Of a stretch of DNA of 64,000 nt, positions 1-64,000 are shown piece by piece. Both the position numbers and the translations under genes were made by a program. Source of the stretch: an uncultured Propionivibrio sp. (lineage in GTDB: Bacteria > Pseudomonadota > Gammaproteobacteria > Burkholderiales > Rhodocyclaceae); NCBI RefSeq assembly GCF_963666255.1, contig NZ_OY762656.1:558001-622000 (forward strand), given 5' to 3'. Each line of letters begins with the position of its first letter. The first letter of the stretch is position 1. The notes below the pieces were generated by a model. It saw only the letters and a list, made by a program, of their open reading frames with translations. It was not told the origin of the DNA and ran no database searches.

Positions 1-3000
1 ATCCGGTCGGTACTCAGCCCGTTCTGGATTTGTTCTGTCGTCAGCGCCGCGACTTGTGCCGTCCTGAGCGCCACCACATCGACCGTCCCAAGCGAGCTGA
101 CCTGTTCGGTCGTCAGCGCCCGGACTTGCGCCGTCGTCAGCGCAGCGATCTGCGCAGTGCCGAAGGCCGCCAGTTGGTCGGTGCTCAAGCCGTCGCGAAC
201 CTGCATCGTCGTCAGCGCGGCGACTTGCGTTGTCTTGAGCGCCGCGACATCCAGCGTCTCGATCGCGGCCACCTGATCGGTCGTCAGCGCCTGAAGCTGG
301 GTATTGGTCAGCGCCTGGATCTGATGCGTCCCCAGGGCAACAATCTGGTCCGAGCTCAGTCCACCGCTGATCTGTTGCGTCGTCAACGCTGCCACTTGCC
401 CTGTCTTGAGGGCCGCCAGATCAACCGTCTCGATCGCGATCGTCTGAGCTGTCGTCAGCGCCTGAATCTGGGCGGAGGAGAACGTCTGGATCTGCTGCGT
501 GCCGAGCGCAACCAGCTGGTCCGTGCGCAGCCCGTTCCGGACCTGCTGCGTCGTCAGCGCCGCCACCTGCGCCGTGCCAAGCGCAACAATCTGGTCGGTA
601 CTCAGGCCGAGGTTGATCTGCGCCGTCGTCAGGGAGGCAATTTGCGTCGTCCTGAGCGCGGCGACATCGGTCGTTTCGATGGCAGCGACCTCGTCCGTCG
701 TCAACGCCATGATCTGCGCCGTGGTCAAGGCCGCCATCTGGGCCATCCCGAGGGCTACGATCTGGTCGGTCGTCAGGCCGGCCTGAACCTGCTGCGTCGT
801 CAGGGCGGCCAGCTGCGCCGTCTTCAGCGCCGCGATGTCCGTTGTCTCGATCGCGGCAACCTGCGCAGAGGTCAGCGCTCTCAGTTGGGCGAAGGTTAGC
901 GCCTGAATCTGGCTGGTCCCCAGAGCAACGATCTGGTCAGTGCCGAGTCCGGTCTGGACTTGCGCAGTGGTCAGCGCCGCGAGCTGCGCCGTCTTCAGTG
1001 CCGCGATATCGGTTGTTTCGATCGCCGCCACCTGGGCCGAGCCCAGGACCGCGATCTGCGCGGTGGTCAAGGCCCGGATCTGATCAGCACTGAGCGCAAG
1101 CACCTGCGCCGTCGACAACCCGTTCCGGACCTGCTGCGTCGTCAGCGCCGCCACCTGCGCCGTGCCAAACGCGACGACCTGGTCGGTACTCAGGCCACGG
1201 TTGATCTGCGCCGTCGTCAGGGAAGCGACTTGCGTCGTCCTGAGCGCGGCAACATCGGTCGTTTCGATGGCTGCGATCTCGTCCGTCGTCAACGCCATGA
1301 TCTGCGCCGTGGTCAGGGCGGCCATCTGGGCGGTCCCGAGAGCGACGATCTGGTCCGTCGTCAGGCCGCTCTGAACCTGCTGTGTCGTCAGGGCGGCGAG
1401 CTGCGCCGTCTTCAGCGCCGCAATATCCGTGGTCTCGATCGCAGCGAGCTGCGCGGAGGTCAATGCTCGCAGTTGGGCGGAGTTCAGCGCCTGAATCTGG
1501 CTGGTCCCCAGAGCGACGATCTGGTCGGTACCAAGTCCGGTCTGGACCTGCGCAGTGGTCAGCGCGGCGACTTGCGCCGTCTTCAGCACCGCGATATCGG
1601 TCGTTTCCATCGCCGCAATTTGAGCCGAACTCAGCGCCTGTAGCTGGGCGCTCGTCAGCGCCTGAATCTGGCCGGTCTCCAAGGCAACCAACTGGTCCGT
1701 TGTCAGGCCGTTGCGCACTTGCTGCGTGCTGAGCGCCACGAGTTGCGCGGTCTTGAGCGCGGTGATGTCCAGCGTTTCGACCGCAGCAAGCTGACGGGTC
1801 GTCAGGGCCGCCATCTGGGCGGTGGTAAGCGACCGGATCTGATCGCTGCTCATCGCAACGATTGCGTCGGTACTGAGTCCGCTCTGGATCTGTTGCGTCG
1901 TCAGCGCTGCCACCTGAACGGAGCTGAGCGCGCCCACCTGATCGGTCGTCAGGCCACTTCTGATCTGGGTCGTCGTCAGCGCGATCAGCTGCGCAGTCTT
2001 CAGCGCCGCGATATCGTCCGTTTCGATCGCCGCCACCTGTACGGTCGTCAGCGCCCTGATCTGAGCCGAGGTCAACGCCCGTATCTGGTCCGATCCCAAA
2101 ACGACGATCTGGCTGCTGCTCAATCCGCCTTGAACCTGCTGCGTCGTCAACGCGGCGACCTGCGCCGTCTTCAGCGCCGCAATGTCGTCCGTCTCGATTG
2201 CCGCCACCTGGGCCGTGCCCAGAACAGCAATCTGCGCGGTGGTCAAGGCTCTGATCTGATCGGTACCAAGCGCGACCACTTGCGCCGTCTTCAGGCCACT
2301 CTGGACCTGTTGTGTCGTCAGTGCTGCGATTTGCGCCGTCGCCAACGCAGCGATCTGATCCGAGCCGAAGCCCTGGCTGATCTGGGTCGTCGTCAGCGCG
2401 ATCAGTTGTTCCGTCTTCAGCGCCGCGACGTCGTCCGTCTCGATCGCAGCCACTTGCGCCGTCGTCAGCGCCTTAAGCTGCGCGCTGGTCAGCGCACGGA
2501 CCTGGTCCGTGCCGAGCGCGACCACTTGCGCCGTCGTCAGCCCGCTCTGGACTTGCTGCGTCGTCAGCGCCGCCACCTGCATCGTGCCCAAAAGCGCGAT
2601 CTGCTCGGTGCTCAACCCCAGGTTGATCTGCGCCGTCGTGAGCGCGGCAATTTGCGTTGTCTTGAGCGCCCCGATGTCATCCGTCTCGATAGCGGCAATC
2701 TGGGCTGTCGTCAGGGCCTGAATCTGGGCCGTCGTCAACGCCGCGATCTGCGCAGAAGTGAGCGCAGCCACCTGGTCGGTACCCAGGCCGTTGCGAATTT
2801 GACTGGTCGTCAAAGCAACTACTTGTGTCGTCTTGAGAACAGCAAGGTCAGCCGTTTCGATCGCGGCAACCTGCGCCGTCGTCAATGCCTGCACCTGCAC
2901 CGAATTGAGCACACGAATCTGATCCGAACTCAGCACCTGCACTTGCGTCGAGCTCAGGCTGCTGCTGACTTGCGCCGTCGTCAGCGCCGCAACTTGCACC

Positions 3001-6000
3001 GTTTTGAGCGCGGCAAGGTCGCCGGTTTCGATCGCCGCCACCTGCGCCGTCGTCAGTGCTTTAACCTGGGCCGTGGTCAGTGCCTGAATCTGATCGGATT
3101 CGAGCGCGACCATCTGACCGGTGCTCAGGCCATTCTGGACTTGCCGCGTCGTGAGCGCGGCAACCTGCCCGGTCCCGAGCGCCGCGACCTGATCGGTACT
3201 CAGGCCGCTGGCGATTTGCGTCGTCGTCAGCGCCTGGATCTGGGCCGTCTTGAGCGCCGCCACATCGGCGGTTTCGATCGCAGCGACCTGCGCCGTCGTC
3301 AGCGCCTGAATCTGGGCCGTGGTCAGCGCCCGGATCTGGTCGGAATCGAGCGCCACGACCTGGGCGGTGCTGAGGCCGCCCTGAACCTGTTGCGTCGTCA
3401 GCGCGGCAACTTGCATCGTCTTGAGCGCCGCCACATCGGCCGTTTCGATGGCGGCAACCTGTGCCGTACTCAGCGCTTGGACCTGAATCGTGGTCAGTGC
3501 CTGAATCTGATCGGATTCGAGCGCGACCATCTGACCGGTGCTCAGGCCATTCTGGACTTGCCGCGTCGTGAGCGCGGCAACCTGCACGGTTCCGAGCGCC
3601 GCGACCTGATCGGTACTCAGGCCGCTGGCGATTTGCGTCGTCGTCAGCGCCTGGATCTGGGCCGTCTTGAGCGCCGCCACATCGGCGGTTTCGATCGCAG
3701 CGACCTGCGCCGTCGTCAGCGCCTGAATCTGGGCCGTGGTCAGTGCCCGTATCTGGTCGGAATCGAGCGCCACGACCTGGGCGGTGCTGAGGCCGCCCTG
3801 AACCTGTTGCGTCGTCAGCGCGGCAACTTGCACCGTCTTGAGCGCCGCCACATCGGCCGTTTCGATCGCCGCCACCTGCGCCGTACTCAGCGCTTTGATC
3901 TGCGCCGTCGTCAGTGCCTGAATCTGATCGCTGCCGAGGGCCACTACCTGATCGGTCCTCAGACCGGCCTGAATCTGCTGCGTCGTCAACGCCGACACTT
4001 GCCGGGTATCGAGCGCCGCAACCTGATCGGTACTCAGACCGTTCAGTATCTGAGTCGTCGTCAATGCAAGAATCTGCGATGTCCTGAGCGCGGCAATATC
4101 CGCCGTCTCGATCGCGGCAACCTGCGCCGTGGTCAGCGCCTTGATCTGGGTGCTGGTCAGCGCTCGAACCTGATCGGAACTCAGGGCGAGCACCTGATCG
4201 GTCCTCAGGCCGCTCTGGATCTGCTGCGTCGTCAGTGCTGCCACCAGGGCCGTGCCGAGCGCAGCGACCTGGTCGGTACTCAACCCGCTACGGATCTGCG
4301 CCGTCGTCAGGGCGACGACTTGCGATGTCTTGAGCGCAATGATGTCTTCCGTCAGGATCGCCGCCAGCTGCTCCGTCGTCAGCGCCTGAACCTGGGCTGT
4401 CGTGAGTGCCTGTATCTGACTGGAATTCAGCGAAACAACCTGGGCAGAGCTCAATCCGCTCTGAATCTGGCGTGTCGTCAACGCGGAGACCTGGGTGGTC
4501 TTGAGCGCGCCAAGGTCCCCGGTTTCGATGGCACTCACCTGGATTGTGCTCAACGCGCTGATTTGCGCGGTGGTCAGCGCCCGAATCTGATCGGAACTCA
4601 GCGCAACGATGTCGTCGGTCGTCAGCGCCTGGGTCTGCGCCGTACTGAAGGCCTGGATCTGCCAGGTGCCAAGCGCCGCGACCTGGTCGGTGACCACGCC
4701 GTTCCGGATCTGGTCTGTTGTCAGCGCGGCAATCTGCGCAGTCGTCAACGCAACGATGTCGGTCGTTTCGATGGCGCCGACCTGATCAGTACTCAATGCA
4801 ACGATCTGGGCGGTACTGAGCGACTGAATCTGGCGGGTATTGAGCGCCTCCAGTTGCGCGGTACTCAGACCGCTCCGCACTTGCAGGGTCGTGAGCGCGG
4901 CAATCTGGCTCGTCTTCAACGCGGCAATGTCCGCCGTCTCGATGACGCTGACCTGCGCCGTGGTCAACGCCTGGACATTGGCCGTACTGAATGCCAGAAG
5001 CTGGTCACTGCCAAGCGCGACAACCTGATCGGTCGTGAGGCCACTCCTCACCTGCTGGGTCGTCAACGCGGCGACCTGCATCGTTTTCAAGGAAGCGACG
5101 TCGCCCGTCTCGATGGCCGAGACCTGTGCCGTGGTCAGCGCCCGCACCTGCGCCGTCGTCAGCGCCTGAATCTGGTCGGAGCTCAGCGCCTGGATCTGAT
5201 CAGTGCTCAAGGCGACGATCTGCGTGGTCTTCAGCGCCAGGATCTGGTTCGTTCCGAGCGATTGCAGTTGCTCTGTGGACAGCCCGCTACGAATTTGCTG
5301 CGAAGTCAGCGCCGCAATCTGGGACGTCTTGAGCGCGGCGAGGTCGGCCGTCTCGATCGCAGCAATCTCGGCCGTGGTCAGCGCCGCGACCTGGAGCGAA
5401 CTCAGCGCCAACAACTGGGCCGAACTCAGCGCCACAACCTGGTCGGTACGAAGCCCCTGCAGAACCTGGGCGGTTGAGAGCGCCGCCATCTGCCCGGTAC
5501 CGAAGGCGGCGACCTGATCGGTGGACAGGCCGCTATTGATCTGGCTGGTTGTCAGCGCGGCGATCTGCGCCGTCTTGAGCGCAGCAACATCCGCCGTTTC
5601 GATGGCGGCGACCTGGCTGCTGGTCATGGCCTGAATCTGGAGCGTGGTCAGTGAGCGGATCTGATCGGTCGCCAGCGCCGCCACCTGATCCGTACGCAGA
5701 CCACTGCTGACTTGGGCCGTCGTCATGGCCGCCAGTTGTCCGGTTTTGAGTGCTGCTACTTCGGTCGTCCCAAGTGCCGCGATCTGGGCGGTCGTCAACG
5801 CCTGAATCTGGGCGGTGGTAATCGCCCGCAACTGAGTACTGTCGAGCGCGGCCACCTGCTGCGTTGCCAACCCACTCCCGATCTGGGCACTCGTCATCGC
5901 TGCAATCTGGCTGGTGGTAAGCGCCGCCACCTGAGCGGTGCTCAGCCCTCCGCTTATCTGGAAGGTGCTCAACGACGCCACTTGCCCGGTCTTGAGCGCG

Positions 6001-6899
6001 ACGAGATCCGTTGTTTCGATGGCCGCCACCTGGTCCGTCGTGAACACGCGCAACTGATCGGTCGTCAGCGCCTGGATCTGCCCGGTGACGAGCGCGGCGA
6101 TCTGCGCGGTGCTCAGCCCGGCAGCGATCTGGCCGGTTGTAAGTGCGGCAATCTGGCTCGTCTTGAGTGAGGAAATGTCTGACGTCTCGATCGCCACGAT
6201 CTGAGCGGTGCCAAATGCCTGAATCTGGTCGGTGGACAAGGTCCGCAGCTGTCCTGAGTCGAGCGCTGCAACCTGATCCGTGGTCAGTCCGTTCCTGATC
6301 TGATTCGCCGTCAGCGCCGCCATCTGCTGGGTCGTCAGCACCGCCACCTGCGTCGTGCCGAGGCCGTTTCCTATCTGCGAGCTGGTCAGCGCAGCGATCT
6401 GGGCCGTCTTGAACGCGACGATGTCAGCAGTCTCCATGGCGGCCAGTTGCTGGGTCGCCAAGGCAAGGATCTGAGAGGTCGTCAGCGCCTGGATCTGGTG
6501 GGTCCTGAGCGCGACAATCTGGGCGGTGCTGAAGCCGTTGTTGAGCTGTTCCGACGTCAATGCGGCAATCTGACGCGTACCGAGCGCCACAACCTGATCG
6601 GTACCGAGGCCGTTCAGAATCTGCCCCGTGGTCAGCGCGGCAATCTGCTCGGTCGTCAGCGCGACGAGCTGCGAGGTCGTCAGCGCCGCGATCTGGTCGG
6701 AGCCCAACCCTTGGGACAACTGGCTGGCCGACAACGCTTGCAGGTCAACGATTTCGATCGCACGAATTTGATCGCTGGTCAGGACCGCCAGCTGATCCGT
6801 AGTGAGCGTCTGCATGTCGGCCGTCGACAAAGCGCGAATCTGCGCCGTCGTCAATGCGGCAATTTGCGCTGTCGTGCCAAAAGAGACGGTGGAAGTCAT
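1..6899 (-). CDS. Giant octapeptide-repeat protein (putative surface/secreted adhesin), 3' end beyond window
   Basis: Seen: from an ATG at 6899 the reverse strand stays in one frame to the window edge, giving at least 2,299 codons with no stop reached. I translated about the first 470 residues and sampled the rest. A marker motif (I-E-T-x-D) recurs only at spacings divisible by three, so the phase is kept throughout. The protein is a chain of octapeptides close to A-A-L-T-T-x-Q-I, interrupted by nine-residue variants containing N/G-G-L-S/G-T. Octapeptides group into repeats of 57 and 82 residues. The translated parts are rich in Ala, Leu, Thr and Gln, with few charged or aromatic residues. 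No Sec signal peptide is visible (N-terminus MTSTVSFGTTAQIAAL). Known: similar repeats occur in giant Rhodocyclales proteins annotated as heme utilization/adhesion or RTX-like proteins. Inference: a surface or type I-secreted structural protein whose export signal would be in the missing C-terminus. Function unproven. Confidence 0.85.
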   Translation of the reverse strand, partial: MTSTVSFGTTAQIAALTTAQIRALSTADMQTLTTDQLAVLTSDQIRAIEIVDLQALSASQLSQGLGSDQIAALTTSQLVALTTEQIAALTTGQILNGLGTDQVVALGTRQIAALTSEQLNNGFSTAQIVALRTHQIQALTTSQILALATQQLAAMETADIVAFKTAQIAALTSSQIGNGLGTTQVAVLTTQQMAALTANQIRNGLTTDQVAALDSGQLRTLSTDQIQAFGTAQIVAIETSDISSLKTSQIAALTTGQIAAGLSTAQIAALVTGQIQALTTDQLRVFTTDQVAAIETTDLVALKTGQVASLSTFQISGGLSTAQVAALTTSQIAAMTSAQIGSGLATQQVAALDSTQLRAITTAQIQALTTAQIAALGTTEVAALKTGQLAAMTTAQVSSGLRTDQVAALATDQIRSLTTLQIQAMTSSQVAAIETADVAALKTAQIAALTTSQINSGLSTDQVAAFGTGQMAALSTAQVLQGLRTDQVVALSSAQLLALSSLQVAALTTAEIAAIETADLAALKTSQIAALTSQQIRSGLSTEQLQSLGTNQILALKTTQIVALSTDQIQALSSDQIQALTTAQVRALTTAQVSAIETGDVASLKTMQVAALTTQQVRSGLTTDQVVALGSDQLLAFSTANVQALTTAQVSVIETADIAALKTSQIAALTTLQVRSGLSTAQLEALNTRQIQSLSTAQIVALSTDQVGAIETTDIVALTTAQIAALTTDQIRNGVVTDQVAALGTWQIQAFSTAQTQALTTDDIVALSSDQIRALTTAQISALSTIQVSAIETGDLGALKTTQVSALTTRQIQSGLSSAQVVSLNSSQIQALTTAQVQALTTEQLAAILTEDIIALKTSQVVALTTAQIRSGLSTDQVAALGTALVAALTTQQIQSGLRTDQVLALSSDQVRALTSTQIKALTTAQVAAIETADIAALRTSQILALTTTQILNGLSTDQVAALDTRQVSALTTQQIQAGLRTDQVVALGSDQIQALTTAQIKALSTAQVAAIETADVAALKTVQVAALTTQQVQGGLSTAQVVALDSDQIRALTTAQIQALTTAQVAAIETADVAALKTAQIQALTTTQIASGLSTDQVAALGTVQVAALTTRQVQNGLSTGQMVALESDQIQALTTIQVQALSTAQVAAIETADVAALKTMQVAALTTQQVQGGLSTAQVVALDSDQIRALTTAQIQALTTAQVAAIETADVAALKTAQIQALTTTQIASGLSTDQVAALGTGQVAALTTRQVQNGLSTGQMVALESDQIQALTTAQVKALTTAQVAAIETGDLAALKTVQVAALTTAQVSSSLSSTQVQVLSSDQIRVLNSVQVQALTTAQVAAIETADLAVLKTTQVVALTTSQIRNGLGTDQVAALTSAQIAALTTAQIQALTTAQIAAIETDDIGALKTTQIAALTTAQINLGLSTEQIALLGTMQVAALTTQQVQSGLTTAQVVALGTDQVRALTSAQLKALTTAQVAAIETDDVAALKTEQLIALTTTQISQGFGSDQIAALATAQIAALTTQQVQSGLKTAQVVALGTDQIRALTTAQIAVLGTAQVAAIETDDIAALKTAQVAALTTQQVQGGLSSSQIVVLGSDQIRALTSAQIRALTTVQVAAIETDDIAALKTAQLIALTTTQIRSGLTTDQVGALSSVQVAALTTQQIQSGLSTDAIVAMSSDQIRSLTTAQMAALTTRQLAAVETLDITALKTAQLVALSTQQVRNGLTTDQLVALETGQIQALTSAQLQALSSAQIAAMETTDIAVLKTAQVAALTTAQVQTGLGTDQIVALGTSQIQALNSAQLRALTSAQLAAIETTDIAALKTAQLAALTTQQVQSGLTTDQIVALGTAQMAALTTAQIMALTTDEIAAIETTDVAALRTTQVASLTTAQINRGLSTDQVVAFGTAQVAALTTQQVRNGLSTAQVLALSADQIRALTTAQIAVLGSAQVAAIETTDIAALKTAQLAALTTAQVQTGLGTDQIVALGTSQIQALTFAQLRALTSAQVAAIETTDIAALKTAQLAALTTQQVQAGLTTDQIVALGMAQMAALTTAQIMALTTDEVAAIETTDVAALRTTQIASLTTAQINLGLSTDQIVALGTAQVAALTTQQVRNGLRTDQLVALGTQQIQTFSSAQIQALTTAQTIAIETVDLAALKTGQVAALTTQQISGGLSSDQIVALGTHQIQALTNTQLQALTTDQVAAIETLDVAALKTTQVAALTTMQVRDGLSTDQLAAFGTAQIAALTTAQVRALTTEQVSSLGTVDVVALRTAQVAALTTEQIQNGLSTDR

Positions 6900-7633
6900 G
6901 ATTTCCCCGGTTGTCCACCGTTGATTATAGATAGGCTGACGGACGTCCGCCCTGCGACAGCATTACTTTGGTCGCAATTCGACACGGACATGAAACACTT
7001 ATCGGAAGCTTTCGATAGAACTGAACCGCAACCTTCAAGACGCAAAATGGACGGCGCAACACCGCCGCCGCGAGCCAAAGACACGCCACCCGCGGACAAT
7101 ACCCGACTCGAACTGACGGACGCTTTCAACATTCAATGCTCGCAAGACCCGGTGCTACGGCGAAATTCTTCTCAACGAATTTGCCGGTTCCCTTTTTGCC
7201 GGCATGACGCAATGCGTACACTTTCATATTGCCCTGCTTTGACCCGACGGCAATGCGAAAGTGTGCCCACTTATTCATGTAATTCCCATGTTTAAACGTT
7301 CAGCCAAAGCATCTCCAATGAAAAACAATTGCCATCAGACGCAACAAAACAATGACGTTGAGAACCTCATCGCACACGGCAAACCGAAGCGCTTTGCCGT
7401 GATGAATACCGAAACACCTCCGCATCGGCAAAATTTACCGGTAGCCGGAGGCTGAAATTGCCGGTGACACGAAGTCTTCGGGAAAGCCTATTTGCCGAAA
7501 GCTCGTCTCGGTTGCATTAGTCACATCCAACTGACTTTCCATCAGCGGGAAAGTCGATCTTCACCGGAACTAACGCATTAAACGTGCCACCATGCGGCAC
7601 CCGCTACCGGAAGGAGAAACGCGCAGGGGACGG
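6900..7633. other. Non-coding region rich in TTGCCG/CGGCAA motifs and hairpins
   Basis: 734 bp without a convincing gene between the giant repeat gene and the DedA-family gene; both are on the minus strand. The composition is more AT-rich than the surroundings. TTGCCG or its complement occurs at 7181, 7196, 7377, 7393, 7426, 7458 and 7491. Two of these form a perfect 9-bp stem (7375-7383 with 7393-7401). A second possible stem pairs 7417-7422 with 7446-7451. Short open frames here lack ribosome binding sites and family-like sequence. It may hold the 5' leader and regulatory sites of the giant gene, but this is inference. Confidence 0.5.
6924..6929 (-). promoter_or_regulatory. Candidate -10 box of the giant repeat gene
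   Basis: On the minus strand TATAAT lies 24 bases before the ATG at 6899. It would give a short 5' leader containing a GGGGA ribosome-binding-like sequence just before the ATG. No good -35 box is visible at the usual distance, so an activator or another promoter farther upstream is possible. Confidence 0.35.
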
Positions 7634-8215
7634 CTACGAACCGCCTCCCCCCCGGCCAGTCGGTGTCTTTTTTGTCAGAATCTTGCGCCCCAGCACAAAG
7701 CCGACACCGACGAGGACAATCGCCACCATCACCCCCTCCTCGATTTCCTTGATATCGCCCAACAAGGCCTCGAAGGCGACGCCAAACAAATGACCGATGC
7801 TGACAACGATCAGCGTCCACACGCTCACGCTGAGCAGATTGACGACAGAGAACCGCAGCAACGGCACGCGACTCGTTCCCAGGATGAAAGGTCCTGCAAT
7901 CCGGAGTCCGTACAAGAAGCGGAAAGCGACAATGCAAAGAACGTCATACCGCTCAAGCAGGCCAAGAATGCGCGACTGGTGTTGCAGCAAGCGAGGAAAT
8001 CGCCCGATCAGCCGATTGCCGTAGCGGCGACCGGACACGAAGGCGAGTTGATCTCCCAGTGCAGCGCCGGCGATCGCAACGGCAATGACCGCCGGCCACG
8101 CAAGGAGCCCACGCTGCGCGGCGAAGCCGGCAGCGATCAGGATGATCTCCCCTTCGAACAGGGTGCCGCAAAATATCGCCAGGTAGCCATAAGAGGCCAC
8201 GAACGTCGTAATCAT
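7634..8215 (-). CDS. DedA/VTT-family inner-membrane protein
   Basis: About 193 residues from the ATG at 8215, which is preferred over an upstream GTG at 8278 because the hydrophobic N-terminus ([15 protein letters not shown]) begins there. The protein shows the DedA/SNARE-associated pattern. There is an early hydrophobic helix with an acidic residue ([10 protein letters not shown]), a G-x-x-x-G-D segment, a conserved arginine-rich re-entrant region ([17 protein letters not shown]) and C-terminal membrane helices, ending in a Gly-rich tail. Known: DedA proteins are proton-motive-force-linked membrane proteins, and some act as undecaprenyl-phosphate or phospholipid transporters. The substrate here cannot be read from sequence. 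It is divergent from groES and shares a 342-bp intergenic region with it. Confidence 0.85.
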
Positions 8216-8416
8216 GATGACAGCCCTTGGCAACGAGGAATAATCGGCGCGCCGCATCCCGGGAACATTTCGAAGCACCAGCGAACCCGCCTAGCGCCGG
8301 CAGCGCCGCACGACATTCTACGTCGTCGACGCACTGCGTCTGCCCGAAGACACTCAAAGCGCCTTTCGCGGAGAGCCGGCCTGCCACGCAGCAACAAAAA
8401 AATCGGCGCCCCCGAC

Positions 8417-8445
8417 TTGAAAAACGATGACCTCGCCCCTATTAT
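8417..8445 (+). promoter_or_regulatory. Sigma70-type promoter of groES-groEL
   Basis: TTGAAA (8417-8422) and TATTAT (8440-8445) are separated by exactly 17 bases. Transcription would start about 8451-8453, inside the CIRCE element, and read into groES at 8558. The position over the operator fits HrcA repression of a vegetative promoter. The rest of the 8216-8557 interval shows no gene. Confidence 0.8.
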
Positions 8446-8471
8446 TAGCACTCGTTCGCTTCGAGTGCTAA
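8445..8471 (+). promoter_or_regulatory. CIRCE operator (HrcA binding site)
   Basis: Perfect match to the CIRCE consensus: TTAGCACTC (8445-8453), a nine-base spacer, and GAGTGCTAA (8463-8471). Known: CIRCE is bound by the heat-shock repressor HrcA and regulates groE and dnaK operons. It overlaps the predicted transcription start of groES-groEL, so repression by HrcA with relief on heat shock is expected. Confidence 0.97.
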
Positions 8472-8557
8472 TAACAAAGCTACCGAAGCGCAGTATTACC
8501 GCGGCGAAAGCCGGTCAAGTACGTCGTTACTATTGCTTAAAAACAGGAGAAATCAGC

Positions 8558-8848
8558 ATGAAAATCCGTCCTTTGCATGATCGCGTGATCGTCAAGCGCC
8601 TCGAGGAAGAGCGCAAAACCGCATCCGGCATCGTGATCCCCGACAACGCCGCCGAAAAACCCGACCAAGGGCAGGTGCTGGCAGTCGGTCCGGGCAAGCG
8701 TGACGAAAACGGCAAGGCTGTCGGCATGGACGTCAAGGTTGGCGACCGCGTGCTCTTCGGCAAGTACGCCGGCCAGACCGTCAAGGTCGATGGCGAGGAA
8801 CTGCTCGTCATGCGCGAAGAAGACATCATGGGCGTCGTCGAGGCCTGA
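8558..8848 (+). CDS. groES: Co-chaperonin GroES (Hsp10)
   Basis: 96 residues beginning [14 protein letters not shown], preceded by AGGAG at 8545-8549. The frame is open far upstream, but the homologous protein starts only here. The family pattern is complete: the PLHDRV start, a mobile loop ([12 protein letters not shown], about residues 17-28) that contacts GroEL, a [11 protein letters not shown] segment and a closing [15 protein letters not shown]. GroES caps the GroEL ring in the cytoplasm and drives substrate encapsulation. It is cotranscribed with groEL, 58 bases downstream, under the CIRCE-controlled promoter. Confidence 0.98.
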
Positions 8849-8885
8849 TCGCCTCACCCACAACGCTTACAGATCCACCCATTAA

Positions 8886-10559
<1,674 letters not shown>

Positions 10560-10589
10560 TCACGTCCGACAGCATCGCCTGAAACACGC

Positions 10590-10627
10590 AAAGCCCCGGA
10601 ACGGCTCGCCCGTTCCGGGGCTTTGTT
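10590..10627 (+). terminator. Intrinsic terminator of groES-groEL
   Basis: A perfect 15-bp stem (10590-10604 with 10610-10624) rich in GC with a five-base loop begins with AAA and ends in CTTTGTT. It lies 31 bases after the groEL stop. The symmetrical A/T ends could also let it stop transcription of the opposing gene at 10652-11029. Confidence 0.85.
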
Positions 10628-10651
10628 CGTCAACGAAATCCAAACGCGCCG

Positions 10652-11029
10652 TCAGCCCTCGGCGCCATCGACGATACGTTCACACTCGCCCATCAGGGAT
10701 TGAGCGACCTCGGAAGAATGCCGGGGATCGAGCGACTCCATCATTTCGTGAGCGAGATACAGGCCCGCCTCGCGCGAGAGCGATTCGGCAAGTTGCCGCG
10801 CCAAGCCGTCGCTCAGACCTGACAATTGCCGGCGCGCCGCCAGCGGCAGGTCTCGCCGCGTCCGCGCCAGCCACTCGGCTGCCAGGCTTGCGCCCTGCGC
10901 CTCGGTCAGCCACTGCCCGTGTTCGTAATACACCGACAGACGCTCAGCGGTCAGCGCAAAAACCAGCGCCACGCGCACGCCGCGATCGTCCGCCGGCAAT
11001 GACGCCGCACTATTCAGGAACATCGGCAC
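10652..11029 (-). CDS. Hypothetical protein, 125 aa
   Basis: An open frame of 125 residues with coding-like GC3 codon use, convergent with groEL. The sequence is soluble and largely helical in character, with many Ala, Leu, Arg and Glu, no signal peptide, no membrane segment and no cysteine cluster. I do not recognise a family. It is separated by 50 bases from the DUF5924/DUF2914 gene (11080-12234), which lies on the same strand and upstream in the direction of transcription, so the two may be cotranscribed. It is probably a lineage-restricted conserved hypothetical protein. Confidence 0.6.
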   Translation of the reverse strand: MPMFLNSAASLPADDRGVRVALVFALTAERLSVYYEHGQWLTEAQGASLAAEWLARTRRDLPLAARRQLSGLSDGLARQLAESLSREAGLYLAHEMMESLDPRHSSEVAQSLMGECERIVDGAEG

Positions 11030-11079
11030 AGCATCCTCAATGACGGAAGAATTACAAGCCTAACATGCTGCCGTAGCCG

Positions 11080-12234
11080 TTAGAATTCACGCTGGCTGAG
11101 TTGTTCAGGCACCGGGCTACCGCGCTCGACTGTCACCGGCTGGATACCGATGGTGCGACCGTCCTGCGTCGCAACGACCAGGCGCCAGTCGCCCGGCACC
11201 GGGTTAAGCACCCAGGAATACCCGCGAAAACCGCGCTCCCGCCCGCCCGTGCTGCGAAAACGGCTCCTGTAAACGACCCGCCAGCTACCGGCCTCGCGCA
11301 CCTCCCAGCGATGTTCGAGCAATGCCGTCACCCCCAGCGGCGCGAACACGGCGGAAACGCCGTACAGCTTTTCGCCCTCGGGCACATGAACGGTCGCCGC
11401 TTGATCCCGCCAGAATTGCCACGTCGGCGCCGGCTCGACCGCAAGCGTCAACTGGTTACCAGACTGGACGAGCGCATGGCCGACCGCCAGATCCTGCTTC
11501 ACCAGCGGCACCGGCGCGATCATGTCGAGCGCACCGGCCAACACCAGGGCCAGCGCCACACCCCACGACGGCAGCATACGCCCAGGCCGTCCTGGCGACA
11601 TCCACCAGAGTCCCTGCGCGCACAGGATGCCGACCGCCGTCGAGAGATAGAACCAACTCCAGTGCAGACTCCCGGCCGCGAGAGGCAAGGCGAAGTTGAG
11701 CAAGAGGATCGCATTGAGCGCAAACAGCGCCCAAATCAGCGTGAAGCGCCGGCCGTAGAGGCGGGCGGCGAACTCGTTACCGATCAGCAGGCCGGCGAGG
11801 ACCGTCGCCATCAGCCAGGTGCCGACATGCCCGGCACTCTTGAAATAGAGGATGAACAGCGCCGAGAAGATACCGCCGAAGAAAAACTGGAGCAGGAGGT
11901 ACGGCGCCCGCCAGGCGAAACCGCGAAAGCGTCCGCGCAGACTCCGCTCGGCCTCGGGCGCGACAAGCATCGCCGATTCGCGCCGCGCCAGCCAGAGGAT
12001 CAGCAGTGCAGCACCAAGCAAAAAGCCGCCGAGCCGCCAGAAATCCGCCTCCCGGACGCGCTGACCGATCGTCAGGGCATCCCAGACAAAACCGCCCAGG
12101 AAGGCACTCACCGGATAGAAGCGCCGCAGTATTTTCAAGGCAAGACTTTCATTTTCGGAGAAACGGCCGCAAACCCGTGATGATAAACCGGCCGCGCCAA
12201 AAAGCCGCCGCTTCAGGCTGTAAACCGGGGGCAT
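11080..12234 (-). CDS. DUF5924/DUF2914-family membrane protein
   Basis: About 384 residues from the ATG at 12234; this start is uncertain, since there is no clear ribosome binding site and the frame is open further upstream. The N-terminal two thirds holds roughly seven to eight hydrophobic helices (for example FLLGAALLILWLA and WGVALALVLAGALDMIA). The C-terminal about 120 residues form a soluble domain with the DUF2914 pattern, including LEHRWEV and PGDWRLVVATQDGR. Known: DUF2914 domains are found at the C-terminus of membrane proteins and resemble small beta-sandwiches; no reaction is established. It is divergent from the epimerase gene at 12371. Confidence 0.75.
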   Translation of the reverse strand: MPPVYSLKRRLFGAAGLSSRVCGRFSENESLALKILRRFYPVSAFLGGFVWDALTIGQRVREADFWRLGGFLLGAALLILWLARRESAMLVAPEAERSLRGRFRGFAWRAPYLLLQFFFGGIFSALFILYFKSAGHVGTWLMATVLAGLLIGNEFAARLYGRRFTLIWALFALNAILLLNFALPLAAGSLHWSWFYLSTAVGILCAQGLWWMSPGRPGRMLPSWGVALALVLAGALDMIAPVPLVKQDLAVGHALVQSGNQLTLAVEPAPTWQFWRDQAATVHVPEGEKLYGVSAVFAPLGVTALLEHRWEVREAGSWRVVYRSRFRSTGGRERGFRGYSWVLNPVPGDWRLVVATQDGRTIGIQPVTVERGSPVPEQLSQREF

Positions 12235-12341
12235 TTCGCGGAGAGGGGCCAGGTATGGCACAATGCCGCGCGTCGACACCGCATTGCGCACCCGCCGGAA
12301 CGATTTCGGATGAACAGGGGCCTGGCAGCCAACGGCGTCGG

Positions 12342-12351
12342 CCCCCCCCCC
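12342..12351 (+). repeat. Poly-C tract (C10) upstream of the epimerase gene
   Basis: Ten consecutive C residues end 19 bases before the ATG of the epimerase gene at 12371. Homopolymers of this length are prone to slipped-strand change and here could alter promoter or leader spacing. It is also a place where sequencing length errors are common. Confidence 0.8.
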
Positions 12352-12370
12352 GCAGAATGAGAGACTCAGC

Positions 12371-13378
12371 ATGAAGGTATTGGTTACCGGCGCGGCCGGA
12401 TTCATTGGATCGACGTTGACCCTGCGACTACTGGCGCGCGGCGACACCGTCATCGGCATCGACAATCACAACGACTATTACGACCCGAGTCTCAAGGAAG
12501 CCCGTCTGGCGCGCTTCGCCGACCACCCGAATTATGTTCATGTGCGCGCCGATCTCGCCGACCGCGCCGTGATCGAAGGCATATTCACCGATCATCGTCC
12601 GCAGCGCGTCGTCAATCTCGCCGCCCAAGCCGGTGTGCGCTACTCGATCGAGAATCCGCTGGCCTACATCCACAGCAACATCGTCGGCTTCGCCCACATC
12701 CTCGAAGGCTGCCGCCATCATGGCGTCGACCATCTGGTCTATGCCAGCACCTCCAGTGTGTATGGCGCCAATACGCTGATGCCATTCTCGATCCATCAGA
12801 ACGTCGACCACCCGCTCAGCCTGTATGCCGCCAGCAAGAAGTCGAACGAACTGATGGCCCACACCTACAGCCACCTCTATGGACTGCCGACGACCGGATT
12901 GCGCTTCTTCACCGTCTACGGTCCCTGGGGGCGTCCGGACATGGCGCTGTTCAAATTCACCAAGGCCATCCTCGCCGGCGAACCGATCCCGGTCTTCAAC
13001 TACGGCAAGCATCGACGCGACTTCACCTATGTTGATGACATCGTCGAGGGCATCGTCCGGGTGCTTGACCGTCCGGCGCAAGCCAATCCCGCCTGGCACG
13101 GCGACGCACCCGATCCCGGCAGCAGTGCCGCCCCCTGGCGCGTGTACAACATCGGCAACAACGCCCCGGTCGAACTGCTCGACTACATTGGCGCCATCGA
13201 AAAGGCCCTCGGCATCAAGGCTGAGATGACCCTTTTGCCGCTGCAATCGGGCGACGTGCCCGATACCTATGCCGATGTCAGCGATCTCGCCGAACAGTTC
13301 GACTATCGGCCCAATACCAGCGTCGAAACCGGCATCGCGCGCTTCGTCGACTGGTACCGCGAATACTTCAAGGTATAA
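12371..13378 (+). CDS. NAD-dependent epimerase, probably UDP-glucuronate 4-epimerase
   Basis: 335 residues of the extended SDR family. The N-terminal Rossmann motif GAAGFIG (about residues 7-13), the NAD-binding segment [14 protein letters not shown], the STSSVYG segment and the catalytic YAASK motif are all present. The substrate-side motif [15 protein letters not shown] and the [11 protein letters not shown] segment are typical of UDP-glucuronate epimerases (CapI/GAE type), which interconvert UDP-GlcA and UDP-GalA. Length fits that family. Together with ugd at 52648 it could supply UDP-galacturonate for LPS core or capsule, though the two genes are 40 kb apart. A C10 tract lies just upstream. 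Confidence 0.88.
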
Positions 13379-13411
13379 GCGCCGGTTCCGGGAAACTGCA
13401 CCGCCGGAGGA

Positions 13412-14614
13412 TCAACCTCCGGCAGCGCGGCCCAGCATTTCGCGAAATGCCATGAACAGGCGGCGCATCGCCGTCTGCTTGTAGGGATAGACGTCGACCG
13501 GATCCATCGCATGCACGACCATGGCATGGTCGATCTCGAACACGAGCAGACGCCCGTCGGCAGTCTCGGCGCAGTCGATGCCAAGATAGTCAAGACCGAT
13601 GCAGGCGTGGATGGCGGCGAGTGCCGCCGCGTGACGAGCAGCGAACCCAGCGTCGAAACTCGCCATGAAAGCAGCCTCTTCCGCGCGCTTCGCGGCACTG
13701 TCAGCCATGCCGGCGTTGAGGTAATGAATCATCCAGTGATCGGAGATCGCCATGTGGCAGGCATAGGGCTTGCCGTCGATCAGGACTACCCGGTATTTGC
13801 GATACAGACCATCGCTTGAGCGATAGTCGATGAAAGGCGCAATGAAGACATGCTCGCCGGCAATCCGGGCGAGGACCGCTGCGAGCGTCACCGGATCGCC
13901 GATCTTGTGCAAATCGTTGCCGGCATGCGAATCCACCGGCCGCACCAGCACCGGAAAGCCGATGGCATTGGCGTCATGCGGTGCATCGGCAAGGGACAGG
14001 CGCTTGACGCGTAGCGTCGGCGGCATCAGCCCTCCCGGCATCTCGGCGAGCAGTTCGGCCGCTGTATCACGCGCCACGCGGGCAATACGCGACGGATCGT
14101 TCAGCAGCGGCCGCGGCCATGCCGCAAGCACAGGCTGCCAGGCATTGACGAGCCGGCGATTCTCCGCCGTCTCGCTGAGCGCGACCAGCACGACGTCATG
14201 TTCGGGCAGCGCCTCCGGCGCGACAGGCTGCTCGGAAACATAGTAGAGATGAAGATCAACGTCGGAATCTTCGAGCAAGCACTCGACCGGAATATTCGCC
14301 ATCAGGTCGCCCGGCGCCATCAACACCAGCAGCCGCAAACGCGTGGGCTGGCGCGACGAAAAGTGGAAATGACGGCGTTCCGCCAGCGCCTCGCGTTGCA
14401 ACAAGCGCGCCAGCGGTTCGTTGCCGTAGATGCGCAAGATGATGGCTGCGTCGAGCATGGCGCCGGCATCATCTTCGCGCTCGGTCGCCTGACGGATCAA
14501 TCGTTCGTACAAGGGGCGCAGGTCGAGGCCCTGGAAATTGAAGCGCATCAGCGCCGCCAACCCGAGGTGAGGAATCACTGGCAGCGTCAGCAGTTCTTCT
14601 ATGGAGAACAACAT
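13412..14614 (-). CDS. ATP-grasp (RimK/glutathione-synthetase-like) protein with N-terminal extension
   Basis: 400 residues from the ATG at 14614; the frame is open further upstream, so the start is not certain. The C-terminal half has an ATP-grasp layout: FPVLVRPVDSHAGNDL (nucleotide-binding strand), EHVFIAPFIDYRSSDGLYRKYRV and a metal-binding end reading LLVFEID. The last residue is Asp where the usual motif has Asn. The N-terminal about 150 residues are helical and TPR-like, including a stretch around LLTLPVIPHLGLAALMRF. Known: ATP-grasp enzymes join a carboxylate to an amine or thiol through an acyl phosphate. The substrate is unknown. It is convergent with the epimerase gene and divergent from the ferric-reductase-like gene. 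Confidence 0.75.
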   Translation of the reverse strand: MLFSIEELLTLPVIPHLGLAALMRFNFQGLDLRPLYERLIRQATEREDDAGAMLDAAIILRIYGNEPLARLLQREALAERRHFHFSSRQPTRLRLLVLMAPGDLMANIPVECLLEDSDVDLHLYYVSEQPVAPEALPEHDVVLVALSETAENRRLVNAWQPVLAAWPRPLLNDPSRIARVARDTAAELLAEMPGGLMPPTLRVKRLSLADAPHDANAIGFPVLVRPVDSHAGNDLHKIGDPVTLAAVLARIAGEHVFIAPFIDYRSSDGLYRKYRVVLIDGKPYACHMAISDHWMIHYLNAGMADSAAKRAEEAAFMASFDAGFAARHAAALAAIHACIGLDYLGIDCAETADGRLLVFEIDHAMVVHAMDPVDVYPYKQTAMRRLFMAFREMLGRAAGG

Positions 14615-14862
14615 GAATGAACGGACCGCAAAATGAATGAATGCCCCGGACTCTACCTGCGTCGGGACGTGGAGGCACGGGACGAGAACGTAAGTATGTG
14701 TAAAAACAGCCTGCATCCTATCGGAAGTTTCCCTGGTGCGCTGCGCGCAGGCGGTTGCCGCAACAATTTGCAATGCATTTGTAATTCCTTGGAATCGCGC
14801 TGAAACACCTGCGGAGGACAATCCGGCCCATCCCAAGACATCGTCCTGACGACCGAAATACC

Positions 14863-16200
14863 ATGAGAAAAATCCAGGCATCGCTGCTTGTCATCCTCGT
14901 ATCGCTGACCACGCTCTGGTTACTCGCCGACTCACCGATCCCCTCGCCCCTTACCTATGGCGCTTTTCGCAACGTCTTCATGCAATATAGCGGCATCATC
15001 GCGATGAGCGCGATGAGCCTGGCGATGATCCTCGCCCTGCGCTGGCAACGGCTCGAGGCCATGCTCGGCGGTCTCGACAAGGGTTACCGTCTGCACAAAT
15101 GGCTCGGCATCACTGCATTGGCAACCTCGGTCCTGCACTGGTGGTTTGGCCGGGGAACCAAGTGGATGACCCAATGGGGCTGGCTCGTACGACCGCCGCG
15201 CGGTGCGCGCCCGAATCCGGCCGACCTCGGTCTGATCGAAGGCTGGCTGCGCAGTCAGCGCGGATTCGCCGAGACGCTGGGTGAATGGGCTTTCTATCTC
15301 GCCGCGCTGCTGCTCGTTCTGGCCTTGGTGAAGCGATTCCCCTACCACCTCTTCCGCAAAACCCACACCTGGCTGGCAGCCCTCTACCTGACCTTCGTTT
15401 TCCATGCCATCGTCCTTACAAAATTCTCGTACTGGCAACAGCCGGTCGGCTGGGTCATGGCTGGGCTGATGACCGGCGGAACCATTGCGGCGATCATCGC
15501 CCTGACCGGGCGCATCGGCGCTGACCGCAAGATCGGTGCGCGGGTAAGCGCACGCCGCGACCTGCCCGCGCTACGCGTATTCGAGACCGAACTGGCGCTG
15601 GATCCCGGCTGGCCGGGGCATACAGCCGGGCAGTTCGCCTTCGTCACTTTCGATCCGGCCGAAGGCCCGCATCCGTACACCATCGCCTCGGCCTGGCATC
15701 CCGAACAGCCGCGGATCAGCATCGTCGCCAAGGCACTCGGTGACCACACACAACGGTTGCTCGATAACCTCGCCGTCGGGACACCGGTCATCATCGAAGG
15801 CCCCTACGGCCGTTTCGACTTCAATGACGGCCAGACGCGTCAAATCTGGGTCGGTGCTGGCATCGGCATCACCCCCTTTCTGGCACGTCTCGGCGAAATG
15901 GCAACGCGGCGCGGCAACCAGGCCATCGATCTGTTCTATTCAACTTCACACAAGGATGCTGCGGCGGTCACCCGGCTGACCGAAGCCGCCAACCGCGCCG
16001 GCATCTCGCTGCATATCATCGACAGCCGCAGCGAAGGGCGCCTCGATGCAGACATCATCCGCGCGCGCGTGCCGGAGTGGGCCGCATCAAGTCTCTGGTT
16101 CTGCGGCCCGAGCGCATTCGCTCGCAGCCTGCGGCGCGATTTGCTGGCGCTCGGACTGCCTGCCGGCCGCTTTCATCAGGAACTGTTTGAAATGCGGTGA
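14863..16200 (+). CDS. Ferric-reductase-like transmembrane flavoprotein (FNR-type reductase)
   Basis: 445 residues. The N-terminal half carries about six membrane helices with paired histidines expected to ligand heme (HKWLG, SVLHWWFG, KTHTWLA, FVFHAIV), the ferric reductase transmembrane domain. The C-terminal about 220 residues form a ferredoxin-NADP reductase module with an FAD-binding motif (HPYTIAS), an IEGPYGRFDF segment, the nucleotide-binding GAGIGITPFL and a terminal CGPSAFARSL. Known: such proteins pass electrons from NAD(P)H through FAD to heme across the inner membrane, serving ferric iron or other acceptors. The physiological acceptor cannot be read here. It appears to be a single-gene transcript. 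Confidence 0.9.
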   Translation: MRKIQASLLVILVSLTTLWLLADSPIPSPLTYGAFRNVFMQYSGIIAMSAMSLAMILALRWQRLEAMLGGLDKGYRLHKWLGITALATSVLHWWFGRGTKWMTQWGWLVRPPRGARPNPADLGLIEGWLRSQRGFAETLGEWAFYLAALLLVLALVKRFPYHLFRKTHTWLAALYLTFVFHAIVLTKFSYWQQPVGWVMAGLMTGGTIAAIIALTGRIGADRKIGARVSARRDLPALRVFETELALDPGWPGHTAGQFAFVTFDPAEGPHPYTIASAWHPEQPRISIVAKALGDHTQRLLDNLAVGTPVIIEGPYGRFDFNDGQTRQIWVGAGIGITPFLARLGEMATRRGNQAIDLFYSTSHKDAAAVTRLTEAANRAGISLHIIDSRSEGRLDADIIRARVPEWAASSLWFCGPSAFARSLRRDLLALGLPAGRFHQELFEMR

Positions 16201-16234
16201 CGCCGCGCTTTCCCGCGCATGAGCAGGCGGCCAT

Positions 16235-16263
16235 GTGACAGCCGCGGCCGCTTCGCTTATAGT
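16235..16263 (+). promoter_or_regulatory. Promoter of the TctC-family gene
   Basis: GTGACA (16235-16240) and TATAGT (16258-16263) with a 17-base spacer. A start of transcription near 16270 leaves a leader of about 25 bases before the ATG at 16296, which supports that start over the earlier ATG at 16275. Confidence 0.6.
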
Positions 16264-16295
16264 GCGCTGCTCCGATGTCACCCGGCAAACCGACC

Positions 16296-17303
16296 ATGCT
16301 GAACAGATTCATATTTCTCGCGCTGCTTTCCATGACGCTGATCCTGCCGGCCCAAGCCCAGACATCGGCCCAGACATCGGCCCGGACACCGGCGAAAGCC
16401 GGCTCCTACCCGAGCAAGCCGGTTCGCCTGATCGTCCCATTCCCCCCGGGAGGCGGCTCGGACATTCTGGCGCGACTGATCACCAGCAAGCTCAGCGAAC
16501 AGCACAAGTGGACTTTCATCATCGACAACAAGCCCGGCGCCGGTGGCACGATCGGTATTACCGAGGCTGTCCGGATGGCACCGACTGGCTACGACCTCGT
16601 CATGGGACAGAAGGATAATCTGGTAATCGGCCCCTGGCTGTTCAAGAACCTGCCCTGGGATCCGACCCGCGATCTCGTGCCGATCGCCCATGTCGCCTAC
16701 ACGCCGGTGCTGATCGCCACCAGTGCTGACTCCAAATTCAAGACGCTGAATGACGTTGTCGTCGCCGCGCGGAAGGCCCCCGGCAGCATCAACTACGGCT
16801 CACCGGGCAATGGCACCTCGATCCACCTGGCCGCTGTGCTCTTCGAGAAGGCCGCCGGCATCCAGCTCATGCATATTCCCTACAAGGGTTCGAGCCCGGC
16901 ACTGCTCGATGCCATCGCCGGAAATGTCGAACTGCTCGTCTCGTCGGTACCGTCGGCCATGGGACAGATCAAGGGTGGCAAGCTGCGCCCGCTCGCCGTT
17001 ACCTCGGCCAAACGCAGCTCGCTGCTGCCGGACGTGCCGACAGTCGCCGAACTCGGCTTCAAGAATTTCGACGTCACCACCTGGTACGGCCTTTTCGCCC
17101 CGGCCGGCACACCGCCTGCCGTTGTCGACACGCTCAATGCCGCCGTCAACACATTGTTGGGCAACGCCGAGGTGCGGGCGGCCATCCGCGAACAAGGCGC
17201 CGAACCCGAAGCGATGTCACCGGCAAAATTCGGCGCGATGATCAAGGGCGACTACCCGCGCTGGAAGAGCATCGTCGAAACGTCGGGCGCCACCAACAAC
17301 TAG
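16296..17303 (+). CDS. Tripartite tricarboxylate transporter substrate-binding protein (TctC/Bug family)
   Basis: 335 residues with a Sec signal peptide of about 21 residues (MLNRFIFLALLSMTLILPAQA). The mature protein has the family hallmarks: YPSKPVRLIVPFPPGGGSD at the start of the binding fold, NKPGAGGTIG, YGSPGNGTSIH, and the central MHIPYKGSSPALLDAIAG. Known: these periplasmic proteins bind carboxylates and deliver them to the TctAB membrane components; many betaproteobacteria hold large families of orphan members. No tctA or tctB is nearby, so the partner and ligand are unknown. The following dehydrogenase genes suggest a carboxylate-related role, but that is inference from position only. 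Confidence 0.92.
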   Translation: MLNRFIFLALLSMTLILPAQAQTSAQTSARTPAKAGSYPSKPVRLIVPFPPGGGSDILARLITSKLSEQHKWTFIIDNKPGAGGTIGITEAVRMAPTGYDLVMGQKDNLVIGPWLFKNLPWDPTRDLVPIAHVAYTPVLIATSADSKFKTLNDVVVAARKAPGSINYGSPGNGTSIHLAAVLFEKAAGIQLMHIPYKGSSPALLDAIAGNVELLVSSVPSAMGQIKGGKLRPLAVTSAKRSSLLPDVPTVAELGFKNFDVTTWYGLFAPAGTPPAVVDTLNAAVNTLLGNAEVRAAIREQGAEPEAMSPAKFGAMIKGDYPRWKSIVETSGATNN

Positions 17304-17339
17304 CCCGGCACGCCCACCGAACCGGGGAAAGCGCCGAAA

Positions 17340-17741
17340 TCAGCCGGCCGGCCGCACCTTTTCGTTGGCTTCGAGCCAGCACAACACGTCGGCGAAGGTG
17401 CTCTCCAGCGTCAGTTCGGCTTCGAAACGTTCGCTGTCGGCGGCCTGCGGCATCGCCCGCTGAACCCGCGCGGCAAAGTCGCCGATCTCGGTCGGGCTCT
17501 TGCAGTACCTGACGGCCAACTCGAACGCCAGCGCGCTGGGCGTCTGCCGCCAGAGGGCATGCAAGGCATTGGTCATACGGACGCTGCGCAGTTTGGGGCA
17601 GTGGCGCGCAAGCATCTCGAAAAAGCTCATCAACTGGGGACTGGCCGAGTCCTCCCGCAACAATACTTGACCGAATTCCTGCACCGCTTTGTACTGGTGT
17701 TCCCACCAGGTGCGAAGGTGATCTGGAATGGCATTTGACAT
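17340..17741 (-). CDS. Hypothetical protein, 133 aa
   Basis: 133 residues, convergent with the TctC-family gene. The sequence looks like a soluble, mostly helical protein with several tryptophans (HLRTWWEHQY near the start, LCWLEANEK near the end) and two cysteines. There is no signal peptide, membrane segment or motif that I recognise. Codon use resembles its neighbours, which favours a real gene. Its promoter would lie in the 198-bp gap shared with the dehydrogenase gene at 17940. Confidence 0.65.
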   Translation of the reverse strand: MSNAIPDHLRTWWEHQYKAVQEFGQVLLREDSASPQLMSFFEMLARHCPKLRSVRMTNALHALWRQTPSALAFELAVRYCKSPTEIGDFAARVQRAMPQAADSERFEAELTLESTFADVLCWLEANEKVRPAG

Positions 17742-17939
17742 TATCTGGCCTCATGCGGATTAGTTCGTGCAGGGCGGATACTAACAAACCTCGACACACA
17801 AGAACGGACTTCATCATAAAACAATCACTTATGCTGCTTGCGCAGACACCGACGATGACGACTACCACCCCCCGGCAACGCCATCGGGTCGGACGGTGAT
17901 AGAGTTCCGCCTTCACCCGACGACTCACGGGAGCCTGAC

Positions 17940-18821
17940 ATGAAAATCGGATTTATCGGACTGGGCATCATGGGACGTCCGATGGCGCTCAATCTGCTCA
18001 AGCATGGACATGCCTTGCGCGTCTGGTCGCGACGCGCGGCCTCGATGCAAGTCCTGCTCGACGCTGGCGCGACGGGTGCGACAAGCCCGGCGGAACTCGC
18101 CGGCGAAGTCGACATCATCTTCACGATGGTGCCCGATGCGCCCGATGTGCGCGAAGTCCTGCTAGGCGACCACGGTGTCGCGAAAGCCGCCCGCCCCGGC
18201 CTGACCGCCGTCGACATGAGCACGATCAACCCGATCGCCGCACGTAAGCTGGCCGGCGACCTCGATGCACTCGGCATCGATTTCCTCGACGCCCCGGTTT
18301 CCGGCGGCGAAGTCGGCGCGATTGCCGGCACCTTATCGATCATGGCCGGCGGCAAACCGGACGTTTTTGCGCGCGTACAGCCCTATTTCAGCTGTATGGG
18401 GAAAACGGTCTCGCACGTCGGTGCGGCGGGTGCCGGGCAAGCGGCCAAGGCCGCCAACCAGATCATCACCGGCGTCAGCGTCATGATGGTCGCCGAGGCC
18501 TTCAACTTCGCTGAACGGAACGGTGTCGACCTTGTCCGTCTACGCGAAGCGCTGATGGGCGGATCGGCTGCCTCGAGGACGCTCGAGATCCACGGCCAGC
18601 GCATGCTCGAGCGACGCTTCGATCCCGGCTTCAAGTCCTGGATGCGCCAGAAGGACATGAACATCGTCATGGAAACGGCTCACGCACTCGGCATCTGCCT
18701 GCCGCTGACGGCCACGACCGCGCAGATGTACAACGCCGTCATGGCCAGCGACCTCGGTGAAGCCGACCAGACAATCGTCATCAAACTACTCGAACAACTC
18801 TCCGGCATCCGCAAGGACTAA
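17940..18821 (+). CDS. Beta-hydroxyacid dehydrogenase, probably 2-hydroxy-3-oxopropionate (tartronate semialdehyde) reductase
   Basis: 293 residues, full length for the family, with GGGAG before the ATG. The N-terminal Rossmann motif GFIGLGIMGRPMALNL, the substrate-binding DAPVSGGEVGAIAGTL, and the catalytic lysine region GAAGAGQAAKAANQI are all intact. These features define 3-hydroxyisobutyrate/6-phosphogluconate-like dehydrogenases. The detailed pattern (MVPDAPDVREVL, MRQKDMNIVMETA) is closest to GarR/GlxR, which reduces tartronate semialdehyde to D-glycerate using NAD(P)H in glyoxylate and glucarate metabolism. It is followed after 29 bases by a Gfo/Idh/MocA oxidoreductase and is probably cotranscribed with it. 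Confidence 0.9.
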   Translation: MKIGFIGLGIMGRPMALNLLKHGHALRVWSRRAASMQVLLDAGATGATSPAELAGEVDIIFTMVPDAPDVREVLLGDHGVAKAARPGLTAVDMSTINPIAARKLAGDLDALGIDFLDAPVSGGEVGAIAGTLSIMAGGKPDVFARVQPYFSCMGKTVSHVGAAGAGQAAKAANQIITGVSVMMVAEAFNFAERNGVDLVRLREALMGGSAASRTLEIHGQRMLERRFDPGFKSWMRQKDMNIVMETAHALGICLPLTATTAQMYNAVMASDLGEADQTIVIKLLEQLSGIRKD

Positions 18822-18850
18822 GCCGAGAACATCTCAATGGAAAACACAGC

Positions 18851-19825
18851 ATGAAATACGTCATGATCGGCACCGGCAATATCGCCAATACCTATCTTGC
18901 CGCCATCGGCAAGCTGCCGGACAGCCAGGTCGTCGCCTGCGTCTCGCGTTCTGGGCGGCGTCCAACCTCTGCGCCTGATCTGCCCTGCGCCGCCAGTCTG
19001 GCGGAAATCAGCGTCCCCTTCGATGCCGTAATCATCGGCACACCGAACGGACTGCACCACCAGGCGGCGATCGAGGCCGCACGCCTTGGCAAGCACGTGC
19101 TGACCGAGAAACCGCTCGACATCCACCGCGCGACGATGGACGCAATGATCGATGCCTGCCGACGCGCCGGCGTCACGCTTGCCGTCGCTTACCAGCGCCG
19201 CACCAACCCGGACAACATCACGCTCAAACGCCTCTTCGCGCAGGGAGCTTTCGGCCGCGTCTTCGCCGCCGACCTCAGCTGCAAGTTCTGGCGCGATCAG
19301 GCCTATTTCGACAGCGGCGCCTACCGCGGCAGTTGGGAGGGCGACGGTGGCGGCGCGTTCATGCAGCAGGCCTGCCACAACATCGACACCTATCTCTGGT
19401 TCTTCGGCATGCCGGCCGAAGTCACCAGCCATGTCGCCACTTTCGTTCATCCGATCGAAGTCGAGGACCACGGCGCCGCCCTGCTGAAATACGAAAACGG
19501 CATGATCGGGACGATCATCGCATCGACGGCCGCACGCCCCGGGCTGCCGGCCCGGCTGGAAGTCCATTGCGAAAAAGGCAGCTTCGTCACGCTCGACGAC
19601 CGCATCAGCTACTGGGCGATTGACGGCATCGACAACCCCGCCAGCGCGGCGGTGCCCGCCAACGGCAACAACGCCAACAGTGCCACCATCACCGACACCG
19701 CCCGCCACGAAGACATCCTGCGCGACTTTGAAGCCGCCGTGCGCGACAAGCGTCCGCCGCTCATCGACGCCGAATCGGCGCGACAAACGACGGAGCTCAT
19801 CCTGCGCATCTACGGCCGGCAGTAA
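18851..19825 (+). CDS. Gfo/Idh/MocA-family oxidoreductase
   Basis: 324 residues with an N-terminal NAD-binding fold (MIGTGNIANTYLAAIGKL) and the family's catalytic motif TEKPLDIHRATMDAM containing the E-K-P triad. A C-terminal alpha/beta domain contains the GGGAFMQQACHNIDTYLWFFG segment with the conserved histidine and aspartate. Known: these enzymes oxidise or reduce sugars, inositols or related ring and aldehyde substrates with NAD(P). The exact substrate is not predictable. It is downstream of the tartronate-semialdehyde-reductase-like gene and probably in one transcript, and it is convergent with the aminotransferase gene, six bases away. Confidence 0.88.
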   Translation: MKYVMIGTGNIANTYLAAIGKLPDSQVVACVSRSGRRPTSAPDLPCAASLAEISVPFDAVIIGTPNGLHHQAAIEAARLGKHVLTEKPLDIHRATMDAMIDACRRAGVTLAVAYQRRTNPDNITLKRLFAQGAFGRVFAADLSCKFWRDQAYFDSGAYRGSWEGDGGGAFMQQACHNIDTYLWFFGMPAEVTSHVATFVHPIEVEDHGAALLKYENGMIGTIIASTAARPGLPARLEVHCEKGSFVTLDDRISYWAIDGIDNPASAAVPANGNNANSATITDTARHEDILRDFEAAVRDKRPPLIDAESARQTTELILRIYGRQ

Positions 19826-19831
19826 GCGCAC

Positions 19832-21027
19832 TCAGGCGAGATCAGCCGACGCGTGCGCGCGGCGGATCGACGCCTGAAGAAGCGCCAAGCCTGCGTCGAT
19901 TTCCGCGTCACTGCTGTTGAGCGGCGGCATCAGCCGCAGGCAATGCGGGCGTGGTGCATTGATCAGCAGGCCGTCTTCGCGCGCCAGCTCGACCACCCCG
20001 GCAGCACTTGCGCGCCCAAGTTCCAGGGCCAGCAACAGCCCGGCCTGGCGCACCTCGCCCAACCCTTCGGCCAGAGAGATCTCCGCCAACCCGGCGGCGA
20101 AGCGTTCACCAGCTTGGCGCACGCGCGCCAGAAACCCGTCGCCAAGCAGCGTCTTCAGCACGGCGCTGCCCGCGGCGCAGACCAGCGGATTACCGCAATA
20201 GGTGCCCCCCTGATCGCCCGGCGAGAAACAACTGACCGACGCCTTTGCGAGCAACGCCGCCAGCGGCACGCCACCGCCGAGCCCTTTCCCCAATGTCATG
20301 ATGTCGGGCGCGATCCCGGCCTGCGTGTGGGCGAACAGGGTTCCCGTCCGGCCGCATCCGGTCTGCACTTCGTCGGCGATCAGCAGCAGCCCCTGCGCAT
20401 CGCACAGTGCGCGCAGCGCGCGCAGGAATTCTGGCGAGGCCGGAATCACACCTGCCTCGCCTTGTACCGGTTCGAGCATGATCGCCACCGTCTTCGGCCC
20501 CAGGCAGGCCACCACCGAATCGATGTCGTTGAGGCGCGCCTTTGGAAAACCCTCGACCTGCGGCCGGAAGAGTACGTCCCAGCCGGGTTTCCCGCTCGCC
20601 GACATGGTTGCCAGCGTGCGTCCGTGGAAAGCATCGACGAAGGTCACGATCTCATGTGCGCCCCCTTTGTGCAGTTGGCCCCATTTGCGCGCCAGCTTGA
20701 TCGCGCCTTCGTTGGCTTCGGCGCCCGAACTCGCGAAGAAAACCTGATCGAAGCCGCTGTTGGCCGTCAGCAGACCGGCCAGTTCGAGCGCCGGCGCGTT
20801 GTAGAAGGCCGGACTCGGATTGATCAACGTCGCTGCCTGCTCGGCGATGGCACGCACCACCGGTGCCGGCGAATGGCCGAGACAATTCACTGCCCAGCCT
20901 TGTACCCAATCGAGATAACGCCGCCGGCATTGTCGATCACGTACGCGCCCTCGCCGCGGACGAGAACAAAGGGGGGACGGGCGGCGACCGGCATCAGCGC
21001 GGCGACATGCTGGGCAGACATTTCCAT
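19832..21027 (-). CDS. argD: Acetylornithine aminotransferase-like protein with an apparent N-terminal frameshift
   Basis: Class III PLP aminotransferase of about 398 residues once the frames are joined. From the ATG at 21027 (GGAG ribosome binding site) the reading frame gives a normal N-terminus ending [14 protein letters not shown], then runs to a stop at 20887-20889. The homologous sequence resumes one frame over as [18 protein letters not shown] and continues to 19832. One base seems to be missing in a GC-rich run near 20920-20930. Downstream motifs are intact: [30 protein letters not shown] and the PLP lysine in TLGKGLGGG. ArgD converts N-acetylornithine and 2-oxoglutarate to the semialdehyde and glutamate in arginine synthesis. 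A sequencing error and a true inactivating mutation are both possible. An attenuator-like leader precedes the gene. Confidence 0.85.
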
Positions 21028-21050
21028 GACAGGCTCCTTTCTGACGGTTG

Positions 21051-21086
21051 AAAAACAAAAAGGCCACGGCGAAATGCCGTGGCCTT
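21051..21086 (-). terminator. Intrinsic terminator in the leader of the argD-like gene (attenuator candidate)
   Basis: An 11-bp perfect stem (21060-21070 with 21076-21086) and five-base loop are followed on the minus strand by a T-rich tract (TTTTTGTTTTT, opposite 21051-21061). It lies 24 bases upstream of the aminotransferase ATG. No gene lies upstream on this strand before the divergent leuS, so its natural role would be to stop leader transcripts. Confidence 0.75.
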
Positions 21087-21115
21087 GCAGATTCGTTCCG
21101 GTTAAACCGGGAGGA

Positions 21116-21223
21116 TCACGAAGTTGCGATCGGGAATCCTCCGGACAGACACGCGTGCCACGGCAAGACGCAAGTGCGTCGGATCGCGGTGCAGCGTCGG
21201 CAGGAGAAGATCGCTGGATTCAT
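21116..21223 (-). CDS. Candidate leader peptide, 35 aa
   Basis: A short minus-strand frame starting MNPAIFSCRRCTAIRRTC and ending at TGA 21118-21116. It contains two Arg-Arg pairs and four cysteines within 35 residues. Its ATG lies at or almost at the predicted transcription start, so it would be leaderless. Its stop codon sits inside a possible hairpin (21110-21116 with 21136-21142), and the strong terminator follows 30 bases later. This layout resembles amino-acid attenuators, with Arg codons suiting an arginine biosynthesis gene. No translation evidence exists, so it is a hypothesis. Confidence 0.3.
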   Translation of the reverse strand: MNPAIFSCRRCTAIRRTCVLPWHACLSGGFPIATS

Positions 21224-21225
21224 GA

Positions 21226-23979
<2,754 letters not shown>

Positions 23980-23998
23980 CGCCACGGAGACCGCCAAC

Positions 23999-24511
23999 AT
24001 GCGCCTGCCCGTCGTTCTCGGCCTGCTCGCCAGCCTGATCCTCGGTCTCGCCGGCTGCGGTTTTCAGCTGCGCGGGTCGTACACGCTGCCGTATGAAAGC
24101 CTCTACGTCGCCATCCCGGATTACTCGGTCATTGGCGCCGGCTTCAAGCGTGCCATCCGCAGCACCGGTTCGACGCGCCTGGTCCAGGCCGCCGACCTGG
24201 CGCAGGCGACCTTCCAGCCGACCGCCGAACTCCGGCAACCGGTGATCCTGTCGCTCTCAAGCGCCGGTCGCGTCCGCGAAAAGCGCCTAAGCTACCGCTA
24301 CAGCTTCCGCATCGTCGACGCCAAGGGCCGCGACCTGATCCTGCCGACCACGATCGACCTGTTCCGCGACATCAGCTACGCCGACTCCGACGTACTGGCC
24401 AAGACGCAGGAAGAAGACCTGCTCTGGCGCGATATGGAAAACGACCTGGTGCAGCAACTGATGCGACGTATCGCCACCACCCAGCCGACCTTCCCGCAAG
24501 ACGAGGAATAG
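23999..24511 (+). CDS. lptE: LPS-assembly lipoprotein LptE
   Basis: 170 residues with a lipoprotein signal peptide and lipobox LAGC (Cys20), followed by the typical GFQLRG start of the mature protein and the LSYRYSFRIVDAKG and DLLWRDMENDLVQQLMRRI segments of LptE. It is an outer-membrane lipoprotein that plugs LptD and helps insert LPS in the outer leaflet. It lies 19 bases after leuS and 6 bases before holA, so all three are probably cotranscribed. It joins LptC and LptA, encoded at 60-61 kb, in the same transport bridge. Confidence 0.95.
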   Translation: MRLPVVLGLLASLILGLAGCGFQLRGSYTLPYESLYVAIPDYSVIGAGFKRAIRSTGSTRLVQAADLAQATFQPTAELRQPVILSLSSAGRVREKRLSYRYSFRIVDAKGRDLILPTTIDLFRDISYADSDVLAKTQEEDLLWRDMENDLVQQLMRRIATTQPTFPQDEE

Positions 24512-24517
24512 ACGGCC

Positions 24518-25525
24518 ATGCAGCTTCGCGGCGATCAACTGGCTGTCCATCTCGAACGCGAGCTGAGCCCGGTCTACGCCGTTTATGGTGACGAACCGCT
24601 GCTCGTCATCGAAGCCGCTGACGCGATCCGTGCGGCAGCTCGGCAACGCGGCTTCGATGAACGCCAGGTGCTGACAGCGCTACCCGGCTTCAACTGGATC
24701 GAACTGTCGCAGGCTGCCGGCAATCTCTCGCTGTTCGGTGGCAGGACGCTGATCGACCTGCGCCTGCCGACCGGAAAGCCCGGACGGGAAGGCAGCGCAG
24801 CGCTGCAAGCCTATTGCGCCCGGCCATCACCCGATACGCTGTTGCTCGTCACCCTGCCGGAACTCGACTGGACCGAGGAAAAGGCCGCGTGGCTCAAGGC
24901 ACTCGGCGATGCCGGCGTCCTGCTCAAGCTCAATGCGCCCAAGCTCAATGAACTGCCGGCCTGGATCGCCGGGCGCCTGCGCCACCAGAATCAGACGGCT
25001 GAACCCGATGCGTTGCGCTTCATCGCCGAGCGCGTCGAAGGCAACCTGCTGGCAGCGCACCAGGAAATCCTCAAGCTTGGCCTGCTGCACCCCCCCGGCG
25101 CGTTGTCACTGCACGACGTTCAGCAGGCCGTGCTCAACGTCGCCCGCTACGACCTCGACGGGCTGCGCGAAGCCTTGCTTGCCGGCGACGCCGGCCGGCT
25201 GACACGCACGCTGGAAGGGCTCGAACAGGAAGGCGAAGCGCCACCGCTGGTGCTCTGGGCGATAACCGAGGAAATCCGTGCGCTGGCAATCGTCAAGGCC
25301 GGACAAGCGAGCAACAAGCCGATCGACATGCTCTTCAAGGAAGCACGCGTCTGGGGCCCGCGGCAGACGCCGTTCCGGCGGGCGCTGCAACGGCTGGAGA
25401 CGGCAACGGTGCAGTCGGCGCTGGCCGATGCCGCGCGTATCGACCGCCTCGTCAAAGGCATCGGCAACGGCGATATCTGGAATGAATTCGTGCGTCTGGG
25501 ATTGAAGCTGTGCGCGACGCAATGA
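24518..25525 (+). CDS. holA: DNA polymerase III subunit delta
   Basis: 335 residues. The N-terminus (VYAVYGDEPLLVIEAADAIRAAA) matches the delta-subunit AAA+-like fold with its degenerate nucleotide site. The middle contains LLLVTLPELDWTEEKAAWLKAL, and the C-terminal domain has the ALRFIAERVEGNLLAAHQEI helix pattern. Delta opens the beta sliding clamp within the clamp-loader complex during replication. Located directly after lptE, as in many proteobacteria. Confidence 0.96.
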   Translation: MQLRGDQLAVHLERELSPVYAVYGDEPLLVIEAADAIRAAARQRGFDERQVLTALPGFNWIELSQAAGNLSLFGGRTLIDLRLPTGKPGREGSAALQAYCARPSPDTLLLVTLPELDWTEEKAAWLKALGDAGVLLKLNAPKLNELPAWIAGRLRHQNQTAEPDALRFIAERVEGNLLAAHQEILKLGLLHPPGALSLHDVQQAVLNVARYDLDGLREALLAGDAGRLTRTLEGLEQEGEAPPLVLWAITEEIRALAIVKAGQASNKPIDMLFKEARVWGPRQTPFRRALQRLETATVQSALADAARIDRLVKGIGNGDIWNEFVRLGLKLCATQ

Positions 25526-25587
25526 CAAAAGCGTAAAAAGAAAGAAACTCGGAACCCGGCGCGGCGCGCGCTGAATCCCTGCCCGAA

Positions 25588-25857
25588 TCAGTGTTCGGAG
25601 GATTCCTCGGGTTCGTCGGGCGCCAGGTGTTCCCAGAGGCAATCGTCGCGCCATTCGAACTCGTCGTTGAGTCCCTGACAGCACTTGCTCTGGACGAGGC
25701 ACTCGCCTTCGGTACAGTCGTCGACGACGACCACCCGCAATTCAGGATCGACGGTGCGCTTTCCGTCCCAATAGCTGCAGGTGGCGCAGACCTTGATCTC
25801 GGCAGGAAGAATCAGTTTTTTACCCATGTCGGCATGCGTGTGAGCTTCGGTCTGCAT
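25588..25857 (-). CDS. Small cysteine-rich hypothetical protein
   Basis: Up to 89 residues; an internal ATG at 25827 (MGKKLILPAEIKVC) would give 79 and matches the start of the structured part. Six to seven cysteines are spaced C-x-x-C, C-x(4)-C, C-C and a later C, within an acidic background (DDCTEGECLVQSKCC). This suggests a metal-binding or disulfide-rich fold. No signal peptide is present, so cytoplasmic metal binding is more likely than export. It lies between the convergent holA and the divergent proA. No family is recognised. Confidence 0.7.
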   Translation of the reverse strand: MQTEAHTHADMGKKLILPAEIKVCATCSYWDGKRTVDPELRVVVVDDCTEGECLVQSKCCQGLNDEFEWRDDCLWEHLAPDEPEESSEH

Positions 25858-25905
25858 GTGAGTCGCTTTTTCAGCAATGGTTCAATGAAGTTCGCCTGTG
25901 CTCGC

Positions 25906-25911
25906 TATAAT
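25906..25911 (+). promoter_or_regulatory. -10 box of the proA promoter
   Basis: A perfect TATAAT lies 31 bases before the proA ATG at 25943. The region overlaps the start of the divergent cysteine-rich gene. A -35 box is not clear. Confidence 0.55.
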
Positions 25912-25942
25912 CGGAGATCGTATCAGGCAAACGGGACAAAAA

Positions 25943-27199
25943 ATGGATATCAAGCAGTACGTTGAAACCGTCGGAAAGCAGGCCCGGCAGGCATCGCGCG
26001 CCATGGCCCGCGCCGACACGCGCGCCAAGAACCTGGCGCTGCAGCAGATCGCTGCCGGAATCCGGCAACATTCTACTGCAATCCTTGAGGCAAATCATCG
26101 CGATATGACAGCTGCCGAGGCCGCCGGCCTCGAAACTGCGATGCTCGACCGCTTGCGCCTGACCGAAAAATCGGTGGCGCAAATGGCTGACGGTGTCGAA
26201 CAGATCGCCGCGTTGCCCGATCCGATTGGCGAGATCAGCGATCTCAAATTCCGGCCGAGCGGCATCCAGGTCGGCAAAATGCGCGTCCCGCTCGGCGTTA
26301 TCGGCATCATCTACGAGGCACGTCCGAACGTCACTGCCGACGCTGCGGCGCTGTGCCTCAAGTCAGGCAATGCCGCGATCCTTCGCGGTGGCTCGGAAGC
26401 CATCGGCAGCAACCGCATCATCGCCCGACTGGTGCAGGAAGGCCTCGTCGCCGCCGGCCTGCCGGCGCATGCCGTTCAGGTCATCGACACCACCGACCGC
26501 GCTGCCGTCGGCCATCTGATCACCCTCCGCGACCATGTCGATGTGATCGTACCCCGTGGCGGCAAGGGCCTGATCGCACGATTGCTTGCCGAATCGCGCA
26601 TCCCGATGATCCAGCATCTGGACGGCAACTGTCATGTCTACCTGGACGACAACGCTGACGCCGCGATGGCGCTCAGCATCGTCGAAAATGCCAAGACACA
26701 GCGTTATGGCACCTGCAACACGACCGAATCACTGCTTGTCGCGCGTTCTCGCGCCAACGACCTGTTGCCGCCGATCGCCGCGATGCTGAACGCCAAAGGC
26801 GTGGAAATCCGCGGCTGTGCCGAGACACTGGCGATCATCGGCAATGCCGTCCCCGCCAGCGAGGAAGACTATGCCACCGAGTTCCTTGCCCCGATCATTT
26901 CGGTCAAGGTCGTCGCCGACATCGACGAAGCGATCGCGCACATCAACCACTACAGTTCGCATCACACCGAAACCATCGTCAGTGGCGACTATGGCAAGGC
27001 GCTGCGTTTCCTGCGCGAGGTCGACTCGGCCTCGGTCATGGTCAATGCCTCGACACGCTTCGCCGACGGTTTCGAATACGGCCTGGGCGCCGAAATCGGC
27101 ATCTCGACCGACAAGATCCACGCCCGCGGACCGGTCGGACTGGAAGGCCTGACGAGCCAGAAATGGATCGTCCTCGGCACCGGACAAGTCAGGAGCTGA
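25943..27199 (+). CDS. proA: Gamma-glutamyl phosphate reductase
   Basis: 418 residues from the ATG at 25943 ([15 protein letters not shown]), essentially the length of E. coli ProA; the open frame before it is not homologous. Family motifs include [47 protein letters not shown] and the catalytic cysteine in [16 protein letters not shown]. It reduces gamma-glutamyl phosphate to the semialdehyde with NADPH in proline synthesis. proB is not in the window. ogt follows after four bases. Confidence 0.98.
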
Positions 27200-27203
27200 C
27201 GCC

Positions 27204-27683
27204 ATGACGGCCGAGATCCGCACCTCCTACCAGGGCATCGTCCGTGCACCGGGCTTTTCGATCGGCATCTGTTGCGACGACATGGAAGTCCAGACGCTGG
27301 CCTACCTCGAACCCCAGGCCGAACTGCCGCCGCGGAATGCGCTCGCCGCCGAAACGATGCGTCAACTGCAGGCTTATCTCGACGACCCTGAAGCTCCCTT
27401 CAGCCTGCCCTTGCGGCCATCCGGCACGGCTTTCCAGCGCCGCGTCTGGGCGGAGATCGCGACCATCCCCTGTCATCAGACGCGCAGTTACGGCGAGCTT
27501 GCCTCGTCGCTGCATAATGCGCCGCGCGCCGTCGGTCAGGCCTGTGGTGCCAATCCGTTCCCGCTCGTCGTCCCGTGCCACCGCGTCATTGCGGCCAGCG
27601 GCGGCCTCGGCGGCTTCGCCCGGCAGCGCGGCGGTTTCCTGATCGAGGTCAAGCGCTGGCTGCTGACCCATGAAGGCTGTTGA
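27204..27683 (+). CDS. ogt: Methylated-DNA-[protein]-cysteine S-methyltransferase
   Basis: 159 residues with the invariant active-site motif PCHRV (Cys125), the DNA-binding GTAFQRRVWAEIATIP helix-turn-helix segment, the SYGELA arginine-finger region and the closing GGFARQRGG. It removes alkyl groups from O6-alkylguanine by irreversible transfer to its own cysteine. It starts four bases after proA and overlaps xerD by 14 bases, so the three are likely one transcript. Confidence 0.96.
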   Translation: MTAEIRTSYQGIVRAPGFSIGICCDDMEVQTLAYLEPQAELPPRNALAAETMRQLQAYLDDPEAPFSLPLRPSGTAFQRRVWAEIATIPCHQTRSYGELASSLHNAPRAVGQACGANPFPLVVPCHRVIAASGGLGGFARQRGGFLIEVKRWLLTHEGC

Positions 27684-28608
27684 CGCCGACCGGAACGGCC
27701 AGACCGACGTCGCCCCCGCAGAAATCGCCGATATCGATGATTTCTGCGACGCGCTCTGGCTCGAGGATGGCCTCGCCAAGGCCTCGCTGGCAAGCTACCG
27801 CAGTGATCTCAAGCACCTCGCCCGCTGGTTGGCGCAGCATGGCGGCTCTCGCCTCGCGGAGGCCGACGAAAGCAACCTGATCGGCTTCGTCGCCGAACTC
27901 TCCGGCACGCTGAAGTCCGCTTCGCAGGCACGCTACCTCGCCACGATCCGGCGATTTTTCCGCCATTTGCTCAGACGCGGCAGAATCCACAGCGACCCAA
28001 CCCTGAAGATCGCTCTGCCGGCCAGGCAGGCACGCTTGCCCAAGATCATTTCCGAAAAGCAGATCGAAGCCCTGCTCGCGGCCCCGCCCGACGACACGGC
28101 GCTTGGACAACGCGATCGCGCCATGCTGGAGACGCTGTACGCGACTGGCCTGCGTGTTTCCGAACTGGTGGCGCTGAAACTGCACGAGATCAACCTCGAC
28201 ATGGGCGTCGTACGCGCATTCGGCAAAGGCAGCAAGGAACGCCTCGTGCCACTCGGCGAAACCGCCATTGACGCGATCAGGGACTATCTGACGGTCGCCC
28301 GCCGCGAACTGCTGAAGGGCCGACAAAGCGACGACCTGTTCGTCACCGCCCGCGGCGCCGGCATGACCCGCCAGGCCTTCTGGCACCTGACCAAGCGCTA
28401 TGCCTCCGGCGCCGGCATGGACGCCGCGCGGCTATCGCCGCACGTGCTGCGCCACGCCTTCGCCACCCACTTGCTCAATCATGGCGCCGACCTGCGCGTC
28501 GTACAGATGCTCCTCGGCCACGCCGACATTTCCACGACGCAGATCTATACCCATGTCGCCCGCGAACGTTTGAAGTCCTTGCATGTCAGACACCATCCGC
28601 GCGGCTAG
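27670..28608 (+). CDS. xerD: Site-specific tyrosine recombinase XerD
   Basis: 312 residues. The N-terminal SAM-like core-binding domain (about residues 18-110) is followed by the catalytic domain with the full tyrosine-recombinase set: Arg162 in ATGLRVSEL, His258 and Arg261 in HVLRHAF, His284 in LGHADIS and the nucleophile Tyr293 in TTQIYTHV. XerD works with XerC (gene at 33317-34222) at dif to resolve chromosome dimers at the septum. The start overlaps ogt by 14 bases. Some extra residues precede the usual XerD N-terminus. Confidence 0.95.
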   Translation: MKAVDADRNGQTDVAPAEIADIDDFCDALWLEDGLAKASLASYRSDLKHLARWLAQHGGSRLAEADESNLIGFVAELSGTLKSASQARYLATIRRFFRHLLRRGRIHSDPTLKIALPARQARLPKIISEKQIEALLAAPPDDTALGQRDRAMLETLYATGLRVSELVALKLHEINLDMGVVRAFGKGSKERLVPLGETAIDAIRDYLTVARRELLKGRQSDDLFVTARGAGMTRQAFWHLTKRYASGAGMDAARLSPHVLRHAFATHLLNHGADLRVVQMLLGHADISTTQIYTHVARERLKSLHVRHHPRG

Positions 28609-28790
28609 CGTGCTCCCGATACGCCGGAGATTGATTGAGGACACACCACAGAAACTTCACGACATTTCCTCATTAATACCTGCAAAAAAATCACATTGCA
28701 AAAACGCATTTCGTGGCATGATAAATTGAAAACCATGTCCAAGCGTGTTGTTGTACCATACAACCAATTCATTCTTCAGGACCCACCGCG

Positions 28791-29498
28791 ATGATGGAGT
28801 TACTCACCTCGCCCCAGTTATTCTGGATTCCGCTGGCACAAATCATCGGTGTCAACATCGTGCTCTCGGGCGATAACGCAGTCGTCATTGCCTTGGCCGC
28901 CCGCTCCCTGCCGCCGGCCCAACAAAAGAAAGCGATCGTCTGGGGGTCTGGTGCGGCGATCGTCATGCGGATCGTCCTGACGCTGACCGCCGTCGCGCTG
29001 CTGACGATGCCCTACCTCAAACTCGTCGGCTCGGCGCTGCTGCTCTGGATCGGCATTCAGCTCATCAACTCCGATGACGAAGGCGAGAACATCGAATCGA
29101 GCAGCAACCTGGTCGCGGCAATCAAGACCATCCTGATCGCCGACCTCGTCATGAGCCTCGACAACGTCATCGCCGTCGCGGCTGCCGCCAAGGGCAGCTT
29201 CGTGTTGCTGATGATCGGCCTGGCGATTTCAATTCCGCTCGTCATTTTTGGCGCGACGATGTTGCTGCGGTTGATGGAGCGTTTCCCGATCATCATCACG
29301 ATCGGCGCAGCCTTGCTAGGTTACGTCAGCGGCGAAATGGCAGTCACCGACCCGGCCGTGCACCACTGGATCAACGACAACCTGCCGCTGCTGCACAACA
29401 TCCTTCCCGGAAGCTTCGCCGTACTCGTCGTCGTCGTCGGCAAACTGCTCTTCAAGCGCAAGATGGCTGCTACGGCCTTAACCGAGGAGAAGTGTTGA
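28791..29498 (+). CDS. TerC-family integral membrane protein
   Basis: 235 residues with about seven membrane helices. Two family-defining acidic motifs lie within membrane segments: NIVLSGDNAVVIALAARSL near the N-terminus and DLVMSLDNVIAVAAAA in the middle. A cytosolic loop (NSDDEGENIESSSN) follows the third helix. Known: TerC/YjbE-type proteins export Mn2+ or other metals and are linked to tellurite resistance and protein-secretion metalation. No yybP-ykoY riboswitch could be seen in the 182-bp upstream gap. It overlaps the universal stress protein gene by one base. Confidence 0.9.
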   Translation: MMELLTSPQLFWIPLAQIIGVNIVLSGDNAVVIALAARSLPPAQQKKAIVWGSGAAIVMRIVLTLTAVALLTMPYLKLVGSALLLWIGIQLINSDDEGENIESSSNLVAAIKTILIADLVMSLDNVIAVAAAAKGSFVLLMIGLAISIPLVIFGATMLLRLMERFPIIITIGAALLGYVSGEMAVTDPAVHHWINDNLPLLHNILPGSFAVLVVVVGKLLFKRKMAATALTEEKC

Positions 29499-29929
29499 TG
29501 AAAAACATCCTGCTGCCGGTCGACGGATCCGAATGCGCGCTGCGTGCAGTGGCACTTGCCATTGCCAAGATCAGCCACTACCGCACGCCCGAAAACACCG
29601 CGATCCACCTCGTCAATGTGCAGGTGCCCTTCTCGCAGGATGTGAGCCGTTTCGTCAGTCAGACACAAATTGACGATTTTCATCGCAGCGAATCAGAGGC
29701 CGCACTCAAGGACGCCCGGGCGCTGCTTGACGCCTCCGGCCTCCGCTACTCGGTTCACGCATGCGTCGGCGCGGTGGCCGAAGAAATCGTACAACTGGCC
29801 GAAGAAAAGGAATGCGACCAGATCGTCATGGGCACCCACGGACGCGGGGCGCTCGGCGATTTCCTGATGGGATCGATCACGCTGAAGGTGCTGCACCTCG
29901 CCAAGATCCCGATCCTGCTCGTCAAATAA
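29498..29929 (+). CDS. Universal stress protein (UspA family)
   Basis: 143 residues from the ATG at 29498, which overlaps the upstream TGA (TGATG) and follows GAGGAGA. The N-terminus MKNILLPVDGSECALRAV and the ATP-binding loop MGTHGRGALGDFLMGSIT are the standard Usp signatures, with the G-x(2)-G-x(9)-G-S/T pattern of ATP-binding members. It is a soluble cytoplasmic stress protein; role depends on partners. Translational coupling with the TerC-like gene suggests a shared stress or metal response. Confidence 0.93.
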   Translation: MKNILLPVDGSECALRAVALAIAKISHYRTPENTAIHLVNVQVPFSQDVSRFVSQTQIDDFHRSESEAALKDARALLDASGLRYSVHACVGAVAEEIVQLAEEKECDQIVMGTHGRGALGDFLMGSITLKVLHLAKIPILLVK

Positions 29930-29935
29930 GACGCT

Positions 29936-29955
29936 GCCGGGGAACCTCCCCCGGC
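29936..29955. terminator. Hairpin between convergent usp and hslU
   Basis: GCCGGGG (29936-29942) pairs with CCCCGGC (29949-29955). It lies between the ends of two converging genes. There is no T-tract on either side, so termination efficiency is uncertain. Confidence 0.4.
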
Positions 29956-29961
29956 GCGCCC

Positions 29962-31305
29962 CTACAGCACGTAGCGGGACAGATCCTCGTTTTTCACCAA
30001 TCCCGCCAGACGCTCGTCAACATAGGCGGCATCAATGCGGAGCGCCGTCGCTTCGCCACCGTTGCCGGCGCTGAACGACACCTCCTCCAGCAAACGCTCG
30101 ACCACCGTATAGAGACGTCGCGCGCCGATGTTTTCGGTGCGCTCGTTGACCGACCAAGCGACTTCCGCCAGACGCCGGATGCCATCCGGCACGAACTCGA
30201 GCGACACGCCCTCGGTCGCCAGCAAGGCTTGATATTGCATCGTCAGGCAGGCATCGGTCTGCGTCAGGATGCACTCGAAATCCTTGACCGACAGGGATTC
30301 GAGTTCAACCCGAATGGGGAAACGCCCCTGCAACTCGGGGATCAGATCAGACGGCTTTGACAGGTGGAAAGCACCACTGGCGATGAACAGGATGTGGTCG
30401 GTCCGGATCATTCCGTACTTGGTCGACACCGTCGTCCCCTCGACCAGCGGCAGCAGGTCACGTTGCACCCCCTGCCGCGACACATCGGCGCCGTGGGTGT
30501 CGCTGCGCGAGGTGATCTTGTCAATTTCATCCAGAAAGACGATGCCATTCTGCTCGACGTTGGCGACGGCGGCGAGCTTGATTTCATCGTCATTGACGAG
30601 TCTGGCAGCCTCCTCATCGACGAGCAGCTTGCGCGCTTCGGCAACGCGCAGCTTGCGCGCCTTCTTGCGACCGTTGCCAAGATTCTGGAACATCCCCTGA
30701 ATCTGCGACGTCAGTTCCTCCATGCCCGGCGGCGCGAAAATTTCCGCCTGCAGGCCCGCCGCGCTCACCTCGAGTTCGATTTCCTTGTCATCAAACTCGC
30801 CTTCGCGCAGCTTCTTGCGAAACTTTTGCCGCGTCGAGCTCTCCTCGGACGCTTGGGCCTCGTTGAAAAAACCGCCACGCGCCGGCGGCAGCAGCACATC
30901 GAGGATACGATCCTCGGCCGCGTCCTCGGCACGCGCGCGCATCGCCTTCATCGCCTGCTCGCGGCCATTCTTGACGGCAATCTCGACAAGGTCGCGAATA
31001 ATTGTCTCGACATCGCGACCGACATAACCGACTTCGGTAAACTTCGTCGCCTCGACCTTGATGAAAGGCGCATTGGCGAGCCGCGCCAGACGACGCGCGA
31101 TCTCGGTCTTGCCGACGCCGGTCGGCCCGATCATCAGGATGTTCTTCGGCGTGATTTCCTGGCGCAAGGGCTCGGCCACCTGAGCTCGCCGCCAGCGATT
31201 GCGCAGCGCGATGGCGACGGCCTTCTTCGCCTTGCCCTGTCCGACGATATGCTTGTCGAGTTCGTGAACGATTTCCAGCGGGGTCATTTGCACATTTTGC
31301 GACAT
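29962..31305 (-). CDS. hslU: ATP-dependent protease ATPase subunit HslU
   Basis: About 447 residues from the ATG at 31305. The start matches the family ([17 protein letters not shown]), followed by Walker [16 protein letters not shown], an I-domain of about 130 residues, Walker [10 protein letters not shown], sensor regions, and the C-terminal LSRYVL that docks into HslV. HslU unfolds substrates and feeds them to the HslV peptidase. Normally hslV lies immediately upstream in one operon. Here two plus-strand genes (31455-32608) separate hslU from hslV, so hslU must use its own promoter in the gap 31306-31454. Confidence 0.98.
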
Positions 31306-31454
31306 GGTCATTTGCGGGAATCACAAAAACAAGCTGGGAATCTTACACGTTATCGTCGGCGATGCGCATTGTGTGGCACACTTAGCGGGTGATCCCGGGC
31401 CACGGAAAACGAGGCGACGTGGGGACCACGCTCTGGTACCGAAGGAACGCAAGA

Positions 31455-31775
31455 ATGAAAATGCGAAATGTTTGCCTGGCGCCGAGCCGGGCCACACCTG
31501 GCATGACGCTGACCAGCCCGGTCAACGGCCGCGACGGCGTCCCTCTGCTCGCTGCCGGCACGACCATCGACGGCGACATGATCGAACGCCTGATTCGGCG
31601 TGGCATCGAAACCATATGGGTGGAAATCCCGGACGAGCGCGACGAACAGACGATCGCCATGGAAGTACAGGCCGCCGAACATCGCATCGCCACCATTTTC
31701 AGGGGCCGCGGCAGCCCGGCGCGTGAAGCGCTGCGCGAGGCCATCATCCGTTATCGCCGGGAATCCTTGCAATGA
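31455..31775 (+). CDS. Small protein preceding an HDOD gene; resembles the leader module of HD-GYP proteins
   Basis: 106 residues from the ATG at 31455, chosen because the first part of the longer open frame is not protein-like. The pattern P-G-M-T-L-T-S-P-V with G-V-P-L-L-A-A-G-T-T-I and a following R-G-I-E-T-I-W-V-E-I segment resembles the N-terminal module seen before HD-GYP or HDOD domains. The C-terminal part is a charged helix. Its stop overlaps the ATG of the HDOD gene (ATGA), suggesting translational coupling and a joint role. Function unknown. Confidence 0.7.
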   Translation: MKMRNVCLAPSRATPGMTLTSPVNGRDGVPLLAAGTTIDGDMIERLIRRGIETIWVEIPDERDEQTIAMEVQAAEHRIATIFRGRGSPAREALREAIIRYRRESLQ

Positions 31776-32608
31776 GCATCCCGACGCTTCAAGAACTACC
31801 CGAACACGCTCGCAAGCTGCCGTCGCTGCCGGAAGTCGTCAACTACCTGACACGTTCGCTGCACGACGAGCGTGCCGACGCCGATACCATCGCGCACCAC
31901 ATCAATTCCGATCCCGCCATCGTCGCACGCCTGCTCGCTGCCGCCAACTCCGCTGCCTCCGGCGTTTCAACACGGATCGTCACCACCAAGCAGGCCTTTC
32001 TCTTCCTCGGTGTCGACCGGATTGCGAGCATCATCCTCGCCTCCGCCCTTGCCTATCGCTATGACATTCGGCATGGCGGTTTCGACGCCCGATTGCTCTG
32101 GCGACACTCGCTTGGCGTTGCGGTCTGCGCACGCGTGCTCGCCGAGCACACCGACATCGATCCGGAACTCGCCTTCACCGCCGGACTGCTGCACGACATT
32201 GGGCAACTGTTGATGTATATCACCAGCCCGACCGATTATCTGCAGGTCATCGAAAAGCGCACTCAAGAGGACATCCCGCTCATCGACGCCGAACATTCGA
32301 TTTACGGCTACGATCACACCGAAGCCGGCACAACGCTGGCCAAGGCATGGAACCTGCCGGGCGAGGTCATCGACGCCATCGCCGCCCACCACATGCCCGA
32401 CGAGGTCGGCAGCGAGATCGGCAACCTTATCCACGTCAGCGAAGTACTGAGCCACGGGCTTGATCTTGGCGAACAGTCGAACAATCAGGTTCCCGATCTG
32501 TCCGAACTGGCGTGCGCGCAACTCGGTCTGTCCTGGGCCATCGTCAGCAAGCGCTTTGCCGAAATCGAGGCGCGCTACGAAGGCATCCGCGTCGCGCTCG
32601 GTATCTAG
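31772..32608 (+). CDS. HDOD domain-containing protein
   Basis: 278 residues. An HDOD domain spans most of the protein: LPSLPEVVNYL at the start, HINSDPAIVARLLAAANSA, the LFLGVDRIASIILASALAY helix, and the degenerate HD centre AGLLHDIGQLLM with later HH residues in DAIAAHHMPDE. Known: HDOD domains are HD-superfamily modules in bacterial signalling; most have lost the full metal site and act as regulatory or binding partners of c-di-GMP and chemotaxis-type pathways. This one keeps an HD pair, so residual phosphohydrolase activity is possible. It is inserted, with the small gene before it, between hslU and hslV on the opposite strand. Confidence 0.9.
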   Translation: MSIPTLQELPEHARKLPSLPEVVNYLTRSLHDERADADTIAHHINSDPAIVARLLAAANSAASGVSTRIVTTKQAFLFLGVDRIASIILASALAYRYDIRHGGFDARLLWRHSLGVAVCARVLAEHTDIDPELAFTAGLLHDIGQLLMYITSPTDYLQVIEKRTQEDIPLIDAEHSIYGYDHTEAGTTLAKAWNLPGEVIDAIAAHHMPDEVGSEIGNLIHVSEVLSHGLDLGEQSNNQVPDLSELACAQLGLSWAIVSKRFAEIEARYEGIRVALGI

Positions 32609-32654
32609 CCGCCGCGTTACGGAACGCAGCGTAGCGTAGCGTTGACGACGCCGC

Positions 32655-33194
32655 TTACGCGCCGAGCGTTTCGATCGTGAACTGGTGATTCGTGTAGATA
32701 CACAGGTCGCCGGCGATCTCCAACGACTTGCGCACCACCTCGTCCGGCGCCAGTTCGGTATTCTCGATCAGCGCACGGGCCGCCGACTGCGCAAAGGCGC
32801 CGCCCGAACCGATCGCGACGATGCCTTGCTCGGGCTCCAGCACATCGCCGTTGCCGGTAATCACCAACGAATGCTCGCGATCGGCGACCGCCAGCATCGC
32901 TTCGAGACGACGCAGGGCGCGGTCGCTACGCCAATCCTTGGCCAATTCGACCGCCGAACGCAGCAGGTTGCCCTGATGCTTGTCGAGTTTCGCCTCGAAA
33001 CGCTCGAAGAGCGTGAACGCATCGGCCGTACCGCCGGCGAAGCCGGCCAGGATCGACTCCTGATAAATCCGCCGGACCTTGCGCGCGCTGGCCTTGATAA
33101 CGATATTGCCAAGCGTCACCTGCCCATCACCGCCCATTGCCACGCAATTGCCGCGGCGCACGGAAAGAATGGTCGTACCGTGATATTGCTCCAT
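32655..33194 (-). CDS. hslV: ATP-dependent protease peptidase subunit HslV
   Basis: 179 residues. The precursor MEQYHG is followed by the mature N-terminal threonine of TTILSVRR, the catalytic nucleophile. Other family features are the [10 protein letters not shown] loop, [11 protein letters not shown], and [20 protein letters not shown]. It forms the double hexamer peptidase that works with HslU. Its usual partner gene hslU does not follow directly: the HDOD gene pair lies between them on the other strand, and the nearest minus-strand upstream gene is xerC, 122 bases away. Confidence 0.98.
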
Positions 33195-33316
33195 GAATCG
33201 TCCTTGCTATTGGCAAAAAATGCGGGCGCACCCGGCGCGCCCGACCGCTCGTTTGGCGGCCATTTCTAGCATATCCGCGTAACGGCGGCAAATTGCCGCA
33301 AGCCCGGTGACGCCGT

Positions 33317-34222
33317 TCATGTCTTTCGCTTGGCGCGCGGATGCGCCGCATCGTAGACCTTCGCAAGATGCTGGAAATCGAGATGCGTATACACCTGCGT
33401 CGAAGCGATGCTTGCGTGACCGAGCATTTCCTGCACGGCACGCAGATCACCGGACGACTGCAAGACGTGAGACGCGAAGGAATGACGCAGCATGTGGGGA
33501 TGGACCGCCACCGGCAAACCGCTCAGCAGCGCCTTGCGTTTGAGCCGCTGCTGGATCACGCGCGGACTGATGCGCTCGCCGCGTGCGCCGACGAACAAGG
33601 CTGTTTCCCCGGGTTTCGCCACCGAGTTGCGGCATTGCATCCAGACGGCAATCGCCTCGCACGCCTTGCTGCCGACCGGGACATGACGCTCCTTGCTGCG
33701 TTTGCCAAGCACGCGCACCTCGCCCTCGCGTAAATCGGCAAGACAGCCGAGATCAAGCTGAGCAAGTTCCGACAAGCGCAAACCGGACGAATAGAAGAGC
33801 TCGAACATTGCCTGATCGCGGCACTCGAGGACGTCGTCGCCCGGCATCTCCAGCAACTTGGCCGCCTCTTCGGGCGACAGCGCCTTGGGCAGCGCTTTGG
33901 GACTTTTCGGCGCCCGGATGCCTTCGACCGGATTGGCCGACACCTGCCCCTGCTGGCCGAGCCAGCGGTAGAACCCCCGCCAGGCCGACAGGGTACGCGC
34001 CAGCGAACGACCGCCCAGTCCGCCGGCATGAAGTCTGGCGACGAAGCGCCGCACCTCGTGCGGCATGACGCCGAGAATGCCGTCGCGCACACCCGCCTCC
34101 TGCACCAGGCCGGCGAGCGTGTCGAGATCGTGCCGATAGGCGCTGACGGTATGCGCCGACTGGCGGCGCTGCTGCGCCAGCGAGTCGAGATAGACGCCAA
34201 TCAGCGCCGCCGCATCCGCCAT
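33317..34222 (-). CDS. xerC: Site-specific tyrosine recombinase XerC
   Basis: 301 residues from the ATG at 34222, 11 bases after the DUF484 stop; the longer open frame overlaps DUF484. The catalytic set is visible: YSSGLRLSEL, the H-x-L-R-H motif in HPHMLRHSFASH, LGHASIAST and the nucleophile in QVYTHLDF. XerC pairs with XerD (27670-28608) at dif sites. The order dapF-DUF484-xerC is conserved in proteobacteria and hints at one transcript. Confidence 0.96.
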   Translation of the reverse strand: MADAAALIGVYLDSLAQQRRQSAHTVSAYRHDLDTLAGLVQEAGVRDGILGVMPHEVRRFVARLHAGGLGGRSLARTLSAWRGFYRWLGQQGQVSANPVEGIRAPKSPKALPKALSPEEAAKLLEMPGDDVLECRDQAMFELFYSSGLRLSELAQLDLGCLADLREGEVRVLGKRSKERHVPVGSKACEAIAVWMQCRNSVAKPGETALFVGARGERISPRVIQQRLKRKALLSGLPVAVHPHMLRHSFASHVLQSSGDLRAVQEMLGHASIASTQVYTHLDFQHLAKVYDAAHPRAKRKT

Positions 34223-34233
34223 GCCATCGTCTT

Positions 34234-34893
34234 TCAGACCAGACGCAGCACCCGAGCCAGCGCGCCCGAAGCCATTTCGCCGAGACGCTCGAGATAGAGC
34301 GTACCCATGCCGGCGTAAAAGCGCTGGGCGTCCTCGCTCCCCAGCGCGATCATGCCCATTGTGCCGCCGCCGTTGCGCAAGGCTATCAGGGCTTGCGAAC
34401 GCACATGCTTCGACGCTTCGCCGAACCACGACGAGGTTTCAAAACCTGAGGTCGAACCGCAGTACGGCTGCATCAAGGTCTCGGCAAAACTCTGCAATTC
34501 GTCACTGACTTCCGCGAACTCGGGCAATTCGGCGACATTCGCCGGCCGATCCCATAGGCGCAGGGCAAACTGCGGAATGGCAAAGTCATCGCGCAGATGA
34601 AAATTGAGCGAGTGGACCACCGCCTGGAACGACGAGGCCGAAATGATCGCCACGGCCAGGCGATGCATCTTCTCGCTGATGACGTCGTTCTCTTCGCCGA
34701 ATTGCAGCAACTCGCCCATCTTGCCCTCGAGCTGGCGATTCTTGTCGCGCAGGCTCAGCATCTGGCGCTCGGTGATCGAGATCGTCCGCCCGCCGTGCGG
34801 ATGCGGAATGACGACATGCGAAAGCAGTTCGGCATGCTCCTCGAAAAACTGCGGATTTTCCAGCAGATAGCGAGCGACGTCCTCGGATTTCAT
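34234..34893 (-). CDS. DUF484 family protein
   Basis: 219 residues matching DUF484 in order: [36 protein letters not shown] with a following coiled-coil-like helix ([15 protein letters not shown]), and a GAF-like C-terminal domain with [20 protein letters not shown]. Known: DUF484 proteins are cytoplasmic, GAF-related and genetically linked to dapF and xerC; no defined activity. It overlaps dapF by four bases and is followed closely by xerC. Confidence 0.93.
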
Positions 34894-35720
34894 AGTTCGA
34901 TTTCTCCCGTAAATACGGTAACGGCCGGACCGGTCATCATCACCGGCTGCCCGGGACCACCCCAGGCGATCGACAGGTCGCCGCCGCGTGTCGCGACGCG
35001 TACCGGCGAGTCAAGCAAACCGCGCGAAATGCCGGCGGCAACCGCAGCGCAGGCGCCCGTGCCGCAAGCCAGCGTCTCGCCCGCGCCGCGTTCATAGACG
35101 CGCAACCGGATCGAATGGCGATCAACGACCTGCATGAAGCCGGCATTGACGCGCTTGGGGAAGCGCACATGACGTTCGATCAGCGGTCCCTGCACCTCGA
35201 CCGGCGCCGCATCGACGTCGGCAACGACCTGAACGGCATGCGGGTTCCCCATCGAGACGGCGGTGATCGCGACCGCGTCGCTGCCGACGGTAATCGTCTG
35301 GATCACATCCATCGACGTGCTGTCGAACGGGATCTTCTCCGGCTCGAAAACCGGCGCGCCCATATTGACGGTGACATTGCCGTCATCCTCGAGACGCGGT
35401 CCGATGACGCCGCGCATCGTCTCGACGCGGATCTCCTTTTTGTTGGTCAGCCCCTGGTCATGCACGAAACGGACGAAACAGCGGGCGCCGTTGCCGCACT
35501 GCTCGACTTCGCCGCCGTCGGCGTTGAAGATGCGATAACGGAAATCGACGCCGGGCGTCGCCGACTTTTCGACCAGCAACATCTGATCGAAGCCGACGCC
35601 GAAATTGCGGTGTCCGACAAAGCGGATCTGATCCTCGGTCAGCGCCACCGCCTGCCGCACCCCGTCGATGACGACAAAATCGTTGCCCAGCCCGTGCATT
35701 TTCGAGAATTTGAGTTTCAT
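34890..35720 (-). CDS. dapF: Diaminopimelate epimerase
   Basis: 276 residues, normal length. The start [14 protein letters not shown] and the two catalytic cysteines, in [13 protein letters not shown] and in [14 protein letters not shown], are present, along with the [11 protein letters not shown] substrate loop. It converts LL- to meso-diaminopimelate for peptidoglycan and lysine. First gene of the dapF-DUF484-xerC unit. The gap of 138 bases to the plus-strand acyltransferase gene should hold divergent promoters. Confidence 0.98.
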
Positions 35721-35858
35721 TACGCGATAACCTTCCGTTTGGCTTCCAAGTAAACTACGTGTCTGATGCGGACATTATAAAGTCGTCCGCGACAAATCCG
35801 TTGCCGATATACTTGCCCGCCGTCCGATTTTTACCTGCACGAGACCTACGCGCCCATC

Positions 35859-36743
35859 ATGGCCAAACGACTTCTCAGCCACGCCGCCGTCGCCCTCTTC
35901 TGGCTGCTGCACTTCCTGCCGCTGCCGCTGCTGGCCGCGCTTGGCCGGGGACTCGGCCGCCTGTTGCTGGCGCTCGGCAAACGTCGCCGCCATATCGCCG
36001 CGACCAATCTCGCGCGGTGCTTCCCGGAGCTCGACGTAGCGGCGCGGGAACAGCGCCTGCGCGCCCACTTCGAGGCCATCGGTCGCAGTCTGCTGGAGCG
36101 CAGCCTGCTCTGGTGGAGCCGTCCGGAACGGCTGCATCAGCTGATCCGGGTCGAGGGCGAGGAAAAAATTCGCACGCTGCTCGAGGCCGGCAAGCCCGTC
36201 ATCATGCTGGCACCGCATTTCGTCGGCCTCGACGCTGGTGGCGTCGCGCTGGCCATGCGCTTCGATGCGCTCAGCATCTACTCGACACAGAAAAATCCGG
36301 TTTTCGACGCACTCCTGTATCGCGGCCGCAAGCGCTTCGGCGACCAGAAGCTGCTTTCCCGCCAGGAAGGCGCGCTGGCGACGATCAAGGCAATGCGCGC
36401 GGGCCGACCCTTCTATTACCTGCCCGACATGGACTTCGGTCGGCGCGACTCGATCTTCGCGCCCTTCTTCGGCGTCTCCGCCGCAACCATCACCGGTCTC
36501 TCACGACTGGCGCGGGCCGCCGGCGCCACCGTGCTGTTCACCGTCACGCGCATGCTGCCAGACGGCGGTTATGTGCTCGAAATCGGCGACCCCTGGCCCG
36601 ACTTTCCGACGACCGACGCCGAAGCCGACACGCGACGGATGAACGAAGCCATCGAAGCCGTCGTCCGCACAATGCCGGAGCAATATTACTGGGTGCACCG
36701 CCGCTTCAAGACGCGGCCCGACGGCGAGCCGTCGTTCTACTAG
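35859..36743 (+). CDS. Lipid A acyltransferase of the LpxL/HtrB family
   Basis: 294 residues with an N-terminal membrane anchor (ALFWLLHFLPLPLLAALG). The catalytic H-x(4)-D-type motif reads HFVGLDAG, and later motifs DMDFGRRDSIFAPFFG and YYWVHRRFKTRP are typical of Kdo-dependent late acyltransferases, which transfer a secondary acyl chain to lipid A at the inner membrane. A second member lies at 54050-54913, so the two may add different acyl groups. The TAG stop codon is formed by the tip of the inverted-repeat element at 36741-37010. Confidence 0.93.
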   Translation: MAKRLLSHAAVALFWLLHFLPLPLLAALGRGLGRLLLALGKRRRHIAATNLARCFPELDVAAREQRLRAHFEAIGRSLLERSLLWWSRPERLHQLIRVEGEEKIRTLLEAGKPVIMLAPHFVGLDAGGVALAMRFDALSIYSTQKNPVFDALLYRGRKRFGDQKLLSRQEGALATIKAMRAGRPFYYLPDMDFGRRDSIFAPFFGVSAATITGLSRLARAAGATVLFTVTRMLPDGGYVLEIGDPWPDFPTTDAEADTRRMNEAIEAVVRTMPEQYYWVHRRFKTRPDGEPSFY

Positions 36744-37010
36744 GGGGTGTTCACAATCAACCGCTGGATTGCGTTGCACCCTGCGCTGTAACGGCTGCAA
36801 GGCGTGCGTCTTGCGAAGGGTCGTTCCCTTCGCAAGACGCGCAACGCCGCAGACGACCGGCGCAGGGGCAACCCGAAGGGCAAGGGATTGGCAGGGTGCA
36901 TCGCGTTGTTGCCGGATGCTTGCATGGATGGCCATGCTGCGCATCCGCCGCCTAGCGCGGCGCCCTGCCAATCCCTTGCGCAACCAACGCTTGATTGTGA
37001 GCACCCCCTA
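36741..37010. mobile_element. MITE-like inverted-repeat element between two convergent genes
   Basis: About 270 bp. Both ends read TAGGGGGTG inward. Terminal inverted repeats of about 27-30 bp match with four substitutions and one offset. The TA at each end could be a target duplication, as produced by IS630/Tc1-like or some IS5-like elements. Inside are two perfect nested inverted repeats: a 15-bp stem with five-base loop (36806-36820 with 36826-36840), and a 16-bp pair (36881-36896 with 36963-36978). No transposase frame is present, so movement would need help in trans. The terminal TAG on each side provides the stop codons of both neighbours. Confidence 0.75.
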
Positions 37011-37760
37011 ACCGCGACGCAGCTGGCGTTCGCGGATCTTGGCGTACTTGACGAAACTGTTGAAGCAGCCGATGGCGATATGCACAAGTCCGGGCAAGCC
37101 GTCGAGAAATCCGCGACGCAAAAAATAGAACTTGATGAAGCGCAGGAGCGGCGAAGCGATCAGCCGCCCCACCGACACCGGACGACCGTCGGAACCCGCC
37201 ATATCCGCCGCCAGCGAGGTATACCGGTTCTGCTTGGTCAGATAGTTTTCGAGCGTTTCGGCCGAATCATGCAAGAGATCGCCGGCAAGCGTGCCGACCG
37301 GCGCCTCGCAGACGACCTTCTCGTGGACGGCATCGGCCGACCAGCGCGCCGCGCGACGATCGAAGAGCCGCAGGCTCCAGTCAGGATAGCCTTCGCCATG
37401 TCGCAGGTAGCGCCCAAGAAAGCGGTTCGCCCGGGCAAAACGGAAGGCCCGGAATTGCGGCGCCACCAACGCCTGCTTCAGACTGTCGGCAAGTGCCGGC
37501 GAGACACGCTCGTCGGCGTCAAGGCAAAGCACCCAGTCGTTGCGCGCGGCGTCGACGGCGCGCTGCTTCTGTACGCCGAAGCCGGGCCAGTCGGTATCGA
37601 TCACGCGCGCGCCATGCGCGGCGCATACGGCCTGCGTCCCGTCGGTACTGCCGGAATCGAGCACAACGATCTCATCGGCCAGCGCGGCCACACTCTCCAG
37701 ACACGGGATGATGGTCGCAGCTTCGTTCTTGCTGATGATGACAACGCTGAAGGGAATCAT
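37008..37760 (-). CDS. Glycosyltransferase family 2 (WaaE/KdtX-like LPS core transferase)
   Basis: 250 residues. A GT-A fold begins SVVIISKNEAATIIPCLES, with the nucleotide-sugar DxD-type motif LCLDADERV and the acceptor-side segments RFLGRYLRHGEGYPDWSLRLF and DAVHEKVV typical of WaaE/KdtX-type glucosyltransferases of LPS inner core. The C-terminal end is basic and hydrophobic (FIKFYFLRRGFLDG), consistent with membrane association. The stop codon comes from the tip of the inverted-repeat element. It is divergent from msbA. Confidence 0.9.
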   Translation of the reverse strand: MIPFSVVIISKNEAATIIPCLESVAALADEIVVLDSGSTDGTQAVCAAHGARVIDTDWPGFGVQKQRAVDAARNDWVLCLDADERVSPALADSLKQALVAPQFRAFRFARANRFLGRYLRHGEGYPDWSLRLFDRRAARWSADAVHEKVVCEAPVGTLAGDLLHDSAETLENYLTKQNRYTSLAADMAGSDGRPVSVGRLIASPLLRFIKFYFLRRGFLDGLPGLVHIAIGCFNSFVKYAKIRERQLRRG

Positions 37761-37839
37761 GGCATTCCGGCACGGTTTGGTTCGGTGCGAAGACTAACAC
37801 TCCCGGAATTCGGGCGCAAAAGAAACCCGGCCGACCGTT

Positions 37840-37845
37840 TATAAT
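37840..37845 (+). promoter_or_regulatory. -10 box of the msbA promoter
   Basis: A perfect TATAAT (37840-37845) in the context GTTTATAATGCCGG lies 28 bases before the msbA ATG at 37873. No clear -35 box is visible. It may drive the glycosyltransferase genes behind msbA as well. Confidence 0.55.
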
Positions 37846-37872
37846 GCCGGTTTTCGCCCAATCCGCCGAATA

Positions 37873-39639
37873 ATGGCCACAGCCCTTCCGACCAGTAGCC
37901 GCGCCCTCTATTTCCGCTTGCTGACCTACGTCCGCCCCTACTGGCGGGTGCTCGCCGGCGGACTGGTCGCCACGTCGCTGGCAGCGGCCACCGAACCGAT
38001 GTTCCCGGCGCTGCTCAAGCCGCTGCTCGACAACGGTTTCGCCAGCGATAACGGCTACAAACCCCTGACCGTCGCGGCAATGATCGTCGGCATCTTCGTG
38101 CTGCGCGGGATCGTCAGTTTTCTCGCCTCGTACGCCATGTCCTGGGTGCAGAACCGCATCATCACCGACATCCGCCAGGAAATCTTCGCCCGCTTCATGC
38201 GTCTGCCGGCCAGCTACTTCAACCAGAACCCCTCGGCCCAGCTGATCACCAAGGTCACCTACGACGTCAACAACATCGCTGGCGCCACGACGACCGTCGG
38301 CACCGTGCTGATCCGCGACTCGCTCGTCGTTGCCGGCCTGCTTGGCTGGCTGCTGTACATCAACTGGCAACTGACACTGATAACGATGCTGGTCGGGCCG
38401 CTGATCGCCATCTTCACCCGACTCCTCGCCAAACGCCTGCGCGCCATGAGCCGCGCGACGCAGCTGGGCATGTCGGTGATGACCGAAACGCTGCAGGAAG
38501 CGATTTCCTGCCAGAAGATCATCAAGGTATTTCGCGGCGAAACACAGGAAGAAGACCGCTTCGCCCGCGTCAACAACGCCCTGCGCGGTTACGGCATGCG
38601 GCAGGGCATCGCCGCGGCGGCAACGACGCCGGCCGTGCACCTGATCGCCTCGTTCGCCGTCGCCATCGTCGTCTACATCGCAATGGTCCAGTCGCAACAA
38701 GGCCAGACCACGGTCGGCAGCTTCGTTTCCTTCATCACCGCCATGCTCATGCTGCTGGCCCCGATCAAGCAGCTGGCGAACGTCAATGCGCCGCTGCAAA
38801 CGGGACTCGCTGCGGCCGAGAGCATTTTCCGCATCCTCGACGAAACCCCGGAAGCGGACCTCGGACAGACCGTTATGGCACGCGCCAACGGCAGCATCCG
38901 GCTCGACCACCTGCACTTCCGTTATCCCAACGCCGAACGTGACGCGCTCGATGGCATCTCGCTCGACATCGCCCCCGGACAGACGGTGGCGCTCGTCGGC
39001 ACCTCGGGCGGCGGCAAGACGACGCTCGCCAACCTGATTCCGCGCTTCTACACGCCGACTGCCGGCCGCCTGTTGATCGACGGACACGACGCGCAGGACA
39101 TCACGCTCGCCAGCCTGCGCGAACAGATCGCCATCGTCTCGCAGGAAATCGTTCTCTTCAACGACACCGTCGCTGCCAACATCGCCTACGGCATCTCGCG
39201 CAATGCGCCGCGCGAAGCCATCGAAGCGGCTGCGGCAGGCGCCAACGCGCTCGACTTCATCCGCGCCCTGCCCGAAGGCTTCGACACGCTGATCGGCGAA
39301 AACGGTTCGCGCCTCTCCGGCGGGCAGCGTCAGCGCATCGCCATCGCCCGCGCCATCCTCAAGGACGCGCCGATCCTGATTCTCGACGAGGCCACCTCGG
39401 CGCTCGACAACGAGTCGGAACGCCTGGTACAGGCCGCACTCGAAACACTGATGCAGGGGCGGACAACGATCGTCATCGCCCACCGGTTATCAACGATCGA
39501 ACGCGCCGACCGCATCGTCGTGCTGCAACACGGGCGCATCGTCGAATCGGGCGCCCACCGCGACCTGCTGGCACGCGACGGCGTCTATGCCCAACTCTAC
39601 AAACTCCAATTCTCCGAACCGGGCGAAAACCACGCATGA
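37873..39639 (+). CDS. msbA: Lipid A export ATP-binding/permease protein MsbA
   Basis: 588 residues. An N-terminal six-helix transmembrane domain (about residues 20-310) precedes the nucleotide-binding domain with Walker A GTSGGGKTT, the signature LSGGQRQRIAIARA, Walker B ILILDEATSALD and the switch histidine in VIAHRLST. The homodimer flips lipid A-core from the inner to the outer leaflet of the inner membrane. Its stop overlaps the ATG of the next glycosyltransferase by four bases (ATGA), so the core-building genes are coupled to it. Confidence 0.97.
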   Translation: MATALPTSSRALYFRLLTYVRPYWRVLAGGLVATSLAAATEPMFPALLKPLLDNGFASDNGYKPLTVAAMIVGIFVLRGIVSFLASYAMSWVQNRIITDIRQEIFARFMRLPASYFNQNPSAQLITKVTYDVNNIAGATTTVGTVLIRDSLVVAGLLGWLLYINWQLTLITMLVGPLIAIFTRLLAKRLRAMSRATQLGMSVMTETLQEAISCQKIIKVFRGETQEEDRFARVNNALRGYGMRQGIAAAATTPAVHLIASFAVAIVVYIAMVQSQQGQTTVGSFVSFITAMLMLLAPIKQLANVNAPLQTGLAAAESIFRILDETPEADLGQTVMARANGSIRLDHLHFRYPNAERDALDGISLDIAPGQTVALVGTSGGGKTTLANLIPRFYTPTAGRLLIDGHDAQDITLASLREQIAIVSQEIVLFNDTVAANIAYGISRNAPREAIEAAAAGANALDFIRALPEGFDTLIGENGSRLSGGQRQRIAIARAILKDAPILILDEATSALDNESERLVQAALETLMQGRTTIVIAHRLSTIERADRIVVLQHGRIVESGAHRDLLARDGVYAQLYKLQFSEPGENHA

Positions 39640-40721
39640 AAATCGTTCATACTGAAGCCTCCTGCGGTTGGGGCGGCCAGGAAATCCGCATTCTCGAAGA
39701 AGCGCGCGGCATGATCGCCCGCGGCCATGAAGCCTGCGTGCTCTGCCCGCCCGAGGCCCGCATTTTTGCCGAGGCGCCGCGCTTCGGCGTACCGGCCCAC
39801 GCCCTGCCGATCGGGCGCAAGCGCCTGCCCGGCCTGCTCGCGCTGCGTCGCTGGCTGAAGGCCAACCCGCCCGACGTCATCAACACCCACAGCTCGACCG
39901 ACAGCTGGCTCGCCGGCCTTGCCTGCGCTTCGCTGCCGGCCCCGGCGCCGATCGTGCGCACCCGCCACATCTCCGCGCCGATCGCCGTCAACGCCGGCGC
40001 CCGCTGGCTCTACGGCCGCTCGGCACAGCACGTCGTCACCACCGGCGAAGCCCTGCGCCAGACCCTGATCCGCGAACTCGACCTGATGCCGGATCGCGTC
40101 ACTTCGGTACCGACTGGCATCGACACGCAACGCTTCGCCCCCGGCGACAAGCGCGCTGTCCGCCAGGCGCTCGGTCTCGATCCCGACGGTTGCTACCTCG
40201 GCATCGTCGCCACCCTGCGCAGCTGGAAAGGGCACCTTTATCTGCTCGAAGCTTTCGCCCAACTCAACGCGCCGGAATGGAAGCTCGTGATCGTTGGCGA
40301 AGGACCGATGCAGGACAACATCATCACCAGGATCAACGAACTGCAACTGAAGGACCGCGTCCTGCTGGTCGGGCAACGCAGCGACCCCGAAAACTGGATG
40401 CGGGCGCTCGATTTGTTCTGTCTTCCCTCCTACGCCAACGAGGGCGTTCCCCAATCGGTCATGCAGGCCATGCTGACGGAATTGCCGATCGTCACCACGC
40501 CGGTTGGCGCGATCCTCGAGGCCGTCAGCGACGGTGACACCGCACTGATCGTTCAGCCGCAAAACAGCGACGCGCTCGCGCAAGCGTTGCGCCGCCTGAT
40601 CGACGACGCCGCGCTCGCCGGCCGGCTGGCCGCAGCGGCACGGGCACGCGCCACAGAACATTTTTCCCGCGAACACATGCTCAACCGCATGCAAGCCATT
40701 TTTCGGTCGACACAACCATGA
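39636..40721 (+). CDS. Glycosyltransferase family 4/1
   Basis: 361 residues with a GT-B fold. The N-terminal acceptor domain begins MKIVHTEASCGWGGQEIRIL, and the C-terminal donor domain holds VATLRSWKGHLYLLEAF, LVIVGEGPMQDNI and the E-x(7)-E motif region FCLPSYANEGVPQSVMQAM. Known: retaining GT4 enzymes add hexoses or related sugars to lipid-linked glycans at the cytoplasmic membrane face. Overlap with msbA points to LPS core. The sugar is unknown. Confidence 0.9.
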   Translation: MKIVHTEASCGWGGQEIRILEEARGMIARGHEACVLCPPEARIFAEAPRFGVPAHALPIGRKRLPGLLALRRWLKANPPDVINTHSSTDSWLAGLACASLPAPAPIVRTRHISAPIAVNAGARWLYGRSAQHVVTTGEALRQTLIRELDLMPDRVTSVPTGIDTQRFAPGDKRAVRQALGLDPDGCYLGIVATLRSWKGHLYLLEAFAQLNAPEWKLVIVGEGPMQDNIITRINELQLKDRVLLVGQRSDPENWMRALDLFCLPSYANEGVPQSVMQAMLTELPIVTTPVGAILEAVSDGDTALIVQPQNSDALAQALRRLIDDAALAGRLAAAARARATEHFSREHMLNRMQAIFRSTQP

Positions 40722-40809
40722 ACATGCCAGTCCAATTTTCTCCAGCGATATGAGCCCTTGGAACGCGGCTCAATCGACCTTTTGTCTCAACAATCGCGCT
40801 CGAACTGAA

Positions 40810-41817
40810 ATGCAGAAGATCCTGTACATCAACGTCTCCAGAATCGGCGACACACTGTTGGTCAGTCCTGCGGTTCGGGCCGTAGCAACCGCCTTCCCGG
40901 ACGCGGAAATTACCCTGCTCGGCCATCCCAAGCGATCGGAAATCTTCAGACATCTTCCATTCGTTCACCACACCGGCTCGATCAACAAGCAGCGTGCACC
41001 GTGGATGGGCTGGTTCGACAGAAACAAATATGACATGGCCTTTGTCTGCGGCTATGACACCCCTCTACTCAAATACGCGCTACGAGTGTCAAAGAAAGTG
41101 GTGGCATTTCGGCAGGACAGCAACGACATTAATGCAAAGCTCTTCAAGGTCGTCGAACCCCCTGCCTTCCAGGCCGAACATGCCGTCGACATCCAACTGC
41201 GCCTCCCGGCAGCAGTCGGCATTCCCCCAGCAGGGCGGGCACTCGCCTATCAGGTCACCGAAGCCGAGTCGCGTTGGGCCAGAGCGGAATTGGCGCGCAC
41301 CACCCCGCCACCATCGTCACCGCTGATCGGACTTCAGGTCGCCAGCTTTCCGACCAAAGCCTATCGCGACTGGCCAGTCGACCATTTCATGGCGCTCACC
41401 GACAAGATCCGCAGCGGCTGGCCTGACGCCCACTTCCTGATCTTCGGTGGAACGGAAGAAACAGTCCGGACAAATCAACTCCAGCAACACCTGGGCAACG
41501 CGTCGACACTCTACGCCGGACGCCTGACACTTCGGCAAACCGCCTCGCTGATGAACGAGATCGATCTCTACATTGGCGTCGACACCGGCCCCACGCATAT
41601 CATGAGCGCGCTTCATCGCCCCATGATAGCGCTCTACCATGGTTATTCCCCCAGTCGCTGCCTCGCCCCGCTGGAACACCCTTGCGCGTACATCGTTGAC
41701 CATCCCCTTGCCGACAGAGACTGTTCGACCGAGGCTCCGATGAGTGACATCACCGTTGACCGCGTCTGGCAGGCTGTCACGCGGGCCCTGTCCGAACACC
41801 CGCCGACACCACGATGA
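40810..41817 (+). CDS. Glycosyltransferase family 9 (heptosyltransferase-like)
   Basis: 335 residues from the ATG at 40810 (MQKILYINVSRIGDTLLVSP); the earlier open frame is not homologous. The GT9 N-terminus, with its VSRIGDTLLVSPAVRA motif, and the donor-site pair LIGVDTGPTHIMSALHRP and IALYHGYSP are present, as in ADP-heptose:LPS heptosyltransferases. The IGVDTG in place of the usual GNDTG pattern and the many neighbouring transferases make exact assignment uncertain. Somewhat lower GC than the housekeeping genes hints at transfer of this part of the cluster. Confidence 0.85.
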   Translation: MQKILYINVSRIGDTLLVSPAVRAVATAFPDAEITLLGHPKRSEIFRHLPFVHHTGSINKQRAPWMGWFDRNKYDMAFVCGYDTPLLKYALRVSKKVVAFRQDSNDINAKLFKVVEPPAFQAEHAVDIQLRLPAAVGIPPAGRALAYQVTEAESRWARAELARTTPPPSSPLIGLQVASFPTKAYRDWPVDHFMALTDKIRSGWPDAHFLIFGGTEETVRTNQLQQHLGNASTLYAGRLTLRQTASLMNEIDLYIGVDTGPTHIMSALHRPMIALYHGYSPSRCLAPLEHPCAYIVDHPLADRDCSTEAPMSDITVDRVWQAVTRALSEHPPTPR

Positions 41818-42899
41818 AATTCGGGCTGATCACCACCAATCTGCGCGGCGGCGGGGCCGAAAAGGCGATGCTCAAGCTGTCCGCACTGCTGGCCGGACGG
41901 GGACACGAGACCCATCTCCTGATCCTCGAACACCGGGTCGAGCACGATCTGCCGCCAGGCATCACCTTCACCGCGCTGACACGCCCGGGCCGGACGGCCA
42001 GCAAGGGAATGCTCGGCAAGTATCTGCTCGCCTGGCGCCTGCGCCTCTGCGTAAATAAGCTCGCCGGCGACACCCCGTTCGACCTGATCGTCAGCACGCT
42101 CCCCTTCGCCGACGAAATCAGCCGACTGGCGCGCCTGCCGAAGCTCTGGCATCGCATCGCCAACACCCTTTCGGCAGAAATCGGACGCTTGTCAGCAACA
42201 TCCCCGACGAAGGCGGCACGGCGCCTGAAGAAGTACCGGCAGCTCTACGCGCAGGGGCAGTTGCTAGCCGTCTCAGACGGCGTCGCCGACGACCTGCGTG
42301 AACTCGGCATCGCCACCCGACGTGTCGAATGCCTTTACAACCCTTTCGACGCCAACGCCATCCAGACAGCAGCAAAAGCACCAACCCCACTTCCGGAAAC
42401 GCCTTATGTCGTCCACGTCGGCCGCTTTTCCGCACAAAAAAGGCACGACCTGCTGTTTGAGGCCTTCCGCCAACTGCCTGACAGCCACGCCCTGGTCCTG
42501 CTCTGCCACGACGACCCCGCCTTGCGCGCCATGATCGCGCACCATGGCCTGGCCGAGCGCGTCATTGTTGCCGGATTCCAGCCCAACCCGTATCCCTGGA
42601 TCGCAGCGGCGGATCTGCTTGTTCTGTGTTCCGACCACGAGGGTATGCCCAACGTATTGATCGAGGCGCTTCTGCTCGGCACGCCGGTCGTCAGCACCGA
42701 TTGCCCCTCCGGACCGCGTGAAGTCTTGCAGAATGGAAGATGCGGCAGGCTGGTGCCCTGCAACAATGCCGCTGCGTTGCGCGATGCCATGCGCGAGACG
42801 CTTTCCGGCAAGGACGATATCGCTCCCTTCGACCCGTCTCCCTTCCTGCCCGGCACAGCCATCAGCCACCTCGAACGACTGGCACAGGAGACCTGCTGA
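41814..42899 (+). CDS. Glycosyltransferase family 4
   Basis: 361 residues, overlapping the preceding heptosyltransferase-like gene by four bases. The start MKFGLITTNLRGGGAEKAMLKL is the GT4 glycan-acceptor motif; the donor domain shows HVGRFSAQKRHDLLFEAF and the EHEGMPNVLIEALLLGTPVVST-like segment (here DHEGMPNVLIEALLLG). It is similar in outline to N-acetylgalactosamine or hexose transferases of LPS and capsule clusters. The sugar is not predictable. The amidotransferase gene begins two bases after its stop. Confidence 0.9.
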   Translation: MKFGLITTNLRGGGAEKAMLKLSALLAGRGHETHLLILEHRVEHDLPPGITFTALTRPGRTASKGMLGKYLLAWRLRLCVNKLAGDTPFDLIVSTLPFADEISRLARLPKLWHRIANTLSAEIGRLSATSPTKAARRLKKYRQLYAQGQLLAVSDGVADDLRELGIATRRVECLYNPFDANAIQTAAKAPTPLPETPYVVHVGRFSAQKRHDLLFEAFRQLPDSHALVLLCHDDPALRAMIAHHGLAERVIVAGFQPNPYPWIAAADLLVLCSDHEGMPNVLIEALLLGTPVVSTDCPSGPREVLQNGRCGRLVPCNNAAALRDAMRETLSGKDDIAPFDPSPFLPGTAISHLERLAQETC

Positions 42900-42900
42900 C

Positions 42901-44739
42901 ATGTGTGGCATTCTCGGACTGATCGACACCCCCTGGCAGGATCACGCTCAGGCAGCGCTTGCCGCGATTGCCAAACGGGGTCCTGACGAACAATCCTTCT
43001 GCAATGTGGCCAAAGGGCTCTTCGGCCACACGCGTCTGTCAGTGATCGACCTCGCCACGGGGGCGCAACCGATGCGTACGCCCGACGGGCGCTACACGCT
43101 GGTATTCAACGGGGAAATCTACAATTTCCGCGAACTGCGGCACGAACTGGAAGCACGGGGTGTTGTATTCTCGACACATTCCGACACCGAGGTTCTGTTG
43201 CACGGATTCGTCGAATGGGGCCGGTCGGTGTTGCCGCGCCTGGATGGCATGTTCGCCTTTTCCCTCTGGGACAGCCAGACGAACACGCTGTTTGCCGCCC
43301 GCGACCGGCTTGGCATCAAACCCTACTTCTATTCGACGACCCGCGGCTTCGCTTTCGCGTCGACGCTCGCTCCTTTTCTCAACCTGCCCGGATTTCCCCG
43401 GAAAATAGACTTCGCTGCGCTGCGCGACTATCTTGCATTTCAGACCTGCCTCGCACCGAACACATTGCTGGAGGACGTCCGGCAACTGCCGCCAGCCTGT
43501 TGGCTGACTTACCGCGCCGACGAGAACGCTCTTGAACAGGGTCAGTGGTGGACAATTCCGGCCCCCGAATCAAGCGCTCGTCCGTTCGATGAGCTTGTCG
43601 ACACGATCGACGCCGCGTTGCGCGAAAGCGTGCGCCGGCAACTCGTCGCCGACGTGCCGCTGGGCGCGTTTCTCTCCGGCGGTATCGACTCCAGCCTGGC
43701 AGTGCGTTACATGGCCGAAGCCGGCGCGACCCCGCTGAAAACCTTCTCGATGCGCTTTGCCGAAGAAGGCTACGACGAAACTGGCGCTGCGCTCGCCGTC
43801 GCCCGGGCCTTCGGTACCGAGCACCTGATTCTCGACGCCCCGGCCATCGACGCCGATGCCTTTGTTCGCGCCATCGGCGACCTCGACCAGCCACTCGCCG
43901 ACCCCGCCTACGTCATGACATGGGAATTATCCCGACAAACGCGTCAACACGTCACCGTGGCGCTCTCGGGCGATGGCGGCGACGAACTGTTTGCCGGATA
44001 CCCGCGTTTTGCCGACGAAGCGTCGCTATTTCCGCAACGACCGGGACAACAGATGTTGCGTCGTCTGATCGAGGCGGGACTTGCGCCCGCGTCGCTGACC
44101 CGGAGAGCCCTCTGGGGGCAGGAACTGCTTTTGTACCGACGTGCGGAACTGGGCCCGTGGTCAGGCTCACGCAAGAGCCTGGCCCACTACCTGACGCCGG
44201 ATGCGCTGCGCGCCGCCAGGCCCGAAGACACCCTGGCGCGATGGATCGAACTCGCCAACAGCTTCGGCACAAGCATGGACACGGCAAGTCTCATGCGGGC
44301 CGATCTCTGGACCTATCTGTCGGAAAACTGTCTGAGCAAAACAGACCGGGCAAGCATGGCGCACAGCCTGGAAATCCGGGTTCCATTGCTCGGACAACCC
44401 GTTCTCGACGCCGTATTGAGCCTGCCCGCCCAGGTGCATTATGACAAGGACGGCGGCAAGGCAATTCTCCGCCAGATCGCTCGCAACTCGTTGCCGGAAG
44501 CGGTATGGAACCGTGAGAAACACGGATTTTCCGTTCCCTTGCAGGCGTATTTCAATGGCGCCTGGAAATCGCCGTGTGACGCCGTCATCGCCGACTGCGC
44601 TAGAATTGCGCCTTTCCTCAATGCAAGCGCCATCACCACGTTGTGGCAGGAGGCAAAGAAGGGCAGGGCGTCAAGACGACTGGCTTATACCATTGTCACA
44701 TTGCTGCTCTGGCTCGACAACACGAAACTGCACGCCTGA
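42901..44739 (+). CDS. Asparagine synthase-like glutamine amidotransferase in a glycan cluster
   Basis: 612 residues from the ATG at 42901, which places the nucleophile Cys2 (MCGILGLID) at the N-terminus as required. The glutaminase domain (residues 2 to about 200) is followed by a PP-loop ATP domain with SGGIDSS (from Ser259) and a later [14 protein letters not shown] motif. Known: AsnB-type enzymes in polysaccharide clusters often amidate uronic acids rather than aspartate. Given ugd and the UDP-uronate epimerase in the window, making a uronamide in LPS is a reasonable inference; ordinary asparagine synthesis cannot be excluded. Confidence 0.9.
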
Positions 44740-44753
44740 CAAGGAAGCGGAAT

Positions 44754-45320
44754 ATGTTACGGAGCTGGCGACAATTCGTTTTTTCCTGTCGATCCCGACT
44801 GTCGGGCGGGAGCAGAATTTCGCTGGGTGCGTACGTCAAAGGAATCGAGAACATCCGCGTCGGAAAAAAATGTAAAGTCCATGCAGACGCCTCCATTGAT
44901 GCGAGTCGCAGCGCCGGCGTTTTCTTCGGCGATCAGGTCACGCTGAACCGCTTCGCCTATATTCAAGGCGGCAACGGCGGCGTCAGGCTTGGGAACCAAG
45001 TCGAAATCAACAATTTTTCCATCGTCAATGGCACGGGTGGCGTGGACATCGGAGACAACACGCTGATCGGCCCCGGCGTGCGCATCATTTCCTATCAGCA
45101 TCAAACCGCCGTCACTGAACTGATCCGGACACAACCCGTGGAAGCCAAGGCAATCCGGATCGGACAGGACTGCTGGATCGGAGCCAATGCAATCGTTCTC
45201 GCCGGCGTCACCATCGGAGATGGCGCTGTCATTGGCGCTGGCGCGGTCGTAACATCCGATATTCCGGCAAACGCTGTCGCGGTCGGTGTCCCCGCCAAAC
45301 AGATCAAGGATCGTCGCTAA
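44754..45320 (+). CDS. Hexapeptide-repeat acyltransferase (LbH family)
   Basis: 188 residues from the ATG at 44754 with AAGGAAG before it. Left-handed beta-helix hexapeptide repeats run through most of the protein (for example [17 protein letters not shown] and [18 protein letters not shown]), and the C-terminus [15 protein letters not shown] is the standard acetyltransferase ending. It probably O- or N-acetylates a sugar of the LPS core or glycan. Its stop overlaps the ATG of the next, related acyltransferase by one base. The two may be old tandem duplicates. Confidence 0.88.
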
Positions 45321-45889
45321 TGTGGCGCTGGATTGTGCACCTCGGCTATATCGTCTATTGGAAGCTCAGCCTCACCGCCAAGGTCTCGCCGCTCGCCACC
45401 CTCAAATTCCCGCGGAACATTCACCTTGGCAAGGGTTGCACCATCCGCAGCGGATGCATGATCGACGCCCCCCGACCAGGCGTCATTGAACTCGGGGAAA
45501 AGGTCGACCTGAACAGACACGTCTATCTCGGCGGTTTTGGTACGCATCTGCACATCGGCGCCCGAACCACACTCAACCAGCACGCATACATCGATGCCAG
45601 GGGCGGTGTCTCGATCGGTGAAGACGTCATGATCGGCCCCTTCGCACGCCTGATCTCCTACAACCACGTCTTTGCCGACCTGAACACCCCGATGAACCGC
45701 CAAGGATTCTCACTCGATGAAATCCGGATTGGCAACGACGTCTGGATCGGCGCCGGCGCCACAATCCTGCCCGGCATATCCATCGGCGACGGATCGATCA
45801 TCGCCGCCGGCGCGGTTGTCACGCGCTCTTGTCCCCCCAATTCGATTCTCGCGGGCGTGCCGGCAAAGATTGTCCGCACCAGGCAATAG
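45320..45889 (+). CDS. Hexapeptide-repeat acyltransferase (LbH family), second tandem copy
   Basis: 189 residues. An N-terminal hydrophobic stretch (WIVHLGYIVYWKLSL) precedes a hexapeptide beta-helix (IHLGKGCTIRSG, VSIGEDVMIGPFARLIS, IRIGNDVWIGAGATILPG) and a closing ILAGVPAKIVRTR. It has the same architecture as the preceding gene, with recognisable similarity in the last 90 residues (shared I-R-I-G-x-D-x-W-I-G-A motif). It probably transfers an acetyl group to a sugar; the acceptor is unknown. Confidence 0.88.
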   Translation: MWRWIVHLGYIVYWKLSLTAKVSPLATLKFPRNIHLGKGCTIRSGCMIDAPRPGVIELGEKVDLNRHVYLGGFGTHLHIGARTTLNQHAYIDARGGVSIGEDVMIGPFARLISYNHVFADLNTPMNRQGFSLDEIRIGNDVWIGAGATILPGISIGDGSIIAAGAVVTRSCPPNSILAGVPAKIVRTRQ

Positions 45890-45896
45890 CACAACA

Positions 45897-46892
45897 ATGA
45901 GCCCGCACACCAGGAACATCCTGATTCATGAGGACGCGAAACCTCTCATCCCCTTGCGCGCCGGTCTGTCTGCGCTCGGCATACGACTGTTGCCCGTTGC
46001 CGAGATGACACAGCTTTCCGACACTCAGCAGGTGCTGGGATATTTTGCCTGCTTCTATCGCAGCCTCTCGCGGCCGGCCTCCGCCTGGCTCAGACACCGG
46101 CAACTGGCCCGCGCCGGCATTCCGATCGTCACCTGGAACCGGGATGCTCCGCACTACCTGAACTATCCGACGTGGCGGCTGAAACTGGCCAGCAAACTGG
46201 CGCTGACCGACATCTACGCGACGCATACCCTGATCGACGCCGACAAATACACCTTCGCCCCGACAACGCTCTATCTTGCCAATGCCGTCGAACCGTCAAG
46301 CTATTCGCCGCCGGAACCTGTTTCCAGTCTGTTCCCCCGGCTTCGCGACGAATCGACCTACTCGGTCGATGTCAGCTTTTTCGGTGGAATGAACGGGCAA
46401 GCGTACAAGGAAGACGCGGACCGAGCCGCGTTTTTCTCTGAACTGTCGAAACGACTCACAGAGGAAAGAATCTCGCACATATTTCGCGAAACAGGCGAAA
46501 TGACGCCGGCCCAGCAAATTGCCTTCATTCTGTCCTCGAAAATCAATTTGAATTACGGCGCACGCTGCGAATACAACGCAAGCACTGCATCCGGACTACC
46601 GGAAAGGTGTTTCGGCATCCCCGGCGCAGGCGGTTTCCTGTTGTGCGACAAAAGAACCCACTCGCGTGACGATTTCGACATCGGGAAAGACTGGGCGGAA
46701 TATGACGGAATCGACGACTGCGTCGCTAAAATCAAGTACTGGCTGGCACACTTCCAGTCGGCACGCAACATCGCAGAACAATGTCATGAAACCGTAATGC
46801 GTCAGCACACCTACCAGCACCGCGCCACACGTCTGGTGAATGCATTGAACAACTGGCATGGCTTGAGACAAGCACGCAACGTCAATACCTGA
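45897..46892 (+). CDS. CgeB-like glycosyltransferase (Glyco_trans_1_2 type)
   Basis: 331 residues from the ATG at 45897. The C-terminal half carries a pattern typical of CgeB/YkvP-like transferases: LPERCFGIPGAGGFLLCDKR, then DIGKDWAEYDGIDDCVAKIKYWL and a final H-x-Y-x-H-R-A segment. The N-terminal half has a VTWNRDAPHYLNYP motif and a VDVSFFGGMNG motif like those opening the second Rossmann domain of GT-B enzymes. Sequence is lower in GC than the flanking core genes, consistent with lateral exchange of glycan genes. Donor and acceptor unknown. Confidence 0.8.
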   Translation: MSPHTRNILIHEDAKPLIPLRAGLSALGIRLLPVAEMTQLSDTQQVLGYFACFYRSLSRPASAWLRHRQLARAGIPIVTWNRDAPHYLNYPTWRLKLASKLALTDIYATHTLIDADKYTFAPTTLYLANAVEPSSYSPPEPVSSLFPRLRDESTYSVDVSFFGGMNGQAYKEDADRAAFFSELSKRLTEERISHIFRETGEMTPAQQIAFILSSKINLNYGARCEYNASTASGLPERCFGIPGAGGFLLCDKRTHSRDDFDIGKDWAEYDGIDDCVAKIKYWLAHFQSARNIAEQCHETVMRQHTYQHRATRLVNALNNWHGLRQARNVNT

Positions 46893-46908
46893 CCAACGAG
46901 TAGACCGC

Positions 46909-48231
46909 ATGACGACACTGTTAGCAAAAATCGGGCTTCCCGGACTGTTCTTTCTGGTCTGCTTCGTCTATCCGATCCCGCACACGATCGCTCTTCGCAA
47001 TCTGCTTCTGGTGACGCTGCTCGGCATCGGCCTGTTCCACCTCGCTAGGCATCCGCGACGACTCGACACAATTGACTGGCGCATTTTTCGCACGCCGGCT
47101 GCTCTGCTCGCCGCGCTGACGCTCTGGCTCTTGCTGCAAAGCACGCTGATCTCGCCAAGATCGGCCGAAGCACTCGAGATGTTCCGGGGAGACTGGTTGA
47201 TCGCTCTAACCGTTTCGCTGGCAGCCATGCTGGCGACGCTGACGACGCACCCGCCCCGCCCCGACCGGATCCTGCTCGCCCTGGCGCTGGCCTTGCTGGC
47301 TCATCTCGCCTTATTGCTGGGATATCAGATAGCCGGTTGGCTGAGTACCGGCTATTTCCCCTGGCACAGAACGCCGTTCGCGGAAAAGGACTACCACAGC
47401 ATGCTGGTGACGACCCTGGCGGTGCTGTCTCTCGGCGATCTGCTTTTCCGCGCCGTCACTGGGCGTCGGTGGTTCCCCTGCAACGGGTACTGGATCGCCG
47501 CCACGCTGGTGCTTTGCACTACTGCCAGTCTGACCTTATGGGCGCGCAACGCCACCCTCATCATCGCCGCTGAACTTGTTGCCTGCTGCATGATCTTTAT
47601 CGTGCTCGCCTCCAAGTCGGGATTCAAGAAAGCAACGTTCGTCATTACCCTGGTGGCGCTGCTCGGCGCCGGCGGCTGGCTGAGTTTCAGCAGCGACAGC
47701 CGCTGGAGCGGATTCCAGGACGCCGCCCGTGTCGCCTTCGACACCGAAAACAATCTCGCCTGGCTGGACAGCGAAAAATATCCGCGCCCGCTGACAACAT
47801 CCGGAAATCCCGTCGAAGAATCCGCCTATCTCAGGCTCGCCTGGGCCAAGGTCGGCGTCGAGCAGATCGCCCATTACCCGCTCGGCCTCGGCTACGGCCA
47901 CAAAGCTTTTGGCTGGGCTGTGGAGCGCAGCTACCGTGTCGCAACCGGCATCGAAAGCAGCCACTCCGGCCTGATCGATTTCACGCTGGCCAACGGCATT
48001 CCCGGGCTGGTGCTCTGGCTGGCGCTGTCGTCATCGCTCGTCATGGCCGGCTGGCGCGGATTCCGTCAATACGGATCGCCGGCCGGACTCGCGCTGGCGC
48101 TCAGCGTCGTCGCTTATCTCGTCCGCTGCCTGCTGGACGGACACCTCTCCGGCTTCCGCCTCGAAATGTATGCGCTTTTTGTCGGCGTGCTGATCATGCA
48201 GCAATTGCAGGAAAGCGCCCGATGCGACTGA
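46909..48231 (+). CDS. O-antigen ligase/polymerase-like membrane protein (Wzy_C/WaaL type)
   Basis: 440 residues with about ten to twelve membrane helices (for example LLVTLLGIGLFHLA and ILLALALALLAHLALLLGYQIAGW) and one large periplasmic loop of about 100 residues between helices in the second half. The loop contains YLRLAWAKVGVEQIAHYPLGLGYG and ends at HSGLIDFTLANGIPGLVLWLAL, the usual position of the conserved histidine in WaaL-type proteins. Known: these enzymes join undecaprenyl-linked glycans to lipid A-core in the periplasm. No wzx or wzy gene is seen in the window, so the donor glycan must be made elsewhere, or the protein acts on a simple unit. Confidence 0.82.
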   Translation: MTTLLAKIGLPGLFFLVCFVYPIPHTIALRNLLLVTLLGIGLFHLARHPRRLDTIDWRIFRTPAALLAALTLWLLLQSTLISPRSAEALEMFRGDWLIALTVSLAAMLATLTTHPPRPDRILLALALALLAHLALLLGYQIAGWLSTGYFPWHRTPFAEKDYHSMLVTTLAVLSLGDLLFRAVTGRRWFPCNGYWIAATLVLCTTASLTLWARNATLIIAAELVACCMIFIVLASKSGFKKATFVITLVALLGAGGWLSFSSDSRWSGFQDAARVAFDTENNLAWLDSEKYPRPLTTSGNPVEESAYLRLAWAKVGVEQIAHYPLGLGYGHKAFGWAVERSYRVATGIESSHSGLIDFTLANGIPGLVLWLALSSSLVMAGWRGFRQYGSPAGLALALSVVAYLVRCLLDGHLSGFRLEMYALFVGVLIMQQLQESARCD

Positions 48232-49358
48232 CGCAGATCAACCTGCAGCCGCACTTCGGCGGAGGTGAAGTCTATACGGCTTTCCTGTCGAGGGCATTCG
48301 ACCGACTCGGCATCCCGACGACGCTGTACGCGCATCCCGACGCCAAATTCTGGCATGCGCTCGATCTGCCCGCGTCGCTGCGTATCGAAACGGTTCCCGA
48401 CGCAAAGACCCTCGTTGCCGCGCTGCCGCGCACACCGCTCTGGTTGCTCAGCCATGGTCCGCAGTTCAAGGAAGTGATCGCTGCCCGCGATCCGCGCTGG
48501 CTGGTCACTGCCATGGCCCACATGCCGCTGCAAGGACGCAACCCGCGCAGTTTCGACGGCCACGACATGGTCTTTCCGGTCTCCGAGTGGGTCCGAGAAG
48601 GCCTGATCTCAGCCGGCGCGCCGAGTTGGAGCGCCGCCCTCTACGGCCTCGCCGCGCTCGACCCACAACGCAACGACGCAAGCGCACGGATCGTCAGATC
48701 GTCACGCTACGACTGGGACAAGCGGAAAGTGCGCGATCGCCTGCTCGGCGTCCTCAGCCCGCTGGCAAGGCCATTCACCCGGACTTGCCCGTTCGAGCGA
48801 CGTCCCGGCCTGACGCTCGGCATCGTCTCGCGGCTGACACCGATCAAGCAATTCCCGCAACTCTTCGACCGCCTGGCGCCGGTGCTTGCCCGCTTCCCGT
48901 CGGTCAACCTCGAGATTTTCGGCAGCGGCGGCTACGCCTCGGTGCGCGACCTTGACGCGGCGCTCAAGCCGATCGCCGAACGCGCACGCTTCTGGGGACA
49001 GCAACGCGACGTCCGGGCCGTCTACGCTCAGCTCGACTACCTGCTGACCGGACTGCCGGAAAAGGAAGCGCTCGGACTCAACGTCATCGAGGCACAAGCC
49101 TGTGACCTGCCGGTGCTGGCGGTGAAGGCGCCCCCCTTCACCGAAACCGTGTGCGACGGTGTCACGGGGTATTTCTACCGCGATCCGCGCGAGGATGGCG
49201 GCGAGGACTTCACGCGGTTGATCGAACGCCTGCTGACACAGACCGCCCGACTCCATCCGGCGGTCGCGCGCGACCACCTGGAGCGCTTCTCCTTCGACGC
49301 CTTCGTCGACCGTCTGCGCCCGATCGTCACCTGGGCCGAAGAAAGGGTGGCACCGTGA
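48222..49358 (+). CDS. Glycosyltransferase family 4/1
   Basis: 378 residues, overlapping the ligase-like gene by ten bases. The N-terminus MRLTQINLQPHFGGGEVYT is a typical acceptor-side glycine motif. The donor domain shows LTLGIVSRLTPIKQFPQLFDRL, VNLEIFGSGGYAS and the E-x(7)-E region GLPEKEALGLNVIEAQACDLPV. It probably extends the LPS core at the inner-membrane face. It overlaps the following heptosyltransferase-like gene, keeping the cluster tightly coupled. Confidence 0.88.
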   Translation: MRLTQINLQPHFGGGEVYTAFLSRAFDRLGIPTTLYAHPDAKFWHALDLPASLRIETVPDAKTLVAALPRTPLWLLSHGPQFKEVIAARDPRWLVTAMAHMPLQGRNPRSFDGHDMVFPVSEWVREGLISAGAPSWSAALYGLAALDPQRNDASARIVRSSRYDWDKRKVRDRLLGVLSPLARPFTRTCPFERRPGLTLGIVSRLTPIKQFPQLFDRLAPVLARFPSVNLEIFGSGGYASVRDLDAALKPIAERARFWGQQRDVRAVYAQLDYLLTGLPEKEALGLNVIEAQACDLPVLAVKAPPFTETVCDGVTGYFYRDPREDGGEDFTRLIERLLTQTARLHPAVARDHLERFSFDAFVDRLRPIVTWAEERVAP

Positions 49359-50353
49359 AAATCCTGGTCATTCGCCGCGACAATATCGGTGATCTCGTCT
49401 GCACGACGCCACTGATCTCGGCATTACGTCGTCATTGGCCCGACGCCCGCATCGAAGCGCTGGTCAACAGCTACAACGCCCCGGTGCTTGCCGGCAATCC
49501 CGACCTCGACGCCGTGCACGCCTATCGCAAAGCCAAGCATCGCGAGGCCGGAGCGTCGAAAGTCGCCATCTGGATGGAAACGCTCGGCCTGATCATCCGC
49601 TTGCGCAAGACCCGCTTCGACCTGATCGTCGTCGCCACCCCCGGCCCGCAGCCGGGCGCCGTCAAGTTCGCCCGCTGGATCGGTGCCCGGACGATACTGG
49701 CGCACTCGGCGGCCGACAGTGACGGCGGCCACGAAAGCGAACGCGTCATGCGTCTCCTCCACCCGCTTGGCATCGACAAGACACCGGGACCGCTGACCCT
49801 GCATGCCGACCCGGCCCTCGCGCGCGCGGTCACGCTGCCACCGGCCCCGATCCCTGACGCGCCTGTCATCGGCCTGCACATTTCGGCGCGCAAACCATCG
49901 CAGCGCTGGCCGGTTGAGCGCTTCGCCGATCTCGCACATGCGCTTCATCGCCGCGATGGCAGCCGCTTCCTGCTGTTCTGGTCTCCCGGCGACGAAGACC
50001 ACCCCCAGCATCCGGGCGACGACCGTAAGGCCGAGCGACTGCTCGAATCCTGCATCGACCTCCCGTTCATCGCCTGCCGCACGCATCGGCTCGAAGAGCT
50101 GATTGCCGGCCTGTCGCGCTGCGACCGTGTCATCTGCTCGGACGGCGGCGCCATGCACGTGGCCGCCGGACTCGGCAAACCGATTGTCTGTTTCTTCGGC
50201 AATTCCGGACCGGAGCGCTGGCATCCCTGGGGCGTCCCCTATGAAGTGCTGCAACCCGCCAGTCTCGACGTTGTGGACATCAGCGTGGACGATGCCATGG
50301 CCGCCTGCCGGCGACTGGAGCAACGCCTGACGTCGGACCAAACCCGGCGATAG
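49355..50353 (+). CDS. Glycosyltransferase family 9 (heptosyltransferase-like)
   Basis: 332 residues starting at GTG 49355, which overlaps the previous TGA (GTGA). The sequence VKILVIRRDNIGDLVCTTPLISALRR is a classic GT9 start. The donor site contains VIGLHISARKPSQRWPVERFADL and the C-terminal VICSDGGAMHVAAGLGKPIVCFFG. Known: GT9 enzymes transfer ADP-heptose to Kdo or heptose of the inner core. Position among core genes supports that role, though the specific linkage is not predictable. Confidence 0.9.
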   Translation: MKILVIRRDNIGDLVCTTPLISALRRHWPDARIEALVNSYNAPVLAGNPDLDAVHAYRKAKHREAGASKVAIWMETLGLIIRLRKTRFDLIVVATPGPQPGAVKFARWIGARTILAHSAADSDGGHESERVMRLLHPLGIDKTPGPLTLHADPALARAVTLPPAPIPDAPVIGLHISARKPSQRWPVERFADLAHALHRRDGSRFLLFWSPGDEDHPQHPGDDRKAERLLESCIDLPFIACRTHRLEELIAGLSRCDRVICSDGGAMHVAAGLGKPIVCFFGNSGPERWHPWGVPYEVLQPASLDVVDISVDDAMAACRRLEQRLTSDQTRR

Positions 50354-50369
50354 CGATTAGAATCCCATC

Positions 50370-51452
50370 ATGCTCAAGGACGCCATTCCTCTCGACAAAC
50401 TCCACCGCGTGCTGGTCGTCAAGCTGCGCCATCACGGCGATGTGCTGCTCAGTTCTCCGGTATTCTCGGTATTGAAAGCGCATGCGCCACACGTCAACAT
50501 CGACGCGCTCGTCTACGCCGATACCGTCGACATGCTGTCCTTGCACCCGGCCATCGACCAGGTGCATGTCATCGACCGCCGCTGGAAAGAACGGGGCCCC
50601 TGGAGTCACGTCAGCGCGGAACTGCAACTGTTACGCACACTGCGCGCCCGGCATTACGACCTCGTCGTCCACCTCACCAATCATCCCCGCGGCGCCTGGA
50701 TTGCCCGCTGCTGTGGTGCGCGCTGGTCGGTCGCACCGCGCACCGGCGAGCGCGGGCTGTGGTGGCAAAACGCCTTCAGCCATTTCTACCCGACACCGCG
50801 CCACGCGCTGCGCCATACCGTCGAACTGAACCTCGACGCGTTACGCCGACTCGGCATACAGCCGCCTCCGGATTCCCGCCGGCTGTCGCTGGTTCCCGGC
50901 ACTGCTGCCGAGGCCCGTGTCGACGGGTTGTTGCAGGCGCATGGGCTTTCCGGACAGTCTTTCATTCACCTGCACCCAGCCTCACGCTGGTTCTTCAAGT
51001 GCTGGACCGATGACAACATGGCGGCGCTGGTCGACCGGCTGCATGCTGCCGGCCATGCCGTCGTATTGACCGCCGCCCCAGACGCCGAAGAGCGGCGCAT
51101 GATCGACGCGATCCAGGCCAAGGTCGCCCGGCCGGCCTTCAGCCTCGCCGGTCAGCTCTCGCTCAAGGAACTGGCGGCAGTCGCGGCGCGCGCGCGGCTC
51201 TTCATCGGCGTCGACTCGGCCCCCATGCACATCGCCGCTGCCGTGGGAACACCGGTCGTCGCACTGTTCGGACCTTCGGGCGACAAGGAATGGGGCCCCT
51301 GGGGTGTCCCGCACCGGGTCGTTGCCAGCACGACGCATCCTTGCCGTCCCTGCGGCCTGGACGGATGCGCCGGCAGCAAGATCAGCGACTGCCTCATGTC
51401 ACTACCGCTCGAGCAGGTCTGGCTCGCCGTCGAGGAACTGCTCCCCGCATGA
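50370..51452 (+). CDS. LPS heptosyltransferase (GT9, RfaQ/WaaQ-like)
   Basis: 360 residues. The N-terminal motif RVLVVKLRHHGDVLLSSPVFSVLK and the donor-site segments FIHLHPASRWFFKCWTDDNMAALV and FIGVDSAPMHIAAAVGTPVVALFGPSG are typical of heptosyltransferase III (WaaQ), which branches the inner core with heptose. The late cysteine-rich part HPCRPCGLDGCAGSKISDC is also found in this group. A TAGAAT at 50358-50363 seven bases before the ATG could be a -10 box giving an almost leaderless message. Confidence 0.92.
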   Translation: MLKDAIPLDKLHRVLVVKLRHHGDVLLSSPVFSVLKAHAPHVNIDALVYADTVDMLSLHPAIDQVHVIDRRWKERGPWSHVSAELQLLRTLRARHYDLVVHLTNHPRGAWIARCCGARWSVAPRTGERGLWWQNAFSHFYPTPRHALRHTVELNLDALRRLGIQPPPDSRRLSLVPGTAAEARVDGLLQAHGLSGQSFIHLHPASRWFFKCWTDDNMAALVDRLHAAGHAVVLTAAPDAEERRMIDAIQAKVARPAFSLAGQLSLKELAAVAARARLFIGVDSAPMHIAAAVGTPVVALFGPSGDKEWGPWGVPHRVVASTTHPCRPCGLDGCAGSKISDCLMSLPLEQVWLAVEELLPA

Positions 51453-52609
51453 GTTCCGCAGAACGTCCGCTGCGTCTTGCGCTCGTACGTCAGCGCTACA
51501 ACCCGTTCGGCGGCGCCGAGCGTTTCATCGAACGCGCACTCGGTGCGCTCGTGCGCGAAGGCGCGGAGATCACGCTGATCACGCGCAACTGGAACGGTGC
51601 ACCGCGTGAAGGTTTCAGTCAGCACCTCTGCGACCCCGATTATTCCAGACTCTTCGGCGGCCGCGCCGCGCGTGACCGCAGCTTCGCCGCATGCGCGCAG
51701 CGTGAAATGCGCAGCGGCGACTATGACATTACCCAGTCGCACGAACGCATTCCCGGCTGCATGATTTTCCGCGCCGGCGACGGCGTCCACGCCGCCTGGC
51801 TCGACCACCGCGGCCGCAACCAGTCGCCACTGGCCCGTTATGTCACACGGCTTGCGCCCTTCCACCGCTTCATTCTCGCTCAGGAAGCGGCGATGCTCGC
51901 CGCGCCGGAACTGCGCGCCGTCATCTGCAACTCGGTGATGGTCCGCGAAGAGATGCGGCGGTATTACGACGTACCGGAGAGCAAACTCGTCGTCATCGAG
52001 AACGGCATCGACCTCGACCAGTATCATCCGCGCGTCGCCGACCTCTGGCGGGCGAAGCAGCGCGAAGCGCTCGGACTCGATCCGGATGTCCCCGTTTTCC
52101 TCTATGTCGGCAGCGGTTTCGCGCGCAAGGGCGTGCCGCAACTCATCGAGGCACTGGCACGTTGCTCCGACCGGCATAGCCACCTCGTCATTGTCGGCGA
52201 GGACCGCCACGCCACCGCCTACCAAAGGCAGGCCGGGCGTCTCGGACTTGGTTCGCGCGTCATATTCGCCGGACCGCAGAAGAACGTGCTGCCGTACTAC
52301 GGCATGGCCGATGCGTTTGTCCTGCCAACACGCTATGATCCGATGCCGAACGCAGCACTCGAAGCACTCGCCTGCGGACTGCCGACGATCACCTCGACCA
52401 CCTGCGGCATCGCCGCCCGCATCCGCGACGGCGAGAACGGCTTCGTCGGCGATGCGCTCGACATCGACCGACTCGCCACGCATCTCGACACCCTCAGCGC
52501 CCCGGGCCAAGCCAACGGCATGCGTGCGGCCGCCCGTGCCGCCGTCGCCGATCTCGACCTCGGGCACATGGCCGACGAACTGCTGAACCTCTATCGTCGG
52601 CTGCGCTAA
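51449..52609 (+). CDS. Glycosyltransferase family 4 (WaaG-like)
   Basis: 386 residues from the ATG at 51449, overlapping the previous stop by four bases; the longer open frame is not homologous. The start [23 protein letters not shown], the middle [32 protein letters not shown], and donor motifs [20 protein letters not shown] and [23 protein letters not shown] match the WaaG/RfaG group that adds the first outer-core glucose to heptose II. It is last of the core-transferase run; ugd follows after 38 bases. Confidence 0.92.
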
Positions 52610-52647
52610 AATCGCGTATTGAATTTTTCCACCTTGAAGACCTTTCC

Positions 52648-53973
52648 ATGAAAATCACCCTCATCGGCACCGGCTATGTCGGCCTGGTCACCGGCACCTG
52701 CCTCGCGGAAGTTGGCAACGACGTTCTCTGCCTCGATGTCGATCCGCGCAAGATCGACCTGCTCAAGTCGGGCGGCATCCCGATCTTCGAACCCGGTCTC
52801 GACGATCTCGTCCGGCGCAACGTCGCTGCCGGCCGCTTGCAGTTCACCACCGACATCGAAGCTGCCGTTCACTTCGGTGACATCCAGTTCATCGCCGTCG
52901 GCACGCCGCCCGACGAGGACGGTTCCGCCGACCTGAAATACGTCACGGCTGCCGCCCGCAACATCGGCCGCCACATGACCGGCTACAAACTCGTCGTCGA
53001 CAAATCGACTGTCCCGGTCGGCACCGCCGACCGCGTTCGCGCCGCCATTCGCGAAGAACTTGACGCACGCGGCGTCGATATCGATTTCTCGGTGGCTTCG
53101 AACCCCGAATTCCTCAAAGAAGGCGCCGCCATCGAGGACTTCATGAAGCCCGATCGCATCGTCATCGGTACCGACAACGAACAGGCCACGCAACTACTGC
53201 GCCGTCTGTACGCGCCGTTCCAGCGCAACCACGAACGCCTCGTGACCATGGACATCCGTTCGGCCGAACTGACCAAGTACGCCGCCAACGCCATGCTGGC
53301 GACGCGAATTTCCTTCATGAACGAACTCGCTGTCCTGGCCGAAAAACTCGGCGCCGACATCGAACTCGTGCGCCAAGGGATCGGTTCCGATCCGCGCATC
53401 GGCTACCACTTCCTTTACGCGGGTTGCGGTTATGGCGGATCGTGTTTCCCGAAAGACGTCCAGGCACTGCGCCGGACGGCGGAGGAAAACGGCGCGCCGT
53501 TGCGCGTCCTCGACGCGGTCGAGGAGGCCAACGAAGCGCAGAAAAGCGTGCTGATCACCAAGCTCAAGGCGCGCTTTGGCGAAGCCCTGGCGGGACGCCG
53601 CTTCGCGCTCTGGGGCCTCGCCTTCAAACCCAACACCGACGACATGCGCGAGGCGCCGAGCCGCGTCATGATGGAGGCGCTCTGGGCGATGGGCGCCAGC
53701 GTCACGGCCTACGACCCTGCGGCGATGGAAGAAACCCATCGCATCTACGGCGACCGCCCCGATCTCACGCTCGTCGACACACCGATGAAAGCCCTCGCCG
53801 ATGCCGACGCGCTGCTCATTGTCACCGAATGGAAGGCGTTCCGCAGCCCCGATTTCACCACCATGAAATCGCTGCTCAAGACGCCGGTCATCTTCGACGG
53901 ACGCAATCTGTACGACCCGGCGACGATTCAGCGCGAAGGCTTCGAGTACTACCCGATCGGTCGCCGCGTCTGA
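52648..53973 (+). CDS. ugd: UDP-glucose 6-dehydrogenase
   Basis: 441 residues. The NAD motif [19 protein letters not shown], the substrate loop [20 protein letters not shown] and the catalytic cysteine in [14 protein letters not shown] are intact, as is the C-terminal [17 protein letters not shown]. It oxidises UDP-glucose to UDP-glucuronate with two NAD+. A TAAAAT at 52607-52612, overlapping the previous stop, is a possible -10 box. UDP-glucuronate could be epimerised by the product of 12371-13378 and amidated with help of the AsnB-like enzyme, linking three genes of the window. Confidence 0.97.
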
Positions 53974-53988
53974 GTTTCCCCGCATGCA

Positions 53989-54012
53989 ACGGCGCCCCGA
54001 TCGGGGCGCCGT
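53989..54012. terminator. Perfect 24-bp palindrome between convergent ugd and lpxL-like gene
   Basis: ACGGCGCCCC and its exact complement meet at GATC, giving a strong hairpin in either strand 16 bases after the ugd stop. There is no T-tract, so it may work as a weak terminator or a transcript-end barrier for both converging genes. Confidence 0.45.
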
Positions 54013-54049
54013 ACGCCGAAGCGAAAGCCGTCACAGGCGTCGGGCCGCG

Positions 54050-54913
54050 TCAAGCGGCGTTGTCGTCCGCCGCGGGTGGCGGCTCGGCCCCCGCCGGCCG
54101 CTTGTAGCGGTTGTAACCCCAGAGATACTGCGCCGGACACTGACGGATCAACGATTCAATTTCGTGATTGATCTGCTGTGCCCGCGCCTCGGTAGCCCCG
54201 ACAAGCGCCTGCCCGGGCGCCTGCACATGCAGATGAAAGCCTTCCCCGCCCGGCAATCGCTCGGCCCAGACCATGAGAACGGTGGCGCCACTCTCGCTCA
54301 ACCGGGCGGCCAGGGTCATCGTATAGGCCGGTTTTCCGAAATAGCGCAGCCATCGCCCCTCGCCCTCTTTCGGCGCCTGATCCGGCAACATCCCGACGGC
54401 CTCCCCCTTTCTGAGGGCTTTGAGCAGAGTTCTTACGCCAGCAAGGTCGGCCGCCGCGATTTTCAAGCTGTCACGGATACGCCCGGTTTCGATCAATGCC
54501 TGCATCCAGCGCCGCTTCGGCGGCCGGTACATGACCGTCAGCGGCGCGTGCGTGGACAGATAGAGGCTGATGATTTCGAAACAGCCCAGATGCGGCGTCA
54601 GATAGAGAATCCCCGTCCCCTCGCGCATCGCCCGTTCGGCAAGTTCCCAGCCGGTGATCTTTACCACCCGCCCCGCCACCTCGCCGAGCGGCCGCAGCCA
54701 GATCTTGGGCAACTCCATGAACTGCCGTCCGGCCTGGGCGATCGCGGCGGAACGAATTCTCCGCGCCTCGGTCTCACCCAGCGCGAGCGTCAGATTTTCG
54801 CTCAAATGGCGGCGATAAGTCGGCGAAAGCGCCCACGTCAGCCAGCCGAGGCCAGCCCCCAGCGCATGCAGCCAGGACAAGGGAAGAAAACTCAACGCAC
54901 GAAAAAAAAGCAT
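54050..54913 (-). CDS. Lipid A acyltransferase of the LpxL/HtrB family (second copy)
   Basis: 287 residues from the ATG at 54913 ([19 protein letters not shown]), chosen because the hydrophobic anchor begins here and the upstream extension is not homologous. The catalytic motif reads TPHLGCFE (H-x(4)-E type), followed by [23 protein letters not shown] and WGYNRYKRP. It adds a secondary acyl chain to Kdo2-lipid A. The first copy (35859-36743) is only distantly similar and has a different catalytic motif (HFVGLD). It is divergent from metK, an arrangement common in betaproteobacteria. Confidence 0.92.
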
Positions 54914-54939
54914 CACGAAAACCTCTATACCGATCCGGT

Positions 54940-54968
54940 TTGACCCGACATTCACGAGAAACTACAAT
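54940..54968 (+). promoter_or_regulatory. Sigma70-type promoter of metK
   Basis: TTGACC (54940-54945) and TACAAT (54963-54968) are separated by 17 bases. Transcription near 54975 gives a leader of about 140 bases before metK that contains an intrinsic terminator. Confidence 0.7.
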
Positions 54969-55061
54969 TATCCCATTCGCCGAGTTAATCAGGACAACTT
55001 GCGGGGCGAAAGAGATCGGAAAGCCGGTTTCAAAATACTGCTAAAGCGTCGTCTGCTCGAA

Positions 55062-55097
55062 CCCCGGAGCCGGCAACGCCGACTGACCGGGGTTTTT
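55062..55097 (+). terminator. Intrinsic terminator inside the metK leader (riboswitch/attenuator candidate)
   Basis: CCCCGG (55062-55067) pairs with CCGGGG (55087-55092), with a smaller hairpin in the loop (GCCGGC-AAC-GCCGAC), and is followed at once by TTTTT (55093-55097). The metK ATG is 19 bases further on. An alternative pairing of CGGGG at 55002-55006 with CCCCG at 55062-55066 could break it. I cannot match known SAM riboswitch consensus sequences. Confidence 0.65.
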
Positions 55098-55115
55098 CAT
55101 TTGGAGCAGAAGCAT

Positions 55116-56282
<1,167 letters not shown>

Positions 56283-56345
56283 GCCGCAAGAGCAGGGCCG
56301 GTCGGCAACCATTGCGATCGGCCGGCTGAGAGAAAAACGCCGAAG

Positions 56346-56380
56346 AAATGCGCTGGCATCAATATGCCGGCGCATTTTTT
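56346..56380 (+). terminator. Intrinsic terminator of metK
   Basis: AAATGCGC (56346-56353) pairs with GCGCATTT (56370-56377), extended by an inner TGGCAT/ATGCCG stem, and is followed by a T-run to 56380. It lies 63 bases after the metK stop and before the HD-GYP gene. Confidence 0.85.
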
Positions 56381-56457
56381 TCACCCCGGGAGCTACGCGG
56401 ACCAGAGGACGGGTTTTCGGTGTAGACTTATGACAAACTGGCCTTCCTTATTCGCCA

Positions 56458-57687
56458 ATGCTCAAGAAAATCCGCGTCGAACAACTGACCCTCGGGATGC
56501 ATATCAAGGAGTTTTGCGGCTCCTGGATGGAACATCCTTTCTGGCGTACTTCGTTCGTCGTCAGCGACCCGGAAGATCTCAAGGCCATCCGGAAGAGCAG
56601 CATCAAGGAGGTCTGGATCGACTGTCGCAAGGGGCTCGATGTCGCACCGGACATTCCCACCATCTCGGTCGCCGAAACCGAGGCCCAGGTCGATGCCGAA
56701 CTGAACCAGGCCGCACAAGCCCAGCGCGAAGTCGCCCCCGTCCCGATTGCCGCTGAAATCGAACGTGCGACCAAGATCTGCGCCCAAGCCAAACGCGCCG
56801 TCACCTCAATGTTCCAGGAAGCGCGCATGGGCAAGGCGGTCAATGCCGCCAGTGCGCAACAGCTGGTCGAAGAAATTTCCGACTCGGTCAGTCGCAACCC
56901 CGGCGCGCTGATCAGCCTGGCGCGCCTGAAGACTGCCGACGATTACACCTACATGCACTCCGTTGCCGTCTGCGCGTTGATGATCGCGCTGGCCAGGCAG
57001 CTTGGGCTGGATGCCCAGGAAACCCGCTCGGCCGGTATTGCCGGACTGTTGCACGACCTCGGCAAGGCAATGATGCCAATGGAAGTGCTCAATAAGCCGG
57101 GAAAACTGACTGACGAAGAATTCGCCATCATCAAGCGTCATCCGGTCGAAGGCCACCGGCTGCTCAATGGCAGCGGTGCCGATACCATGGCGTTCGACGT
57201 CGTCCTGCACCACCATGAGAAGACCGACGGCTCCGGCTATCCCAAGGGCCTCAAGGACGCCGACATCAGCATTTACGCCAAAATGGGGGCGGTGTGCGAC
57301 GTTTATGACGCCATCACCTCCAACCGGCCGTACAAGGCAGGCTGGGACCCCGCCGAATCGCTGCGAAAGATGGCTGAATGGGCGAACGGCCACTTCGACC
57401 AGCGCGTTTTTCAGGCATTCGTCAAAAGTCTTGGCATCTATCCGATCGGCTCGCTCGTCAAGCTCAATTCCGGCCGGCTTGGCATCGTCATCGAACAGTC
57501 CGAAAGATCCTTGCTCAGCCCGAGGGTCAAGGTCTTTTACTCGACACGCTCGCACGCCCGCATCCCGCCGGAGGTTGTGGATCTGTCCCGGCCCAATTGC
57601 GCGGAAAAAATTGCCAACCGCGAAGATCCAGCCAAATGGGATTTCCCCGACCTCAACGAGCTTTGGTCGTCGCCGAACACTAACTGA
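56458..57687 (+). CDS. HD-GYP domain phosphodiesterase (c-di-GMP)
   Basis: 409 residues. The N-terminal part (DUF3391-like, residues 1 to about 60) begins LKKIRVEQLTLGMHI. The HD-GYP domain has the HD pair at His199-Asp200 in GLLHDLGKAMMP and the second motif H-H-H-E from His251, with GYP at 260-262 (DGSGYPKGL), followed by the GAVCDVYDAITSNRPYK region. The catalytic residues look complete, so hydrolysis of cyclic di-GMP is expected. A C-terminal extension of about 100 residues contains LGIVIEQ and may bind a ligand. It is monocistronic by appearance. Confidence 0.95.
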   Translation: MLKKIRVEQLTLGMHIKEFCGSWMEHPFWRTSFVVSDPEDLKAIRKSSIKEVWIDCRKGLDVAPDIPTISVAETEAQVDAELNQAAQAQREVAPVPIAAEIERATKICAQAKRAVTSMFQEARMGKAVNAASAQQLVEEISDSVSRNPGALISLARLKTADDYTYMHSVAVCALMIALARQLGLDAQETRSAGIAGLLHDLGKAMMPMEVLNKPGKLTDEEFAIIKRHPVEGHRLLNGSGADTMAFDVVLHHHEKTDGSGYPKGLKDADISIYAKMGAVCDVYDAITSNRPYKAGWDPAESLRKMAEWANGHFDQRVFQAFVKSLGIYPIGSLVKLNSGRLGIVIEQSERSLLSPRVKVFYSTRSHARIPPEVVDLSRPNCAEKIANREDPAKWDFPDLNELWSSPNTN

Positions 57688-57818
57688 CAGCCTCTGCCGA
57701 CTACCCAGCCGGACGGGCCCTGCGACGCCATAACAATCGAAAACAGCGAACTAGTTCACTTTGCGAGAACGCAAACCCGTGTAGAAAGGGCAACCCCAAC
57801 CTCTACCCGGAGTTCGAC

Positions 57819-58496
57819 ATGCAAAGCACCCGCCGCACGATTCCCCTGCTGGGTTTCACCCTCATTGAAATGGCAATCGTGCTGGTCATCATCGGGCTGC
57901 TGTTGGGCGGCATCCTGAAGGGGCAGGAACTGATCAGCAACGCCAAGGCAAAAAACCTGGGGAACGATTTCCGCTCGATACCGCTGTTTCTTTACGGCTA
58001 TCAGGACAAATTCCGCGCGCTCCCCGGCGACGACCCCGGCGTTCGGGCGCATCTCGGCGCCGTCTCCGGCCTGCTCGCACCAACGCCAGAAACCGTCGGC
58101 AACGGACGTATCGAAGGTTTGTTCAACTCCATTTCGCCAACCGACGAATCTCTGGCATTCTGGCAGCATATTCGCCTCGCCAATATCGCCATCGGCCCGA
58201 TCGATTTTTCGACGGCAACGGCAATTGCGATGGCGTTACCGCGCAATTCTGAAGGCGGCCGCCTTGGTGTACAGAGCGTCGTGCCGATCGCCGGCATGGC
58301 CGGCGCGTTTTTCGTCTGCTCTGACGCGATCCCGGGAAAGCTCGCCAAACAGATCGATATCGCCCTCGATGACGGCTCCACCGACACCGGCGCCATGCGC
58401 ACCATGACATCCAGCTATACCGGCACCGAGAAGCGTGCCGAACCCACTGAAAGCATCGCCAACGAGACGCCTTACATTGTCTGCGCCGCTTTCTGA
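57819..58496 (+). CDS. Type IV pilin-like/prepilin protein
   Basis: 225 residues with a prepilin peptidase site: basic leader ending in Gly12, then FTLIEMAIVLVIIGLLLGGI with the conserved Glu at +5 and a hydrophobic helix. The rest is a soluble C-terminal domain with GNGRIEGLF, LAFWQHIRLANIA and two cysteines (FFVCSD and IVCAAF) likely to form the pilin disulfide. No other pilus gene is near, so it would use an assembly system encoded elsewhere. It could be a minor pilin, a type II secretion pseudopilin or a standalone surface pilin. Confidence 0.88.
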   Translation: MQSTRRTIPLLGFTLIEMAIVLVIIGLLLGGILKGQELISNAKAKNLGNDFRSIPLFLYGYQDKFRALPGDDPGVRAHLGAVSGLLAPTPETVGNGRIEGLFNSISPTDESLAFWQHIRLANIAIGPIDFSTATAIAMALPRNSEGGRLGVQSVVPIAGMAGAFFVCSDAIPGKLAKQIDIALDDGSTDTGAMRTMTSSYTGTEKRAEPTESIANETPYIVCAAF

Positions 58497-58564
58497 AACG
58501 CCGGTCGACCAGCGGCACCGAACAGCTTTGGGAACGCATGGCGTTCAGGCGGGACCGGGGCTTC

Positions 58565-58573
58565 TGATATACT
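58565..58573 (+). promoter_or_regulatory. Extended -10 promoter of the kdsD operon
   Basis: TGA followed directly by TATACT (58568-58573) forms an extended -10 element about 25 bases before the kdsD ATG at 58599. No -35 box is obvious, which is usual for extended -10 promoters. Confidence 0.5.
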
Positions 58574-58598
58574 TGACCGATTCTACCGAACGCCACCC

Positions 58599-59588
58599 AT
58601 GAATCCGATCCGCCCCTCATCCCAAGCGCTCGACCTTGCCCGCCAGGTGCTTCGCATCGAAGGCGAGGCCGTGCTGGCGCTGACGAGCCGCCTTGACGAC
58701 ACCTTCCTGCGCGCGCTGGAACTTGTCCTGAACAGTCGCGGACGCGTCATCGTCAGCGGCATCGGCAAGTCGGGACATGTCGGCCGCAAGATTGCCGCGA
58801 CGCTGGCCAGTACCGGCACGCCGGCGTTCTTCGTTCACCCAGCCGAAGCCAGCCACGGCGACCTCGGCATGATCACCGGCGAAGACGTCGTCATCGCCAT
58901 CTCCAATTCGGGCGAGAGTGACGAACTGCTCAACATCCTGCCGGCGATCAAGCGTCAGGGAGCCAAGCTCATCGCCATGACCGGCAACCCGGCCTCGACG
59001 CTGGCGCGAGATGCCGACGCCCATCTCGACGCTGGCGTTACCCAGGAAGCCTGCCCGCTCAACCTCGCGCCAACCGCAAGCACAACGGCCGCCCTGGCGA
59101 TGGGCGACGCCCTTGCCGTTGCCCTGCTCGACGCCCGCGGCTTCAACGCCGAGGATTTCGCGCGCTCGCATCCCGGCGGATCGCTCGGTCGGCGGCAACT
59201 CAAGATCATCCGCGTCCGCGAAGTCATGCGTACCGGCGAAGCGATCCCGGTCGTGCCGCCCGACGCCAGCGTCGCCGCCTGCGTCTGCGAAATCACCCGA
59301 GGCACCATTGGCATGACTGTCGTCGTTTCCGCCGAACGCCAGGTGCTCGGTATCTTCACCGACGGCGACCTGCGCCGCGCAGTACTCAAGCACCCCGATC
59401 TTCATGGCCTCGTCGCCCGCGACATCATGACCGCAAGACCGCGCGTCATGCATCCCGATAAACTGGTCGACGAAGCCGTCGAAATGATGGAACGTTACAA
59501 GATCAACCAGATTCCGGTCGTTGATGACGACGGCATCCTAGTCGGCGCACTCAACATGCACGACCTTTTCCAGGCCAAGGCCATCTGA
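58599..59588 (+). CDS. kdsD: D-arabinose 5-phosphate isomerase
   Basis: 329 residues: an N-terminal SIS domain with SGIGKSGHVGRKIAATL and AISNSGESDELLNIL, the histidine in FARSHPGGSLGRR, and two C-terminal CBS repeats (about residues 210-325) with GIFTDGDLRR and MMERYKINQIPVVDDDG. It converts ribulose 5-phosphate to arabinose 5-phosphate for Kdo. First gene of kdsD-kdsC-lptC-lptA; its stop overlaps the kdsC ATG by one base. Confidence 0.97.
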   Translation: MNPIRPSSQALDLARQVLRIEGEAVLALTSRLDDTFLRALELVLNSRGRVIVSGIGKSGHVGRKIAATLASTGTPAFFVHPAEASHGDLGMITGEDVVIAISNSGESDELLNILPAIKRQGAKLIAMTGNPASTLARDADAHLDAGVTQEACPLNLAPTASTTAALAMGDALAVALLDARGFNAEDFARSHPGGSLGRRQLKIIRVREVMRTGEAIPVVPPDASVAACVCEITRGTIGMTVVVSAERQVLGIFTDGDLRRAVLKHPDLHGLVARDIMTARPRVMHPDKLVDEAVEMMERYKINQIPVVDDDGILVGALNMHDLFQAKAI

Positions 59589-60133
59589 TGAAAGTTCAGG
59601 ATACGGCGCGCGACCGGGCGTCGCGCATCAAGCTGATGGTATTCGACGTCGACGGCGTGCTCACCGACGCCTCGCTCTACATCACCGACGCCGGCGACGA
59701 AATCAAGGTATTCAACACGCGCGACGGCCACGGCATGCGCATGCTGCAGAACGCCGGCATCCGACTCGCGATCATTACCGGACGACGCGCTCGCTGCGTC
59801 GAGGTGCGCATGCAAAACCTCAACATCGATCTCGTTTATCAGGGCGTGTCGAACAAGCTTGAGTGTCTGCGCACCCTCCTGGCAGAACAAGGCCTGACAC
59901 CGGACGAAGCCGGATTCATGGGCGATGACGTCATCGACCTGCAGGCGATGGCACTGTGCGGATTCTCGGCCGCGCCCGAAGACGCCCACCGTCTGGTCGC
60001 GAAACAGGCCTCGCTGGTCGTTGACCGTCCCGGCGGACGCGGCGCGGCGCGGGAAGTGTGCGAATTCATCCTTGAAGCCCAGGGCAAGCTCGACGAAAGC
60101 TTCTCCGGCTATTTGCTGGCGACCGGACAATGA
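59588..60133 (+). CDS. kdsC: 3-deoxy-D-manno-octulosonate 8-phosphate phosphatase
   Basis: 181 residues of the HAD family without a cap domain. The nucleophile motif is VFDVDGVLTD, followed by FNTRDGHGMRML, the Ser/Thr motif IITGR and the metal-binding GDDVIDLQAM. The tetrameric enzyme removes phosphate from Kdo-8-P. It overlaps lptC by four bases (ATGA). Confidence 0.97.
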   Translation: MKVQDTARDRASRIKLMVFDVDGVLTDASLYITDAGDEIKVFNTRDGHGMRMLQNAGIRLAIITGRRARCVEVRMQNLNIDLVYQGVSNKLECLRTLLAEQGLTPDEAGFMGDDVIDLQAMALCGFSAAPEDAHRLVAKQASLVVDRPGGRGAAREVCEFILEAQGKLDESFSGYLLATGQ

Positions 60134-60711
60134 AGCACTGGGGCAGCGCACTCTTTCCGCTGACGCTGCTGGGCGCGCTGGCAGCGCTCACCTTCTGGCT
60201 GCGTTATGCCACCGAACTACCGGAGATCCGCCATGACGGCAAACACCGTCACGATCCCGATTTCATCGTCACCGACGGGACCCTGCGCAAGATCGGCCCA
60301 ACCGGCACGCTGGCCTATACGCTGAAATCCACCGAAATCCGCCACTATCCGGATGACGGCAGCAGCGATCTCATCAACCCTGATCTCGTCTATCTGACCG
60401 CCAAGGGACCGACGATCACGACCAAATCCGACACCGCCCACGCAAGTGACGACAACGAGCGCATCGATCTCTACGGCAACGTGCGCATCGAGCGTTCGGC
60501 AACCAAGAAAGATCCGGCGATGGTCGGCACCACGTCCGAACTCACCGTATTCCCCAACGATGAAAAAGCCTTCACCCGGAGTCCGGTACGTATCACGCAG
60601 GGCGAATCCTGGATCACCGGCGTCGGCCTGCAGATGGATTACCGGATGCAGACCTACGTTCTCGAATCGAAAGCGCGCGCCCTTCTGGAAAGCCGCCACG
60701 CCAAGAAATAG
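60130..60711 (+). CDS. lptC: LPS export ABC transporter periplasmic protein LptC
   Basis: 193 residues with a single N-terminal membrane helix (LFPLTLLGALAALTFWLRY) and a periplasmic LptA-like beta-jellyroll, including PDFIVTDGTLRKIGPTGTLAYTL and ITGVGLQMDYRMQTYVLESKARA. LptC anchors the LptB2FG extractor to the LptA bridge. It is coupled to kdsC by overlap and lies six bases before lptA. Confidence 0.95.
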   Translation: MKHWGSALFPLTLLGALAALTFWLRYATELPEIRHDGKHRHDPDFIVTDGTLRKIGPTGTLAYTLKSTEIRHYPDDGSSDLINPDLVYLTAKGPTITTKSDTAHASDDNERIDLYGNVRIERSATKKDPAMVGTTSELTVFPNDEKAFTRSPVRITQGESWITGVGLQMDYRMQTYVLESKARALLESRHAKK

Positions 60712-60716
60712 ACACC

Positions 60717-61313
60717 ATGACGACAACATTCCGCCGCCTGACCGTCACCTGCCTGATGATTGCCCTCGCCCTGCCGGCGTTGGCCGAAAAGGCTGACCGC
60801 GAAAAACCGATCAACATCGAGGCCGACCGCGTCAGCCTCGACGACATCACCAAAGTCCAGATCTTCGAGGGCAACGTGGTGCTGATTCAGGGCACGCTGC
60901 AATTGCGTACCAACCGGCTGGTCGTCACGCAGGATGCCGACGGCTTCCAGAAAGGCGTCGCCACCGGCGGTACGCGCGGCCTCGCCTATTTCCGCCAGAA
61001 GCGCGAAGGCAAGGACGAGTACATCGAGGGCGAAGGCGAGCGCATCGAACACGATGCACGCGAGGAATATACCCAATTCTTCATTCGCGCTTGGGTAAAA
61101 AGCGGAGAAGACGAAGTCAAGGGCCAGTACATCTCCTACAACGCTCTGACGGAGAAATATCTGGTCACAACCGGTACCGGCGAGCAACGCAGCGCCGTTG
61201 GCGCGCAACAGGCGCGGGTTCGTGCCATCATCCAGCCGAAGAAGAAGGGCGAGGAAACGCCCGACAAGACGGCGCCGTTGACCCTGCGTCCGTCAGAAAC
61301 CGTCCAGCCCTGA
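60717..61313 (+). CDS. lptA: LPS transport periplasmic protein LptA
   Basis: 198 residues with a signal peptide of about 23 residues ending ALPALA. The mature protein begins with the conserved KPINIEADRVSLDD-like segment and shows the beta-jellyroll pattern VQIFEGNVVLIQGTLQLRTNRLVV. LptA forms the periplasmic bridge between LptC and LptD/E. The C-terminus carries an extra charged tail. The usual next gene, lptB, does not follow; instead a minus-strand gene converges after 24 bases. Confidence 0.94.
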   Translation: MTTTFRRLTVTCLMIALALPALAEKADREKPINIEADRVSLDDITKVQIFEGNVVLIQGTLQLRTNRLVVTQDADGFQKGVATGGTRGLAYFRQKREGKDEYIEGEGERIEHDAREEYTQFFIRAWVKSGEDEVKGQYISYNALTEKYLVTTGTGEQRSAVGAQQARVRAIIQPKKKGEETPDKTAPLTLRPSETVQP

Positions 61314-61337
61314 GCCAAGCCCAGAACCGGTAAGGCC

Positions 61338-62093
61338 TCAGCCGCGCCAGCGCCAGGTGATGCTACGCCGCTCGACTTCCTGACGGATTTCTTCAAGCGC
61401 CTGATCGACAAGCAGACCGTCGCCCTCAACCCCCAACTCCAGGTGACGACGCTGACCGTCCTCGCCGATCGACGGCAGACTGTAGAGCCGCAGTGACGGA
61501 TAATCGGCGACGATACGCTCCATCAGATCGAGCAACCCGCTCTCGATGGCCCGGTCGCCAGTCAGCAGGAAAGCCTTGTCGACAAGCGGCTTCTGGTTGA
61601 AGAGGTGCGAATAGAACGTGTCGAGCGCCCACTCGGCCATCGGATGCGCCATCTGCGGGAAGCCCGGCAGGAAGTGATGATCGCGGATGCGAAAACCCGG
61701 GATGCGGTTGAAGGGATTCGGGATCGTCTCGACGCCGCGCGGAAAAACACCGAGCAGCAGGCGATTGGCGGAGATCTGGTCGCCGAAGCGCGCGCGGATT
61801 TCCCGCTCGGCATCGGGATGCAGGACGAGGTCGACACCGAGCGCCTCGGCTGCCGCCTGGCGTGTATGGTCGTCGGGCGTGTTGCCAATGCCGCCGAAAC
61901 TGAAGACGACGTCGCCGGCCTCGAAACTGCGGCGCAAGGCCGCTGCCAGGCGCGGACGTTCATCCCCCATGTACTCGACCCAGGACAGGCGCAGTCCGCG
62001 CGCCGCCAGCAAGGCCGCCAGCTTGGCAAAATGCGCGTCCTGGCGTTTGCCCGACAGGATTTCATCGCCAATGATCAAGGCGCCAAAGTTCAT
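61338..62093 (-). CDS. CinA-like molybdopterin-binding-domain protein
   Basis: 251 residues from the ATG at 62093 (MNFGALIIGDEILSGKRQDAHF), since the rest of the longer open frame overlaps the EI24 gene. The MoCF-biosynthesis/MogA fold is shown by GALIIGDEILSG, and by SFGGIGNTPDDHT, which stands for the usual S-G-G-x-G-T/P-D loop. Known: stand-alone proteins of this type are related to the N-terminal domain of CinA; molecular role is mostly undefined. It overlaps the EI24 gene by four bases. Confidence 0.88.
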   Translation of the reverse strand: MNFGALIIGDEILSGKRQDAHFAKLAALLAARGLRLSWVEYMGDERPRLAAALRRSFEAGDVVFSFGGIGNTPDDHTRQAAAEALGVDLVLHPDAEREIRARFGDQISANRLLLGVFPRGVETIPNPFNRIPGFRIRDHHFLPGFPQMAHPMAEWALDTFYSHLFNQKPLVDKAFLLTGDRAIESGLLDLMERIVADYPSLRLYSLPSIGEDGQRRHLELGVEGDGLLVDQALEEIRQEVERRSITWRWRG

Positions 62094-62827
62094 GTGTTCT
62101 CCCGATTGAATTCGATCGCCGTCGGCGCGCTGCGCAAGCGACGCAAGGCTTCGAGACAGAAATGAATATACCCCAGCGCTGCCAGCGACGGCGCCAGCAA
62201 CCCGACCACCGGCACATGCGACAGCACCGCCATGACGATTCCGAGACCGAAAAGCGCGCCGGCGTGGCGACGCCGCAGTTCCCGCCATTCGGCCGGCGTC
62301 GCATGCAGCGTCAGTGCGTCGTAGGCGAAAGTTCGCCGGTTGAGCCAGGCCATCCAGAACAAGGGCAGGAACAGGCCGGCACCGGGAATCAGCCAGAGCG
62401 GCAGCGTCAGCGCCCCACCGAGCACGAAAAGCAGCGCCGCCCACAGGCTGTTGGCGGTCGAGGCAAGCATGCTGTCCTTGCCGCGCCGCTCGACATCGGC
62501 ATAATCGCCAACCGACAGGAGCTCGAGCAGGCGCGGCATGACGAGGATACCGGCCAGCACGACAGCGACCAGATAGGCGGCCGACAGCAGCAGCAGCCAG
62601 CCGCCGAGCGAAGCGAGCAGATGCGCGAACGCCAGGGCGCCCCAGGTGGCAATCCAGTGCACCGGCGGCGCATCAAGCAGGAAGGCGACGATCTGGTCGA
62701 GCAAGAAGAAGGACAGGCCGGCCATGACGATCAACGCCAGCACCGCCGGCAACAACAAGGCGCGCCAGACGCGAAGATGCCCTAGCGAACCGAGGCTGCG
62801 CGCCAGCGCCAGTAACAGGAGATTCAT
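62090..62827 (-). CDS. EI24/CysZ-type integral membrane protein
   Basis: 245 residues from the ATG at 62827 (MNLLLLALARSLGSLGH). Four to five hydrophobic helices are visible, such as LLLPAVLALIVMAGLSFFLL, WLLLLSAAYLVAVVLAGIL and LIPGAGLFLPLFWMAWL with the following NRRTFAYDALTLHAT segment. This layout and the A-x-x-W-L-N-R-R-x-F-A-Y-D motif fit the EI24 (Pfam) family, which includes the sulfate transporter CysZ in some lineages. Its substrate is unproven. Its ATG overlaps the hrpA stop and its stop overlaps the cinA-like start. Confidence 0.85.
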   Translation of the reverse strand: MNLLLLALARSLGSLGHLRVWRALLLPAVLALIVMAGLSFFLLDQIVAFLLDAPPVHWIATWGALAFAHLLASLGGWLLLLSAAYLVAVVLAGILVMPRLLELLSVGDYADVERRGKDSMLASTANSLWAALLFVLGGALTLPLWLIPGAGLFLPLFWMAWLNRRTFAYDALTLHATPAEWRELRRRHAGALFGLGIVMAVLSHVPVVGLLAPSLAALGYIHFCLEALRRLRSAPTAIEFNRENT

Positions 62828-64000
62828 AAAGCCTCCCACATTTTCTGCAAACGCTTCACCGATACCGGTGCCGGCGTGCGCAATTCCTGTGCAAAGAGCT
62901 GCACGCGCAACTCTTCGAGCAGCCAGCGGAACTGTTCGACCTGCGGATTCGCCACGCCCTGCTTGGCGAGCACGATGGCACGGCGCTCATAGTTGGTCCA
63001 TAGCGGCACGTACTCGGCGAGCAGCGACGCATCGCGCGAGGGATTGGCGCGCAGCTTGTCGAGCCGCATCGACACCGCCTTGAGATAGCGCGGCAGATGT
63101 TGCAAGCGTTCAAACGGCGTGTCGGCGACGAAGCGCTTGCCGATGAGTCGCCCGAGTTGTTTCTCGATATCCTGCAGCGCCGCCGCATGCGCCTTGAAGG
63201 CCGGCAGTTTCTTTTGCACGGACTGCCATTCGCTGAGGATCAGTCCGACCAGCCGGCAGATCTCCTGCGCGATCAGGCCAAGACGCGGCTTGGCTTCGCT
63301 GCAGCGCTGCCGGAAGGCCGCCGCGTCGGTCGGCCAAGGCTCGATCAGGCAGGCGCGACGCAGCACGACGTCAAGCAACTGGTTGCGCAGGTCTTCCTGC
63401 GAGCCGAGGGTCATGTACTGCATCGCCATCTGCGTCAGTCCCGGCAGGTTCTTCTCGAAATACTTGAGCTGGTCGCGGAACTGCAACCTGAACAAACGCA
63501 GCAGCCCGGCGGCATGCACCGCCTGCGCTTCCTCGAGCGAATCGAAGACGCACAGCGAGACCGAATCGCCGTCGTCGGAAAGTCCTGGATAACCGACCAC
63601 GCGCTGGCCGCCGACATCGACCTCCATGAGCTCGGGCAATTCACCGAAACTCCAGTCGGTCATGCCCGCGTATTCGGCCGGCGTCTCATGCAGTTCGGAA
63701 AACTCCTGCTTGGCCTGCCCGCCCCATTCTCCGCGCAGTTCGGCAAGATTACGGCTCATGCCGAGCTGACGGCCATGCTCATCGACGAGCCGGAAGTTGA
63801 ACGAAAAATGCGCTGGAATCGCATCGGGCCGGAAGGCGTCCGGCGTGATCTCCCAGCCCCGGGCGTTAAGGCCACGCGACTGCAGGATGTAGTGGATCAG
63901 CGCCGGAATCAGCGCCTTGTCGGAGGGCTGCACCGCCGCGACAAAGTCGGCGGCGAAATCGGGTACCGGCACCAGCTTCGACCGGATCTTCTGCGGCAGC
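62824..64000 (-). CDS. hrpA: ATP-dependent RNA helicase HrpA, C-terminal part (5' end beyond window)
   Basis: About 392 codons of the C-terminal end; the frame stays open past an internal GTG at 63972 to the window edge, so the DEAH helicase core is missing. What is seen is the C-terminal DUF3418 region: LPQKIRSKLVPVPDF, IHYILQSRGLNARGWEITPDAF, FNFRLVDEHGRQLGMSRNL, and a final RWLLEELRVQLFAQELRTPAPVSVKRL. HrpA unwinds structured RNA and rescues stalled ribosomes. It is the upstream gene of an overlapping minus-strand trio with EI24 and cinA-like genes. Confidence 0.93.
   Translation of the reverse strand, partial: LPQKIRSKLVPVPDFAADFVAAVQPSDKALIPALIHYILQSRGLNARGWEITPDAFRPDAIPAHFSFNFRLVDEHGRQLGMSRNLAELRGEWGGQAKQEFSELHETPAEYAGMTDWSFGELPELMEVDVGGQRVVGYPGLSDDGDSVSLCVFDSLEEAQAVHAAGLLRLFRLQFRDQLKYFEKNLPGLTQMAMQYMTLGSQEDLRNQLLDVVLRRACLIEPWPTDAAAFRQRCSEAKPRLGLIAQEICRLVGLILSEWQSVQKKLPAFKAHAAALQDIEKQLGRLIGKRFVADTPFERLQHLPRYLKAVSMRLDKLRANPSRDASLLAEYVPLWTNYERRAIVLAKQGVANPQVEQFRWLLEELRVQLFAQELRTPAPVSVKRLQKMWEAL

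Follow-up and report, generated by a model that had tools for sequence, protein, structure and literature searches.

A giant ALTTAQ repeat protein of Propionivibrio with units of seven and ten predicted helices, and GT41 glycosyltransferase genes as recurrent neighbours of its relatives

Results

Gene A and its repeat code

The window analysed here, a stretch of 64,000 nucleotides from an uncultured Propionivibrio sp. (G000:C2:558001-622000 of a 4.0-Mb genome), begins inside a giant repeat gene, which we call gene A. Extension to the left, proposed in a first-pass annotation of the window as the way to the C-terminus, gave the whole gene of 5,186 codons. Coordinates below are those of the window unless a contig is named.

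3..6899, minus strand: 5' part of gene A, 2,299 N-terminal codons of ALTTAQ repeat, with the frame open to the left edge of the window
6744..6758, minus strand: first marker, I-E-I-V-D, from the motif search
249..263, minus strand: marker I-E-T-L-D, placed at 256 in the first-pass annotation, from the motif search
78-92, minus strand: one more marker beyond 249-263, from the motif search
2667..3866, minus strand: stretch modelled by AlphaFold2 with 16 aligned rows, 400 residues in units of 57-82-57-82-57-57
7592..10559, plus strand: groES/groEL beside gene A and divergent from it (Cpn10 in ORF 7592-8848, groEL at 8907-10559), context only
G000:C2:549339-564899: whole gene A, 5,186 codons and a stop, fetched beyond the window

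A dynamic-programming parse of the whole gene gave 599 repeat units, or helices, of 8 or 9 residues. The spacing of the units was 8 residues in 495 cases and 9 residues in 103, and took no other value. The markers recur mostly every 57 or 82 residues, which correspond to 7 or 10 helices. A strict marker motif gave 30 intervals (15 of 171 bp, 10 of 246, 2 of 417, 2 of 243 and 1 of 321), and each 417-bp interval is a 171 plus a 246 with a degenerate marker between. When both are split and the last 171 is omitted, the result matches exactly the 31 intervals counted previously (16 of 171, 12 of 246, 2 of 243 and 1 of 321 bp), whose marker positions sit 7 bp below ours throughout. The division of 57 and 82 residues into octapeptides and nonapeptides also holds: the 57-residue unit has 7 helices (six octapeptides and one nonapeptide), the 82-residue unit has 10 (eight octapeptides and two nonapeptides), and a 57/82 pair has 17. 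Along the whole gene, the gaps between markers are 7 helices (32 times), 10 (28), 13 (3), 17 (2) and 11 (1).

The unit order had been described as regular but non-periodic. This is correct inside the window, whereas beyond its left edge the order becomes a nearly strict 57/82 alternation. In the half of the gene that encodes the C-terminus (G000:C2:551138-556559), most 417-bp copies share 92-99.5% DNA identity with the next copy, which points to recent amplification or gene conversion. Our octad-run detector found zero runs in window positions 7001-64000 and in seven further stretches of the same genome (control of 114.5 kb in all), as well as in all 51 base-shuffled loci; because it stayed silent there, the octad pattern of gene A is not due to chance. 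Two further ALTTAQ genes were found in the same genome, paralogue B (2,684 residues) and paralogue C (969 residues).

Orthologue in Propionivibrio dicarboxylicus

The orthologue of gene A in P. dicarboxylicus (L054) also adjoins groESL, and its 2,659 codons are truncated by the contig end. The two proteins are 83.7% identical over 2,520 aligned residues, with identity by octad position of 99% at position 6 (Gln) and 62% at position 5. The dS of 0.613 and dN of 0.092 give a dN/dS of about 0.15, and the gene A protein is under purifying selection. The alignment has three gaps, of 57, 82 and 196 residues, which bears out the proposal that the protein grows by whole modules, and apart from these gaps the short and long units follow one another in the same way in both proteins along the aligned part. 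The alignment, the dN/dS and the whole-unit gaps indicate that the unit order is inherited and that the protein is under selection in this pair.

Family identity and predicted fold

Gene A matched the Pfam model ALTTAQ_rpt (PF20080) with 1,724.7 bits over 83 stretches, at a gathering cut-off of 26.4. The octapeptide family had been called little studied and its fold not established; this has to be revised, since Pfam names the family and a solved chain, HeliScrew4, suggests a fold. Elsewhere, ALTTAQ relatives are annotated as "heme utilization" or "ICE nucleation" protein, names that look like misannotation.

Structure prediction over consecutive 57/82 units, a check put forward in the first-pass annotation, yielded a folded model of the six units at 2667..3866 with a mean pLDDT of 96.5 and a pTM of 0.84. 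In this model each octapeptide or nonapeptide folds into a single helix, five to seven residues long. The helices start mostly at the second Thr, so that the first Thr or Ser would be the cap. A second AlphaFold2 model covered the C-terminal part of a relative from P. dicarboxylicus and reached a mean pLDDT of 63.4; its first 98 residues, which are repeats without aligned rows, formed mainly long helices at low confidence, and this counts against the fold. The same octads occur in the solved chain HeliScrew4, and for this reason we weighted the first model above the second. The first model suggests a short-helix fold for the gene A repeats, which is predicted and not proven for the gene A protein, and the gene A product is very probably a helical rod. 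The handedness and exact turn of the screw we infer.

Other assignments were considered and rejected. A beta-solenoid or amyloid-like fold was set aside in view of the all-helical model. TALE-like DNA binding had a single Pfam match, below threshold, in paralogue C (21.9 bits vs 28). Matches to LRR_EndoS, CAAP1, PRTRC_C, Prok_Ub and lanthipeptide models were above their cut-offs but were taken as low-complexity echoes. For anti-phage defence there was no PADLOC match. A viral fold search with the repeat model gave weak matches, among them predicted proteins of uncultured Caudovirales (BFVD A0A6J7X2V1 and A0A6J5QPU1), one of which has 34% identity over 104 columns, and octad proteins may be carried by phages.

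Helix counts along the rod

Helix-level autocorrelation was calculated for 37 parsed proteins of 32 to 599 helices each (three of this genome, two of P. dicarboxylicus (G005) and 32 from the loci of the GT41 scan below), with shuffled octads as the control. The z value exceeded 3 at lags 17, 34, 10, 7, 24 and 27 in 22, 20, 16, 14, 12 and 11 proteins, respectively, and any other lag from 1 to 40 did so in at most six. Lag 16 was above z 3 in five proteins, and lags 8, 9 and 18 in one, two and none. A superhelix of 8.5 helices per turn was rejected, as it would favour lags 8 and 9, where the median z is negative. A cosine fit over 27 proteins in the range 2.05-12 peaked at 3.40 helices per turn (score 43.5 vs 21.3 for the next peak), a value that cannot be distinguished from sequence from its mirror alias 17/12, which lies outside the scanned range. 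At 3.40 helices per turn, 7, 10 and 17 helices make 2.06, 2.94 and 5.00 turns.

The residue period is 139 in gene A, a Riflebacteria genome and an Accumulibacter genome, and 136 in paralogue B, Methylomonas, Thauera and Nitrosomonas; the 17-helix period is common to both groups of lineages. Because this period spans 136 residues in some lineages and 139 in others, it is the helices and not the bases that are conserved. Of the 102 gaps between nonapeptides in gene A, 99 measure 7, 3 or 10 helices; the phase of these nonapeptides has its peak at 3.395. Peaks at 3.395-3.425 (R 0.82-0.95) were found in five of the 12 proteins having ten or more nonapeptides; the other seven are without a 3.4 phase of their nonapeptides, which argues against a universal rule. 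Over the 64 units of gene A, short and long units keep a tighter running balance than in shuffles (P 0.0012); in the first 38 units, ahead of the near-identical copies, the difference is only marginal (P 0.051).

Lag 17 remained below z 3 in 15 of the 37 proteins, against a universal rule, and the autocorrelation is inflated by tandem duplication and shared descent. The counts 7, 10 and 17 might therefore be a mere trace of ancestral tandem duplication and unequal crossing-over, in which any length is possible and no structural rule operates. The near-identical 417-bp copies of gene A fit such a trace. So does the absence of lag 17 (z 0.1) in seven low-duplication proteins, where the peaks are at lags 7 and 16, and so do the different lags of Cupriavidus (15, 24 and 39) and others; the low-duplication proteins also speak against the rule itself. 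Duplication of this kind is harder to reconcile with a 17-helix period kept across lineages at either residue length, with the recurrence of the sums 24, 27 and 34 beside the rarity of lags 8, 9 and 18, or with the whole-unit size of all three indels between the two species. We consider it an unlikely, though not negligible, explanation of the counts, and we lean towards a rule of about 3.4 helices per turn.

C-terminal module and secretion

The first-pass annotation saw no signal peptide and expected secretion to rest on the unseen C-terminus. The first 20 residues of the gene A product contain no Lys or Arg and, judged on residue content, are not signal-peptide-like; the C-terminus, which lies outside the window, carries an FrpC-type calcium module as in some type I substrates. 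Both points are thereby supported. Against the FrpC self-processing module (6sjw), the C-termini of A, B and C gave E values of 1.3e-37 (168 residues), 7.2e-42 and 9.7e-37, and a profile of the relatives' C-termini gave 1.4e-51. The residue preceding the key Pro is T in 13, S in 3 and D in 1 of 17 proteins, and is T, T and S in A, B and C. The scissile residue given for FrpC at the corresponding site is Asp414 (PMC7078468). Since this aspartate is replaced by T or S, self-cleavage is not expected in most of these proteins, A, B and C included. The number of RTX GGxGxD nonapeptides in A, B and C is 0, and an RTX toxin was rejected on this ground.

Type I secretion genes next to gene A were a proposed check of the first-pass annotation; none was recognised in the 9 kb beyond the 3' end of the gene. 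Three HlyD genes in the genome are over the cut-off, the nearest at about 240 kb from gene A, and a set of OEP-SPOR, C39-like ABC and HlyD genes lies about 13 kb from paralogue B. Near the two other HlyD genes are large ORFs (L049:10503-15998 and L050:10623-14999, of which the stretches contain 1,832 and 1,459 codons), possibly other type I substrates.

The FrpC-type module is present in 13 of 39 GT41-linked relatives and absent from 26. Flanking LssB- and HlyD-like genes (E <= 1e-15) were found for 6 of the 13 module-bearing relatives vs 0 of the 26 module-less ones (P 0.0005), a contrast that takes no account of flank length or relatedness; at E 1e-5 one of the 26 (L108) gains a 103-residue ABC match. 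As the module is absent in these 26, their export is not accounted for, which counts against the export model. By annotation, type I genes adjoin the relative in Cereibacter sphaeroides 2.4.1, which has no calcium module, and those in P. asturiensis, where one of three ALTTAQ ORFs has a module-like motif. The calcium module and the transporter are not strictly tied.

The ALTTAQ proteins could instead be cytoplasmic scaffold or storage proteins, or ice- or surface-active proteins, neither secreted nor glycosylated. Such a role would agree with the start of the gene A product, with the 26 module-less relatives that have no LssB- or HlyD-like flank match at E <= 1e-15, and with the name "ICE nucleation protein" used by annotators. 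We found no test behind the annotation names, however, and all three paralogues of this genome have the FrpC-type module; in C. sphaeroides 2.4.1 and P. asturiensis, type I secretion genes lie next to the ALTTAQ genes. A cytoplasmic or ice-active role is improbable. Type I export of the gene A product is fairly likely.

GT41 partner enzyme

Directly 3' of paralogue B is a gene for a 605-residue protein with TPR and GT41 regions (PF13844, 270 bits, cut-off 25). It matches XcOGT with an E value of 5e-106, an OGT chain with 8e-113 and HMW1C-like chains with about 1e-7. The His of SSDFxxHP and the Lys of FNNxxK, which we take to be catalytic in OGT, are present in all four aligned GT41 enzymes. 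Between the secretion set and paralogue B (L046:9495-16999 and L047), genes resembling glycosyltransferases, sugar epimerases and nucleotidyltransferases were identified by eye, and flagellin genes, also named by eye, follow. Gene A has no GT41 gene beside it, the nearest being about 95 kb away, and one of the two GT41 genes of this genome has no ALTTAQ run in its 15-kb stretch, which argues against the pairing.

We scanned for GT41 with four enzymes as queries and one genome per species, which gave 51 loci; six were set aside for too little upstream DNA (L092, L098, L099, L120, L122 and L133). An ALTTAQ ORF lies directly upstream on the same strand in 39 of the 45 informative loci, and the gap to the matched GT41 start is 29-413 bp in 38 of these pairs, L140 being the 39th. 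Six informative loci lack the upstream ORF (L115, where ALTTAQ is 6.7 kb off, L116, L121, L134, L138 and L139). Without the query-supplying genomes (L090, L128 and L137) the pairing is found in 36 of 42. Many contigs (L091, L094, L096, L101, L102, L104, L106 and others) break off within the ALTTAQ gene that immediately precedes GT41, and ALTTAQ genes appear to break draft assemblies.

On plasmids, ALTTAQ was detected in 53 records and GT41 in 100, 60 of which are listed. Among the matches listed for both, the two lie within 10 kb on 25 of 26 plasmids, with 3.5 expected; only the best places enter this comparison, and the 26 are not independent because eleven are C. sphaeroides plasmids. Restricted to replicons above 300 kb, the listed matches give 8 of 9 vs 0.45 expected. 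Pfam confirmed GT41 in three annotated cases. Plasmids from several alphaproteobacteria and from Pseudomonas repeatedly carry the pair; on plasmid pA of the laboratory strain C. sphaeroides 2.4.1 (L147), an ALTTAQ gene annotated "ICE nucleation protein" is divergent to an "O-linked acetylglucosamine transferase" and type I genes. A phylum scan detected PF20080 in at least 28 of 398 genomes, in at least 25 over the cut-off, and among the matches listed 22 of 31 PF20080-positive genomes also have GT41. Of six same-contig cases, two have a GT41 start within about 1 kb of the final octad run, and in the other four GT41 is on the opposite strand at a distance of about 4-5 kb. In family f65, two genomes (G099 and G159) have 44 and 40 GT41 matches, about two per gene, and ALTTAQ genes too.

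Thr and Ser make up 20-34% (median 24.5%) of the 37 parsed proteins. Because these residues occupy helix-cap positions, their abundance has a structural explanation, which weakens it as a mark of glycosylation. NxS/T sequons are not abundant, with 5 in A (5,186 residues), 14 in B and 3 in C.

The GT41 enzymes might rather glycosylate flagellin or other surface proteins, the ALTTAQ gene being a mere neighbour in an island for surface structures. The GT41 of this genome and those of G005, G018 and G027 are indeed near flagellin genes (named by eye). A flagellin motif, however, was found in just 7 of the 51 GT41 loci, against the directly upstream ALTTAQ gene in 39 of 45 and the repeated pairing on alphaproteobacterial and Pseudomonas plasmids, and we regard flagellin or another surface protein as an improbable target. 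Glycosylation of the ALTTAQ family by its GT41 neighbours is probable, and for the gene A product we give it slight preference. The identity of the attached sugar we infer.

Discussion

The original observation of the repeat array was confirmed, and its interpretation was supported in part; the most frequent partner of the family, a GT41 glycosyltransferase, was beyond its view. The reading that we favour by a small measure is a secreted helical rod, a screw of octad helices, glycosylated by GT41 and acting at the surface or in the matrix. Each octapeptide A-L-T-T-x-Q-I/V-x would form one short helix, and the helices would join into a continuous screw. The 57- and 82-residue units, with 7 and 10 helices, would make 2 and 3 turns at about 3.4 helices per turn, and their 17-helix pair 5 turns. 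With the two units mixed, fixed faces of the rod would carry the I-E-T-x-D marker and the nonapeptides' extra residue. This could explain an order that is regular yet not strictly periodic, and the finding that the two species differ by gain or loss of whole units only.

The OGT-like GT41 would glycosylate Thr or Ser at the helix starts in the cytoplasm, ahead of export, as HMW1C does on HMW1. Type I export would follow, and then, where the FrpC-type module is present, its calcium-driven folding outside the cell; the module of gene A is probably not self-cutting, as the scissile aspartate is missing. In the case of gene A, GT41 and the secretion machinery would be supplied by other loci of the genome. 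The stiff rod would assemble outside the cell, with attachment or aggregation as its probable use. The hosts in our scan include Propionivibrio, Accumulibacter, Thauera and Nitrosomonas, which are floc or biofilm formers. We hold the case for an adhesion or matrix role to be evenly balanced.

As a more tentative idea, ALTTAQ proteins could be a bacterial counterpart of mucin rods: helix-counting screws, each of hundreds of six-residue helices, that receive an O-linked sugar from a dedicated cytoplasmic OGT-like enzyme encoded alongside and are exported to the matrix, in which the unit order would be a structural code across phyla and growth would proceed by whole turns. The ALTTAQ and GT41 families are already known. 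In the open-access literature searched, we found neither the helix-counting rule nor the GT41 pairing, and no paper on the ALTTAQ repeat family or HeliScrew; the available part of a paper on Accumulibacter glycoprotein names no such repeat (PMC11320575). For a family that has a name but no explanation, the analysis offers a fold rule that can be tested, a partner enzyme and a likely role, and it proposes ALTTAQ proteins as substrates of bacterial OGT-like GT41 enzymes.

Comparison with known systems

PF20080 shares its repeat with gene A, but as a repeat model of 38 positions it captures neither the 7/10/17-helix order nor the GT41 partner nor the C-terminal module. HeliScrew4 (PDB 9zem), whose name suggests a helical screw, consists of 120 residues of octads such as LTPEQIAA and matches the ALTTAQ repeats with an E value of 7e-13. 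Unlike gene A, it is short and has a proline after the helix-capping Thr or Ser. The likeness was seen in sequence; 9zem is not among the 50 fold-search matches listed for our model. The best natural Foldseek match among those listed was mesothelin (8cx3, 7ued), behind two designed crystal chains (TM-score about 0.1). Mesothelin is described as a right-handed solenoid in which 24 short helices form nine layers, with mixed ARM/HEAT repeats (PMC10035497); its TM-scores to the model are just 0.20-0.39, at 11-14% identity. FrpC has a calcium-loop domain homologous to those of A, B and C, whereas its scissile Asp-Pro bond is absent from them.

BapA of Paracoccus denitrificans is likewise a large repeat protein; its gene lies beside type I secretion genes, and it is needed for biofilm (PMC5588039). 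Its repeats are Asp-Ala dipeptides, unlike the ALTTAQ octads, and the stem "glycos" is absent from the available text of that paper. The HMW1A/HMW1B/HMW1C system of Haemophilus influenzae resembles the ALTTAQ/GT41 pair in combining a giant exported protein with a clustered glycosyltransferase, and HMW1C is reported to glycosylate the HMW1 adhesin in the cytoplasm ahead of export (PMC3983070). The HMW1 system differs in its N-glycosylation at NxS/T and its two-partner secretion, whereas the ALTTAQ partner is OGT-like. HMW1 is the experimental precedent for glycosylation before export by an enzyme of this kind, and BapA shows that a repeat protein of the type I pathway can serve in biofilm.
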